Shown in pieces: positions 1 to 64,000 of a stretch of DNA of 64,000 bases. This stretch comes from Viridothelium virens (Eukaryota; Ascomycota; Dothideomycetes; Trypetheliales; Trypetheliaceae): positions 62,001 to 126,000 of the forward strand of contig ML991817.1 in the NCBI GenBank assembly GCA_010094025.1, given 5' to 3'. The position numbers and the translations under genes were made by a program. The first letter of the stretch is position 1, and each line of letters begins with the position of its first letter. The notes below the pieces were generated by a model. That model was not told where the DNA came from. It saw only the letters and a list, made by a program, of their open reading frames with translations, and made no database searches.

Positions 1-970
1 TGGTCGGGAGGCTCCTTTTCAACAGCAAGCAGGTCCGTGTGAAGCAGTGGGAGAACTTCGAGTATTGTCAGAGTCGCATGGATAAAAGGCTTGCTCGCGA
101 ACCTGCGCATTCTGATCTTTGGTCGAGGATACGGTCCAAGTCCGATAGCGCTGAGAATTTAAGTCGAGATGAATACCATTCGAATGCTGTCACGTTCATG
201 GTGGCTGGTGAGCGGGCTCGAGTCTGGGCTGTGCGCTTTTCATTACTTGCTGACCGCGTAGTACAGGGACCGAGACTACTGCTACGGCCCTCAGTGGTTT
301 GATCTACTTTCTCCACCAGGCCGACAACAGGCATGCTCTGAACAAGCTGAAAGCAGAAGTCCGCGGCAAGTTCTCCAGCTTTGGAGACACCACCTTGGAG
401 AGCCTGGCCCGTTTAGAGTACATGCACGCTATCATCCAGGAAGGACTCCGGATGTACCCACCCGTAGGTTTTCTTAAACTCCAACAGCAGCGGGAATTGA
501 CCAAATGCCGTAGGCTCCGAGTCAACTTCCACGACGAACACCTTCCGGAGGTATGATAATCTACGGCCAATTCATACCGGGCAATATCACTGTCGACGTA
601 CATCCCTTGGCTACATTCAAGTCGCCGACACACTTCAAGAACCCGCAGAAATTTCGACCAGAGCGGTGGCTTGGTGATCCTGAGTATAAGGATGATCATT
701 TGGATGCAGTGGAGCCATTCTCGTATGGTCCTCAGAACTGTTTGGGCAAAGTCGGATAATAATCTACCTTTTGAGTATGGAAAGCGTGCTGACATATATA
801 TCTAGAGCCTTGCCTGGCATGAAATGCGACTGCTCCTGGCAGCTCTCATCCTCAGCTTCGACATTGAACCTGCAGCCGAAACCAAAGATTGGATCGATCA
901 GAAGATCTACGTGTTGTGGGAGAAGAAGCCACTCATGTGCGCACTGAGACGAGTCTCCGAATCTCCCTAG
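1..970 (+). CDS. Cytochrome P450, CYP65-like (3' part; 5' end outside window)
   Basis: Heme-thiolate monooxygenase, probably ER-anchored and acting on a secondary metabolite. Exons read 3-207, 267-463, 514-750 and 806-970; the three introns (59, 50 and 55 nt) keep the frame. The spliced protein shows the I-helix oxygen-binding segment MVAGTETTATALSG (split by the first intron), the K-helix EGLRMYPP with its ExxR, the PERW block and the heme-binding loop FSYGPQNCLGK. This pattern resembles fungal isotrichodermin C-15 hydroxylase-type (CYP65) enzymes. No defect is visible in the part present; about the first half, with the membrane anchor, lies left of the window. It converges on another P450 whose stop codon is only 5 nt away. 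The substrate cannot be told from sequence; a terpenoid is suggested only by its neighbours. Confidence 0.88.
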
Positions 971-975
971 ATAGG

Positions 976-2699
976 TCAAGAGTTTCCTTCGCGCTTTCGA
1001 ATACGCATCCTAGCACTGGGATCGGCAAGTCGAACGATCTCGTGCTTGATGTCTTGGGGTCGATCATCACCAGGGACGTACTCGAAGTCGTACTCCAAGA
1101 GTAAAATGCATAGCGCAATCTTTATTTCATTCGAAGCAAAGAATCGACCTGGGCAGGCATGCTCGCCTTGTTCGGTCTCGTCAGCAGTTGTAGTAAAAGT
1201 CTCGGTGGGAAGCAACACTACCGAATCCAAAGCCCATTTGATCAGCCGAAGGAGTGCTGAATTGGTGTTGATTTTGTTCTCCTGGTCGTTCTCGTAGTTT
1301 TGCGAATCGCCTCATGTCGAACGTTTCGGCATTCGGGAAGTGCTCCGAAGAGTGAGCCCAGTCGTTCATGACCATCAATGTGCTACCCTTGGGAATCACA
1401 GTGCCGTCGGACAGTGTGAGTGGAGCTCGAGCAAAGCGTAACATGGAGGCTAGAAAAAACGGATCAGTGCTTGTTTCGTGGGCAGAAGTGCGAGGATCCT
1501 TACTGGCGAGTAGGTCCCTCACTCTCTGACATTCCCTCATGAAGCTGTCCAGCAACCTCATATCCTGCAGTGCTTGCTTTGTCCATCCACTATCGTCAAG
1601 AACGCGGCGGCAATCTTCGCGCAGTGGTTCGATCAGCTCTGGCATGTCACACAGCTGCAGCAGGCACATCGTCATCGTTTCGGAGCTCAGGTGAATAGCG
1701 GCGAGACTGAAAGAAAGCTGGGCAGCAGCGTAGTCTATTTTTCGCCCTCTTGCACATTCCACCATCCAGCCGATCGCATCAGAGGCTTTTGACGATCCCT
1801 CGCTCTCTGAAGAGCTAGCCTGCATCTGAGCTTTCCTCCGATCGACGACTGGCTGGATGAGTACCTGTGCTCTCTTGTAATAATGCCTTGCTTGTGTGCA
1901 ATTTTTGGAAAACCAATGGATGATAGGCCTAGCCAGTGCATGCTGTGAACGCAGCTCGCTAATGGCCTCGAAGCTGCTATAGGTGTAGTTCTTGGTGATA
2001 TCTAGCCAGTCTGGGTTGCGGCAGAGCTCAAGCCCAAGGAAGACCCGAGAAGAGAGTCCTGCAACTAGCGATCAGTGGAATTGGGAGTAGAATGACGTGA
2101 GCATGTTCCGCACGAGCAATGATATCCTGGACGTCCGATTTGATTACATGAGTCTGCCATTCCTTACTTTCTCCAAAGATGTCGCGGTACGTCAACTGCG
2201 TCTCTTCGAACAGGGCTAGATCACGGAATCAGAGATCAGCACATTCAGCCGAAGAGAAATGTATAAGGGTGGTATGAACGTTACCTGTGGTAATCAGACC
2301 CAAGCTTTGCGTAAGCTTCTTCCTAACAACTTCTTGGATGAAGGTATCATTTTCCAGAATTTCTCGAAATGGCTGGAGACCTGGATATGAGGTGAAACTG
2401 TCCCGAGCGTGGGCGTCGTTGAAGCTGAGGTCTGGATGGTTCTTGAGTTCTGCCGCAAATCGATTCGGGACTACTATCTTGAAGTTCGTCCCGGTCTGGA
2501 CCTGGAAGCAGCTCCGGAACTTCTTGCCATGCTCAAGCAGTGCTCGGCCATTCTGTAGATACTCGTTGCGATCAGCGGAGAGCACAGGTATTGTTGCGTA
2601 AGGTTTCTTGTTGTTCTGGCTGTAAAAGAGCCAGATCACGAGTATTGTTACTCCAAGAACAAGTGCGGTCCAGCCGGGCAAGAGGCCGTGATACTCCAT
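976..2699 (-). CDS. Cytochrome P450, CYP68/gibberellin-oxidase-like
   Basis: Complete 496-residue P450 in five exons: 2285-2699, 2114-2215, 1504-2058, 1222-1449, 976-1166. Every junction is GT-AG and the phases add up. An N-terminal membrane anchor lies at about residues 9-27. ExxR is ECQR near residue 347, and the heme loop is FGFGEHACPGRFF with the ligand Cys438. The loop followed by ASNEIK is typical of fungal P450s near ent-kaurene oxidase and GA14 synthase (CYP503/CYP68), many of which oxidise diterpenes. That similarity is from memory of family patterns, not a search. The intron at 1450-1503 uses donor GTAAGG; an earlier GTGAGG would break the frame. It converges on the other P450 and lies in the same direction as the UbiA-like gene, about 310 nt downstream of it. 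Confidence 0.9.
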
Positions 2700-3009
2700 G
2701 GCAGTGGTGCGGGACCAGATGGAGCTACTCGCGAGACACTCGTGGAGTGGCTTTTGGCGAGTCGAAGGATCTTACAAAGCTGAAACACGATGTTGGTGAC
2801 GTCGCGATTAGCGTCTTCTTCAATCGGAAGGATTGCGGCGCTCGGCTAACACCGCTAATATGCTGTCTTCATGTATATTTACGGATAAGTTGTTTTAGGG
2901 TTCTGGGGTTTGGGCCTGACAATCCGTCTTCCCCGCTAGTGTGCGGTAATCTACTTCGTGATCCACTTGAAAAGGATGCAAACCCTTGCGTGTCATGTTG
3001 CATTTTGTA

Positions 3010-3948
3010 CTATGTACGTGCCCCAAGACTTGCCAGCCATACCGGCAGCAATCCAAAAAGGGTAGCTAAACCCCATGGATACACGGCGGAACGTGGCTTA
3101 TGTAGCGCAAGAGCGGCGAAAGCTCCCCAGAAGACGGTGGATCGAACGACGGATAGTACGGCACTTCCACCACCAAGAAGCGTGATAGACAAATCGCCCA
3201 TCATTGTGCTCCCGCCCAAGAAGATCAAGGTAGGACGAACACCAAATGCAGTAGCCAAAGTCGTGATGTTGTTCTGTTCATCTTCTTGGATATCTCGCAC
3301 ATCACAAATTGACTCCCAAAGGAAGTCGTAAGTGATTGTGTACATCAAGACTCGAAAGTGCCCCGCGCTTGAAGCATTCTCCGGATGAAGCATGGTTCCG
3401 CGAAGATACAACACGACTGCGGTGACGTCCATGAGCCCGATGCATGTTGCACCGAAGAGGGACTTGAAGGGCCCGAGGAAGTACTTGAGCTTGACCGTGG
3501 AGATGCTCCCGGTTTTCCACGAGTACACGGGGATCAGTGGCATCGCGTGTACGACGGCGAGCAAGGGAACGCCGAGCAGTCGGAGAAGTGCTAAGAGACC
3601 ACAATGCATTGTGCCGTAAACGGCAAGAACAACGAAAGGGCTGGCAAAGACGACAATAGTCATGAGCCAAGTTTTCCTCGTCTGCCGGGGGAGGTCCGCG
3701 GCCTTGTCCATGACTGCATCAAAAAGTCAGCTTCGATTCTAGACGGTGTTTGACGGCGATATTGACTTACCGTCGATCAGCACGGAGAGAGCGAAAAGTA
3801 GCACAAGTATCGGGGCATCGCGCGGCTGGTTATCTTCAAGCGTCACTCGCGTTGCGCTTACTGCAGGTGGGATGTGCATCGCTCCATTGATGACGGGAAG
3901 CAGGAAGCTTGCTCCCACGATCGACCGCGTAAACTCTGGTTGAGACAT
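3010..3948 (-). CDS. UbiA-superfamily membrane prenyltransferase or terpene cyclase
   Basis: Protein of 293 residues in two exons (3771-3948 and 3010-3713, intron 57 nt), very hydrophobic, with several predicted membrane helices. Both UbiA aspartate-rich motifs are present as DxxDxxxD: D59-V-M-D62-K-A-A-D66, whose second residue codon is split by the intron, and D197-V-R-D200-I-Q-E-D204. In this superfamily these residues bind Mg-diphosphate of a prenyl donor. Fungal members include aromatic prenyltransferases and the membrane terpene cyclases of fumagillin and erinacine biosynthesis. The first motif lacks the usual Asn before its first Asp. Start chosen at 3948 because the upstream in-frame Met at 4149 adds a basic, non-hydrophobic stretch. 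Two P450s and a toroid protein beside it favour terpenoid biosynthesis. Cyclase versus transferase cannot be settled from sequence alone. Confidence 0.82.
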
Positions 3949-4518
3949 GCTGTTGGCCGGACGTCGACGGTGACAATAGAAGGTCTTCCGTTGTGAAGGA
4001 TGACGAATTGATTCAAAAGATTTCTCCGGTATTAGATTTGTACCTACTAAAAAGCAAAAACGATGAGCAGGACAGTAGTGCCTTCGTGTCACATGCAAAA
4101 GCAAGGCCCCACTTCTGCGAGGCAGGTAGAGTATAGAGACTAGAGACACCGGAGAGTCGTATAAGTAACCTTATTTGACGCTTCGGTCCGCATCCAAATC
4201 CTAAAAGCGGTGAAGCCTAAAAACGACATGTAGATAAGACTGCAGGATCAGCTTGGCCCCACAGTCAGCAGCCACTGGTGATCCTTCGTGTGGTTTGGCA
4301 ACGAAGCTCCCCCACCACGGTCACGACGCTGAGAGCACGAAGTGCACGAACAAAAAGTGGAGAGAAGGATGGTCGGTCTAGCTAGCTAGTGCGGGATGGG
4401 CTATGTACGCACACGGGGTGCCTGCCTGCCCATCTGTACGGCTTCTTGGTACGCGTCAGCAATTTTAATTCACCATTACCACGAGCATTTACGATCGTTT
4501 CATTCAATCAAGAGCATC
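3949..4518. promoter_or_regulatory. Divergent intergenic promoter region of UbiA-like and toroid genes
   Basis: A 570-bp spacer between two divergently transcribed genes that look like pathway partners. It must hold the start signals of both. I see no clear binding site that I could name for a pathway-specific regulator. Confidence 0.5.
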
Positions 4519-5617
4519 ATGTTGAATCTCACAAACGTAGATGATGCACTTCATAAGGGCGAAGAGTGGCTCGAGACCAACAAGAAGACATTCCTTTCTG
4601 AGACAGAAACCGGCATCTCGTTCAAAGACAACTTCGCCGATCTGCTTCTATTAGAGCTATCTAACAGATGGTGAGTAATAATCTCCTAGTTTCAGTCGGG
4701 AGCGTTCCAATAACAGATAGATCTCAGGGACTATGTAGATCTTCGAGTACCAGAACGACGATGGCATTATTTCGCTGGCGAGTGCTAGACTCTGACGACT
4801 TACCATATTGGTACTGACTTTGCGATAGTCAAGCCGGTCATTGTACCAGAAGATTACCCCGAAGACAACGACACCAATGCTGTCGCCTTTTCCATCTTGA
4901 AGCCAACCGATTCGAGAGCTAAGGTATTAATTGACGAAATCTTAGCGTGTAAGAATGCGGATGGTATCGTACAAGTATCAAGACTCCCGAGACTTTCGTG
5001 ATGTACTGGGGCTCACAGACTATCAGGTTCACCTGGACCCAAACCGGCCAAGGATAGCCCCTGAAGTCAGTGCCAACATTCTCTCGCTCTTCTACAGCTA
5101 TGGCCGCGGCCACGAAGTTCAAGAGTCTCTGAGCTACCTGCAGAAAGCAATGGCCTTGGAGGAGTACCAAGAGTCGCGATACTATTTCCTCCCAGAACCG
5201 CTGTTCTTCTACACCTGGCGCCTCCTATGCATCGCTTCAGGTTCGGCTCTCGAAACAATCGACAATCAGCGCTTACCCAAGGAGCTGCATACGCTAAGAG
5301 ATCATTTGATCAGACGTGTGAGTGCGCGTTTAGGTACTGCGAAGGACAATGCGTTGTGTCCTGCACTACGTATTTTGATCTGTCACTCGCTGGGAATCAA
5401 GAACGACGTTGATCTCCAGCTTTTGCTCGACTTACAAGAGGACGATGGCAGCTTCGGGAGGGCCTGGTACGTCAGGTACGGCTCAAATGGGATCAGGATA
5501 TCTCATCGAGCTTTCGCTGTCGTGGTTGCTATCGTGGCTCTACGGAGACTTAAACAGCACATGGTCGGGATGAAAACGGCAGTAGTGAATGGGGTTAATG
5601 GCACAACGGCTCGCTGA
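4519..5617 (+). CDS. Alpha/alpha-toroid terpenoid-cyclase-fold protein, possibly frameshifted
   Basis: About 330 residues in four exons: 4519-4670, about 4728-4781, 4829-4974 and 5027-5617. The C-terminal exon has the squalene-cyclase-type repeat [18 protein letters not shown] and a following GIRISHR segment, as in fungal prenyltransferase alpha-alpha toroid proteins. Exon 3 has [16 protein letters not shown], in the place where relatives carry an acidic DxDTT-like motif reminiscent of class II terpene cyclases. Exon 2 best reads as [14 protein letters not shown], but splicing exon 1 (donor after 4670) to the acceptor at 4727 reaches this frame one base out near 4735-4740. Either a frameshift has occurred or an unseen splice is used. 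Introns 2 (4782-4828) and 3 (4975-5026) fit well. Divergent partner of the UbiA-like gene. Enzymatic activity is inference. Confidence 0.65.
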
Positions 5618-6736
5618 ATCAATATACAGCGGTAAAGACATTGGTCATCTCTTAAAACCTCCCGCTACGTTGATCGAGTTTTCGTTGTGGAGACTCTGTT
5701 GCGGACCGCAGGCGGACTTTTCGATTCGCGAGATGATCGATGCTTTCTACCATGTATGCATTGACATAGCCGACTCGTGCTAGATCTGCCGTTGTAAGCC
5801 TGGCGTACTAATGCGGTGAATGCGTTCGTGGGCCGAGCCATGTGACGTAGCTGAGCGGATGCTGTTCATCGTCCAGTGCGCATTTCCCCGGTCGCCAACC
5901 TCCCCCAAGTCTCTCAAGGCACTTGGCTAAAACGTTGTCCGGTGTAAGACTGCGGGAAGGACATTCAAGGATTGGAGACAAGAAAGCGTAAGCAGGTAAA
6001 CAGAATCTGTCAACTCTACCCGTCAGTTGCTGGACTGTACCGTGTAGGAAAGGCCCTTGATCTGATGTCGAGTTGGGACTTCTCCAGTCTTCTAGGCAAA
6101 GCGGAGAGAAATGCGAGTTTGCAAGGAGTGCACGGTGGAGGGCACCGGGGAGGGTGGAGAGTGGGAGCCGCCGTCTCACTTGCATGAGGTGGGAGGATCG
6201 CGCCAAGCCCGTCACATCCACTGATGTCCATCTCATCCACGCCTCCCAAGCACGGAGAAAGCTGATTTCTGCGCCAGCAAGGTTCGAAGGTTTGGACCCT
6301 TCGTCAGCACGACTGCACGAGCGAGGTTTGCATGCCGCTAGAAAGACTGAAAACAATCCTCGTCCACCATCGGACATGCAGCAAAGGATTCACGACCCGC
6401 AAATGCAGTACGCTCGCTGGAGTGATTGGCCTCTCGCGCCCTCCATCGCTCGTAATGATAAGGGCATCCAACATGATCATCATACGCTCGGTTCACTAGA
6501 GTCCCCACGCCCGTCCCACGACCTCCTCCTCCTCCACCACTAGATGCATCTCGAAAGAAGCCCCGCCAGTTGACCGTGCTCCGCATGTAAGACCCACGGG
6601 GTCCCCTCATCGGCCGCTCTTCCATTGCTTGTCACGCTTGTCACGCTTGTCTGTCACAAAACATCTCTGTGTCACGCTGCCGCCATGTCTGACAAAGCAT
6701 CCTCAGACAACCAGGAGGTCGTTATCTCAGCAGGGC
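5618..6736. other. Gene-poor stretch after the toroid gene
   Basis: No convincing gene. A 64-codon open frame at 5589-5783 on the plus strand and a 189-codon minus-strand frame at 5808-6377 have no recognisable domains. Short tandem repeats of TTGTCACGC type occur near 6630-6655. Confidence 0.4.
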
Positions 6737-6848
6737 TCAGACGGCAGAGCCAAGGGGGCCAAAGGGTGGCGCTACGTTCAATTAGCGCTTTATTAGCGCA
6801 ATATAGTGTTAACCCTTTGGCTTCCTGGCTCTGCCGTCTAAGTGCCTT
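6735..6848. mobile_element. Small fold-back (MITE-like) element
   Basis: Two imperfect inverted arms of about 31 bp, at 6738-6768 and 6809-6841, share the core AGACGGCAGAGCCA followed by CCAAAGGGT. They enclose about 40 bp of AT-richer DNA with several GCGC-containing short repeats (ATTAGCGC). The whole could fold into one hairpin. It has no coding capacity. Target-site duplication is not clear, so the family is unknown; it may also be a chance or regulatory palindrome. Confidence 0.5.
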
Positions 6849-7210
6849 TGGAGTCTGTCTTTAAGGCGTGCTGTAAAGGGTGTTTGTGGTAGTGTGAGAA
6901 TGGTAGGCAGTGTATATTAGAGACTAACTTCTGGCGAGCCCTCTGCGGGGCCCCGCCGAGAAGATATAGGTATCTTACGGCGGAAGGGGATTTCCGAACA
7001 GAATGTGGACAGCCTGTGAGCAGATGGGACCTATGTTGAAAAAGATGTATGTAAAGGGTTTGTTAAATATAATAGCTGTTTTCATCCTAACATCTGTTTA
7101 GATGATAATTATAAGTATCTTATAATTGGGTGCATTAGGAGCTTGCGTGCGAGCATTGTCAGCCATAGTAATTTGGGTGGATAGCTATAATGGGGTAAAA
7201 TTTGGGTGTA

Positions 7211-7464
7211 CAGTGGGATTTTTTGAAGTGGGACAGCGCTAGACATGGAGCTCCTGACTATCACCAATCAGTATTCGTACTAGCCTTGGCTAGTCCCAGG
7301 TGCTAACCCACGTATAGACTTAGTACTCTTTAGATCAACTAATCAAAAGAACTTACAGCAGCGGCATCGATCCAATCAAGGATTAGAGCTGTTATTAAAA
7401 GCCAATCGAGATATGCACCATATGACCCTTGTCTAGCGCTGTCCCACTTCAAAAAATCCCACTG
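7211..7464. mobile_element. Tc1/mariner-type MITE, 254 bp
   Basis: Perfect 33-bp terminal inverted repeats at 7211-7243 and 7432-7464, beginning CAGTGGGATTTTTTGAAG. Each end is flanked by TA (7209-7210 and 7465-7466), the target duplication typical of the Tc1/mariner/pogo superfamily. The interior is non-coding, so the element would need a transposase supplied from elsewhere. Perfect terminal repeats suggest fairly recent movement or preservation. Confidence 0.85.
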
Positions 7465-7466
7465 TA

Positions 7467-7605
7467 CTTATCAGATCAACTGATCAAAAGAATTTACAGT
7501 AGCGGCACCTATCCAACCAAGGACTAGAGCTGTTATTAAAAGCCAATCAGAATATGCATCATGTGACCCTTGTTTAGCGCTGTCCCACTTCAAAAAATCC
7601 CACTG
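7467..7605. mobile_element. Partial second copy of the same MITE (right half)
   Basis: Directly abuts the complete element, sharing its TA. It repeats the right part of the element (from about AGATCAACT through the right terminal repeat) with scattered substitutions, and ends in the same 33-bp terminal repeat at 7573-7605 with one mismatch, followed by TA. The left end is missing. It could come from nested insertion followed by deletion, or from unequal exchange between copies. Confidence 0.8.
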
Positions 7606-8278
7606 TACCCCGTACGGCTTTTTTTGTCTAGGGCGTGCCCACAAACAATCACGACCGGGACCGGGATCACATGGCATTGGAAAGCGGCTAATGCTTAGTC
7701 ATGATTTACAGCACCGTGCCGTGGTAACACAACGCGTAAATATTAAAATGAGGACACAGGGAGAAAAGTAAAAGTGTCATGGAATGAGTACGAGATCTAC
7801 GTTGCGCTATGGTCTAGATGTCCTGAACAAGCTCCCAGATGAGCAGGAGTTCGAGCCTGCCTGCTATCTTGCCTTGGCCGCTTCCTTGATGTACGAAGCA
7901 ATGGCGTTCGTGCTGTAAGAGAAGCAGGAGCAGCAGATATGACCCACAGAGAAAACAATAGGGCTTGGAAGGTACCTACAGTGAAGCTCCAAAGAGATAA
8001 GAAATTATCGCATCTCGTCTCCGAGCGTTGTTCTTTTCCTCAAGAATCCCACTCTTCCCTTCAAGAATCCCAATCTTTTCGCTATCACTACTAGCAATCA
8101 CTACAAATATGTTTGCCTACCTTATATCTCGGCTGATCTATCGCACCACCCGCCGCCAGCCTCCTCATTATCTGTCCACCAGTCAAAGGTAAATTTGACA
8201 AACCACCTCCTAACACTCGATTTCCTTGACCTTTTGTTCCTGTTGCCCTGGTTCCGCAAGATGCCACCTCACTTAACC
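7606..8278. other. Non-coding spacer
   Basis: No gene recognised. A short direct repeat of TCAAGAATCCCA type occurs near 8040-8065. Confidence 0.4.
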
Positions 8279-8545
8279 CGACACATTTTCTCATTACCAG
8301 GTCGATAGCCAATTCATTCCCTTCACAGCAGTCCTGTCCGAAGCACCTGCGGCTGCATGACTGCAAGACACAAGCTTCACACAAACATGCCACATTATCG
8401 CGCCCTTTAACATATATTCTCATTACCAGGTTGATAGCGAGTTCTCTCCTTTCATAGCAGTCCTGTCTAAAGTATCTACGTCCATATAGCAACAAGACAC
8501 AAGCTTCACATTGACCTCATCGCGCCTCTCAACACATGTTCTCAT
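8279..8545. repeat. Imperfect tandem duplication, unit ~125 bp
   Basis: Two head-to-tail copies (about 8279-8404 and 8405-8528) followed by the first ~17 bp of a third. Each copy runs from a TTCTCATTACCAGG block through CAGCAGTCCTGTC and ACACAAGCTTCACA to an ATCGCGCC block. Differences between copies are mostly C/T and G/A exchanges. An open minus-strand frame of 134 codons across it reflects the repeat and shows no known domain. Confidence 0.7.
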
Positions 8546-10173
8546 CTAAAGTCCTGCATTCGTTTCACTCTGCCATATCCGTTCGGCTTCGATCCCCGAG
8601 ACCCCCATTATGCGCATGATCCCATTCTCACGCTCATCCATTACAATCAAGCTGACAGCTGCATAGGGCGGGCTCATACCGGAGCCACGAAAATCGCACG
8701 AGGACGCAGGGCGAGTTCTGGCGCGAGGGTGCGATGATAACGATAGGGGCTATTCCTGTATGGTTATTCGGACAAGGGCTTGAGGAAGCTGGTCTCGACG
8801 AGTATCTCAGGTCCCTGGTCCACCACATCACGTCTGGAGCCGTCCTGTCGAAAGTGATTTGGCTTGGGCAAAGGTTCGGGCGGCAACGGATGGAGGAAGA
8901 GGAGCGCCTCGAGGCGGTGGCAATGCTTGTGGAAAATTAGCATTCTTTTTTTGCATCGTCAACATTCTCTCTTCAAAAAAAAAAGGGAGAGGGGGGGGGG
9001 TTTAGTGTCTCTCTCCTACTGGTGCTCTTGATTCGGCTAACCAATAAGACAGGAAAAATAGTAAGCAACTTCTCCCATTGTTCATCACCTCCTGGATTGA
9101 AGCAATTCCATTGCATGTTCAACTGGCCCTCTGTGCAACCACAGCCACTTCCAACGTCTCTTTCCCTCCTAGTCTTGGCGCAAACTGACCTGATCATAGA
9201 ACAAAAATCAAAAATCGTTCCTTTCGTGTGCTGTCCTTGTTGAAGGGGAGGAGCGAAGGGATGGTGCATGTGACTACCCAAGGGCAACATCATATTGCAT
9301 CTGGTCAGGAATCTCCATTTCATGGAATTCACACTGAGGGGCCCCCCGAATGCGTGGAGACACATGCATCGACTCAGTTGGTGCTTGACTGAATTCCAGT
9401 GGCTCAACTACCAGAGCTGATCCAAACCATATACGCATAACCAAAGACCCCATTCAAGATAGGTACTTCACTTTCACCACTTTGTATCTAGCTTCCCCAG
9501 ACATCAGATGAATATGAACACTTTGTAATTACACTTTTGTCTCGCTTTGTGGCCTTCAACAGTCTTTCATATGCTGTCCTGTGAACGTCGCGCCCTAAAG
9601 AATCGAAATGTGGCATGCGTAGCAACTCAAGGCCTCAAATTCTTCCGTCGTCCAAGCCTTGCAAGTTGGGATGAGGTAGATGTCTGACTCAATTCGCAGG
9701 TTCAGATGAGACGGGATGCGAGTAGCGGGGCCGAAAATGCACATTGTCATTAGTATTTCCTCACTCAGAGATCATCAGGCAGGGTAGAGGGTGGCCAGTT
9801 GAGGAATCCCGAGGCAGAAAGAGTCGTGTCGGGTAAAATGAGGCAAATACTAGCCGTATTCACCTCAATCGAGTCTAGTCAAACTCAGAATAAGTTGTTG
9901 ATTGATTTGCCTATTGAGACTGCTGGTCAAATACACTTATTTCCATTATTGACACAGTTTTTGAGCTAGCAAAGCAAGCATTATCTTTGAGATGGTCCCT
10001 TGGGGCCATTCTCAGTATTCGGTGGTCGTAATGTCCGATTTGCGGGCTGATCCATACCTTCAAGCCAACCTCTCGCCGTCAGAAAGTATCTCTTCATGCT
10101 TCATCTGTTGCTCTTTAATCTCGCTACACCTGCTAGGCAGTCTCTTGTCAACTGGAGCCAGAGATAACTATGA
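8546..10173. other. Gene-poor stretch with one possible gene fragment
   Basis: A plus-strand frame open from about 8680 to 8940 encodes a segment ending RQRMEEEERLEAVAMLVEN that looks more protein-like than random (GEFWREGAMITIGAIPVWLF precedes it), but it has no recognised domain and no clear start. A purine-rich tract of A and G lies near 8976-9000. The rest, including a 144-codon minus frame at 8973-9407, shows nothing recognisable. Confidence 0.35.
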
Positions 10174-10752
10174 CTATAACTTGCTCACGCCCAGCTCTGC
10201 TGCACCTACGACCTTTCGGGCTGTTTTCCCGGCATCAATTAGATCCCTGAGGTCTGTAATGAACTGCACCGAGGGACTGATTGCAGAGTGATCGGATCCC
10301 ATAATATCCACAGTGATATGCAGTGCTTTCTCGGCGGCCGAAAGAGCAGCTTCATAACTTTCGTCTTCAAGGTAGAGTCTAGCAAGGCGTTGATAGCTTC
10401 CATCGCGTCAGTTAAAGTGGTAGCTGAGTCAATATTGATCAGCATTCACGAAGGGCTCCTCACGCTTGTGATAGGTCTGTATTGATGATATTCTCCTTTT
10501 CAAGCAATTGGCAGAGTCCTTGAACTTTTCCTATGGCAATGTGTTTAGCTATTTGCTTTCTGGATGGCGGCAGTCGGTCGTAATGAGCGAAAAAGGTGAA
10601 GTCTTCAGATATGCGGTGCCGCCTATCATCACTCGTTTCGTGCCAATCGCCGCTTCCATCCTAATCGCGAAAATTAGCACTTCTTTTGGATCATAGGACT
10701 CCTCAGCTTGATCCATATATTAAGACATTTAGCATTAGTTCGCTTCCCAAGG

Positions 10753-10794
<42 letters not shown>

Positions 10795-11625
10795 TACTGC
10801 GTTACCTTCATCTCGGCAAGCTGAACAATCACAAACGAATCCATATCTGGACAGAGTCTCTGCCCTATGGCTCTTTGTCTGAGCCAGCTCGCAGTATGCT
10901 ACGCAGAGCTCCTCCCCTTCTGCGATGTCTCTCACGGCATGCACCGTTAGCATCTGCAAGATGGAATTCCATGTGAAGTGGCAGTTAGGCACACAACTGT
11001 GATTTATTCTGCTGACTGTCTCAAAGATAGCGCTGGCAGATTGATGATTTTTAGAAATATCCACGCAATTGGTCTGATAAGTTGTGTATATGGAGCGCTC
11101 TAGCTGAGCCGCGGCACCATTAGGATCGGGGCTTGAACCATCAGGCCAGGCGCGCGGGTCTGAGTTGTGGCAGGATTCGAGATCGAGAAAGGCCTGCTGA
11201 GAGGAGGCTGACAGTTTTTGGAAGGCTTTTTCAACTGCATACTCAGAGGGGCACAAGCCTTCAACGACCAATAGCGGTCTCTCAGCAACGATTCTGGTCC
11301 CACAACTGATGAACTCTGAGGCAAATAAACCTTTGCCCTTGCCATGAATGTCGCGAAGGACATAGAGGTCGATTGCTTGATTTGCTGCGGACTTGTTTAG
11401 GCTCGCTCGCACAGTCTCAGTAAAAGATGAGCCGTCGGACCCCTCGCTAGACCTTGACATGACGTGATTTGATGCCGTGTCTGTACGCACTTCAACTGGT
11501 CTCGGGATAGCTGTTGAGTGATGCTCAAAAGTCGATGTTCCTGCAAGTCGTGACTCAAGGGCCCACAAAGGTTTTCGAAAGAGGCGACGTAAAAATCGGC
11601 GCTTAAGTTTACCGTCAAACTTCAT
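10174..11625 (-). CDS. SET-domain protein (possible broken allele)
   Basis: Protein lysine methyltransferase-like protein of the fungal SET/zinc-cysteine type. First ATG in frame is at 11625. Exon 1 (10798-11625) carries a SET N-part (DIHGKGKGLFASEFISCGTR), the signature RINHSCVPNC, GEELCVAYC and the post-SET cysteines YGFVCDCSACRDEG. Exon 2 (10464-10660) continues with SDDRRHRISEDF, and exon 3 holds a TPR-like helical tail (LYLEDESYEAALSAAEKAL). With the 40-nt intron 10424-10463 the most natural joined frame contains an in-frame TGA at 10408-10410. An alternative acceptor giving an 85-nt intron (10379-10463) removes it and yields 409 residues, but loses a conserved-looking stretch. Intron 1 (10661-10797) contains an uninterrupted T40 tract. 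Substrate unknown. Confidence 0.8.
10753..10792. repeat. Homopolymer A40 (T40 in the SET gene sense)
   Basis: Forty consecutive A on the plus strand, inside intron 1 of the SET gene, beginning six bases after its 5' splice site. Length is prone to sequencing and replication slippage. Confidence 0.95.
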
Positions 11626-12419
11626 TGTTGTGAGTGAACACGAGATGATCTCCAAGAAGAGATTCTAGGAAAGACCTTCTTGGGCCATGCGCATGACGGT
11701 GTATGACTGGGAAGTTGCGTTACGATAAGCGAGGTGGATCTCCTAGAACATGAAGCCGAAAATCCACTCGGACGACACGAGAAGTGATTTGGAGCGTCTC
11801 CAAAGATTCAGCTCAAAGGTGTCTTCGTTGTGATCAGGTAATCTCATTGCATTCAGGCTCTTCCATGTAGAATAATCGAATTATGCACTCAACAAGCGAC
11901 GTCTTCACTCTTTGACACTGCCTGATCTCTAACGACTCGTCCCAAAGCCATCTCCACAAGCATATAGCCATTCGAGTTTGGTGCAACACTTCAGGATATT
12001 TGACCTCTCGGATTGTTCTTCATGTATCGGGAATTACGGAAAGGAATAGGTCTTGTTACAACAGGATTCTGTGATTTCAGTTTCCGCATTTTTGGGGTTC
12101 TCTTCGCGAAGAAAGCAAATGAATGGACGATGGCCGTGTATAGCGACGAACCACGAACTGGTTGGTTCAGCCACGAATCTTTGATATAGTGTTTCGAAAT
12201 AGCGAAAGTAGGTGGATACGTAGGTGTTTACAGTGCTCTACTCTACCTGTTCCACGTTGGTGATGGCGCTGTAAGGCTGACGTGATCACGGCACATCTTT
12301 CTGCAGGGTCCGACACATCCGCCCTCGGTCCAATCGTCGGTCATCGAATTCAAAAATGACGCCTGATTATCATCCCAACCCAGAATGTCTTCCCACGTAC
12401 CTTCCAATCTCTCCAGACC
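11626..12419. other. Divergent spacer upstream of the SET and riboflavin genes
   Basis: About 0.8 kb between two divergently oriented genes. It should contain both promoters. No RNA gene, riboswitch-like fold or repeat recognised. Confidence 0.4.
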
Positions 12420-13594
12420 ATGCCTGACCTCCCTGCGCACGCATCTCCTGCCTCAGTGCCCCAGCGCTGGTCCAATTCCTCTCATTCCGAACAGCAATTA
12501 CTAGACTTCCGGCTTAACCACCATGACCACCCTCCCCTCCTCAGCCCCGCCTTTACACCACCTGCAACGCCGGGGACGGGGACGCCCGCCATAGAACGAG
12601 ATGCACATTCCATACCCGTGGACACCTCCTCCGAGCCGGCATCGAACCTGCTGGAAAGTCTACCGGAAGTCAATTGCGTGGTACGAGCCCGAATACCCAC
12701 GACCACTGGCCAAGAGATGTTCCTCCACCTCTACCAGAACAACGTCGACAATAAGGAACACCTCGCCATCGTCTTTGGCAACCAGATCCGCAGCCGTAGC
12801 CTTGATGCCCCTCGCGAAGGCGAGACCGAAATGGCCCGCATGATCCGGGGCGCCTATACAGGACGGCTGTATCCAGGTCGATCGCACTCGCGCGTCGAGC
12901 AGCTCAAGCACGACACCCTAGGCGGCAGCAATTCCTCGACATCGATCTCGTCGACCTCGCGCGCCCCTTCTGCCTCTCCCACCGCCTCGCCTTTGTCTCC
13001 CCAAGAGCCCAAAGCGCCACTCGTACGCATCCATTCGGAGTGCTATACGGGTGAGACCGTGTGGTCCGCTCGATGTGACTGCGGCGAACAGCTCGACGAA
13101 GCCGCGCGCTTGATGTCCCTACCCAGCAATCTGCCGCCTTACTCCAGCGGCGGTGTGATCATTTACTTGCGGCAGGAAGGACGGGGCATCGGGCTGAGCG
13201 AGAAGTTGAAGGCATATAATCTGCAGGATCTCGGGAGCGATACGTTTGAGGCGAATGTGCTGCTAAGACATCCTGCGGATGCGCGGAGCTACGGGTTGGC
13301 GACGAGCATGCTGGTGGATTTGGGTTTGGGTAGAGGGGAGGATGGGCAGAGCGGAATTCGGCTGTTGACGAATAATCCGGACAAGATCCGAGCGGTGGAG
13401 GGGCCGGGAAGGGAGGTAGTGGTGAAGGAGCGGGTTGCGATGATTCCGTTGGCATGGAAAAAGGGTGGGAGGGGGAGTGAGGAGGTCGAAAAGTATCTTT
13501 CTACTAAGGTGAGTTTGAACGTCCGGTACCCATTCGCGATTGCTAACGGGAGGAACAGATAGAGAAGTTCAAGCATATGTTGAGCACTGGGTGA
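12420..13594 (+). CDS. RIB1: GTP cyclohydrolase II (riboflavin synthesis)
   Basis: First committed step of riboflavin synthesis: GTP to 2,5-diamino-6-ribosylamino-4(3H)-pyrimidinone 5'-phosphate, formate and pyrophosphate, in the cytosol. Protein of 374 residues; exons 12420-13508 and 13559-13594 (50-nt intron). The zinc site [15 protein letters not shown] has the family spacing C-x10-C-x-C. It is preceded by VRIHSE and followed by the GTP-binding loop [10 protein letters not shown] and by [10 protein letters not shown] low-complexity Ser-rich insert (about residues 160-195) lies before the catalytic part, as usual in fungi; the first ~80 residues look disordered. The last exon adds only 11 residues ([11 protein letters not shown]). 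Convergent with the Mid2-like gene downstream. Confidence 0.96.
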
Positions 13595-13618
13595 ACGACC
13601 TACACGCATATTGCATTT

Positions 13619-13806
13619 CGGTTCTTCGGGCGCGGCGTTCACAGATATGGGAGTTCCTATTGGCGACATCATGACCATTTCCTATCCTTAACGAGGTATG
13701 ATTATGCCACGGTGGATAGCTTGTGGTGCGAAGCGAAGACCGAAAATCTCGTGTACAAAGAATTTAGACAAAGGCAAAAGCTGCTGCAGAAATGCACGTT
13801 TGGTGT
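13619..13806. repeat. Dispersed repeat, copy A
   Basis: About 185 bp just past the riboflavin gene. It aligns along its length with 18291-18472 in the same orientation. Shared blocks include CATTTCCTATCCT, AAATCTCGTGTAC and GCTGCAGAAAT. A minus-strand reading of both copies gives similar peptides (TPIS-NAA--EP). The nature of the element is unknown. Confidence 0.75.
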
Positions 13807-13932
13807 CACTGATACAGCAGAAGATAACATCAGTTGAGAAATTTAGTCACCAGCACACCAAAACTTACAAATAAGCAGCCAAGATGCTTTCAATCTGCCT
13901 TATATTGGCCCCAGAGACGTTATAGACATCAA

Positions 13933-14852
13933 TCAACCAATTTGGTATACTGATCCGTCTCCCAACTCTGCTGGAACAGGTTCTGAACTCTGTCCTTGCA
14001 GTTCAGCCGGATTCTCGGGTTTCGCGCGTTGTGATCGCTTCTGACACTGCGGGTATGCTTGGTACTGAGAGTTTTCTTTGTCGGGTATGCTTAGAGCTGG
14101 TCCTTCAGCTGGACTCGGTGATTTCCTTCGCCTCCATAAGAGGAATATAGCCAGGCTGACAAGGGCCAATGCTCCGACCGATACACCAACACCAATCCCA
14201 GCTCTTGCACCATCCGTGAGACCTGGAGATGGGACGGCTGGAGTATCTGAAGGCGAAGATACAGCTACCGGGGTAGTAGCTGGGGTCGAGGATACCGTAG
14301 TCGGCGTTGAAGACGATGTCAGGCCAGAGGGTGTCGCATCAGCTGCGAGAACGAGGAGGCCAGGGCTTGATAGCTCCTGTGAATTTGACGTATATGTTGT
14401 ATTCGGACTTTTAAATCGTAGCACGTACTTTGCGCTTATAGACAGATAGTGATCCGGAATGTCCACAGTCCAAGCAAGATTTCCGGGGACACTGAGGTCG
14501 ACACTCTCTATTTTGTAAGCGGTCAACTTCAGAATCCATGAGATAGAAGCATTCTATAGATCCGAACGTACTTACGTTTGAGCAGACTGGCATATTGATT
14601 CAGGTTCCAATCAAATGAAGTGCACCACAGATACACATCTGTTACTGAGGCATCAAAGTACCGGGATGAATTCACAGCATTCCATGACAACGGGATGGTC
14701 TGATCATTCGTGAAAGTTAGGCTAAGATCCTTAGCATTTCCGGCGGGTGTATTCCAGAGAGACTGTTGAACTGTTTGCGTAGCTACCGAGGTGAAAAAGA
14801 GATACAAAGCGTACACAGAAGTTCGAGGACCCCATATGTTGCCTGTCATCAC
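13933..14852 (-). CDS. Secreted single-pass surface protein, Mid2/WSC-like architecture
   Basis: Protein of 283 residues; exons 14576-14852 and 13933-14507. The 68-nt intron was placed so that ASLLK joins QSVDLSVPGNLAW; a nearer acceptor would break the frame. It has an N-terminal signal peptide (about residues 1-26) and an ectodomain of about 125 residues containing the beta-rich segment AWTVDIPDHYLSISAKYVL. A Ser/Thr-rich stalk follows, then one membrane helix (GVGVSVGALALVSLAIFLLW), then a basic RRRK stop and a ~55-residue cytoplasmic tail. This is the layout of fungal wall-stress or signalling membrane proteins, but no WSC cysteine motif is present. Function unknown. Confidence 0.75.
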
Positions 14853-15934
14853 GAATTTGGCGTATGCAGTTGTAGAAAGGTCTCTAGAGTGTAGGGGAAA
14901 GCAAAGAAGGGCAACGCCAATGAGAGGTTTTGTCTCGCAATATTGAAAATATACTCAGAGTGCACATCTTCGAACTGCAATGATCTCTCATATAGCCTGG
15001 ACGCAACGCAGGCGATAGCCAACAAGGCAGATATTGCTGTACAGTACGGTTCAGCCATTTTGTGCCGCAGGTCCGCGGGGCCATCAGCAACCCTATCGAG
15101 CGAAAGATCATTTCCCCTTTATCTTTGGACATGGGATTGAAAAAGTAAAGACGATTCATCCGTGCATCTCACCTAAAGATCTCATTCGTGATCCTGGGCT
15201 GTCGAGGTTGTGTGGCGTGGTGTGGTACTGCACAGCTTGTTGCAGGCACACAAATGTTGAGAGATAGCTTTACAGATACGAGAGCTGCATGAGTAGCAAG
15301 GAACGCAATATGGTAATTACGGACTTAGAGAAAACTGTTCAAGCAAAAATGTAATTTGGTGAAATATGTGGGAAGAGGTTCTCTTGAAAGATGGTACGAA
15401 GCCCTACTCTAGAGTACCTACCTAACCTAACCTTAGGCAGCAAGGCGTGCACGGCTACTCCCGAGGCAGAGTACTCTATGTACTCTATCGTATGGATATT
15501 TGGACGCAACCATCCTTGTCAAATCGTGCACGCAATGTTGCAGACATTGGGCGTTACACCGTTTCAGAAATACCACCTGCACGAAGTAATTGTCCTGGCT
15601 TTTATGAGCTGAGCCGTGCGACTAAGGTCGCGGAGTGGGGGCTTTCTGTTGCCACTTAATAAATCGACAAAATTGGCTTGGGTGGAGCAGTGTGATTGGA
15701 TTTGCATCCAAGCGCCGCTGCATGTAGCGCGGTATGTTGCCTTTTATTGAATCGCTTAGCTCGGAAGACCTCTGAGACCTACTGTTGCAAGTCAGCCTTG
15801 CTCTTCGCAGCATGTGTGTCTACATTCTAGCACCTTGCCCAAATCATCGAATCCCCTTCTACTTAGTCCCTATCGCTTTTATTACACAATGAGCTTCGAA
15901 AGTGCCTGTAACAGTGGTGTATAACATCACCGTC
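14853..15934. other. Divergent spacer without recognised genes
   Basis: About 1.1 kb between the minus-strand surface protein and the plus-strand mannosidase. Several short open frames on both strands, none with a domain. A CCTACCTAACCTAACC block occurs near 15418. Confidence 0.4.
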
Positions 15935-17917
15935 ATGAGCTCCAGATGGAGACAGCTTGTCGTGGTGTCAGCTTTGTTACTTTCTGCTATTCTCTTTCTA
16001 CGATTGCCATTCCAACTTGGTATTGTCTCTCCGCTAGATCCTGGGCCCAAATCTGATAGTGCAGTCCCTTCTCCCGTCAGTGACGACAGCCTATCCGCGG
16101 AGAGCGAGCCAGTTGATCATCCAGATGGAGCGTTCGATTGGGCTGGCGTACCTCAGAGGTATCCTGTAGAATCCTTGGCCTCTCTTCCGTCGCCGCGCCC
16201 AAGAAGTATCCCAAAAATCCAAGCGACCTTTGTCCAGGAGTCCGCCCCCGAGCGTCAGTCAAGGTTAATGCGACTAAGCGCAGTGAAAACTAATTTTACG
16301 CACGCATGGGAGGGCTACAAGAAGCACGCGTGGTTGCGGGACGAGGTGAAGCCTTTATCAGGAGAAGCACAAGATCCATTTGGTGGATGGGCGGCGACCT
16401 TGGTAGACTCTCTAGGTATGTGGCGATTGCATTTTCTGGAAATAAAATACAACCCTAAAGCCTATCAGACACGCTTTGGATAATGGACCTACACGACGAG
16501 TTCAAAGAAGCTGTCAGTGCAGTGGAATCGATAGACTTCACAACTTGTTCTTTGGGCGAACTCAACGTCTTTGAAACGACCATCCGATACCTTGGTGGCT
16601 TTTTATCAGCATATGATCTCAGCGACGGACAATTTCCGGTCCTCCTTAGTAAAGCTAAGGAAATGGGCAATATGCTTTATAAAGCGTTCGATACCCCGAA
16701 CCGCTTGCCCGTAACTCGATGGGATTTTAGGGCTGCCATTGAAGGGGTACAGCAAGAAGCACAAGAGTCTACGCTTGTTGCTGAGATTGGATCTCTTACC
16801 TTGGAATGGACTCGGCTTAGCCAGCTCACCGGTGATACACGTTATTATGACGCCATTGCACTGATCATGGATATCTTTGAAGCTCAGCAAGCTCAAACCA
16901 AACTACCTGGATTATTCCCTGTTTTAGTCAATGCTAAGAACGCGAACTTTACTCAAGACTCTGGTTTCACTATTGGTGGCATGGCAGATTCACTGTACGA
17001 GTACTTTGGGAAGGTACGTGACCCTCTCAATTGAGGGCTTTGGATCGAGTGCACTAAGATATTGTAGCAACATCAGTTACTTGGTGGCGGCACTGAGCAA
17101 TATCGAAAACTCTACCAAAACGCAATGGTCGCTTTGCAGCGCAATATATTTTACAGACCCATGACAGCAGACAAACGAGATCTGTTAGTGCCTGGCCAAA
17201 CTCGCAGCGATGGTACTATGCGAGCTGAGGACCTCAAAACCGAGCCGCAAGCTCAACATCTTGGTTGCTTCGCAGGAGGTATGGTGGCGCTTGGTTCCAA
17301 ACTCTTCCAGAATGGAGCGGAGATGGAAATAGCGAAGCAGCTTGTTGAGGGTTGCCTTTGGGGCTACGAAGTTGCGCCTCTAGGAGTGATGCCGGAAATC
17401 ATCCACACCGTCCCTTGTCCATCAGTCGGTCCGTGTGGATGGGATGAGCAGCGGTGGAAGTCTGCAGTTCAGGAATCTTACGGCGGCCCCGAGGATGTGA
17501 GGACAAAAATCACAGAACACCACCTCCCGAAAGGCTTCACGGAAGTGAACGACAAGAGATACATTCTTCGGTACGTACGATGATCATCTGGTGCTAGAGA
17601 GGGCATAACTGACTTCCCACAGTCCCGAAGCTATAGAATCGATATTTGTCCTATACCGACTCACAGGTGACGCCAGCCTGAGGGATCGAGCCTGGACTAT
17701 GTTTAACAGCATTGTCAGCCTTACGCGGACATCAATTGCACATGCAGCTTTAGACGATTGTACCATCGAAAATCCTCCTAAAAGCGACCGCATGGAATCT
17801 TTCTGGACTGCAGAAACCCTTAAATACTTCTATCTGCTTTACTCAGAGCCAGACCTTGTCAGCATGGACGAATATGTCTTCAACACCGAGGCTCATCCTC
17901 TAAAGCGGCCTCGTTGA
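15935..17917 (+). CDS. Alpha-1,2-mannosidase, glycoside hydrolase family 47
   Basis: Trims alpha-1,2-linked mannose from N-glycans in the ER or Golgi. Protein of 607 residues; exons 15935-16415, 16469-17013, 17068-17570 and 17623-17917. A short N-terminal tail and one hydrophobic anchor (about residues 8-22) give a type II membrane topology, followed by a Pro/Ser stem. GH47 landmarks are DTLWIMDL (split by intron 1), FETTIRYLGGFLSAYDL, LTGDTRYY, QHLGCFAGGM, LRPEAIES (split by intron 3), ESFWTAETLKYFYLLY and the terminal FNTEAHPL, whose Thr helps hold the active-site calcium in characterised members. No defect seen. Whether it is an ER class I or a Golgi subfamily member is not decided. Confidence 0.95.
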
Positions 17918-18290
17918 GAATCCAGCTTATCAGACAATAGTATACAAGATAGATTGAAGCTCCATAGCATTCGTCCTACCTCATAGTCTTGCGAGAAACA
18001 AGCATGTCACAGTTCACCTTTGAAACAAGTCGGATACCCTATAGCGGCTAGGTTGGCGAACTAGATTGGATAGCATTCAAAAAGCTAACAGGGTATTTCA
18101 TTTTTGAGCATCTCCTTCGAGAATTTCCAATTCCATATGAAGCCAGGATCCTTGAAAGATCCAAGAAAACAGAAACAACAGCATTTGGCGTCTTCTCCGA
18201 TATTATGATCATGGCGTGAGAAGGTAAGACCACGCCCGTAGGGTAAGAAGACATCCAATAGCCAATTTCGATCATAGAGACGAGGCAGCT

Positions 18291-18472
18291 CGGTTCTGTG
18301 GACGCGGCATTCATAGATATAGGAGTTTCTCTTACTTGTATTATAGTCATTTCCTATCCTAAAGAAGCTATTATTATACTGTGGTGGGTACCCTTGGCGC
18401 AAAACGACAAATCTCGTGTACGAAGAATCTAGACAACGCAATAAGACGCTGCAGAAATATACGTTTGGTATC
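18291..18472. repeat. Dispersed repeat, copy B
   Basis: Diverged copy of the repeat at 13619-13806, same orientation, lying about 120 nt past the 3' end of the phosphatidate phosphatase gene. Compared with copy A many differences are G to A and C to T, for example GCGTTCACAGATATGGG against GCATTCATAGATATAGG. Confidence 0.75.
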
Positions 18473-18595
18473 CCGAACCCATCCTCAACCAGCACAAATA
18501 CACCGTTCCAAGAGCGCTCCCAAGAAATCCGTCCCAAACCGTCTCCAAAACGTCCGTGCATGCCGCCTCTTTCCCCGAAACAGAATCGATTCCTC

Positions 18596-19930
18596 CTAGG
18601 ACGACCTCCCCTCCACCAACTCATCCACCATCTCGACCAACTCCTTCGGATCCGTAAACACATGCCACATCTCCCTAGACAAGCCCTGAAACGCCTTCTC
18701 AAACCGGGCATCCGCATTCTTCTCCGCCTCATCCATCCCCGCAATCCCCGTCACCTTCCGAATGAAGATCTTCTGGATCCAGCCGGGGAACTTCCGCGCG
18801 CTCTCGCCGTACGCCTCCGGGTCCTGCTGCGTGCTGTCGCCCAGACACACGACCTTGCGCTGGGGCAGCCAGGAGTGCAGCTTGACGATGCGGTCGGCCT
18901 TGTACTCCTGCGTGCCGACGGTGAGGCTGCTGATCAGGCCGCCGAGGTTCTGCCACGAGGCGTCGCGCAGGATGATGGTGCCCTGCGGGTAGTACGTGTT
19001 GCGGAAGTCCTTGAGGAACGGGTACAGGTTGTAGGGGCTGGCGCTGAGGTAGAAGAAGGCGGGTTCCTGCAGGGCGGTCTTCATGTGGGCGTAGAGCGCC
19101 GGCATTCCCTCGACGGCTTGGGGCGTTGGCTCTGCGAAGGTAGTGTGCAGGATTCCGATGCGGGATGGCGTTTGCGTGATCTTGATGGTGTCGTCGATGT
19201 CGCTGATGATGGCCCAGCCCTCGGGCTCGGCGAGCATGGTGGTGCTGGAGATGCCGGCTGTTGGGGGGACGATAGGGGAAGAGGCGAAGGGTTGAGAGGT
19301 AATTGGAGGTGGTTGGGGGTCGAAATGAAGGGGAAGTATTTGGGCTGAAATGCCTTGGTAGGAAGATGCTCCCAAAGTGTGCTCTTCAGTCTTGTGCACA
19401 CTTATGCGAACAAGATGGTTGGGAAGGACGGTGTCGAGGAAAGGCTCAAGGCGATGGCTGATGAGGCTCATGGCGCCCTCGTCGTTACCATCAATATTTA
19501 GCTTTTCGGCAATAAAACCGACAAATTTAGACACATCCCTTCCGGAGTTCCTGATAAAGTACGCAGCGACGTATTCGGCATGCCATGGGGCAGAGCCATT
19601 CGGAACAGAACCATCGGTCATGGAGGATCGAGTGGTTTTGGGATCGGCAAGCTTGAGCGACTTGCGCGCCTCTTCATCTTGAGGCAGCCGGAATGCTGTA
19701 TTGTCAAGGAGCCAGACAGCATGATCTTCAGGATTGGCATCCTTGGGCTTTGAGCCAGGCCACTTAAAAGAGAAGCGATCCATTAGGTCCGGCATGGACT
19801 TCTTGAGATCTGAGGGCACTTCTGGAGAGAAGGGGGCATCTTTGTTAATCATAGGCCCATCTATAGCACTGACAGCCATCTGGTGACTGGCATCCAGTGC
19901 TGCACTGCTAAGTTTGTTGAGTTCATCCAT
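18596..19930 (-). CDS. App1-like phosphatidate phosphatase (DUF2183)
   Basis: Dephosphorylates phosphatidate to diacylglycerol; yeast App1 acts at actin patches and endocytic membranes. Single exon, 444 residues from the ATG at 19930; the frame is open 25 codons further up, but the shorter start sits in a natural position. Residues 244-248 are the catalytic DIDDT of the DxDxT phosphatase family, preceded by GWAIIS. Later landmarks are FFYLSASPYNLYPFLKDF, KLHSWLPQRKVVCLGDSTQQDPEAYGE and KIFIRKVTGI, all typical of the family. The C-terminal FTDPKEL closes the domain. The gene is unusually GC-rich near its 3' end, giving long shadow frames on the other strand. Confidence 0.93.
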   Translation of the reverse strand: MDELNKLSSAALDASHQMAVSAIDGPMINKDAPFSPEVPSDLKKSMPDLMDRFSFKWPGSKPKDANPEDHAVWLLDNTAFRLPQDEEARKSLKLADPKTTRSSMTDGSVPNGSAPWHAEYVAAYFIRNSGRDVSKFVGFIAEKLNIDGNDEGAMSLISHRLEPFLDTVLPNHLVRISVHKTEEHTLGASSYQGISAQILPLHFDPQPPPITSQPFASSPIVPPTAGISSTTMLAEPEGWAIISDIDDTIKITQTPSRIGILHTTFAEPTPQAVEGMPALYAHMKTALQEPAFFYLSASPYNLYPFLKDFRNTYYPQGTIILRDASWQNLGGLISSLTVGTQEYKADRIVKLHSWLPQRKVVCLGDSTQQDPEAYGESARKFPGWIQKIFIRKVTGIAGMDEAEKNADARFEKAFQGLSREMWHVFTDPKELVEMVDELVEGRSS

Positions 19931-20684
19931 CGTGACTGGATGGGACAAAGGGGCTTGAGGATGGGTAGGATGATGTTGCAGTAATATGACAAAGACGATG
20001 CGCACGAGTTTTCAGAGATTTAAATGTTTGAGATGTAGTTCAGAGAGAAAGATGGCAATAAGCAGGTGACAAAAACCCTCGGTCACTGCCTTGGGCTGAG
20101 GAGTGGAGGCAGGCACAGTTCTAGTGTCAGCTGTACCTCTCTGATCTGGTGCTCAAATACACAACCAAAGTTTCGCGTATCGTCTGCCCAAACAGCGCGT
20201 CGCAGTAATCGTGAAATGACAGATGCGCAACAGGGACGACTCTGTACTTACGGTCTGGCTTGTGGATTCTTGATCATTGTGTACTCCGTAGTCCAACAGC
20301 TATTGAAGGACGGGATACTAGGCGTACGGAGGAAGCGCATAATCGTGAGTGGCGCATCCTAATGCCAGCTGAGGCGTGCTGGTGGTACATGCTCTTAGGC
20401 AGATACCACATAATCGGGGTTAGGCTGATGAAGTACTCTACACCACGTGAGCCGTCGCTCGTCCAAGCCGCCAGTACTATTTTGACGGCCTTCACTGCAG
20501 CACGTCGAATAGTTCCATCCGTATCTGAGGGATCTGACCTTTGCGTATAGTCCAGTAGAGATACCTACACTTGTCAGAAATAAGAACCGCAAGAACCCAG
20601 CCTCATCAACTTTCAACAGGCTGTGAGCCCGTCGTCCACGCGTCTTACCTCTTGTTTACCTCTTCAGGTGCTACCTCCATCATG

Positions 20685-20770
20685 GCTTTATTACCTCGTA
20701 TCTAGCGAGATATACAGACCTAAGACATTTACCACCTGGTATCTGGCGAGCTATTTAGACCCACGACCTC
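20685..20770. repeat. Short tandem duplication, unit ~40 bp
   Basis: ATTACCTCGTATCTAGCGAG followed by an AGACCTAAGACATT block is repeated as TACCACCTGGTATCTGGCGAG with an AGACCCACGACCTC block. Imperfect. Confidence 0.5.
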
Positions 20771-20807
20771 GATAACGTACACCCTCGAGACAACCATTCG
20801 TACGATC

Positions 20808-20905
20808 CTCCAGACAATTTTCCGGACAACCCTCCAGATAATCATCCAGACAATCATGCAGACAACCCTCTGGACAACCTACATCGTGCAGACAAGCTTC
20901 CAATC
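20808..20905. repeat. 12-bp minisatellite
   Basis: About seven imperfect 12-bp units of the form TCCAGACAATCA / TCCGGACAACCC / TCCAGATAATCA. In the minus-strand frame they give Cys/Leu/Asp-rich repeats. No sign that it is part of a real protein. Confidence 0.7.
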
Positions 20906-21277
20906 CACCACCTTCGAAGCCATTTGATACATAGTGCAGGAAAAAGAACTTCACAAGCGATAGACATACATACAAACAAGATAAGAAGCTAAAAGCATAC
21001 AAAGATAAGTAGGTAGATACACAGGTATCTATTCTTGCCTTCTGAAATACTCCCAAAAAAAAGTATACATAGATCTCACACTTTATGGCTTCGTCTTGAG
21101 GGGAAGTGTTGAAGATCAACCTAAAGCCATCCAAGTTAGGTGCAGCGCAGCGGAGGCACCTACACTTATCCCCAAACCTAGATGGCTACATACACCATGA
21201 ATTAAGAATCACAGGAATCCAACCTCATCAGCTTTCTACAACCTTTTTCAAAGATACCTAGGTAGAATCGTTACGGA

Positions 21278-22000
21278 CTAGGAGGCACGCATTGTGAGGA
21301 AACAAGGCGAGCAACACGCGAGATCTTCTTGATAGTCTTGCGAATTGCAGGCAGTTGGTGGGAATTTGACAAGTTTAGGCTTTGACACGAACCAGAAGAG
21401 TTTAGCAGAAGATGCTGCGCCAACCAACAGCTTACTCAGATATACTTTTGCACCAGTTCTCTTGTGGAAACAATTAAGCTTCGCTGGATGCCCGGGGTTC
21501 TCATCCCTCAATCAGGAAACACGGTGAGTACTGGGGACGCACCAGGCACATTCTCGCGGCGCATGTCTACGGTCGAGGAATATACGCTCAAATGCTGGAC
21601 AAGTGTGATGAATGCTCTCCACTGCTGACGACGTAGCTGCGCAAGTATTCGGTCCACCTCAGAGGACGAATTCAAAATTTCCTGGAGTGCATTCGAAACT
21701 GTCGTCAAGATTTTGATCGAGTTATCGATGTTCCGCACACTAATTTATCTCCTCACTTCGGCGGCTATGATGGACGAAAGCCTTCCCAGCAAACATAGCA
21801 TTGATTGGATCATCACGCTCTTTGAAACATTGATTACTATGCCTCGTCTGGGTATGCCTAGAGCCCGCAATCATCGTATTTACCAGAAGAGGAAAAATGT
21901 TGAGATTCTCTTCGAGTGCGCTCAAGGTCCCCCCACACAGACGTGTTGCACAGTCATGAACCAAAATGTTAAACGAAACGAACTTTCCTAGTATCCACAT
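21278..22000 (-). pseudogene. Unrecognised protein relic in several frames
   Basis: Minus-strand frames 21740-22000 and 21508-21738 look like consecutive parts of one former protein: the first ends FVHHSRRSEEIN, the second continues NIDNSIKILTTVSNALQEIL and goes on through SEVDRILAQLRRQQWRAF. They are in different frames with no GT-AG junction that joins them. A third frame at 21278-21511 may or may not belong. Composition looks coding (amphipathic helices), but I recognise no family. It could also be two spurious frames. Confidence 0.35.
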
Positions 22001-22145
22001 TGGATTTTTTTGTTCAGGTCAAGACCCAATAAATAGCCCCTCAAAAAATATTTAAATTGATTGCTCTCCATAATCTTTCCACTTCCAAGACTCATCATCC
22101 TACCTTTCGCTCTTCGATCTGCTCAAACTGCAACTAGCCTTCAAC

Positions 22146-23738
22146 ATGAAGACTTCTCTCGCCCTATCTTCTCTCGTTCTGCTTTCACTGAGCCAACTTG
22201 CCACATTCGCAAGTGGATCTCCTCTTAACTCTTCGATCTCTCTGGTCCCTTCGGTCTCTGAAACGCCTTCGGCAACTCCGACATCTTGCTCCAATGGTGC
22301 TCGATTCACTGCGATCAACGGAGATGTCTATCAGGCCGAATGCAATGTAGATCATTCCGGTGGCGACCTCGCTCAAGTCTACGTCCCCACTTTTACGGAC
22401 TGTTTGGAAGCATGTTCTCAACGGGACGAATGCATAGATGTCACTTATGAAGGCAGCATATGCTACATGAAGTATCTATCTCGCACTAATCGCCAAGGTC
22501 TCTTGGGTGCGCTCCGCATCAACAAGTTTTTCCCAGGCAAGGGTGTTCCTGCAAAACGGGATGCCTATGCTCGAAACGTGTACCATCTTCCGCTGTACCG
22601 TCTTCCGCGAACCACGACAACTCGAAACGTCACGGAGAGCCACGTGAAGACCCAATCTGAAACGTCCACCGTTGTGGCACGTCCTACAACCAAGGCCCAC
22701 TACGCGTTAACCAAGGTCACTCCTCCCGCGGTTCTCACCAGTACCGTGAGTCTAAAGATCGAACCCCGAGACCTGAAGACGGGAGCCCCCGCGCCACAGA
22801 GCCTTACCCATTTCAATAGCACTATTTTGTTACTTGGTAGTCCTATTGGTACTGTCGTGTCTGACAGTCTAGTGATCGGACCAAAATCTGCTACTGTGGC
22901 TACTCTCGTGTCTGGCACTCTCGTGCTTGGATCAAAAACTACTACTGTGGATACAAAACCAGTGGCGGACGCCACCACGACCGTTATTGTGACATTGCCT
23001 CGTTCGACAACCTCAAGCACTTTCCGGTCGACGCTCAGTCTCAGTGAGAGTAAGTCAGCAGCATCTACGCCGCAAACAACCTCAAGCACTTTCCGGTCGA
23101 CGCTCAGTGAGAGTAAGCCAGCAAACAAGACGCTGATCCCGATTACCTCTGGCTATCTTCTCATGCCTGTGACCACAGTCACGTTATCGAAGGCCAAGTC
23201 AACGTCGAAGGCCAGGTCAAAGCCTGCGGAGCTCGAGCCAAGACACACGAAGAGTACACTAGTGGCCCAGGTGATGACCCTCACTCAGCTTGTGAACAGC
23301 AAGCCCAAGACCAACTCTTCCTCTACGTCAGCTCACCCCCAGAGCGTGCAAAGAGCCCACGTTACGACCGTTACTTTCCTCGCGGGCAAAAACTCCACGA
23401 CCAGCTCACACTCCTATCCTTCGTTTAGGCCCGCCAAGACTATCACAGCGGTTTCCACCACGAAGACGACCTCGACATCTCTCAAGAGGACGTTCACGAC
23501 CATCACCTCGTCTCGCTCGCCCACGAGCACCACCACCAAATACCTGGTCTCTCGAGGCGCCGAGGTCCGCGGCAAATGCAAGTCAGCAGAGAGGGTCGGG
23601 GGCCACCCCCTTGAGACTGCGGATGGGGCGACTATCCTTGAAGTGCGCCCTTCGACTACGGTCACCGTGACGAGCGTGCCGCCGAATCACGGCTTTGGGG
23701 GGGAGAGGTACAGGATTCACCATACCCCCACCGATTAA
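22146..23738 (+). CDS. Secreted PAN/apple-domain protein with long Ser/Thr-rich tail
   Basis: Single exon, 530 residues. A signal peptide (about residues 1-24, MKTSLALSSLVLLSLSQLA) is followed by one PAN/apple-like domain (about residues 46-130) with cysteines at CSNGARF, AECNVDHSG, DCLEACSQRDEC and ICYMKY. PAN domains bind sugars or proteins outside the cell. The remaining 400 residues are Ser/Thr/Lys-rich, likely heavily O-glycosylated and disordered, with a KR site (PAKRDAY) that could be cut by a Kex2-type protease. A 13-residue segment (TTSSTFRSTLS and following SESK) is directly repeated, encoded at about 23007-23054 and 23079-23117. There is no C-terminal membrane helix or GPI signal, so it is probably secreted or wall-bound. 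Confidence 0.8.
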   Translation: MKTSLALSSLVLLSLSQLATFASGSPLNSSISLVPSVSETPSATPTSCSNGARFTAINGDVYQAECNVDHSGGDLAQVYVPTFTDCLEACSQRDECIDVTYEGSICYMKYLSRTNRQGLLGALRINKFFPGKGVPAKRDAYARNVYHLPLYRLPRTTTTRNVTESHVKTQSETSTVVARPTTKAHYALTKVTPPAVLTSTVSLKIEPRDLKTGAPAPQSLTHFNSTILLLGSPIGTVVSDSLVIGPKSATVATLVSGTLVLGSKTTTVDTKPVADATTTVIVTLPRSTTSSTFRSTLSLSESKSAASTPQTTSSTFRSTLSESKPANKTLIPITSGYLLMPVTTVTLSKAKSTSKARSKPAELEPRHTKSTLVAQVMTLTQLVNSKPKTNSSSTSAHPQSVQRAHVTTVTFLAGKNSTTSSHSYPSFRPAKTITAVSTTKTTSTSLKRTFTTITSSRSPTSTTTKYLVSRGAEVRGKCKSAERVGGHPLETADGATILEVRPSTTVTVTSVPPNHGFGGERYRIHHTPTD

Positions 23739-24080
23739 TTAAACCGGTCTTCAGATGCCGGTAAGCTTCTGGGTGGGTTGAGTGGATAGTTAGAATATGG
23801 AGCTTGAGGGTAGTAGGACTGAATTTCCGAACGTAAATGTAGACGTGCGTTTTTTCGAGGGCGGTGAGAAGTTTGGGAAAATGGTCGCCAAGCTCTCTTG
23901 AAGTGATGTTAGGCGAAGCTAGATATGTACAAATAATAGAGTCCGTGTTTCGTTCTAGTGCTCGGTCTCAGCATATTGCATATGGTAATGCCGAATTATT
24001 CAAAATTGGCTTACTGTTTCAAGACCATCTCACCTGTAACCCTTCCTAAGCGGATAATCGGACAGGTCACACTATCACTT
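23739..24080. other. Convergent 3' spacer
   Basis: Between the ends of two convergent genes; no feature recognised. Confidence 0.4.
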
Positions 24081-24932
24081 CTATTTCCTGGCGAGGACAG
24101 CCCACATATGCATCCTCAATCCCCCATAATCCTCCGTCTCCCTCTCCACCGCCTTCCTCACCTCGCCCTCCCATTTCCCTTTCTCCTCTTCCGTATACCC
24201 CTCTCTCGCCTTCTCAAAGAACCCACCACTCATGAACTCCACCACCCCGTCCGCCGCCTCCCCATTGGCAAACAGGTCCTTCTGCACAAGTTCCATCTTC
24301 GCTTCCTCAAATCCTGCCTTCGCCATCACCAACCGTAGATACGTATCTGAGTCCATCACAAATCGCCCCGAGTTTGGCTGCTGCATCAGCGGGAGGTCAG
24401 GCCGTATAGCGCGCTGCACGGTGTGAATGATACCGGTGACGCCAAAGTGCTTCCACGTTGTCACGACGGCGACACCGTTGGGTTGCAGAGTGCGGTAGAC
24501 CTCTTTCATCGCCTCGACGTCATCCTTGAAGGTGAAGATGCTGAAGTTTGTGATGGAGTGCGTGAAGGTGTTTTCTGGAAACTGCAAGTGGTGGGAGTCC
24601 ATGACGGAGGCGGTGACGGTGGTCCAGGAGTTTTTGGTGATGTTGTCTCGGAAGGCGGTGATCATGTCAGGGACGGAATCCGTGCCGGAGATTTTGGGGG
24701 GCTGGGAGTTGGCTTGAGTGAGGATGACGCTGGAGGCTGTACCGGGACCTGAGGCATTGTCGTGGATGATGGAGGAGGATATGATGGGAGGGTCAATATG
24801 GGGAAGCAGCTGGGCGAAATTGGTTCGAGTGGTGCCTCCGGTTTGGCGATCATAAATTTTGGAGAGTTGACTGAAATACTTGGGAAAATCGACGTTTCGC
24901 AATTTGTAATCTGGTTCTATGTGGGAAGCCAT
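24081..24932 (-). CDS. Class I SAM-dependent methyltransferase
   Basis: Single exon, 283 residues from the ATG at 24932; the same frame is open a further 71 codons up but those residues look like leader sequence. The Rossmann-fold SAM-binding loop is IIHDNASGPGTAS (about residues 40-52), with an acidic end (GTDSVPDMI) and a VMDSHHLQFPENTFTHSITNF block corresponding to motifs II/III. Fungal relatives usually lie in or near secondary-metabolite clusters (LaeA-like/UbiE-like group), but no other such gene adjoins this one. Substrate unknown. Confidence 0.85.
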   Translation of the reverse strand: MASHIEPDYKLRNVDFPKYFSQLSKIYDRQTGGTTRTNFAQLLPHIDPPIISSSIIHDNASGPGTASSVILTQANSQPPKISGTDSVPDMITAFRDNITKNSWTTVTASVMDSHHLQFPENTFTHSITNFSIFTFKDDVEAMKEVYRTLQPNGVAVVTTWKHFGVTGIIHTVQRAIRPDLPLMQQPNSGRFVMDSDTYLRLVMAKAGFEEAKMELVQKDLFANGEAADGVVEFMSGGFFEKAREGYTEEEKGKWEGEVRKAVERETEDYGGLRMHMWAVLARK

Positions 24933-25626
24933 TGTAGAAGAATCTAGGATCGTTCGAACCAAAGCACCGAGAGGATGAAATCGGAGGTGGTGGGGTTTGC
25001 TAAACTGGCGATAATAGATACCCAAATTCAATATGCTTTGTACTTCTGTTTGTGATGTCCAGGGGTGATGATTTGGAAATGAGTGATACGTGGAATAAAA
25101 CCCGATAGAAGAGCTACGTTGTCTGCGAGCTTGGCCGTGCCTCATTGACGGTTTCTCATTGCAGCCGACTGTACCTTAGGGGCCGCAGTCTTACAGACAG
25201 ATTGGAAGGGAAAAAGTCAAGAAAGAAAGGAACACCTAAATCTCTAAGTTGATAACCTACAGAATTTACAGCCTAAGCAATCTGAACCGTCTCCATTCGT
25301 TTTCCATCCGTCGTAAGCCGAAGGATGGAGTTGGTGTAGTTGCCCGTTCACGCCGGTCTTACCTAGAAGCATCATTTGCGGAGCGCTAGCCCTTCTCCGA
25401 GGTGACTTGGACAACCCCTTCTCAGGCAACCCTCAACTTGCTCCATAACGGCTACCTACATACTGCTTGTAGCCTGAAGCAGCGTTCATTCATTCAATTT
25501 TAGATCCTGTTCTCCCATTATCGGCTCAGCAGCATGTACATAACACCCGAGCTGTTTGGGCAGGTACCAGCTCTTCCTGCTGACGACTGTCATTACGCCT
25601 GCAATCAAGAGCAGCCAACGACAACC
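24933..25626. other. Divergent spacer
   Basis: Promoter region between methyltransferase and zinc-binding protein genes. The plus-strand frame of the next gene is open from 25534, so a start at that ATG is possible. Confidence 0.4.
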
Positions 25627-26285
25627 ATGGGACTAGAAATTGAGCACCCAAATTTCGCCTTGGGAAAACGAAAAAGACAGGGAAAAAGTCAAGATACTAG
25701 GACCATCTCGTCTTCAAGGTAAACCTCGACTAGAACGAAGCTACAATCATTTCGGCACAGCTCTGACTTCAAAGTAGCTTCGTCTCCAAACAGACTTCAA
25801 ATAGCCTTGGACCTGAAGTACGGCTTCTTTCAGGCTCCGAAAACACTTCCAGAGCGGGTGAGCTCCACTCATCGCTCAGCTCGACGAACCTCCCCCACGC
25901 CCGTCTCATGACCTCTATGCGAGATGACCCACCGCCTCACAAGGCTCGACGGAAAACCATAACGCCAAAAGCACTACGTACAAGTCACCAGAAGCCAGTC
26001 TGTGAAAACTACAGTCCTAGTCCATCACCTTCATCAAAAGGTGCAAGTACAATCGAAAAATGCCACCTCTGCAACAGACGGCCAACTCAGAAGCAAGATC
26101 TGGATGCGTTTGCAGATTGTTTGCGGTGCCAAAAACGGACCTGTTTCGTTTGTATTCGAGAATGTTCAGGGAGCTGTTGGGCAAGCAGGATCTGTAGCAA
26201 CTGCTGTGTGGAAAAGGGGGAAGAAGGGGATACCTGGTGTTTTGAGTGTCTTGGTCAAAGTACCGACCATGAGATGCAAGGCTGA
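25627..26285 (+). CDS. Small cysteine-rich, zinc-binding (RING-like) conserved fungal protein
   Basis: Protein of 199 residues; exons 25627-25718 and 25778-26285 (59-nt intron). Joining across the intron gives ISSSSFVSKQTSNSL in frame. Start chosen at 25627 (ACCATGG context); an in-frame ATG at 25534 would add 31 residues. The N-terminus has a basic patch KRKRQGK. The middle is disordered. The C-terminal ~60 residues carry a dense cysteine array: CHLC, then DCLRCQKRTCFVC, ECSGSCW, ICSNCC and WCFEC, consistent with two or three zinc ions in a cross-brace. Similar small proteins are widespread in Pezizomycotina with no known role; a nuclear or ubiquitin-related function would be inference. Confidence 0.72.
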
Positions 26286-27529
26286 AGCATTGGAGAGAGA
26301 CTGCAGGGTGATAATAATGGTTACCGCTTTGGTTCGGCACCGGCTAGAATTGCTGACTTCGATTGTGAATGGGCGGTAGCGGGAAGCCTGCACCGGCGTC
26401 GAGAGATATTGCACAGACAGTTTCCTGCGCTGACAACCATGACAATGAGGGGAATTGGAGAGCAATAGTGGCTCAAGTCTTTGGTTAGACACCAGTCTGG
26501 CATGCTTATGATTTCATACGAAAGCGAATGAGAGCACGCGATTGCTGATACCCTGTTGGCTGCATCTTCATTTTCTATCAGTATCGGCCGATTCATTCGG
26601 GTTCTTTTATTACCAGACATGGCATAGCGTAGGGTCTTCATAATCGTGCTGCAACCACCAAGTCTAAGTTTCGGGTCCGAGACATAGTTCACCCATCTGC
26701 TTGTTCGTGCTGCATCTGCAAATCCTCCAAACCGGTGTCAATCGGCCTATGGAGCGCTTGTGTCACGCACCAACGTGGTCGGCGACAAATTAATCTGACG
26801 TAGAAATCTGGCGAGCCAATGGCCCCTGTCTGTCAAAACAAGTTTGAGTCCCGGCGGCTTTGTCCTTCAGACGAGTCAGACCCTGGCGGCTGCGGGACCC
26901 TGGCGTGTCTTGGCCGGCTAAACCCGACCACCTCAACGCCAGACAATGGCCATCGCGGTCCGACACCTCACGCAACTAAATCCAGAATACCGCCAGAGCC
27001 CTGGATTTTTTCCAGAACCAGGAGCCAATCGAATGACGAACTCCAAGTCACTCTAACAGATAAGACATGTGCATCTTCGTTCAAGATAGACGAGCCGGCG
27101 CGTCAATACGTCACTCTTCATAATTCTACGGCCCTTGTCCATACGAGAATGACGGGGGTTAGAGTCTTGGAAGGCGCTTGATTCAAGGGTTATGGCAGTG
27201 CCTGTCACGAGGTAGGAAATTAGGAATGGAGGATACAATAGGTGACTAAGGTAAAGTATCATTCATTGTCGTAGACTCAAGACGTCCTTCGCTCTTTCAC
27301 AATTATTCGGTGTCAGGCTCGTGAGCACCGCAACCTTTGTTTGACTCTACTGTTTGAACAATAAAGACACCCGTTGGCCCCCCTTGTTGCTTTCCAAACA
27401 TACTCAAACTCTCCCTGCTCTCATCACATCCCCGAATCTGCAAACTATTGTTAATCGACACTACCTCCTCTTCCTTAATTCCACCCGATCACCCAACCTT
27501 AGGTCTGTACCACATCTAGACGACACACC
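26286..27529. other. Spacer without recognised genes
   Basis: About 1.2 kb, probably 3' region of one gene and promoter of the next. The 120-codon plus frame at 26819-27181 and several minus frames show no domain. Confidence 0.4.
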
Positions 27530-28796
27530 ATGCTTGAGCGCACCCACTACGAAAATGGTAGATTTAAGGTACGGGCAGTGGGCGTCGTTGCATTGCTCGG
27601 TACCATTGCCGCTTTTGTCCTCTCCATGCTCTGTATATTCGCTGGCTCGAAGCCGAACATGATGGAGAACTATGACTTGTTCACCGTAAAGTCCCCCCTA
27701 ATCCTTTCAATAGCATGGTTGCTAACAATTACGGTAGCTTAATCTCACTCGGCTCGGCGATAATTTCATCTACGATATTGATAATGCTGCCAGCCATATC
27801 CTTGTTAGATCACTTCTAGATCAGCACATTGGAAAGCGGGATCTCGCAATAAGAAATCCTTCTCCTATCGTCGAGAACGTTGCTATAGTTACACCCGCAC
27901 CCACGCCAGCAGCTACTCTTAGTCTACGCGGTATATTCTCGAGCGCTACAGCTAAAGCCGGTTCCGATCTTGGGGGAATTGAAAGTGCTGGCAGCTCCGA
28001 TATTGGTGGGATTGAAAGCGATGGCAGCTCCATCACCAGCAGGGCAGGCAGCGACTTCTCCAGTGCAACCAGTAGGATCGCATCCGACGCCAGCTCCGCT
28101 CTCGGAAGCGTCTCGACCGAGCTTGCGAACGCTCTTGCAAAAGAATTCACCGAGATGAAGGAGAATCTCGACATCCACGACTGGTACTCCGTTCACCTCC
28201 TAGACTACTGCGAAGGCTACTACGTCCCCAACAAGAGCGACATCTCGAACACCACCATCGACGGCCTTCCCGCCCCAGCCTATCCCCACGAGAAGATCAC
28301 CAAGAACGCCACCAGCTGCACGAAGCACACGCTCGCCTCGGATTTCGACCCCAAGGTTGCTCTTCTCGCCCTCTACTGCATCGGCGTCGCCTTCACCGGC
28401 CTCTCCCTCCTCCTCTCTGCCGTCTCCGCCTTCCGCTTCGGCTGGGTCGGTCCCTTCATCAACATCTTCCTCTCCCTCCTCGCCTTCTTCTTCCTCGGCA
28501 TCTCCTCCATCATCGCTCAGGGGCTCGCCGTCGGTGCTGCCAAGCTCATCACCGCGCTTGGCGACGAATTCGGTGTTGCGGCGTACAAGGGCAGCGACTT
28601 CTTCAAGCTGACGTGGACCGCGACGGCGCTGATGTTGCTGAATACTGTGATCTGGACGTGGGAATTCGGCCATCGTTTCAGAATGGAGTTTAGGCAGCAC
28701 TTGGATCCAATGTTGGGTGGTTTCAAGAGAGGATTCAATCCTACAGGGCGGCCGAGCGTGTATGAGAAAAGAGGTGCTGACCCGTATTCCTCGTAG
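27530..28796 (+). CDS. SUR7/PalI-family membrane protein
   Basis: Plasma-membrane eisosome or pH-sensing type protein of 404 residues with four membrane segments. Exons 27530-27685 and 27738-28796; the 52-nt intron has a GCTAAC branch point. The first helix is at about residues 15-37 (VVALLGTIAAFVLSMLCIF). A long extracellular loop follows, with LNLTRLGDN straight after the intron, Ser/Ala-rich repeats (GGIES-GSS twice) and Cys residues in DYCEGYY and NATSCTKH. Then come three closely spaced helices (VALLALYCIGVAFTGLSLLL; FINIFLSLLAFFFLGISSII; WTATALMLLNTVIWTW). The DYCEGYY-type motif and topology are those of SUR7/PalI proteins. The C-terminal tail is short and basic. Confidence 0.87.
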
Positions 28797-29210
28797 GTGG
28801 CATATCGAGTTATGATGATCGTTACGATCTTGGATTAAGCATGGCGCTTCTTAACTCATCTTGCGGAAGGAGTTGGTTCAGCGATTTTGGCTAATGATAC
28901 ACTTCTTTGCTTTCTTATTTCTATCTATTGTTTATATCTTGATACCATTAGAGCGTCTCTCATCATAGTCTATTGTACAACAGAAACCCCTGCTGGATCA
29001 GGACATACCAAATTCAATTCCACCTCGTGTGTATTTCTTCCCTCACTGTATGGGTAGCACCCTTTGGGGAAAAGACCAACACCACTGATTTCGATGCACG
29101 TACTTCACCCGATTGTGAACTGTATTCATCGGTTCAGGTAGAGGAAGCGATCTCTGCCTCAGCTGTCCTTTAGGTCCGGGTGGAACAACCCACTCATCTC
29201 TGGAAGAGCT
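28797..29210. other. Convergent 3' spacer
   Basis: AT-rich end region between convergent genes; nothing recognised. Confidence 0.4.
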
Positions 29211-30248
29211 TCATCCTCCTTTGCCAGAGCCCTTCAAATTCCCATCGTCGAACATACTGTACGGCTTCGCCACCACACTTTCTGGCGCCCGTCCCAAGTG
29301 ATCCACCTGTCCCTTCACAATGCTTCCGCTCCCCTGCGCGACTCCAGGATCAAACGTTGGCTCCCCTTCATTTGGCCGCTTCATCTGCTCCTCATGCAGC
29401 TTGTCCAGTGACTCTCCAACAACATGATATTTCGCCCAATTCACCGGCGGACAGCGAAAGATATTCTGCATCTCTGGCAGTTTCGGGAACCGCCCCTCAT
29501 CATCTCCCTTCTTCCCTGCCTCTCCTGCCCCATTCCCACCTTCCCCCGTCTCGTCCTCATCCTCCGCATCCTCATCGTCATCCTCGTCCTCCTCCCCACC
29601 ACCCCGACCACCTTCCCCACCATCCCGACCACCTTCCCCACCATCATCCCCCTCCATCCCCGCCAACGTCGGCCCCAAAAACCCCGCATCCCCAGCAACC
29701 CTCTTCCGCCTCAACCTCCCCGCCTGCAACGCCTCCCAAAACCCCTTCGGATCCCTGCCCGCTTCCTTCCTCAGGGTCTCCCACGTCCTCACATCCTGCC
29801 TGCTGCGCTCGCGCTGCACCTGCAGAATCGAGATCGCGGCCTTCAGCGCCAGCGCATCGATATTGTCGTCTTCTGCGATCGGCACCGGCGCCGGCTGCGC
29901 GATGTATTCGGTGGCCGGGGGCAGCGGCGGTGGACGCGCTGCTGGAGCGAGTGGGGGAGCTGAGGCGGGCGTTGCGGACGAGAAGGCAGGCGGGTGAGAG
30001 AAGGATGGAGGAGGGGGAGCCGCTGGAGGCGGTGGTGCGGAGCCCCGGCTGCGCTGGTTTGCGGTGTATCGTGCGAGTTCGGCGAAGGTGGCGCGTGGGG
30101 TTATGGGGGAGATCGGAGGTCGGACGGGGGAGGAGGGGCGTGAGGTGGGTGGATCGGCGGTGGGCGTTTGGGGTTGGTTGTTTGTGGTTTGGGCCGGAGG
30201 TGGAGGTGGTGCGGTGGAGGTTTGGATGGTGAGAGGGTCGGAGGACAT
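29211..30248 (-). CDS. Conserved proline-rich/acidic fungal protein of unknown function
   Basis: Single exon, 345 residues from the ATG at 30248; the frame is open 73 codons further up but reads as leader. Order of regions: Pro/Ser/Thr-rich disordered N-terminus (1-120, several PPPP runs); a helical block with ALALKAAISILQVQRERSRQ and ETLRKEAGRDPKGFWEAL; a highly acidic Gly/Glu/Asp tract (encoded about 29520-29655, containing a duplicated GGEGGRDGG-like unit); and a conserved-looking C-terminal block around FPKLPEMQNIFRCPPVNWAK. The helical and C-terminal blocks suggest a real nuclear or cytosolic adaptor, but I do not recognise the family. The long opposite-strand frame here is a shadow caused by high GC. 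Confidence 0.7.
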   Translation of the reverse strand: MSSDPLTIQTSTAPPPPPAQTTNNQPQTPTADPPTSRPSSPVRPPISPITPRATFAELARYTANQRSRGSAPPPPAAPPPPSFSHPPAFSSATPASAPPLAPAARPPPLPPATEYIAQPAPVPIAEDDNIDALALKAAISILQVQRERSRQDVRTWETLRKEAGRDPKGFWEALQAGRLRRKRVAGDAGFLGPTLAGMEGDDGGEGGRDGGEGGRGGGEEDEDDDEDAEDEDETGEGGNGAGEAGKKGDDEGRFPKLPEMQNIFRCPPVNWAKYHVVGESLDKLHEEQMKRPNEGEPTFDPGVAQGSGSIVKGQVDHLGRAPESVVAKPYSMFDDGNLKGSGKGG

Positions 30249-32251
30249 GATGGACGCGTGATCGAGGAGAAATGGTATGAATGTGACTATGTTGTGGAGT
30301 CTGAATGGTGGAGAGTACCTGGGTATGTACCTATATATGAGGTCAGGTGCGTAGGAGGAAGCCCCAAATATGACTCCGCATGTGGGGTAAATCTTTGGAA
30401 CCTGTGGGGCAGGGCAAGTGGCGTTGCAGCGGAAACAAGGTGATAAGAATGGAAATTTCCTGCACAACCTCGATCATCTGCGACTGCCTTGCCCAAAAAT
30501 TACATGGAGGGTTTAGTGAAGTTCGGCCCGAAAACTTGCGGTTGATCGATCAGAGCTGCACCGCTGCTTATTCCATGCGGGGTCTAAAGACAGTCCCTGG
30601 TTTTTTGACCCACAGGTTCATGAAGTACGTCCCATATTATTTCCTATCGAGACCCATGTGATAACATGTTCAAGCTTCTCATGCCAACATTCGGATCGCT
30701 GAGAAACGCAGCTTGAACTGGGTAGGTACGTTACGTTAGACAGCCGGTGATAACTCGGGTTGAAGTTTTCTCATCCCGTGAGTGCTACGACGCGCTATTG
30801 CTGGAAATTTGACTTCAACGAGCGAGATGATGCCTGATCTCTTGTTGTCGCGTAGTCTGATCAAATGATGATCATTCCGAAGCGTTCATCACGGCAAGTA
30901 CGCGAGGGAACGCGATCCGCTCGTGCTTTCATCGTTGCTTTTTGACGAAGACGTGGGATCCGCCCTAATCTCAAGCCTCGGAGAACCCACTGAAAGATGC
31001 TTATTGGCTCGAAGGTAATTACTTGATAATAAGCCAGATATTTCTTCTCGGTCTTGCTTGAGTTCACAATCGTCACTCTCCCGTCCACTACCTGAATGAT
31101 TTGTTATTCAAACGTCGCGCAGTAACGCCGCACGTATCATCAGGGTCCGCAAAGCTGCAGGCGTGGACCGTCCTGTGACAGCCATTCATTATCGGAGGAA
31201 CGCTCTGGCCGGAAGGCTTTCGGGCTGCGTACAATTGAGGAGGGTGTCCAAGGCGTTCTTGCGGTTTTCATAAAAGTCGCTTGAGAAATCGATGAGCCAT
31301 TGTCCAAGCCTCTCACAAATGCAATGTCGCAAAATGTCCAGCATCTGGCCTCGAACGCACTCCCAAATCATAGTCATCTCTGCGAGGCTCACCAAGCCTT
31401 GCCCATGACTCCATGCAAACCCGTGGCGCAACCCCTGTCGCGCTGAATGATAGCATGAGGAAGGTCTTGAGCTAGATCGGCGCTTGTCAGGGTATGCCCT
31501 GTCAACCCAATATCCCGATGCTGTTTCTTGCAGGTCTGGAGTGGGCACATAGTATATTGTCGTGAGAGCAGTCGTTCAAATATTATCTGAAGATTCCGAG
31601 AGCAATGCTGTTTACATCCACTAGACCGGGTGACAAAAGCATGGGAGCCTAAGTAAAGTAGAAACTACGGAGTACTCCGTGCACCAGTGTGAAAACAGCG
31701 AAGTTCTAGGCTTTTCTGTGCCTTGGCGGCGATCGGATATCACCCAGATCTGGGCCCCACGCATATTAGCCTATCCGAGGTCGTGGAACCATTCAAGCAT
31801 AGGAAGGCAAGTTGAACCAGTCGGCGATTGCAGATAGCTTGTGTCGCTGACTAGGAGATGAACAAACCAAAAGCCCCCGCAAAGCCGCCTTAGGTACAAT
31901 CTCCTCGTCGTCTTGCCCGAAATTTCGCTTCTTGGAAACTTTTCTCTCAGGTATCTCCAAGGACTCCGTGTTCTCAATTCCAGTCTCACTCGCTAAGTAC
32001 TCCCTGGCGCCGATCTCCTGACGTACGACGCCGGCCGCTTAGAACCGAGCCCTGCAGACGCAGCAGCTGCAGACCAAAAGTCAATTTGCATGCAACACAC
32101 GAATGCTACTCGCGGCTTTGCTATCGGACTATTGGGGAGACGCAGGCGCTGATGCGCACCATTATCGTGACGAAGTTACCAGGTTCCTAACCTCGCATCG
32201 CTGTCCAATAGGATCTAGTACCCAGAGTCTCTTTCCTCAAGAGAGCCAAAA
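30249..32251. other. 2-kb divergent spacer
   Basis: Between divergent genes. A 119-codon minus frame at 31189-31548 has no domain or clear coding bias. No tRNA or repeat recognised. Probably long promoters and 5' leaders. Confidence 0.4.
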
Positions 32252-34138
32252 ATGGCGACTAGTACCCATTCGAATCCTGGCCCACCCCGCCGAATACCGA
32301 AGCTAAAGTATAGAAACCCCATATCAGAAAATGGCTCCCACGTTACTGCAAACGCAAATGCGCCTTCTTCCTCGAGGGCAGATCTGATGGCGGATGGGAA
32401 AGCGACGGCTGACTCTAGGAGCGTCTCCACCAAGGACTCTTTGGAAATTTCCGAATCCGGAAGTAGTACGGCTTCAGGGAAAGATTCGGGTTCTTTACAT
32501 CGACAAGAAACGAAACATTCTGATTTTCGTCCGTCTACAGCACGAACCGGCTGCTCCGATTCAAGCGCATCAAAAAGCGAAGGGAGAAATTCAAAGAAAA
32601 AGAAGTCTTCTATGCTGGATTTTCTGAGCTTGAAGGAGCCTTCTACTCGGGCATTTGAAGAATTTGCAGAACAGGAACGGAGGAAAGCTGCCGTAAAGGG
32701 CAATGGATCAACTACGACTCTACCCGGAGTATCAAGTCAAAAGCTCCCTGCAACTGTGCCAAAAGTCAATTCGAAATGGGACGGCATGCCTAGAGAGAGC
32801 GAAGCAGCTAAAGCACGAAGACAAGCTTTGCGAAGGGATTCTACATCGACGATTGGCCGATCTTTCAAGTCGCATTCCCAAACAAGCTTATCGCATTCAC
32901 TCGAGACGAGTAGACCGACTTCCACAAAATACCAGGTACCTTCAAATTCGCAAGCGTCCTCACTACGTGGCTCGGATGAAAAGAGCTCAATTATCTCTAC
33001 CACATACAGTAGCTCCGATTCGGGAACCGCTCCATCTACCCCAGTACTAAAATATCCAGACTTAATTAAGCCGACGCCCGGTGCTCTTAGCATTCATAGT
33101 CTGTCCACGTTAAAGACCCCTTCAATGCCTTCGCTACCAGACCCCAGCAGCTATTTTGCATCCAATCGACTGGCTGTATTGGACAACAAGGTGCCTGGTT
33201 CTGACTCTTCAGAGGCACAGAGGGTGGCTGAGCATGCAATAAGACACGACTTTGGGACTCACGAACGCAGTCCCAGTGACGAGTACAGACCCAATGGGGT
33301 CATCGGAAAGTCATGGCCTTCAAAGCCTTTACATTCACCGTCTGGGTCGCAAGACGCTCACATCCATCCAGCACTCAGGGAATCTGGGAAGATCTATGAG
33401 AGCGAATCGTCTAATTCTTCCTCGGAGATACTAAGCAGAAATGGCTCAGGTTTAAGCACACCGCGATCACCAATGACACCAACCGATCTTGCCCCTCTCG
33501 AGGAAGAACTTTCTGAAACAAATTCTATGCACAAATCGGTTGATAGCGACAAGACTGAGCTCGCAGAGAACTGGCCGTTGCCTGGACCAGGCGCAGAGCC
33601 AGCCATTCTCCCATCAGATGACGATCAAGCCGGCATAGCTCCCATATCTGCCAAGTCTGAGACGTCTCCGAGCGCAGTGTTTCGGGATAGTGGATATGAA
33701 GAGTCGGAGAGGGCAGTGCCGATATCCCCAGGTGAAAAGCGGGTCTCTGGCCAGAGCGTAGCGTTCAACTTTTCTCGTCGAGACAGCGTCCGTCCTCCAA
33801 GAAAAACAACGCCAGGGACTGCCAAGAATCCTACGCAAGAGCCAGTAGTCGAAGAGGAATTGTCTTCAAGAACCGAGGCCGAAACCTCACATTTCTCTCC
33901 TGGTGACCATCATAAGTCGATTCACCTTGGCATTGGCTTCGATACGGATGATATTGCCTCCATTGCCGAGTCACAGGCTCCATCTGAGATGTCGGAGCGT
34001 TGGTTCAAAGCACCAAAGGAGAGACTCGGCCTTGGTTCACTAGTGCTGAAGAAAGATGCGCTAACTTGGGGTGGAGAAGAGGATGAGCGATATGACAAGA
34101 AGCGAAGATTCCCTGTGCCGCTCTTCCATCGCGGCTGA
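32252..34138 (+). CDS. Large disordered Ser-rich conserved fungal protein
   Basis: Single exon, 628 residues. Almost wholly low-complexity: Ser, Lys, Glu and Pro rich, with no membrane segment. Three blocks look conserved rather than random: KKKKSSMLDFLSLKEPSTRAFEEFAEQ with flanking basic residues (about 115-150), PKVNSKWDGMPRESEAAKARR (about 170-190), and the C-terminal end RWFKAPKERLGLG with KKDALTWGG and RFPVPLF. Such short conserved patches in disorder suggest a scaffold or regulator with several docking motifs and phosphosites. I do not recognise a named family. Confidence 0.75.
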   Translation: MATSTHSNPGPPRRIPKLKYRNPISENGSHVTANANAPSSSRADLMADGKATADSRSVSTKDSLEISESGSSTASGKDSGSLHRQETKHSDFRPSTARTGCSDSSASKSEGRNSKKKKSSMLDFLSLKEPSTRAFEEFAEQERRKAAVKGNGSTTTLPGVSSQKLPATVPKVNSKWDGMPRESEAAKARRQALRRDSTSTIGRSFKSHSQTSLSHSLETSRPTSTKYQVPSNSQASSLRGSDEKSSIISTTYSSSDSGTAPSTPVLKYPDLIKPTPGALSIHSLSTLKTPSMPSLPDPSSYFASNRLAVLDNKVPGSDSSEAQRVAEHAIRHDFGTHERSPSDEYRPNGVIGKSWPSKPLHSPSGSQDAHIHPALRESGKIYESESSNSSSEILSRNGSGLSTPRSPMTPTDLAPLEEELSETNSMHKSVDSDKTELAENWPLPGPGAEPAILPSDDDQAGIAPISAKSETSPSAVFRDSGYEESERAVPISPGEKRVSGQSVAFNFSRRDSVRPPRKTTPGTAKNPTQEPVVEEELSSRTEAETSHFSPGDHHKSIHLGIGFDTDDIASIAESQAPSEMSERWFKAPKERLGLGSLVLKKDALTWGGEEDERYDKKRRFPVPLFHRG

Positions 34139-35721
34139 TGATAAAGAAAGGATTGTCACCATTAGGTCGGAGTTGCTGACAACGTCGGGCCGCAAAGTCC
34201 TAATTCACTACTTCTTCGGTTCTATTTCAGGCCTTCACTGGTCAACGAAACCCCCATGGCAAGGGGCATCGGCGCTCTTCTGGATAAAATTTCTTTATTT
34301 ACGGTGGCGACTTGGATATCTATCGAACAAAGTGCTAGGCAAGGAGACTTCTGGATGCAATTTGTGTCAGATATACAATGATAGAGTGGTAATGCTTCGT
34401 ACTAAGGATACCCCATCAGCTTTTTGCATAGGCGTTACTTTGGAAAAGCGTGCCCTTACTCTGCTGGGTGGTCTCGCCACAGATATTTCAGATGATGGGA
34501 AGTTCTCTCACTAGCTCACGCATCTGTAGGTTCTCTTTATAACACTGGCTGTCATTAGAAATGCGAAGAATTATCCTAAGGATGACCGCAGTTGCCTGGA
34601 TTGATGAGAAAATGGCTAGGCTTTGTGGTCCGACCGCCTTCATGCCGTAAAAGAATGCTCTGGAGTCATATTCGCCTCACAGTACGCCACATTCCAGTCC
34701 GCATCCTAGAAGTTGACTGCTGAGGTCCCCGCCCGTAGTTTATCGTAGAGATGTTGAAGGCGTGTTCAAAAAAGTCGAGGGCGCACTCGAGACCAGGGCC
34801 GGTGGCATATGGGCAGCGCTAAAAGTAGACAAACTCCTCCTACACGCCACTCTAGCCATTGGCTTAGGGGTTTGCCATTCGGTAATTCCGGCCTCTGTGG
34901 TTGTATGGCGCTTCAAGGGACTGTTTCAGCTGAGCTACCACGGCCTCTTAAGGATCTGGAGAGATCAGCCCCGAAGCTTCTCCGGGAACACCCACTGGAC
35001 CCTTGACGACGTCTTCTCGACTCATCGACGTCTTCTACGCTGTCCTTCGAAAATAATTATGCCCGTAGCCGCAATACTTCCATGTTACGCAGAAATTTTT
35101 GTTCTGTTCGTGTTGTTTGCGCACTGATGAGTATGATCTCGCCCTTTTCGTCTTCTTTCATCAATTGTGAGGTCGCCAAACCCTCGCTAAGGTGGCAACG
35201 CCATTCCCATAGCTGATCCAATTACGGCCTTTATCTGCCCAAACCCTGCATGATTTTTCCCGCGAAGAGGCTCGCCGATCACAAGAGGCGCCAGGAACAT
35301 GTATCCCTGCTCTAATCAGTTAGCAGCTCTTCCCATTATGGCACGGCTTAAGATGCTAGTGGCCCCTCCAGTCGGTGTTGTGTTCATTTTCTCGTTTGTC
35401 AATGCCTAAATCTCGTAGTGCCAAAGTACTCTCGTATCTAGAGCCTTGGCACCTGAGCTATAGTCGAGGTAACATATCGCAGAGCCTCAAAGGCCTGAGG
35501 TCTCGCCCATCAAAGCAAATTGCGAGGGACGGTCCGTTGCGAGAGTTGAACCAGGCTCTATAAAGTCATCGCCCAGCTCTGCAAAAATCGGCTCAACCCA
35601 GCATCTCCTCAAGACTTCGCTCGCGGGCCAAAGGTATCTCGAACAGTCAATCCATTTCACATCTTTGTCCTTGTTTCTCCAATCAAACCGGAGTTTAAAC
35701 TAAGCTTAATCCGCATCCACC
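34139..35721. other. 1.6-kb spacer without recognised genes
   Basis: Contains a 147-codon plus frame overlapping the end of the previous gene and a 121-codon plus frame at 34762-35127; neither shows a domain. Probably non-coding. Confidence 0.4.
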
Positions 35722-36534
35722 ATGAAACCCACCACCTTCGCACTCACCACCCTCCTCCTCTCCCCTCTCGCCCTCGCCACAACCTGCAACCAACAAACCG
35801 CGACCGACGTCTCCTGCATAGAAGACGACTCCTGCGGCGACAGCGGCTCCTCCACCGACTCCAGCGACGACTACTACTCCCTCACCGAACGCGCCATCAT
35901 CCCGCACCTCACCCCACGCGCCGCCAGCTTCTCCGCCCGCAGCGTCACGCGCTTCCTTCTCTCCCGACGAAGCGCCGTCTCGGGCCGGCTCAACAAGCGC
36001 CAGGACGACTCGATCGAGTGCACGGGCTCCGAGCAGTGCTTCTCCGACTCCGACCTGCTCATCTGCCTCGACCTCGACTCCGGCGACTTTTCAGACAACT
36101 ACGGCGACACGGGCAATGTGAACACCGGCGCTGTGACCGACAGCGATGGGGAGGCGACGACGATCTCTGACTTTGCGTTTGGGGCGAGCACGGCGGGGGG
36201 TCTGGGAGGGTTTGGTGGCGCCGGCTCTACGGATATGGGGGGCTTGACCATGACGACGACGTCGGAGGGTGGGCTGGGAGGCTCGGGCGGTTTGACGGTG
36301 CCGACGACGACGCCGACGAGGAGCGGGCTGAATGTGCAGTCGGGGTCGCAGAGCACGGGTGGGGCGGTGACGAGCACGGCGGGGGCGAAGACGGGAGGCA
36401 CGGCGAGTGTGTCTAGTGGGAGCAGTAGTGGGCAACCTACTGGGCATGTCGCTGGGGGTGGAGCTGGAGGTAAGGCCAGTGTCGATGTGGCTGCGGCGAT
36501 GGGGGTTGTTGGGTTGATGGCTGCGATGATCTAA
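35722..36534 (+). CDS. Secreted GPI-anchored Ser/Gly-rich protein
   Basis: Single exon, 270 residues. A cleavable signal peptide (about 1-19, TTFALTTLLLSPLALA) precedes a cysteine-containing N-part. A KR site (LNKRQDD, about residue 93) fits Kex2-type processing. After it comes a short Cys motif (ECTGSEQCFSDSDLLICLDL), then GDTGNVNTG and a long Gly/Ser/Thr stalk. The C-terminus is a small-residue region followed by a hydrophobic end (VDVAAAMGVVGLMAAMI), the classical GPI attachment signal. Likely a cell-wall or plasma-membrane surface protein; ligand unknown. High GC produces long shadow frames on the opposite strand. Confidence 0.85.
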   Translation: MKPTTFALTTLLLSPLALATTCNQQTATDVSCIEDDSCGDSGSSTDSSDDYYSLTERAIIPHLTPRAASFSARSVTRFLLSRRSAVSGRLNKRQDDSIECTGSEQCFSDSDLLICLDLDSGDFSDNYGDTGNVNTGAVTDSDGEATTISDFAFGASTAGGLGGFGGAGSTDMGGLTMTTTSEGGLGGSGGLTVPTTTPTRSGLNVQSGSQSTGGAVTSTAGAKTGGTASVSSGSSSGQPTGHVAGGGAGGKASVDVAAAMGVVGLMAAMI

Positions 36535-36715
36535 TGTGAGGAAGAGAGAGGGATGAAAGAGTAAGGAGAATGGCGACGGGTGTTTGGGTTGCGTATGACC
36601 ACTGATTGGATCGTCATCGAAGGTTACAGCGATAGATATGAGCTAAAGGGACGTGTTGAATGCTGGGAATATTTGAGACTTTTCGGAGCACTAGTGGATA
36701 CCTAAATGAATTTCA

Positions 36716-37763
36716 TTATTCTTTATTAAACATTTCTTCATGATTTCCGAGCTCGTGCGGGGGCCATGGTTGGCCTCGCGCAAGAGTATCTCGCAATGAT
36801 TCCAAACGCTCCCCCTTCTCGATCCATCGCGTTTCCAACCACTTCGCCAACTCTTCGTCGTTCTCAGGTAAATCGGTCAGCAGGTATCTCTCGACATGTA
36901 CGTGAAACTTCCATGTATCACTGAGCCTAGGCATTGATATTGTTTGCCAGAAACTCGGAGTGCCCATAAAACTATTTCCCTGCGCGTATGCGATCGTAAC
37001 ATCGTAAACGGCACGAACGTGAGAGGTATGCCGTAACTGGTTTATTGTGGCGATGAAGCCGCGAGTGCGCGGATATAACGTGTGTCTCGGTATGGGTCTG
37101 TCGTTTGCTTTGCACCATGTGACCGTCTCCGCATATTTGGCTCTGGTGTACCGAGTTGCTTCACTATACGAGATGAGCCCTGTCGCATTTAACAAGGTAA
37201 GCGATTCGTCCATTTTTCCGATTGCCCGAAGAAGAGTGCTTACATATTGGCCATGAATTTCTCTTAACGCCTTGAAACACTCTTTCCAACTCTTTTTGAT
37301 CCGACGTCCATTTTCTACTCACTAATGGCATTCCCATTGCCCAGAGCCCCCATCCAAGGAATGGCACCCATCTTAGTTGTTGTTTGGCAAACCATCGACA
37401 TCGCCCCAGCATTCCTGCCTTCAGCGCCAAAGCCTGGATCAAGTAAAAATCGACCCACTGCACATGATTGCTGACCACAATGGCGGACTCTCCTCGTGGC
37501 AATTGCGCCCCCGACACTGTTATCTGTGCGCCATTAAAGTGGGTGAAGATCCTCTGGACGCCTTTCCAAACAGACTCGGCAATGAAGGAGGCGATGTCGT
37601 AGGTGGATGTGGGAGCAGCGACACTTATTGGCAAAAGAAGAGAAAGTGCAATATCAGCAGCAAAGAGACGTGCCAGCCAGGGCGAGATTATAGCGATGCC
37701 ACGGAGAGTGATGTACAGTTTGGAGAGGAGGCCCGCTCGATCTCGGCCTGGCGAGGATGACAT
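36716..37763 (-). CDS. PlsC-family lysophospholipid acyltransferase
   Basis: Transfers an acyl chain to a lysophospholipid, probably in the ER membrane. Protein of 327 residues; exons 37244-37763 and 36716-37179 (64-nt intron). Start chosen at 37763; a frame open 85 codons further up reads as leader. N-terminal hydrophobic segments precede motif I NHVQWVDFYL (catalytic HxxxxD). WFAKQQLRWVPFLGWGLWAMG is the second conserved block, and LISYSEATR, completed across the intron as WPIW-LISYSEATR, replaces the usual FPEGTR. The block KYAETVTWCKANDRPIPRH is shared with the yeast Cst26/animal LCLAT1 group, which remodel phosphatidylinositol or cardiolipin. Exact substrate not decided. Confidence 0.9.
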
Positions 37764-38898
37764 TCCGAGCTCATGCTCAAGGGATAGCACAGGAAAGATA
37801 CATACAGTATGTACAACGGTTCGACGATGATCGAAGCACAACGTCGTTCCTGACGATGGCGATAGGAAGAGACTAGGTAGCAACTGGCTTCGAATCAAGC
37901 CACGGGAACCATCTCCGCACCACTCCCTCCACTCACCCTCCTGGTGCTCCTCACGCCTAGACACAGAACTATCCCAATAGTGGAACCCCTGATGCAGGCG
38001 CCCCGGACTTAAGCCCAATTCGTCGTTTCCGGCCTCTGATCCGGAGCCTCCTCAACTCCTCGGGGCCGACCCCCTCAGAAGAAATCCATAGAAAGTAAGC
38101 AATCTATTAGTAACGCGCGTCTTTTCATAGCTTATTGACCAAGCATTCTTAGCCTTCTCAGGTAGCCTTGCTTTCGACATTGATCCCTATGAGATTTGCC
38201 CAATAAATCGAGGTCAAAACGCTACAAGGCTAATCGGTTCGGGTTCTGTCGATCCTCGCCAATCCTGCGTCTGACCCTATTCGGTCGCTCGACACTTCTC
38301 TTTTTCCCAAGCCCGATCTTACAATCCTTCCCTTCGCATCCGATCAAGGCAGACATAGTGCGTCGCTTTCTCTCTTCAGTGCGCTATACATCAGCAACTG
38401 CTTTGGAACCATCATTGCCTTACTCCCTCTTGCACAGCCCCCTCCGGATTCAATTCTGATTGGCGCTTCTATCCAATTCCGCCGAGGAAGGCCGGGCTCT
38501 ATCTGTGTCAGTGATCGGTAGCCTGAAACGAGTATTGTTGGTGATGAACTAAAGGCAGAACTCGGTTCGCACTTTTGAGGAGAAGGTGAGTTCTCGATCA
38601 ATTTATTTGAACCGGCCCTCTCTGTTGCTTCTGGGCCAGACGTCTTCCGGCGCAACGGAATTTGTCAAGCTGCGCCGACTGCGAAATGACCGCGCGCTAG
38701 AATCTCAATCGCCTGTGGCTTACTTGGTGCTCCGAGTTTCCTACACGCTTTATTGGAAATTTCCAATCCTCCGATAACTTGAAATCTCTGAAAACATACT
38801 CTTCTATTTTTTGCGCTTCAATGATTTTGTAAATGTGGACCTAGCTAAAGCAAGATTTAGCGCTTTTTGCTGAGGCGGTCTGTACGCTCATATGCGTA
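37764..38898. other. Divergent spacer upstream of acyltransferase and bZIP genes
   Basis: About 1.1 kb of promoter and leader sequence. Short ATG-initiated frames precede the bZIP start (for example an overlapping ATG at 38892), which could act as upstream frames, but this is not shown. Confidence 0.4.
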
Positions 38899-40400
38899 AT
38901 GGCAACCCTCGACACCAACATGGCAGAAGGAGACGCTCGTCGCGGAAGTAGCGCCGGTTACGGGAGTGGCGAGTCAACTAGCTCACGGAGTCCTCTCGGA
39001 CTGGGCTTTCTGAAAAACTTCACTAGCAATCAAAAGACGACAAGAGGTATTCTTTCCGACAAGACATAACGTTGCGACAGTGCTAAAAGCGCTCTCAGAT
39101 GGACAGCCTCCAAAGAGAAGAGGTCCTAAGCCGGACAGCAAACCCGCGCTCACGAGACGGCAAGAACTCAACAGACAAGCTCAAAGGTGGGATACTCTAA
39201 CGACGCTTCCATGGCGCATTCTAACAAGACGGACAGAACACATCGGGAGCGAAAAGAGATGTACATCAAAGCCCTGGAACAAGAAGTTTTGCGCCTTAAA
39301 GAAGTCTTCGCAAACACCACAAAAGAGCGCGACGCCTTTGCGGAAGAGAATCGCAAACTGAGAGAGCTCCTCGCAGCAAATGGAATACAAGTCGACATCA
39401 ATCTCAATTCTCCCACCGGTGTGCCGGGTCTGACGAGTTCATACGGTGACAGCTCAAGCGGAAGCATATCAGGATCTTATGCGCCCGGTTCTGCTGGCTT
39501 CAGCCCAACACCACCAGGCGGCGTTGCAGGACAACGTGCACCGATTTCCCAGCAAAATCTGGCACAGATTCCGCAAGGAGGATTGGACTATGACCAGATA
39601 GGGATTGATTTTGTCCTAACGTACGGCGACCACCCCCAGAAATTTGAAAGAACCCCTTACCTCTCACCACCGCCAAATCAATGACAAAAGTACCTCTATC
39701 CCTGTCTCCTCACCTCAGAGTCTTCGTGCTGCATCATAGGTGCGGTCAAGGCCCCTTCCTTCACCCATCCTTACCCCATCGCAATGCGTTTGTTCCTCCA
39801 AAAAGAAGACCAGATGTACGCTGACGCCTCCGCGTGCGTACCAGTCTCGAGCGTCCGTGTATGGACCATATGCAATTCCTTTGTGTTCGCAGCGACGAAT
39901 CACTTCAGAATCCACCGCCGATCAATGACGACAACCACCTAGAGAACGACGTCCACATCTCGGGCCACGCTCTCATGGCCACATGTCCGCCACCGTCGCA
40001 CATCGCGAATCACCCGCAGGAGCAGTACGGCCACAAGATGCCAGATCTCGGCGTCCCGGATCTGATGAAGTTGCTTGACTTGAGCAACCGTCTCCCGCTA
40101 GATGGAGAGATCACGCCGATTATGGCTTGGACGATGGTGAGGGGCCACGCGAGGGTGGCAGAGTTGACGAAGAAGGATCTCGAGGCTATTAAGAATGACT
40201 TGTTGGCCAAAGTGCGCTGTTATGGGTAAGTCTATCAACTTTACCTCTCCGCTCTGATTGACGAGTGCCTCTTGGGCTACTCGAGACACGAAACCTCCTG
40301 CTAACTCCACTTGTGTTTGCCTAGATTTGGCGCTGTCTTGGAAGAGTTTGAAGTCCGCGATGCATTGAGCAATGTTCTCGCCACTAAAGGCTACCAGTAG
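38899..40400 (+). CDS. bZIP transcription factor
   Basis: DNA-binding nuclear protein of 358 residues in five exons: 38899-39046, 39099-39186, 39237-39620, 39845-40225, 40325-40400. Phases add up exactly. The basic region is split by intron 2: RRQELNRQAQR then THRERKE, matching the fungal NxxxQRxxRxRK pattern (AP-1/Hapx-related). The leucine zipper follows (YIKALEQEVLRLKEVF and on). A Gly/Ser/Pro linker leads to a conserved C-terminal domain: LERPCMDHMQFLC, SGHALMATCPPPS, GEITPIMAWTMV and GFGAVLEEFEVRDAL. This C-terminal domain is typical of a Pezizomycotina bZIP subfamily. Intron 3 is unusually long (224 nt) and its retention would give a truncated protein without this domain. Targets unknown. 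Confidence 0.9.
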
Positions 40401-41823
40401 ATTTCTCAATTCTGTCTTTGTGATGGGCATATTGAAGTATCATTAGCTTTCTAGCTTGTACTGCTAGGTGGAGGCTTTTGGTGCAGAATCTTGGAAGAAG
40501 GTTACGTTCGTTACGCAGCTTGGAGCTATGGTTTAATGATGAATGACAATGCGCTTTTCTCTCTCGATGCAGAGCTCCCCACGCTTCTCTAAAAATCACA
40601 CTGGAATTACTAAGCCGCTAATGATGTGCCTATTACACCTGGAAACCAGTGCTTATATTGCCCGCCGGGATTCTAGTCATCAACACACCGTCCTGGCGGT
40701 GGTTTGCTAACTTCATAACAGCACTTGACTGGGTGAGTGAGGTGGTATTCAAGAATAAGACTTAGGCTTCGAAGCCGCCAGTCAAAGCTTCGACGCCGTA
40801 ATTACACTTAACACCTAACACTTAAGGTTCTGACGCCCTCAGTTGTGGCTCAGAGCCGTCCTAACTTACGTTAAAATTCGATATCAAACCTCTGTAAGTC
40901 TCCCCCAATTATCCTTTCATGGTAGCCTTCCTTTTTTTCCCGCTGTTCCTTTATTCCTGTCACATGCAACACTTTCTCATCTCTACCGCTCTATCATACT
41001 GTATCACAGGACCCTAGCAATCATCGTGATGGCTGAGAAGGTTACTCAAATCCATGTCTCATTCCGTGTCCAGTTGTAGATCGCTACCTGTAGGGTCGAA
41101 TGATTGGATGACTTCATCGTAGCACAAACCCACAAGGATCACACCTTATCGATCCGCATGTTGCGCCAACATTGAAGCCAGGGCTTGTGACATGAAGACC
41201 AGACAAGAAGTTGCACGATGTTGATTCGAGACATGGGGAATAGGCTTTGTTGATTGTTTTTATTTATTTTTATTTTTAACCTCTAAAGTCCTGCCTCTTC
41301 TCTCGAGAGTGGCATGTCCGAGAATGAAGTGTCGAACAACACTCGCGTGAATCTCTCCACTCGTTTCTTCTCAAGTGTTGCTTTCTCGTCGGAACCCACT
41401 GCTTCTCCTGCAGGCTTGACATCGACCTAAGTTTTTATTCATTAATGATCAGCTACTCGCTGAAGGAATTGCTTGAGTCTTTTGATAACCCTCTGACTAT
41501 TTCTTTTACAAACTAGTCTATAAATGAGAGCATGTGAGTTACTGATCCTAGAGTACTCTAGACTCTCTTAGAAAAGTAGCATTATTACACGAGCGCATAG
41601 TAGCGCCGGAAAAGGCAATCCAGCAACAAAGGCATTGAATTACTCAAGTCATCCGTCTGTCGTGAGTAGCTACCAATGAATGTGGACAAAGAGCCTGAGC
41701 TACCTCGCCATTCATTCACTACCACCAACAGTCTCCACCCCGTAGGATATCTGCGGGCGCAAGTATCCTTCGCACCAAGAAACGCTTATGCCTATCCCTC
41801 ACATCCGACAATGATGATCGACC
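40401..41823. other. 1.4-kb spacer
   Basis: No gene recognised; AT-rich patches (TTTTTATTTATTTTTATTTT near 41258) and short open frames only. Confidence 0.4.
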
Positions 41824-42450
41824 ATGACTATGACGTCGTCCTCCTCTCCAGCGATCGTCGCACCGCTCCAGCTCCCAATGTGCTACTATCGCCTCAATAT
41901 CTTCACCCACTGTGGCCACACTTCATACTCTCCGCTCCCGCCAGTCGCCTGTCCCCGCGCCAGTTTCCCCCCCGAGTCCCACCACTCCGAGACGTGCATT
42001 CCGAAGGCGCATCCATTCCAAACGCTGCGCGTAGAGGGGAACTGTGGCCCGTGTGAACGGAAGAAGGAGGAGCGGTTCACAAGGGTTTTTGGTGGTGATC
42101 GAGAGCACGGGGGCAAGGGAGGAGAGGGAGAGGAAGAGGCTATAGTGGAGAGGATCAAGGTTGAGGAATGGAAGTGGAAGGTCCGGTACGCGGCGCCAAA
42201 GAGGGAGGAGGGTGGGCGGGGAGAGTTAGAGATGGATTTAGGGAGAATGAAAGGACCTGGAGGGGAGGGGAGGAGGGAAGAAAGTGGCGGTGTTGCAGAT
42301 GATGAAGGGAAAGAGAAGGCGAAGAGGATATCAGGATTGCGGAAAATCGTGCGGTGGAGATGGAAGAAGGGATCCTGGAGGACGAGTGATGCGAGTAGAC
42401 TGAGCTTGAGCATGAAGAGCCCGAGTTTGAAAAGTCCGAGATGGAGCTAA
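41824..42450 (+). CDS. Small Cys-rich conserved fungal protein
   Basis: Single exon, 208 residues from ATG 41824; the next Met (MCYYRLNIFTHCGH, residue 19) is an equally good start. The N-terminal half has CYY, THCGHTSYS, ACP, ETC, HPFQTLRVEGNCGPC, a Cys/His pattern seen in many short fungal hypothetical proteins and suggestive of one zinc site. The rest is Lys/Glu/Gly-rich and probably disordered, ending in a Ser-rich KSPSLKSPRWS. GC-rich and purine-biased on the coding strand. Function unknown. Confidence 0.6.
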   Translation: MTMTSSSSPAIVAPLQLPMCYYRLNIFTHCGHTSYSPLPPVACPRASFPPESHHSETCIPKAHPFQTLRVEGNCGPCERKKEERFTRVFGGDREHGGKGGEGEEEAIVERIKVEEWKWKVRYAAPKREEGGRGELEMDLGRMKGPGGEGRREESGGVADDEGKEKAKRISGLRKIVRWRWKKGSWRTSDASRLSLSMKSPSLKSPRWS

Positions 42451-43552
42451 AGAGGCGGCCGTCGCGGCTTCCGTTTGCGGACCGACCCTTGATCGACAGC
42501 TTCACGACCGAAATCCTCAACTCTAACGGAGACGGAATCCGTGAGCCCACAAACGCATATGCGTCAAAGAGAAACCATATTTAGGGATCCTTGTATAGCA
42601 CAGCCAGACATCAGTGCTGACGATTCTTACGACGAGGAGAACGATTCATCCTTTTCTACTGGGTACGAGCACGATCGAGTGCGACGGCTGAGTACTGAGA
42701 CAGGCCAGTTCCCACACCAATGCAACTTCCATGTCAGTCATGCATCGGAATTTCGCATCAGATACACACATTGGGATCACTACCTAGACGATCACCCAAT
42801 ACACCATGGAGATGTGAACTGAAGTAGCCGTTGCATCCCCTTAAGTCCTAGGGGGTGTTCCGTTACGCATCCACAGCTATCGTTGCAAGTGGTACGAATC
42901 AACCCTCTGGAGACGCAGTGGTAACATCTCATCATAAGCCGTCACACCTTTCAGACTGGTCTACCATATTACCGATTTTTCGCTAATTCTTGGTAAAGAG
43001 CCACATGCTTGGGCACGGGCTTGTCCTTGTCGATGATCTTGACTTGGCTGGTACGTACAGTGAAGCTCCAATAGGACTGTCTCATCAATTGGTTCAGCAT
43101 GTGGACCGTCAAGCATGCTCTAGACTTGATCAAGGCAAGCCGACAGCGTAAGGCGCAAATCGGACTGACAGATGAATATCATGCATTGATAGACTGTTTC
43201 CTGCGGACCGCCTATTAGTCAAGTTTCTATCCTGAATCTTTCCATTGGTAGTCTCTCATTATTATCAGGCTTGATAAAGTAATTCTCCAGTATCTATGTT
43301 GAATTGTATATTTTGCCACGCCCTGAACATTCCATCGTTCCCTCCCCTTGATTTCTCGCCGGAGTTTCGGGAGCTCCTAAAAGTCCATACACCTCTACCC
43401 TGGCCAGGAGGTTCTACAACACACACAACCATGGTGAAATGGTCGACCAAATCCTTTTTGACTCTTTCCAAGCTCGTTCTCCGCAGTCGTGATTGCAAAG
43501 CTAACGATCAGAACTGCAATGTCTTTACGATCGCCTACGCCAGCCTAGAGCG
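42451..43552. other. Convergent spacer
   Basis: A 93-codon plus frame at 42541-42822 starts in MSPQTHMRQRETIF and has acidic residues, but no domain. Nothing else recognised. Confidence 0.4.
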
Positions 43553-45094
43553 CTACTTTATCGACAGAACCATGATGCTGTCCTTTAGCTCATCGAAATA
43601 GGTGTAAACCTGATCAATCTTAAAACCAGCCCGACTGATGAGATCGTTCCAACGCTTCTCCGTACGTTCTTCAGCACCAGCGGCGCCGTACATTGCCATG
43701 TCAACCTGCATCGTAATTTTATGAGCGCCCTTCGTAGGAACAATCATCTCGTCAATGAGGAGAACAGAAGTTGGCGACATCGCCCTTTTCAAATGAGAAA
43801 GGATTGCAAGGCTTTTCTCGTCGGGCCAATCTGATGTACGGTCAGCAAAAAGGTACTCGTCGGGTCGAAACGAAAAGGACAGTATACCGTGCAGGACATT
43901 TCTGAGGTAATATGCTCGAGCACCTGATAAGATTTTAGCTGTTCATCCCAGGCAATCTAGGACTCAGAGTATTTTATCACCTTTAATCGGCTGCTCTTTG
44001 AACAAATCGATTGCAATCTTCCTCACACCCTCAATCGATAACGCGTCTGAAAGCATCGATGCCTGATCCTCTAGAATGACACGTCCAGCAAGGTATGGAA
44101 ATCGAGCAAGGACGGCCTAAAATGTCAAAGTGCTCGTCAGAATGCGTGTGATCGTGAACACTCTAATGATACGAAACCTCCACTCACCTCACACTGATGA
44201 CCTCTGCCACCTCCCACGTCAACGAACAGTGGTCTCTTACTATCGCTCTCTCCTTTGCATACAACTTCTTCAAAAGGAAAACCGTCAAGCCAGTTCTTTT
44301 GTGCAAATCGCTGTTGAGTCATAAACAGGCTAAATATCTGAGCATTCGTTGGATTTTCTTCAAGCCATTCGAACGCTGGTCTCCCCTGGTGTGCCTCGCT
44401 GAATACACAATGACGAGGGTCTGCGACGGTTTGGTATTTATTCTTTTCGAGAAAGGTGGGAAATTCGAGCCATACTCGACCAAGATTTACGTGGCTAAGG
44501 CTAGGTCAGTAGAAACCTTTTACGAAAGATAAAACATTCTCAAAATTGAATGTTGTATGTACTTATTCAGGAGACCAGCAGCAATTCCGGGAGTTGCTAG
44601 TGTCGCAGTGAGGCGGGATGCGGCCCAGACGCCTGCATCTACTTCTTTCACCATGGATAACGATGCGAAGTACTTGAGGAGGCGTTCTCATGAGGGTCAG
44701 CTGAAGAAGAAGCAGCGAATCAGATGCTGTCAGACTTGCGCACCTAACAGGGCAGGATCCGCGCCAGTCTTTGCCGCCAAGTCCGTAGTGTTCAGTGATG
44801 AAACAGTCTGGCTCAGTATTTCGAAAATGTGAAGGTTGGATCCTATCACTCCGGCCATGAGCTCCAGAGGCTGGAACCAGTTACCAAAGTGGAGTCAATG
44901 GGGATTGGTGATGACTCTACTGTGTATATGATACGTTGGGTCGTCTCATTTGGTTTCTCAATCTGCGGAACAATGTTTTGTGCTGCCTTCAGGAGACGCC
45001 CCCGAAGCCGATCATCTTGAAGTACCTCACTGGGGGGATCTTGAGCTATAGACTCAAGCTCTGAAACGAGGGTCGAGTATTCAACTGCACCCAT
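43553..45094 (-). CDS. O-methyltransferase, plant/fungal COMT-like, seven exons
   Basis: SAM-dependent methylation of a hydroxyl, probably on a phenolic or polyketide. Protein of 395 residues; exons 44921-45094, 44744-44870, 44563-44686, 44188-44500, 43981-44116, 43888-43923, 43553-43830, with six introns of 50-71 nt that preserve frame throughout. An N-terminal dimerisation/winged-helix part carries PLELMAGVIGSNLHIFEIL and DLAAKTGADPALLERLLKYFAS. The SAM-binding loop is LFVDVGGGRGHQCE, then GRVILEDQAS, ARAYYLRNVLH and DWPDEK. The usual catalytic His is expected at LHDWPD; here His and Asp are brought together across the last intron. MSPTSVLLIDEMIVP and the C-terminal helix complete the fold. 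It looks intact. Relatives are common in secondary-metabolite clusters, but no synthase adjoins it here. Confidence 0.9.
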
Positions 45095-46217
45095 TGCGAA
45101 TGGATGACTCGTCCGTTCTCCGCTCGAGTATCAAATACGTGATTATCTAGACAGTCGTAAACTAGTCTTGAAAGGCCCAATGAAGAATTGCTCTTTGAAC
45201 AAGTGAAAAAAGACTCTCTGATGAGTACAACGACTGGGTAGTTGTGTAACCTGAGAATCTAAATGTATACAATTTTGATTTGTAATTTACCTATCATGCA
45301 GCTCCGGTGAGCCCAGATTCCGCTCTCAGAGGAAACTGTAAGCAATAGTAAGCAAACTTACTTAGCAAGACAGTTCTATTCCGCCCTTCGTGTGATTCTA
45401 ATACGAAGCGTTGCGGCCCCATGAGATCTGGGTCAGGCCACGAAGTCATGGATGACTTTGACAACTGCGGCTGCCAGTATCTTTCTCAACGTGAATGGCA
45501 TGATTGTGCTGCTGTGAGAAATGTGTGGGTTTAATCTGCTGTGAGAATATAGTGGACAAGAAGGCAACATTGAGCACGCATGGATTTGAATATATCCTTG
45601 AACAATTGGTTCAGATCGATGATTCTAAAGCATGTAAGAGATGTGAATGACTCTTTCTCATATCTTTTGATGTATCTAGTCATGTTACGGGAAGAGAACC
45701 CACAATGGATCGCCATATGTGTGTTGTTTGCAGAGTGCCAGAGCATTGTAGGCAGGAGAATATATGAAATCATGGATATTGTACAGAAATTAACAGCAAT
45801 TAGATACATCAAATTGAATTGAAGGTCATAAAATTGTGCAATTGTAGCCCTTGAGCCATGCAGATGTCCCAGGAAGGGTGGCTGCATTGAGGAGGATCTT
45901 GCAGAGTAGAGAGACGCGTGAGAGAATCACCGGAGATTGCTGCTCGCCGGGCGAGGCTTCGGCCGAAGCTTCGCGATGCCTTCGTCACTTGCGAGCAGCA
46001 TTGCTACTACGACAGGGAACCGCTGAATTGGCCAAGGGTTACGAATACAAAACCGTCTTCAGGTCATCGAGAAAGGACCTAGCTCAAGGGGTTATTACCA
46101 AGCAACAAAGGCCGGAGGACGGACTGCGCACCTGATTGGACCGCATTCGGACCTCGCCTCTATCTGTTGTCCCGCGTGCTCGACAACCTCCAACCTCCAA
46201 CGCCGATACCTCCGAAG
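45095..46217. other. Divergent spacer
   Basis: Between O-methyltransferase and complex I subunit genes. Contains an AT-rich part (45230-45850) with short frames only. GAGGCTTCGGCCGAAGCTTC near 45951-45970 forms a small palindrome. Confidence 0.4.
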
Positions 46218-46615
46218 ATGCCCACACCGGAATCCAAAGAATTCCTTGCAAAAAAGCCAAAGGTTCCTCCTACATTCGATGGCGTCGACTACGACGACAA
46301 TGTCGCCCTCAAAGCCGCTCAGGATAGCATTGTTCGCGAGCAATGGGTTCGCTCCATGATGGCGAGACTGGTACGGGAAGAGATGGGAAAATGTTATTGG
46401 AGAGAAGGAGTGAACCATCTGGAGAAGTGCGGTCATTTGAGAGGTGAGGGTCGTTAAGTCCTTGGGAGAGCCTCATGCTTTCCGGGCAGTTTTGCGTAGA
46501 ATGAGTGCTAACTTTAGGTAATGGCACAGATCGATACCTGGAACTGCTGAAGGACGCGAAGATCAAGGGATATCTTTTCGAGCAACAGAATTATGTGACA
46601 AAGTCGGGTTCGTAA
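46218..46615 (+). CDS. nuo-12.3: NADH:ubiquinone oxidoreductase PDSW/NDUFB10-type subunit
   Basis: Accessory subunit of mitochondrial complex I, on the intermembrane-space face of the membrane arm. Protein of 103 residues; exons 46218-46443 and 46530-46615 (86-nt intron). Start at 46218 (GAAGATGCCC). The N-terminus MPTPESKEFLAKKPKVPPTF, then DGVDYDDNVALKAAQD, IVREQWVRSMMARLVREE, KCYWREGVNHLEKCGHLR and RYLELLKDAKIKGYLF, match the fungal 12.3-kDa subunit as I remember it from Neurospora (nuo-12.3). The two cysteines in KCYW and EKCG fit the conserved disulfide pattern of this family. No cleavable presequence, as expected. Confidence 0.9.
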
Positions 46616-47221
46616 CAGATGAATTGGATATGTGCAGCGAGGTCGTCTCTTACAGACACCGTAAAAGATGCTCAGACTCTGTCAGGCCTGAACTGGATGG
46701 ACCAAGATCACGAGCCCTTGGGTGAGAAAAGTGCCATCAGCTTGTACATAAGGATCGAAGATAGATCATTGGCATGTACGAATACTGCCTTCGGAGAAAG
46801 CCCCGAAACTGGGATGCTGAGGGAAAACTTCTCGAATCTGCTCCAGTTCACCTTGACTCCATCGTTGGACAATCTGAGCCCTATAAGAATATACAGGAAT
46901 TCGATGCTCGAAGTCTCTCGCTCATCGTTGTACCGAAAGCGGATTTTAATTGACGGGCTAATTCCCTATGCTGCACTAAATAGCGTAACGTCCTAATACT
47001 CGAAGGGGTAGAGACGAAAGATAAGGCCAAAGAAATGCGAATGACTAAATCTCAAACACAGCTGCCTCTCCAAATAAGGACTATCCGGGTAATCCGAGCC
47101 TGCGCATGACCATCTGAATCAATAGTCGCCGCAATGTAACTTGGTATCATATGCTTCTCAAATCGCAGAACGCCTCCAAAAGCCTCCGAAAGCCTTTACC
47201 GTCAGCAAGCACGCCATTCCC
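46616..47221. other. Convergent spacer
   Basis: A 125-codon plus frame at 46619-46996 follows the complex I gene but shows no domain. Nothing else recognised. Confidence 0.4.
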
Positions 47222-48769
47222 TCATGACAGCTTGTCCTGGTCACTCCCAACATCCTCCTCCGTTATCTCCTCATCCTTTTTCCACAACCCGTCCCACGTC
47301 TCCGACACCCCATCCTTAAACTTCTGCCACCAGTTCCGATTCAGCCGATTGCTCAACTGCCGATAACTATACATCTCGCCCCAGCAATCCCTGCCCCACT
47401 CACACCCCGCCATATTGACCAAGAAATCGCGATCCTGCTCCTGGTAGTGAATCTTCGGGTCGTCGCCCGCATCCCCACACGCCCCGGGAGGAAAACTGTT
47501 CACCTTCCGCTGCGGGATGAACGCGACATGGGGCCGTACCCACGGCTGGTTGACGTAGAGGTACTCGAGGGAGTCTTGTTCTTTGTGCTCCCATTCCATG
47601 TGCTTCTGCTCGTACATGACTGGGTCCCACCAGAGGTCCATGATCCGGTCGGACCAGACGGAGCGGCGCACGAAGAAGGAGCCGAGGTTGAAGCCGCTGC
47701 AGTCTTGTGGGACGATGAGGTTGATGGAAGAGGGGTTGTCGTCGCCGGTGGGGGACAGCGAGATCGGGTCGAGGTAGCTGGTGTTGAGGGGGTGGGTGAT
47801 GTTGAGCGGGTTGTAGAGGTTGATGTCGCGGTAGGTGGTGCTGGAGAGGGAGTCGAAGATGTGGGATTGGAGGGAGTAGGTGGGTTCCATGATGAAGGTG
47901 TTTAGGTCGAGCCACCAGAACCTAGGAAGAGGTTAGCACTGAGGTTTTGCAGGTAATCTTGGCAGGATGTTCTTATACCATTCGGCGTGAGGATATTTCC
48001 GCATGGCGTTGCGGATCGTATCCACCTTCTCCCAGCTCTCTCTCCATTCGTGGGTGTATTTCTTCTTGATGCTCATGTCAACTATCTCCAGTTCGTAGCC
48101 CCATCTCTTGACGTATTTCTTCTTGTTCTTGACACTGTCTCGTTCAATGGCCCATTCCCGCGGCCCTTTCCATTCCATAACCCCACCTCCAAGGTTTGCT
48201 GCTAGTATTACAACAAATCTACTACCGCCGCCCAGAAACGATGTTCGCCGATAAAGTGCACGTACGGCTAGATAGTCTGTCAGGATAGGCCAGAGGGATA
48301 GGTTGGGAAGATGCTTACGTGTAGCATAGAATACAGCCAGAAACAAAAGAAAAAAAAGTATCAATGCGGATCGTAACCTCGATCGCCGTACAAGTCGTCC
48401 AATCATTCTGACAGAGTTCCGTAGGTTGCCGCCATTGTCTGCATTCAATCTGCCTCTTCCAAGCTTCTCTTTCTCTGCGTAGTGTGTGCTGCTCTGATGA
48501 CTGAAGCGCGGCAAGCTGGACGAAAGCCTACGAAAATGTCGGAAGAAGCCCTGGCTTTGAGAATGCTTGACATTGGCACTCCTTGCTTGAGCGGAGGCCC
48601 AGGTTACATTACTCCCGCTGCTGCCGGCCCCTCCATTCATGTAGTCGCTCTCAAAGTGTCGCGGACTGGGCGACGCCGAAGAGGCAATGCCATCGTATTG
48701 TGAAGAGGCCAGACCAGGACTGTGCCATCCTCCGCTGGGTTGTGGAGATGGCGAGCGAGAGAGGGACAT
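47222..48769 (-). CDS. Mnn10-like alpha-1,6-mannosyltransferase (GT34, GMA12/MNN10 family)
   Basis: Golgi type II membrane enzyme adding alpha-1,6-mannose to cell-wall mannan backbones. Protein of 496 residues; exons 47979-48769 and 47222-47921 (57-nt intron). Start set at 48769 because MSLSRSPSPQPSGGWHSPG is the typical beginning of fungal homologues, although the frame is open upstream without an ATG. A disordered Ser-rich cytoplasmic tail (1-140) precedes one membrane anchor (ALILFFLLFLAVFYA). The catalytic part has FVVILAANLGGGVMEWKG, KKKYVKRWGYELEIVDM, and the metal-binding WWLDLNTFIMEP restored by the intron. Later blocks are PQDCSGFNLGSFFVRRS and VNMAGCEWGRDC. Relatives form the Mnn10/Mnn11 complex. 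Confidence 0.92.
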
Positions 48770-51700
48770 CGAGGGGTCGGCAGGAGTCCCTGGAATCGTT
48801 CCAAGCGATCCCTGGAAACTCCCACCTCGGTCTGCAAGGCGCGACCTGCTGCTACTGCTCGTCGCGCGTAGATTGTGATTGCTATTCTCAAGGTTCAAGT
48901 TGGGAGGGACATGATTGGAGGCTGAAGACCTCCGGCGCCGTGGAGGAGCGTTTGTGCCAAAGGAGAATGGTTTGGAAGCCAGGATGGGCGCAATCGGGAA
49001 AATTTCTTGCGCCCAAGAAGCAATCTCGATGACAAGCAGGAGGAAGTGGCAGGCTCAAGGGTCCCAAGTTTCAAAGAATCGGTATGTCGGTCCCTCAAAG
49101 CAGCTTGTGGTATCATTTGAAGGGTCCAATCTCAAGGATTTATGGAGACCCCTGTCGCTGATTCGGGGAAATCTGGCACTAACACCAGAGGACAATCTCA
49201 CAAATTCGGGGATGAAGGTACGATGCACCTACGGGAAGGCACATCTACGATTCCTGAGCGCGTAACAAAGAGAGATAGCTGTAGAGCAGTTGCCCTAGCG
49301 TCTCTCCGCGTTCGCACGGGTACTGGAATAACTAGTGGCACAGTAAGGGGCACGAAAGAGCTTTGGTGTTGCAACTCGATGCCGTCCTGAAGGAGAGAAA
49401 AGTGGGATATGTACACCGTAAGTACGAATGTGACATCCGTTCGCTGCAACATACTACCTCTGTCGGTAATATCATTGTCTGCAGCCACAGCCAAATTAGG
49501 GTCCAAATGTCGTCAATCCGCCACCAGCTGACCACATGACGATGAGGATGAGATGAGATGCGACAGTCATCATTGGGGCTCAGAAGATGCTAAACGAACG
49601 ATACCACTATGGTTCTGCTGAATCTTTTTGGCGATAGTACTCTTGAAACTTGATCACTACCTGCAGCACCTGCAATAACCATCTCACTCCATCTCGGAAT
49701 TTTCTCCTGCTCAAGACCAAAGGTGTCTTTTCCTTGAGTAGAGTATGCCTAGGAAACCAAATACGACCTGTCAGCAAGTTGACATGGCGTTTATCCCACG
49801 CTTTTCTCCGGTCAAAGTATTCTGTCTACATGCATGGTACTACTAATTTATGTACGAATAATGCATTGGAAATTTCTGGGCGTCCCTTTGAGCTCGGAAA
49901 ACTTCCCGATTGGAGAAGTATAGTACCTTTACCAGGGTACCAGCTAGACGCGACCAAACTCCGTATTGCCTTATCTCCATCTCCGTACCACACTATCATG
50001 TAATCTGCACAACGTTATAATATCAAGACCCAAGAAGGTTGTACATATGCTGACCGAGACATCTAAAACGATCCGGGAATCGTCCGATCGTTGTTTGCGA
50101 GAACCACAGTAGCACGGTGACGGCGAGGCATAGGAGGCGGGTAATGACAAGAGCTGGCAAGATGATATATGTAAGCCACACCAAGCTTAGCATGGGCGAG
50201 AGCTTTTTTTTCCTTGAATTTCTTTCAAAAGGCACTTATCCGTACCTTGAACGTACAATTCGCGTTTTCCACAGTTCAATGCAGAAATATACGCCGAAGA
50301 AACTTAGATCCGCTGGAAATGTTTTCTAATGGGTACTACCTTCTTATAAAAAGGATGAGTTGGCTAGACTCCTTTGTTTTCTTGTTGAATGAATACTATA
50401 GTCTCACTTGACTGGAATACCTTGTGATGCTCTACAAGTAGTCTTCTAGCTTCCGAACTTGGGCACTGGAAGCTGAGCTTCTTGCTTTGTACATCTCATC
50501 CTGGGTCCGGGGAAGCTCTTTCAGGATGGCAAATTTGCGCATCACCAGCATGGCCCTCTATCAGGCAGTCGCGACATTACCGAAATATCGCATAGGCGAA
50601 CTGCAAGTTCGTGGGTACTTGACCTTGGGATGGATTTGGCATCGGCAAAGTTACAAACATCGAACTGTCCTTTCCTGAAAGCTTCTTCTGTGGTAGGCTT
50701 ACATTCATTGGCTATAGAAAGATGTTGAAGGCACCCCCTGTTGTTGCGTCTTGGGCGGTGAATATTATGGGCATCCAATGGACAGTGGAAGATTTCTGGA
50801 AGATTCAATTGTCTAGTCCATATCGGACTACTAGACCTCTCCACACATACGTCGACAACATTTGATCTGTTGTTCGAGTGTACTGGGCCAAGTGATGATA
50901 ATGGTCGGAGACAATCAATGGTCCCTATCCAGAACTCGGTATTGTTGGACAGGCCATTATAAAGACGTCCACCAGCGGGTGCATGCGAAATAAAACTAGC
51001 AGAGTGAAACTCTATTTGAAATGTTGATTCAACGAGATCAAAGAAGCAAGCAAGATTTATTTTGCATCTTTTGAGCCGGAGAAAGATGTCCGGTAGCACA
51101 AGGCAAGTACTTCATGGTGACTCAACAAAAGGGGAAAAGCAACAGAGTACAAGTTGGTATGACTTGAATCAATGAATCGGACAATGCACTCTCGGATGGA
51201 AGGGGACAGCGGCTTGCTGAGTTATCCAGCTTTGCAGGCTTTTGCTCGGAGAAAGTTCGGAGGGGCTGATTCTAGGATAAATCGACACGGGTGGAAACAA
51301 AGACGATAGAACGGAAGAGCTAAGTATACACTGTTGAAAGTTAAATCTACGACAGATCTTGCTGCAATGGATGATTTTCAGAATATGATTGGACAAGAGA
51401 AGAAAGCGACTGCGTTGGAACCAGACCTCAAAACGACGAACCCAGGGCTAATCGTCGATAATTAGACCATAGCCCCGCCAAAAGACCGGTGGGAGCAGCC
51501 TCACTAAGCAGAAAGTAGCGCATTGCATCGTCCTAATTCCTTTGATTTTGCTAGGCCGTCATGACTGGCCAAGCTTGATACTATAAAGCTCGATCTACTC
51601 AGCAAATCTAGCGGAGATCGGACCAATATTAGAGCAGGATGACGGTTTGCCGAGACCGCTTGCTATTAGACTGCATAAACTTACTTCAAAGAGTAAATGC

Positions 51701-51894
51701 TAATGTTAGGTGAGTCAGCGAGTCCAATTATCTTTAAGCAGCACTAATGCCATTGATAATCTCTCGTGTATAGAAGCTGGAGGTAGAGCCCATGTACGCG
51801 TGTTGCAGGACGTTGTATAAATTACTCTGCCTTTTTCATGAACTGAGTAAATATCTTGTGGTTCAGGCTTCATTGGTGATCAGTTGTTACAAGA
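48770..51894. other. 3.1-kb gene-poor spacer
   Basis: Upstream of the Mnn10-like start, the minus frame stays open to about 49070 without an ATG. Beyond that no gene is recognised; a 185-codon minus frame at 50542-51099 has no domain or convincing bias. No RNA gene or repeat found by eye. Confidence 0.4.
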
Positions 51895-53064
51895 ATGGCA
51901 CCTCAAACGATGAAACAGTGGAACGTGGTCGAAAAAGGAGATTTCGAGAAGGGCTTGAAATTCAGCGATAATGCTCCTGTGCCTAGCAAACTCAAAGATA
52001 ACCAAGTTCTCGTTCACTGTCAGCATTCCCATCCATTGCAGATGCGAGTCTACGAAAAGGATCAAGCATACTAATTCCAAATAGTTCATGCGGCTTCACT
52101 CAATTTCCGCGACCTCACTATTGTCTTGGGGACTTACCTGTTCCCAGTAAAAGATAATGTCGTTCCTTCCAGCGATGGTGCCGGCACGGTCGAAGCTGTG
52201 GGATCTGCCGTCAAGCGTTTCAAACCCGGCGACAAAGTTGTCACGCTCTTTAATCAAGGCCACTTAGCAGGGGCGGGGACCCCCGAAGCAGTCCTGACTG
52301 GACTTGGAGGCATGCTTGATGGCTCTTTGAGGCAGTATGGCGCTTTTGATGAGCATGGTCTCGTCCATATGCCAAACAACCTCAACTTTCTCGAGGCATC
52401 GACGTTGACTTGTGCGGGGCTTACGGCATGGAATGCCCTTTATGGTTTACAGCCACTCAAGCCGGGAGAGTGGGTATTAACGCAGGGTACCGGCGGTGTT
52501 AGTATCTTTGCCCTGCAATTTGCGAAGGCGGCAGGAGCGAAGGTCATCGCAACCACAAGCTCAGCGGAGAAAGCTGAGATATTGAAGAAGCTCGGAGCTG
52601 ATCATGTTATCAACTATAAGCAGGATCTGAATTGGGGCGAGAGTGCAAAGAAGCTAACTCCTGCAGGGGAAGGCGTTGACCACGTGGTAGAAATCGGAGG
52701 TCCAGTTACCGTGAAACAGTCGCTGGCTGCGATCAAGGTTAGTCAAGTTCATATCCTTGCAGTCTATTTTCGCTTCGATACTGAGGATTGCTAGATCGGC
52801 GGCGTTATCAACATCATCGGCTTCGTTGGTGGGGAAGCACAAAAGCAGCCAACATTTCTAGACTGCCTCAAGAACTTGTGTACAGTCCGAGGACTTCTTG
52901 TTGGTAGTCGGCAGCAGTTTGAGGATATGATCAAGGCGGTGGATGCTAACAATATTCACCCAGTCATTGATCAAAAAGTCTTCAAGCTCCACGAAGCCAA
53001 AGAAGCGTTCCACTATCAGTTCGGTGGAAACCAAATTGGAAAAGTGTGTATCGAGATCGAATGA
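51895..53064 (+). CDS. Medium-chain dehydrogenase/reductase, zinc-type ADH or quinone reductase-like
   Basis: NAD(P)-dependent oxidoreductase of 348 residues; exons 51895-52018, 52085-52737 and 52795-53064. The N-terminal GroES-like domain has FHAASLNFRDLTIVLGTY (Phe codon split by intron 1), SSDGAGTVEAVGSAV and FKPGDKVVTLF. The Rossmann domain shows LTQGTGGVSIFALQFAKAAG, then VIATTSSAEKAEIL and LGADHVINY. The C-terminal IDQKVFKLHEAKEAFHYQFGG is typical. The catalytic zinc Cys is absent after LNFRD, where the quinone-reductase-like subgroup also lacks it. Common in fungi as a general detoxifying or enoyl-type reductase. Substrate unknown; gene appears intact. Confidence 0.92.
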
Positions 53065-54540
53065 TCAGTTATGACATAGAATAAAGGCAGTGACTGTCCT
53101 TCTCCATCTTATACTTTCCCTTGTAGCGGAGTAACTTATTCAGTCCCTGGCGCCACTTCCTCTGCCAATTCTCTTCCAGTCCCTTACAAGCTCCGATTGC
53201 GTCCGACCCTGGACAATACTAAGTCAGAGTCTCCCACGGCTGCTGGAGAGGTCCTTGTATAGAGTCTTCATCAAAGATGCCACTCAATCCGATGAATATC
53301 AAATACAACATGCGAAGTACCTACAGGTAGCATTTTAAAGTTGCTGGTTTTGAAACAGTCTCAATCGCCCCAGCATTCTAAAAGCTCAAGTTGAAGGAAC
53401 AAAGAGTGAAGAACAGAACCAGACAAATGACTAATGTTCGGACTGCGAACCAGCTTAAACCACAATCTGTCCTGAGACTTAAGTCCCGCATGTGGTGTTT
53501 GCAATTGAGCGCACATAAGCCTCGGTGGAAACCATATTAGGAGAGACTACTCTAGCGTGTGATCGCCAAATTGCACTTCTCTGGAAGATGGCACTTAACA
53601 GAGCTGTACGAGCCGTGCTGACCGCGAGATAGATGAGATGTGCCTTCCACTCCAGTTTGCGAATCCTCTAGCATGTTCTCCATCTCGCCTATGAGGAGAA
53701 GGAATTTGTAGGTAGCTGAGAATGAGAAGGTGTCCAGATGCAGACATGGAAAAGGAAAATCCTGGTGCTCAACATCGTTCACCATCACATAGTCGAATAA
53801 ATGCTTCGTTGACGGGTCTCGTGGTTAGTCAAAAGGAGGACAAAGTTAATCAGATCACGCCTGTCCTGACGTGCCTAAGTCAATTAAAATTGCGTGGTTG
53901 GTGTGTGAGTAAAATCACGTGATGGCGCGAAACGCCGGCGCTCGGTCCATCTGCATTGAAGACTCAACATCCACTCATCGAGCTTCCTCTCGTCGCCCTT
54001 AAAGCAGCCAGCGCTTAACTCAGAGACTCCGCAAGATCTTCCGCCATCCAATAGCGACAATGGCTTTGAGAAGTTTGAAACATGCGGTACTATTTCAGGA
54101 ACCACTTCAGCAAAATAGAAGCACCTTGTCTCCACAATTGGGATGATGTTTCAAACATTGTTGCCTCATTAGCATACGATGTCCCAGTCAAAGGTCCATC
54201 GATTGAGACTTCAAGCTTTGTCACATTTTCATATTGTTACTCATTCTTTATCTCTTGCTCTACTCATTCTGCATGTCGTTTTCCATTTTTCACTTGTCAT
54301 TCCTAGCAAACACGTCTTATTTCTTAGTCTTCCATTTCTTTTCCTTCTAACGATCTCGGTAATACCTGGGCGATTTACTACCTCAATCATTTCAGCAATC
54401 CCATTGGAGGGTGTAATAAAGGTAAATTCCACCAGCAAAATCTTCCTTGTGTTCACTGCTGATCATGGTTCTGAAGTAATAGGATCTCTTTTGTCCTTGC
54501 TGCAGAAACTTCGAGCGTCCCTTATCAAATTCTGAATCGT
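53065..54540. other. 1.5-kb spacer
   Basis: 3' region of the dehydrogenase and promoter of the giant acidic protein. A pyrimidine-rich T/C stretch near 54225-54360 immediately upstream may be promoter. No gene recognised. Confidence 0.4.
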
Positions 54541-57500
54541 ATGGCCGATGACGAGAATCAGCAGCTGTTCGCAAATACCTACACACCAGCTGATTCGAAA
54601 AGCCAAAGTAAGCGAGCTGCGGCGGCGACCGCTGCTCAATCTTGCGATCGAACTCTAGCGTCGGACCGCTCTGAAAACCTTGGGGTCACCGGATCGAGGC
54701 GCTGGCCAGCGATTTTTAGGCCGTCGAAGAAACCCTCAATTACGATAGATACAAATCTTGCTCAAAAGCGAAAAGGCGGCTTTGCCCAGAAAATCCCTGT
54801 CAGAGATGTCAGGCATCAGCCAAAGCGTGTTAGCTTCAAGTCCAACGCAAGAGCCTCGTGCCAGATTTCACCATCTAGCGGAAGCAGTGAGAGATCAAGG
54901 CAACCCTTAAGATTGGATACTACTCCGTGTCCCAAGGGACAAGTTAGGACAGGGTCTGACAACCGCCCTACGCCAACTGTTATCGTTACGCCTGCAACAG
55001 AGGATTTTCCGTGTTCGTTGTCGGCGAGACAAGAGCGAGGGTATCAATCTAGACCTCGTTCTAGTATCTACTCCAGAGCAACTTGCATCCTCGATTCTCC
55101 TGACTGCCACGATGTTCCGCCTTTGCCAAGTCTTTCTCATCACCAGTCATTTGACAACGCTAGACCGTCAGCTTCTCATTCTGGAACCTCAATTCGAGAT
55201 TCGGCTTTGACACCCTTTGAAGAGGACGATAGAGCAGATATATTCGGTCGAAACGAGCGGTCATTATCTACTTTCACAATCTTCGATGATGACGACGCCT
55301 CGTTTTCAGAGGGGACATCCAAAGATACGACCCCAGCGGAGCACCGAACACCCGATCTCCTATCTTCTAGATGGTCAAAGCCGATTCCGCGTAGATCTTG
55401 CGGATGGTGGAATGTTGTCACTTCCCCATTTTCTCTTAATCCGAGTAGCAATGGCAAGTTCGAAAGAATCTACTCTACATACGCTCCGGGGTATGGTACC
55501 AACCGACAGCTGGATATCTCAGAACCCCAGACAGCAGGCCTCCAACCACCTCAGGGCTGGGCTAGTCTGCCTCGAAGATCGAAAAGCTTCTCTGGTGCGA
55601 TACATCACGGACCTTCACGACCGAAGAAGCCAAGTCTGCCACTCAATCGCTCTATTGGGTCTCAAAATCTCGCTGAAACACCTCTATTCCAAGTTGGAGG
55701 GGAGCGAGAGCCACCAAAGACTGGAGAAGCCTCCAAATACTATGATCCGAATGAAGACTTTGGCTCGCCTAAGCCTTGCAATACTGTCGACCAAAACAAT
55801 GATGGTGATATTGCCCAGGCAAGAAGTCCGTGCAGGGATGAATCTGAACCTGAAAATTGTGAAGTGCCTATCGTACTCGGGAAAGGATCACCAGGGCAGC
55901 TCTCTGAAGCTGATCCCTATGGTGACTCAGCAGTGAGCTCTGATGAGGGTGCAGGCGCTGCAGAAAATCCGCATATGGGCAATGAACTGAGCGACGACAA
56001 CTCAACCAATGGTGAGATACTTTCTTTTCTTAATGACAACCCTTGTTCGAATGATGAAACCGACACGTCCCGTGGCCTTGATGATGGATATTCCGGCTCT
56101 GGAGACTCCGAGTTAGGAATTGCTGGGCTTGATGATCCTACCTGTCTCGATTCCGAGTCGATAACTCCAGGATACGATGACCCTGATGAGCAGGAATTAT
56201 AATTCGAAGACGCTACCGATAAAGGTTCTGTGCCTGGCTCTGGAAGCCTTGAATCAGGAATTTCCGGTTGCGATGATCCTGGATATGTGGGCTCTGAGTC
56301 GATGGGTTCAGAATACGAAAATTCTGACAACCAGGAACTACAATCCGAAGACCCTGCAGAGGAGGACCTTGAGTCAGACCGTGCAGACTCTGACCTAGGA
56401 ATGCTTGAACATGACGAACCTGCAAAAATTGACTCTGAGATGACGGGTTTAGACTATGAAGACTCTGAAGATCCTGAATTACGATCTGAGGACTATGATG
56501 AAGAAGATATGATGTCCGGTACTGGAGGATCTGAATTAGAAATTCCGATCTCTGATGAAGTTACTGACCCTCAGTCAACGAATCCAGAATGCGAGGATTT
56601 TGACGACCAAGGACTACAGTCTAACTACTCTACTGAGGAGCGTTTCAGACCTGGAAAGTCTGAAGCCGGAGATACTGACTTTGATGAATACCCTGATTAC
56701 GAAGAGACCTTTGACTGTGAAACACCCTCAGAACGCGAAGGTAAACCTGAATATGTTGGAGAATCTGACTACAGCGGAAAATCTGTCTATGATGGAGGAC
56801 TTCAAGATAGCATCGAACCTCGATATGATGACTTCGATTACAGACAGCCTGATCCTGACATTGGCCAAGAAGATGACAATTTCCGGGAACCTTCCCAATT
56901 CAGCAACTACGGTACTGAAAATCTGGATTCTAACTATAGTCCCGGTGGCTACGGCTCTTCAGGTTTCCGAGATACTAATGCGTTTCGTCCTAGCTCTAGT
57001 AGCCCTGCTAACGGGAATTTGAGTTATGAAGATCCAGAATTGGACGGTCACACTTACGGTGGCGTTGATGATCAAAATTATGGGTTTGGGGATCCCGGAT
57101 CAGCCGATGATCCTTACTTGGGAGATGATGGTATTCACGCCGATGAGTTTGCGTCAGATGCTAGTCTCACTTATGGCAACGAGCTTCCGGATAGGCCCGC
57201 TTCTGGCTACAGCAACCGTCTTGACTATGAAGATGATAGTGGCTTCTCCCCTGCTGATGTTTCAAATCTTAATGACAACCTTGATTACATCCCCAGCTCT
57301 GGAGCTGCTAATAACTTCGAAGATGGTCAGGATGACTGTCGTAGCTTATCAAGCGGCTTTCGTAGCAATGCTGGTCCAGAAGAGTTCTCTTCTTATGAAC
57401 CAGAGCACATTGATGGTGCTCGCTCTGACCACCCTTCCAGTCCTGGTTTTCCGTTGGATACTGGAAATGCCTATGAGCCCGAGGACCTGGTATCCACACC

Positions 57501-60477
57501 ACTAGGACCAGGTCCAAATGGAAATGATTTTCTTGATAACTTCGGCCTCCAGAATGGCGCTGACAGTTTTGTAGCTTCTAGGGAGAGGACACCATCATCC
57601 GGCGCATCGAACGACGAAATGATTAGGCCAAACCCCTTCGACGATCTCAGCCATGATGACCCATTCCTCTCGAGGGATTCACGCAATCTTGACCAGGAAT
57701 CCGTAATGTGTCAATCCTTCGGATCTCATGAAACAGGTACGTATGGGACTGATTCCCCTTCGAATATATCGCAGAGGCCTCGGGGAAGTCTTCTTGAGTC
57801 TATTGTTCCGGATCAGTATGGTGATGAGGCTCACCTAGAGCGGATGAGCGGCTCCTGGGATAAAGCACCCTCCGACTTTGCTACTTCTCCAAATGACGAG
57901 GAAGATCTTAATCTGAAGTCCGATTCTTACGAGATGTCTCCAAGTTCTGGGGCTAATTCGTACGCTGAAGAGGCTCTTGATTTGGAGTCTGATCCTGATG
58001 GAGAGACGGCCCAGGAGTACAATATGCCCTTAAATGATGATGATAGCTTTAAATCGGCGTCTGCATCATATCAAGACATGCCTCCTAACGATTGCTCATC
58101 TTTGTATGGTGACGCTGACCGCATCTCCTCTTCCCCTTTCAGCTGCACAAGTCTTGGCGATGATGAAGTTCTCCGTAGCAGTGGAGACGATTTCCGCCTA
58201 GACCCCAGCAATACACTTTTTGAACAGGATGGTTTCCAGGATTCCGTGACTAACTTAAATCCAGACCATGCGGTTTATCACGGTCCCGACAACGAGCCCA
58301 ATCAATTCAGTCCAAGCTACTTAGACCACGATCGCTCTGTCCCCAATACTCCTCACACAGAGACATATATCATCGACAAAGCAAAAGATAGACCTCTCTC
58401 ATATAGCAGCGGTAGATCGCTAGCAATTGACAGGCAGATCAATGAACCGTCCAGTGAGTACGATATGGCTTTTTCTCCGTTTTCGAACGCGGACGGTCAA
58501 ATGACCCTGTCTCCATGTTCGCCACAGTCAGAGGCTTACTCGATTCAAGAAGACTCGAGATCCCTGCCTGAAACTCCAGACGAGAACAATCTGGAACCTC
58601 CACACCTCTCTAATACGGAATCATTTCACTCCTCGACCTTAAGTCGCGGAGATCAAGAAATTTGGTCACCGCTGTCTCGCGAAACCGAGAATACCCCTGT
58701 GGTAGAAACTGCATCAATTGGTACTTATCTACCAAGTCATGAACTTCAGCGGCAGAGAAGCGAAATTGACATTGCAAAACCAAGCCCTCGAGCTTTTCCT
58801 GAAGAGGATATTGTGGATGCGTCGCGACGTGATTCTGTCATGGATGAGCGTAGCCTGCGAACCGGAAACACGCTCTTCGAGGGAAACAACTCCTCAACTA
58901 GCTTTGATGGGCAAGAGAAACTGCTTTGTCAAGAGATCAACCACCGCAAGGCATCTGGCAGCAAATTCCAGTGTTTCAGAAGACGGCAACGCAGCGTACA
59001 AAGAAGGTCGTGGGTCCGCTTCTGGCCCGACGTTGCTCTTGTGGTTTTATGTCTCGTGGTCTTAGCCATTATTGTCGTATTAGCCATGACCATCCATTTG
59101 AGTCAAGGTGATGTTCCTATTCAGGCGCAATGGCTCAATCTAACAGGGTTTCCCCCGATCCCGACTGGAGTGTCGACGATAGCCCAACCGAATGCTGTCA
59201 CTCAGGACTCAAGTTGTGTGAATCCAAGCACAATGTGGAGCTGTGCTGTTCCGAAAGAAGCTCAGTCTTTGTCGCCATCAAAGCAACAGCTGCAGCCCAA
59301 TTTTCGATTTGAGATTCGCTTCAAGAATGATAGTGTTGCGAATGCATCCTCATTACAGCCAACAAATAGCAGTATATCAGGTAACAGTCGAAGGGCATTC
59401 AATCCTGTAACAGCAGGTGCCTTTGTCAAAAGACAAGTGCTTGCTGCTCGAGACGTCGTTGATGGTGTCTTGTTCACACCAACACCAGCTCCTCCTTCCA
59501 AACAAGAGCAGGGCTTCCTAGGGAATACAACTGACAGTAACACTGCGCCTGTCGATGGGGAGGAAACCCCCTTTTACATATCATTCCTCAATGCCAGCGC
59601 GCTGCTTAGCGACGAGCAACCAAATTCGCATGTCATGCGTCGACAGCTAAAAAATAATACGAGCAAAGGAACACAAGAGTTGAGCGACCTGATGAAAAAT
59701 AATTATGTTGCCAATGGAGCAATTGAGTCCCGATCAGCAACACAGACCTCGCCTTTTCCCAACGATGCAAGTAATATACCTGGCCCCAACATCGTCGCCA
59801 ATGGCATGCCGGCTCCGGCCAATCTCCTTGCCTTTCCGCAAGCTCAACCACTTCGTCTCTTCAATCGTGGAAGCCAAACCGAACATTATGGATTCTACAC
59901 GTACTTCGACCGTTCCATCTTCCTCACTACAATCGGCGGGCTCAATGCTTCCGCTACCGCCTCTCCGGCACCTCAAGATGCGAATGGCGGCGCCCCAGCA
60001 TCCAATGCAACCTTTCAGTGTACGTGGTCACAGACCCGTTTCAAAGTCCAAATCTGGACTCGCAAGAACGCGGCCTTGCTCGGCTCTCCTTCACGCAGCA
60101 ACGGTATTCCTCTTCCGTCTAGCAATTCCACGGTCAAGGCTTCGAACTCATCTGCCAACGACTTCATCACGCCAGGCTCCTTCCCGTATCCTGTGACAAT
60201 CACGCTCGACCGTCATGGTGGCGATGCGAGCCAGAAGGGCGTATATTGCTACGCCCTGGATACGAACGGCAAGATCATGAGAGACGAGGCAACATGGCAA
60301 TGGGAAGATCGTGGAGCCGGTGGGACATTGGTGAACCCGGCAGCCGTGCCTGGCAACGAGACAGGGAGTTCAACGCAGAAGAGAAGCGGAGGTAATGATG
60401 ATGGCCAGCAGTATGGGGGTGTGGACGGGGGTTCAGGTGGTTGTGGTTGTGCATGGGAAAATTTCAGCGGAACTTGA
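54541..60477 (+). CDS. Giant acidic single-pass membrane protein, interrupted by one TAA
   Basis: One frame of 1979 codons with a single TAA at 56200-56202; without it the product would be about 1978 residues. The 553-codon first half starts MADDENQQLFANTY and has PSITIDTN and WWNVVTSPF blocks. Next comes an Asp/Glu/Ser-rich region with about four degenerate ~46-residue repeats (55.98-56.65 kb), then a very long acidic disordered part. One membrane helix (ALVVLCLVVLAIIVVLAM, about 59029-59091) precedes an ectodomain with QAQWLNLTGFPPIPTG, SSCVNPSTMWSCAVPKE, FRFEIRFKN, FYTYFDRSIFL and PGSFPYPVTITLDRHGGD. N- and C-terminal landmarks both belong to a Pezizomycotina membrane family (often misnamed glycoprotease family), supporting one gene. 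The downstream half could alternatively start at the ATG 56230. Function unknown. Confidence 0.78.
55980..56650 (+). repeat. Degenerate acidic tandem repeats, unit ~135-145 bp
   Basis: Four in-frame units of about 46 residues, each with a Ser/Gly lead, (E/D)xGI, an acidic DDP or DEP, and a (Q/R)ELxSED-like end. The TAA at 56200 falls at the position where the other units have Gln or Arg. Confidence 0.65.
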
Positions 60478-61006
60478 CGTCTGGAAAGGGAAAGGTGGTC
60501 GTTTGAGGGTAATGAAATTTCCTTTGTATGCTTCGAATGCATAGCGTGGCGTTTAGGAGGATTCGCATTTTTTGGTGTCTCCGTTGTCTTTTGATCAAGC
60601 ATATAGAACCTGGCTGGACCATTAATGTCGAATGGCGAAAAACATAGAAATCTGTTTCGTAGGCTAGATAGAGTGTAGTTGGAGTAAATCCACATGATGG
60701 CGGTAATATAAAGGCGTGACATTTACGTAGTTGTTTAGTCTGAAAATGAATCCAAGTTCGGATGAGTGGACTTTTTACATTTTTTGTCTCGTCCTGGATG
60801 GAGCCTTCATCATTTGCCCTAACGTTTGAATATACGATATAGTGCTACTGGGCTTGCTTTATGACACATAAAGATGCTAGACTAGTAGTCAATACAGGCT
60901 CTGGCGAATAGGCATTGATTTTCAAGACGATAACTACGATGGTATCATTGGCGCGCGACGAGTCTAAACATTGCCGATCCAATAACAAACATTCATAACG
61001 AGCAGT
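60478..61006. other. Convergent 3' spacer
   Basis: Between convergent genes; nothing recognised. Confidence 0.4.
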
Positions 61007-62343
61007 TTAATCTTGAACACTCTCAGTCGCTTTCTCCGCTTCAGCAGGCTTTTGCTCCTGAGTCTTCATGCCTGCTCCCTCGCCTACCGCGTTCAAATCT
61101 CCCTTCGTATCCACCTCCCCAACTCCTACCTGCTTCGCTTCACCCCCTGTAGCAGTCTCTTCCTCCTCTTCTTTCACCTCCGGTATTGCCGTGGCTTTTT
61201 CCACTTCCTTGACCTCTGCATCATCCACCAAATTCACGCTGCTCCCTCGATGCTCTATCTGCTCCGCCCCAGCCCCCTGCTTCTCCTCTACAGACAATCC
61301 AACAGCGGCGAGATTGTCCTGCGACTTTGCTGCCAAATCCTTGCCTGAATTCGAGGGATGCAACGTCCCATCTACATCCTTACCCGCACCCATATCTGCC
61401 CCCTCGCCCACATTCGTCACATCCGCCAACTTCCCTCCCTCTTCCCCCTCCACCGACGTAGCCGCCTCCGCCTTCTCCACCTCGTCCGCATTCTCCTTCG
61501 CCTGCTCCACACTCGCCCTCTTCGCACCAACACTCGAGTTCATCGTCTCCGGCTTCGTCGCCGCATCATCCAGCACCAGACTCAACACCTCCTCCACCGG
61601 CGCCTCATTCTCCTTCCCCACCCCCATCCCCTTCTCCTTCTCCCTCTCCGCCCCCGACCGCGCCTCCAACCCCCCAGTCGCCGCTGCCGCCGTAGCCTCC
61701 CTCGGCGCCGCCGCCACATCCGAAGGCAGCGGCCGCATCTTCGACGCGTCGACGCCTGCTTTCGGTAGTAGGGGGGTTCCGCCCGTCTTCTTGGCGTTTG
61801 CGACCGCCGCGGCTTCGGTGCCGAGCTGGCGGAGTGCGGCGCCTGGTTGGGGGTTTGCGGAGATGGAGGGGTGGGAGGTGGAGGTGGAGGGGGCGAGCGT
61901 GTTGGCGGTTTGGCCGGGTTTGGAGGCGAGGTCGGCGGAGGAGGGGCCGGAGGGGGCGGCGTCGAGGGAGGGGGTAGGGCCGATGTTTTCTTTGAGTTCG
62001 CCGAATTCGTTCCATTCTTCTATTTGCTCGAGGTCCTGAGGTAGGATGAGTGGAATTAGCGGTTTGGGGGGGTTATGGTGGGGATTGGAGGGTCAGTTGA
62101 GCGTACACCTAGCACCATTCCCTGCTTTACCAGACCCGGGAGCTTCCGCTTTCCGGCTCGTCGACCCCATAATTTTCGTGCTCGTTCTTCTGTTGCGGTG
62201 TCGAGAGCTTGGAATGGGATCTTATTGGCTTTGAGGATTGTCTCGAGACGAGAGGTAGCGGTGATGATGTGGGAAGAGCCGGCGGTCAGAGAGGTGAACA
62301 GGTAAAGGGTTGGATCGTCATCAAACGACGCAATGTCAGCCAT
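61007..62343 (-). CDS. SH3BGR/thioredoxin-fold protein with long disordered tail
   Basis: Protein of 421 residues; exons 62107-62343 and 61007-62035. The 71-nt intron uses donor GTACGC, joining GMVLG to DLEQIEEWNEFGEL. The first ~100 residues form a glutaredoxin-like SH3BGR domain: LYLFTSLTAGSSHIITATSR, LETILKANKIPFQALDTATE, then GLVKQGMVLGDLEQIEEWNE. There is no CxxC, so redox activity is unlikely, as in animal SH3BGRL proteins. The remaining 320 residues are Ala/Glu/Lys/Val-rich, disordered and of low complexity. Fungal members with this layout are conserved but uncharacterised. Confidence 0.85.
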
Positions 62344-62650
62344 GGTGAGGAGTCGGTTTTAGAAAAATTGTGAACTTGAATCTAGCTGATGACAACAGAT
62401 CTTTCTGTCAGGTTACTCTAGCAAGATTGGGATGGTAGAGGTGTCAAAGGCGCTGACTTTGCACCGAGTGGTTGCAGCTTGAAACAAGCAATGACGTTGC
62501 CGCAGCTTAAATAGGGTTTAGAGATGCAACTGCATCTTCGGGATCGTCTCCGAAAACCAGGGTTCGTCCCTTGCGGTTCACAGGGTTTGTACGTGTGCAT
62601 GCATAACGCTCTCTCATCTAGTACTACTAATAAAACTACAGAACAGAGTT
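62344..62650. other. Spacer downstream of the permease
   Basis: Promoter of the SH3BGR-like gene and 3' end of the permease gene; no feature recognised. Confidence 0.4.
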
Positions 62651-64000
62651 TCAAGGACTCATGCTCTTGCTTTGCTCGTGGGAGCCACTTTCGCTTTCTC
62701 CGTCGCCATTGATGGCCTTTCCATCAAAGCTTACATCTCCTTCCTGGAATGCCCGATGCTGGATGTTGACTCTGGGTCCTTTGAACCACTTTCGCGCGCT
62801 TACCAACCACCAGATCAGAACGCCAAACATTGGTCCTAGAGGGAATATCAGTTTTAAAATCCATGTAGATGCGATGGGATGAAATGCTGACCTCCATACA
62901 CCAGACATGTCCAATTCATCGTGGCAGGACTGTGATCGATCAGCAAGTACATTACAGATCAGAAATAATAACCTTACGTTAAGTCACTCCCAGTCGAGCT
63001 AGGCAGACAAAGAATGGGGATCATCAAGGCCACAAAAGCGGACGCGATGGAACCAATAATCGGGCTTGCCCTTCCCAAATTCCACGGTCCAGGCTTGAAG
63101 TTCCTCCCAACGAATGCAGTCTTAATGAATATCGGTGTTGTGAATGCAACAAAGGCGGCAATACCGCCAATGGAAAACAATGCGCCAATGGTGAGCTCGC
63201 CACCGAAAATGAGAAGGAGCATTATGATACCAATGACATTATTGTACCACACCGCGTTCACTGGCGTCAGAGTATACTTGTTCACCCGACTCCAATACTT
63301 CGAGAGCGGAAAGCAGCCATCACGTGCGTAGGCAAAAGTAACTCGAGACGCGGCAATCATGCAGCCCTGGCCCATAAAGAAGCCGGCTATGATGGTCAAG
63401 GCCAGAACCGCATTCACCATCCGTAATGGCAAGACCTGAGTAAGATATGCAGCATAGGGTTGGCCAATGGGGTCGTTCAAGGCAGCATCAATATCCACAA
63501 CTGTATATGCGACCACGAGCTGCAAAAACCAGCCGAAAGTACCTCCAGTGGCCGATGTGAGGAAGATTGCGCGGGGAGACGCAATGTTGGCATTAGAACA
63601 TTCCTCGCTGAGGTGAAAGGGTGAATCGTAGCCCGACATCGTCCAAATTACGCCAACGAAACTCATTAGAATGGAAACACCAGGTGGGAAGTCGATCCCG
63701 GCATAGATGGTACCCCAGACATCGCTACTAGACGAGAACTTTGGTAGGCCTCTATCCTCACGGTTTGTGCCGGCTGGAATGAGAATGATGACAACAATTA
63801 GGGCGAAGATGTTGAAAGTCGACCCAGCGGAATTGATCTGGGCTATCCATTTCGTCGGCACTGATGCCATGCACCCATGAATCAGCATGATAAGGACGGT
63901 GACAAGGAAGATCTGGTAGTTCTGCGGCGTATAGGCCGGATTATTGATGGACGCTGCCGCCAAAATCATGGCTGCCGTGCCATAATTGACAGAAGGTGCT
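62651..64000 (-). CDS. Amino-acid/GABA permease, APC superfamily (5' part outside window)
   Basis: Proton-coupled uptake transporter of the plasma membrane or vacuole. The part present spans about nine membrane segments. Exons run 62978-64000 (continues off the edge), 62892-62929 and 62651-62835; the 38-nt middle exon encodes PATMNWTCLVYG and joins in frame on both sides (introns 48 and 56 nt). Landmarks are GYDSPFHLSEECSNANIASP (the conserved family block), VTFAYARDGCFPLSKYW, TPVNAVWYNN and FKPGPWNLG. The order and these blocks fit the fungal GABA/choline permease (UGA4/HNM1-like) group. The C-terminal tail after the last helix (FGVLIWWLVSARKWFKGP) is hydrophilic. Substrate not decided; no break seen. 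Confidence 0.92.

Follow-up and report, generated by a model that had tools for sequence, protein, structure and literature searches.

The fungal drimane synthases AstC, AacA, AncC and DrtB are described as fusions, in which an N-terminal HAD domain precedes a terpene cyclase (TC) domain. The interplay of the two halves is being studied, and the isolated TC domains of AstC and AacA are reported to cyclise FPP and to leave the diphosphate on, while AstC mutants made at D271, D273, T274, N324 and Y361 gave no product (PMC13244436). Related HAD-TC enzymes occur in Bacteroidota, and one of them, AsDMS, has been proposed to stem from a phosphatase fusing with a standalone TC-beta enzyme (PMC12365925). 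Fungi also have small, multi-pass UbiA-type cyclases. In Fma-TC, EriG and Tps1A, motif I is given as NXXX(G/A)XXXD, and fungal cyclases of this type adjoin P450s (PMC9835599). In the meroterpenoid clusters mos and mfm, as described, a prenyltransferase (UbiA or DMATS) is accompanied by a separate protonation-type cyclase of the Pyr4 family.

Here we describe a locus of Viridothelium virens in which an AstC-related cyclase without a HAD domain lies next to a UbiA-like membrane protein. Neither a HAD-less AstC-type cyclase nor a pairing of UbiA and AstC-type proteins was found in the open-licence PubMed Central literature, which is weak evidence of absence.

Gene content of the locus and its surroundings

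The window is a stretch of 64,000 nucleotides from a V. virens contig (C47). Within its positions 1-5617 lie two P450s, the UbiA-like protein and a toroid protein (Table 1). PF00067 matches and gene models bear out this gene content, which the initial annotation had read from the open reading frames. The plus-strand P450 is cut by the window edge, and matches PF00067 on ORFs 254-556 (42.2 bits) and 514-759 (54.9 bits), as well as in its upstream part (41.8 bits on L009:9039-9995). In the minus-strand P450, a splice check found the haem motif FGEHACPGRFF intact across a 55-bp intron (window 1167-1221). The UbiA-like and toroid genes diverge, as had been noted, and may plausibly share a promoter in the region between them, where no HAD-like frame was seen. 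Repeated-element sequence is present 1.6 kb downstream of the toroid gene.

Table 1. Position of genes, motifs and the intergenic region in the window.
Feature	Position	Strand	Basis or remark
Cytochrome P450 gene, 3' part	1..961	+	5' part upstream of the window, contig C47:61039 onward
Cytochrome P450 gene	976..2699	-	PF00067 70.3 bits on ORF 1181-2071; outer ends by eye
UbiA-like membrane protein gene, 293 aa	3948..3010	-	Gene model; one 57-bp intron, 3714-3770
Second Asp-rich motif DVRDIQED, residues 197-204	3280..3303	-	Translated gene model
Divergent intergenic region, UbiA-like gene / cyclase gene	3949..4518	.	570 bp ATG-to-ATG
Stand-alone class II terpene cyclase (TC-beta) gene	4519..5617	+	Four exons, 312 aa; splice models and phmmer
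Acid motif DNDT, residues 80-83	4864..4875	+	Aligned with D271xD273T274 of AstC

As had been suggested, these genes sit at the margin of a larger biosynthetic cluster. The cluster continues for about 21 kb upstream, with three further P450s, a DMATS prenyltransferase, an Orf2-type prenyltransferase, an FkbM methyltransferase and a glycosyltransferase. The two upstream prenyltransferases are soluble aromatic prenyltransferases from different families. The Orf2-type gene, the genome's only match, lies about 8 kb from the genome's only TC-beta match, a proximity with a chance of about 6e-4 if random gene placement is assumed. The DMATS block is set off from the remaining cluster by six kb that hold a peptidase and two genes without known family.

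A prenyl diphosphate synthase, a transporter or a regulator, named beforehand as possible upstream members, did not turn up: none of the genome's six PF00348 matches is on contig C47, and no transporter or regulator was seen among the remaining ORFs of the cluster region, which were inspected by eye. A gene for making an acceptor was not visible in the cluster either, with none of the genome's 75 ketosynthase (PF00109) matches, and hence no PKS match, on the contig; the mos cluster, as described, likewise has no PKS. The outline of prenyltransferase plus separate cyclase is common to mos, mfm and the present cluster, and mfm is described with P450s too, but the cyclase here is of the TC-beta family instead of Pyr4. 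The neighbourhood also differs from that of ast, described with HAD phosphatases and an NRPS (PMC5024094), since the toroid gene is accompanied by the UbiA-like gene and aromatic prenyltransferases.

A stand-alone class II terpene cyclase

Profile searches left the toroid protein unassigned: it had no hit in Pfam at E <= 1, nor in NCBIfam at E <= 0.1. A phmmer comparison with the TC domain of AstC gave an E-value of 4.9e-38 over toroid residues 9-293, covering the whole TC-beta domain, with 81 of 274 aligned residues identical, and bacterial HAD-TC enzymes were matched at 3.3e-16 and 1.4e-15. The terpenoid-cyclase fold first proposed is therefore supported by homology to the solved AstC structure, and not by a predicted model. 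Just eight residues precede the aligned domain, which leaves the protein without a fused N-terminal HAD-like domain. By its sequence, it is a class II terpene cyclase, of the kind started by protonation, that stands alone and is related to the TC-beta domain found in fungal HAD-TC enzymes.

The gene model has exons at 4519-4670, 4728-4777, 4829-4974 and 5027-5617, of which the junction at intron 2 was picked among seven open models as a GC-AG splice, with which the local length equals that of AstC without a gap. Poor splicing of this intron would weaken the assignment of the toroid protein.

The catalytic residues of AstC are all retained. Acid D273, base D271 and T274 correspond to D82, D80 and T83 of the toroid, and the acid-positioning N324 and Y361 to N133 and Y169. 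These five columns are identical in all six bacterial HAD-TC proteins compared, a narrow set from one scan with two short patterns (six of 90 stretches confirmed; five Aquimarina, one Flavivirga). Because both the DNDT motif and the acid-positioning residues are kept, ring closure through protonation by the toroid is most likely. The toroid thus resembles AstC, AacA, AncC and DrtB in its TC domain, DxDT motif, N/Y partners and pocket, where six of ten residues are the same (F309 is replaced by His, Y446 by Val); here AstC alone was compared by sequence, and the other three by their description in PMC13244436. Unlike in these fusion enzymes, the QW-type motif, QEDDGSF at residue 253, ends in Phe in place of the Trp of the HAD-TC consensus Qxx(D/G)G(G/S)W (PMC5024094), and the beta-phosphate contacts are changed.

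The residues facing the diphosphate give a mixed picture. At the position of the alpha-phosphate binder K314 of AstC, the toroid has Arg123, and Arg is also found in 6/6 bacterial enzymes; the alpha-phosphate contact S450 is retained as Ser269. The beta-phosphate sensors Q265 and K451 are changed to Pro74 and Asn270, and T264 is not retained. In the bacterial enzymes, Pro and Ser occupy the Q265 and K451 positions (6/6), and basic residues are found at the positions of T264 and S450. The idea that losing Q265 and K451 proves a phosphate-free substrate was dropped on account of these six enzymes. The retained contacts Arg123 and Ser269 favour a phosphorylated substrate, as judged from the alignment.

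Possible orders of cyclisation and transfer

The best reading of the cluster is a PKS-less terpenoid or meroterpenoid pathway in which the toroid would produce a bicyclic diphosphate and the UbiA-like enzyme would use it; both the order of these steps and the UbiA reaction are what we infer. In this pathway, farnesyl diphosphate or a longer homologue would be protonated at its terminal double bond by Asp82 of the toroid, with Asp80 as base. Given which residues are conserved and what isolated TC domains are reported to do, the predicted product is a bicyclic drimane-type diphosphate. It would probably keep its diphosphate, because the toroid has no HAD phosphatase domain and none was seen nearby. 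With the diphosphate as leaving group, the UbiA-like enzyme would then most likely move the cyclised unit onto an acceptor, which is the weakest step of the proposal. Tailoring could follow by the five P450s, the methyltransferase and the glycosyltransferase, and the Orf2-type and DMATS-type enzymes may prenylate an aromatic part or be part of a neighbouring pathway. We give this model of cyclisation before transfer, taken as a whole, a probability of roughly 43%.

The same genes could also act in the reverse order. The UbiA-like protein or a soluble prenyltransferase would first farnesylate an acceptor, and the toroid would then close the rings, in the manner of MacJ and the Pyr4-family cyclases of other fungal meroterpenoids. 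Published examples exist in which a DMATS-type or UbiA-type enzyme farnesylates first and another cyclase then acts (PMC10882540, PMC11109268). Since the toroid has lost the Q265 and K451 contacts, and bacterial enzymes without them carry basic residues in place of T264 and S450, a diphosphate-free substrate is possible for the toroid, and the loss of the HAD domain would suit such a substrate too. However, the alpha-phosphate contacts are kept, and the six bacterial relatives lacking Q265 and K451 include one from Aquimarina spongiae, the species that yielded the FPP-using AsDMS. Together with the lack of a visible acceptor-making gene, this makes transfer before cyclisation unlikely, although a serious competitor.

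A further proposal concerns the pair as a whole. The Bacteroidota HAD-TC proteins share with the toroid the TC-beta family, the acid motif and the Arg at the alpha-phosphate position, as does AsDMS, but all six are HAD fusions, judged by length and the FDxGDV motif. In five of the six loci, a prenyl-synthase-like gene was seen upstream (judged by eye). The V. virens pair might be a split terpene synthase, with the stand-alone TC-beta enzyme as class II half and the UbiA-like protein as class I half, ionising the cyclised diphosphate for transfer or further cyclisation. The free TC-beta enzyme would then also exemplify, in nature, the unfused ancestor of the HAD-TC fusion or its reversal. We regard this proposal as rather doubtful.

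The UbiA-like protein and the integrity of the cyclase gene

The assignment of the membrane protein to the UbiA superfamily stood in part. Both Asp-rich motifs are present, DxxDxxxD at residues 59 (D59/D62/D66) and 197 (D197/D200/D204), but the match to PF01040 (16.7 bits, E 0.0048) stays under the Pfam cut-off of 34.2. Motif I, IDVMDKAAD, fits the prenyltransferase form NDXXDXXXD except for Asn to Ile, and motif II, CDVRDIQED, keeps the three Asp of QDXXDXXXD, with Gln changed to Cys. Among the genome's UbiA proteins, blastp ranked L005 first (E 0.011), which carries the transferase motif. The UbiA-like protein has about eight hydrophobic segments. One motif follows segment 2, and the other follows the sixth, a segment under the hydropathy cut-off that we positioned by eye. 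No PDB chain matched the protein at E <= 10, and an AlphaFold2 model was unusable (mean pLDDT 38.3; single sequence, intron read through).

Several searches would fit a multi-pass protein outside the superfamily whose two Asp motifs arose by chance. The protein is absent from the ten matches that a PF01040 search of the genome gave, and a separate genome search linked it to none of the UbiA genes at E <= 1. In NCBIfam, the top-ranking model was cytochrome b SoxC (E 0.0011, far under cut-off), with a prenyltransferase model behind it (E 0.0077). An hhalign comparison with eight of the genome's ten PF01040 proteins scored 23.5, close to the best of 50 shuffles (22.45). Bacterial relatives were not found at E <= 1 in four genomes, and weak matches (E about 0.005) occurred in just two of 395 Bacteroidota genomes. 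Against such a chance resemblance, PF01040 is the sole Pfam match at E <= 1, and at least two DxxDxxxD motifs arose in a fraction of only 5e-5 of 20000 shuffles of the protein's residues, here placed after segment 2 and the by-eye sixth segment. An unrelated protein therefore seems improbable to us.

The initial annotation had proposed that cyclisation may rest on membrane UbiA chemistry. On that view the UbiA-like protein would itself close the rings within the membrane, as a class I terpene cyclase like Fma-TC or EriG, and the toroid would play an accessory part. The protein does resemble Fma-TC, EriG and Tps1A in being a small, multi-pass UbiA-like protein with two Asp-rich motifs and P450s alongside, as fungal UbiA-type cyclases have them (PMC9835599). 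The DxxDxxxD spacing of motif II is common to Fma-TC-like cyclases, and one Fma-TC-like protein of the same genome gave a short blastp match there (E 0.081, 30 residues around motif II). In contrast, motif I is prenyltransferase-like instead of the NXXX(G/A)XXXD given for the three cyclases, and Cys, not Gln, precedes motif II. Four Fma-TC-like proteins of the same genome stood in for the clade in the sequence comparison; phmmer found no match to these four, and hhalign (19.75) was within the shuffle range (best 20.49). As the toroid carries the full class II acid-base set, this part of the annotation is not upheld. A UbiA-type cyclase is quite unlikely here, and ring closure most likely belongs to the soluble toroid, as its residues suggest.

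GC-AG introns are usually tolerated. A decaying toroid gene in a lost pathway, with the P450s and transferases as remnants, could be read from the GCGAGT donor of intron 2 (GT to GC), from the loss of the conserved WHYF segment with the sole open-frame GT donor, when the other introns are fixed, and from the repeated element downstream, but it is very improbable given four open exons, five retained acid-base residues and an adjacent minus-strand P450 that is intact across the intron checked.

Cyclisation by the toroid followed by transfer through the UbiA-like protein is thus the reading that we prefer. Both proteins are easily overlooked, as one matches no Pfam or NCBIfam model at the thresholds used and the other falls under the Pfam cut-off. 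The HAD-TC drimane synthases have been described as fusions, and a HAD-less cyclase beside a candidate diphosphate-using enzyme makes both the origin of the fusion and the division of labour between its parts testable. Should the two proteins act together in this way, they would offer a route to couple pre-cyclised terpene units to other molecules.

Gene content and extent of the cluster

The genome is 30.7 Mb in size, and the window corresponds to C47:62001-126000 (C47, contig ML991817.1). All four genes of the initial annotation at positions 1-5617 are real, as indicated by gene models, profile matches and a splice check. The plus-strand P450 is truncated by the window edge and its remainder lies upstream, while the minus-strand P450 has an intron at the haem motif, with the reading intact across it. 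The UbiA-like gene (2 exons, 293 codons) and the toroid gene, a stand-alone class II terpene cyclase (TC-beta) gene (4 exons, 312 codons), are divergent, with start codons 570 bp apart. For toroid intron 2 (GC-AG), one of seven open models was selected, because the length then equals, without a gap, that of AstC, a fungal drimane synthase with fused HAD and TC-beta domains (HAD-TC). The donor, GCGAGT, looks like a GT mutated to GC; a CTGAC branch-point-like sequence lies inside the intron.

The idea of a biosynthetic cluster was borne out and enlarged by the upstream contig sequence, covered from C47:22001. The cluster comprises five P450s, soluble prenyltransferases of two kinds, a methyltransferase and a glycosyltransferase (Table). 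The nearest PDB relatives of the prenyltransferases are dimethylallyltryptophan synthase 1 (DMATS protein, E 1.2e-61) and CloQ (Orf2-type, E 7.4e-46). No second Orf2-type match occurs in the genome, and the probability of chance placement so near the TC-beta gene is ~6e-4. The DMATS position is less telling, because the genome has seven DMATS matches at six loci. The C142 locus, with a UbiA transferase motif NDNLDQDFD, is a second, different pairing of DMATS and UbiA transferase kinds.

In a genome profile search ignoring introns and scoring only the best candidates, none of the 75 ketosynthase and none of the six prenyl-diphosphate-synthase matches fell on C47. Among 109 further ORFs, some of them exons of cluster genes, no transporter, regulator or HAD phosphatase was seen by eye. 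The toroid gene is probably the last of the cluster, because window position 5617 is followed by a repeat-bearing stretch of ~5 kb in which reading by eye recognised no gene, and beyond it lie a SET-domain gene and a GTP cyclohydrolase II gene. The repeat element, starting 1.6 kb past the toroid gene, is MITE-like; related stretches, mostly ~260 bp and 72-86% identical, occur in at least 12 other places in the genome.

Table. Features of the cluster region and related loci (C11, C38, C48 and C142, other contigs of the genome; L-numbers, fetched stretches)
Feature	Position	Strand	Score or remark
P450	C47 ~40960-42935	minus	52.5 bits on one exon; exons joined by eye
P450	C47 44115-45668	minus	167.6 bits
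DMATS prenyltransferase	C47 46546-47901	plus	290.8 bits
M20 peptidase, frame without Pfam match, small LEA-like gene (named by eye)	C47 48.4-53.0 kb		
Open frame with HEVAH, in cluster region	C47:50903-52378 (L010:8903-10000 to L009:1-378)		no Pfam match
P450	C47 ~53832-55652	plus	124 bits
FkbM methyltransferase	C47 56133-56954	minus	68.5 bits
Orf2-type prenyltransferase	C47 57366-58274	plus	215.7 bits
Glycosyltransferase	C47 58873-60279	minus	Caps_synth 28.8 bits, cut-off 24.5
P450	C47 from 61039	plus	followed by P450, UbiA-like and TC-beta genes
UbiA-like gene	window 3948..3010	minus	
Toroid (TC-beta) gene	window 4519-5617	plus	
Toroid GC-AG intron	window 4778-4828		
Repeat element	window 7205-7611 (C47:69205-69611)		41-53-nt inverted ends, tandem 141-nt unit
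Fma-TC-like genes	C48:234820 (L031), C11:395408 (L032), C11:111477 (L029), C38:574 (L030)		
DMATS and UbiA prenyltransferase matches	C142:18656-21699 (L006)	divergent	~1.1 kb apart

The stand-alone cyclase

The toroid has no match in Pfam (E <= 1) or NCBIfam (E <= 0.1), and no paralogue in the same genome at E <= 1. In the PDB (phmmer), it is matched by the AstC structures 22ty and 22tz (E 4.9e-38 and 2e-37), the best match covering toroid residues 9-293, and by two HAD-TC sequences from bacteria, 9m7d (E 1.4e-15) and 9mhs (E 3.3e-16), the latter named drimenol synthase. Toroid and AstC share 81 of 274 aligned residues. The toroid begins eight residues ahead of the aligned TC domain, and therefore lacks HAD, the defining domain of HAD-TC enzymes. 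All six bacterial relatives found (five Aquimarina, one Flavivirga; confirmed in a single scan from 90 pattern-matched stretches) are HAD fusions of 511-536 residues, judged by length and an FDxGDV motif. Directly upstream of the HAD-TC gene, at ~4.1-5.0 kb of the stretches L023 and L025-L028, five of the six Bacteroidota loci encode a 289-residue protein, which by eye reads as prenyl-synthase-like.

Residues were compared in the AstC numbering of the available text of PMC13244436. AstC D273 (acid; Asn in the crystallised mutant), D271 (base), T274, N324 and Y361 align with toroid D82, D80, T83, N133 and Y169, and these five columns are invariant in all six bacterial proteins. Six of the ten pocket residues named in that text are kept (F230, Y256, F257, Y361, Y448, I455), and four are changed (F268 and F360 to Tyr, F309 to His, Y446 to Val). 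Among the phosphate contacts, S450 is kept, and K314 is replaced by Arg, T264 by Val, Q265 by Pro and K451 by Asn. In AstC, changing K314 to Ala cost almost all of the product, and changing it to Arg cost less than 25% (PMC13244436). The six bacterial proteins also have Arg at the K314 and Pro at the Q265 position, and carry basic residues at the T264 and S450 positions. By this comparison, the toroid retains its catalytic residues, and its phosphate contacts give an ambiguous picture.

The UbiA-like membrane protein

The UbiA-like protein is quite likely a diverged member of the UbiA superfamily. At E <= 1, Pfam gives UbiA alone (E 0.0048; 16.7 bits, cut-off 34.2). Evidence against is its absence from the PF01040 match list of the genome, together with the order of its NCBIfam matches, all far below cut-off, in which the cytochrome b model SoxC (E 0.0011) precedes the prenyltransferase model PRK13105 (E 0.0077). 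No PDB match (E <= 10) and no paralogue in the same genome (E <= 1) were found, and the AlphaFold2 model was too low in quality for use. DxxDxxxD occurs twice (residues 59 and 197), a pair to be expected in only 5e-5 of shuffles. With one more, assigned by eye ahead of motif II to make nine, the roughly eight hydrophobic segments that exceed the cut-off fit the UbiA layout.

The two motifs are IDVMDKAAD (I) and CDVRDIQED (II). Motif I thus keeps the middle Asp, which is Gly or Ala in UbiA-type cyclases, and lacks the Asn. A transferase is more likely than a cyclase, and UbiA-based cyclisation, as first suggested for this locus, is not supported, given this Asp and the intact acid-base set of the toroid. 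Against the UbiA proteins of the genome (12 entries, two proteins present twice), phmmer gave no match. Over ~30 residues around motif II, blastp aligned the UbiA-like protein with L005, a UbiA protein with the transferase motif NDIIDRDLD (E 0.011), and with one Fma-TC-like protein (E 0.081). The four Fma-TC-like UbiA-superfamily proteins encoded elsewhere have an NQ...ED motif I, similar to that printed for Pb_BisA in the available text of PMC11745945, an NKPWR stretch, and QDxxDxxGD (three of four) or MDxxDxxGD. These motifs resemble those published for UbiA-type cyclases, and the four genes are better candidates for such enzymes than the UbiA-like gene.

Proposed order of reactions

A class II cyclase domain, with its acid-base set intact and without HAD, adjoins a UbiA-like membrane protein. 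We propose that the toroid would cyclise FPP or a longer prenyl diphosphate, that the diphosphate would stay on, and that the UbiA-like enzyme would then spend it. If AstC regiochemistry held, the product would, on our reading of the AstC product, be an allylic diphosphate and a competent donor. According to the available text of PMC13244436, the AstC and AacA TC domains, when isolated, cyclise FPP with retention of the diphosphate, and the HAD domain of AstC tunes product choice. Transfer first and cyclisation second would have good precedent, with other cyclases, in the mfm (PMC10882540) and mos (PMC11109268) pathways as described in the texts available, but the alpha-phosphate contacts kept in the toroid argue, not strongly, against ring closure on an attached chain and would favour cyclisation first.

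The new element here is a stand-alone TC-beta protein with a UbiA-like partner, for which the mechanism is a proposal. For AsDMS, the HAD-TC enzyme of Aquimarina spongiae, it has been proposed that a phosphatase and a standalone TC-beta enzyme became fused (PMC12365925, available text). The toroid either has the form called for by that proposal or has lost its HAD part later.
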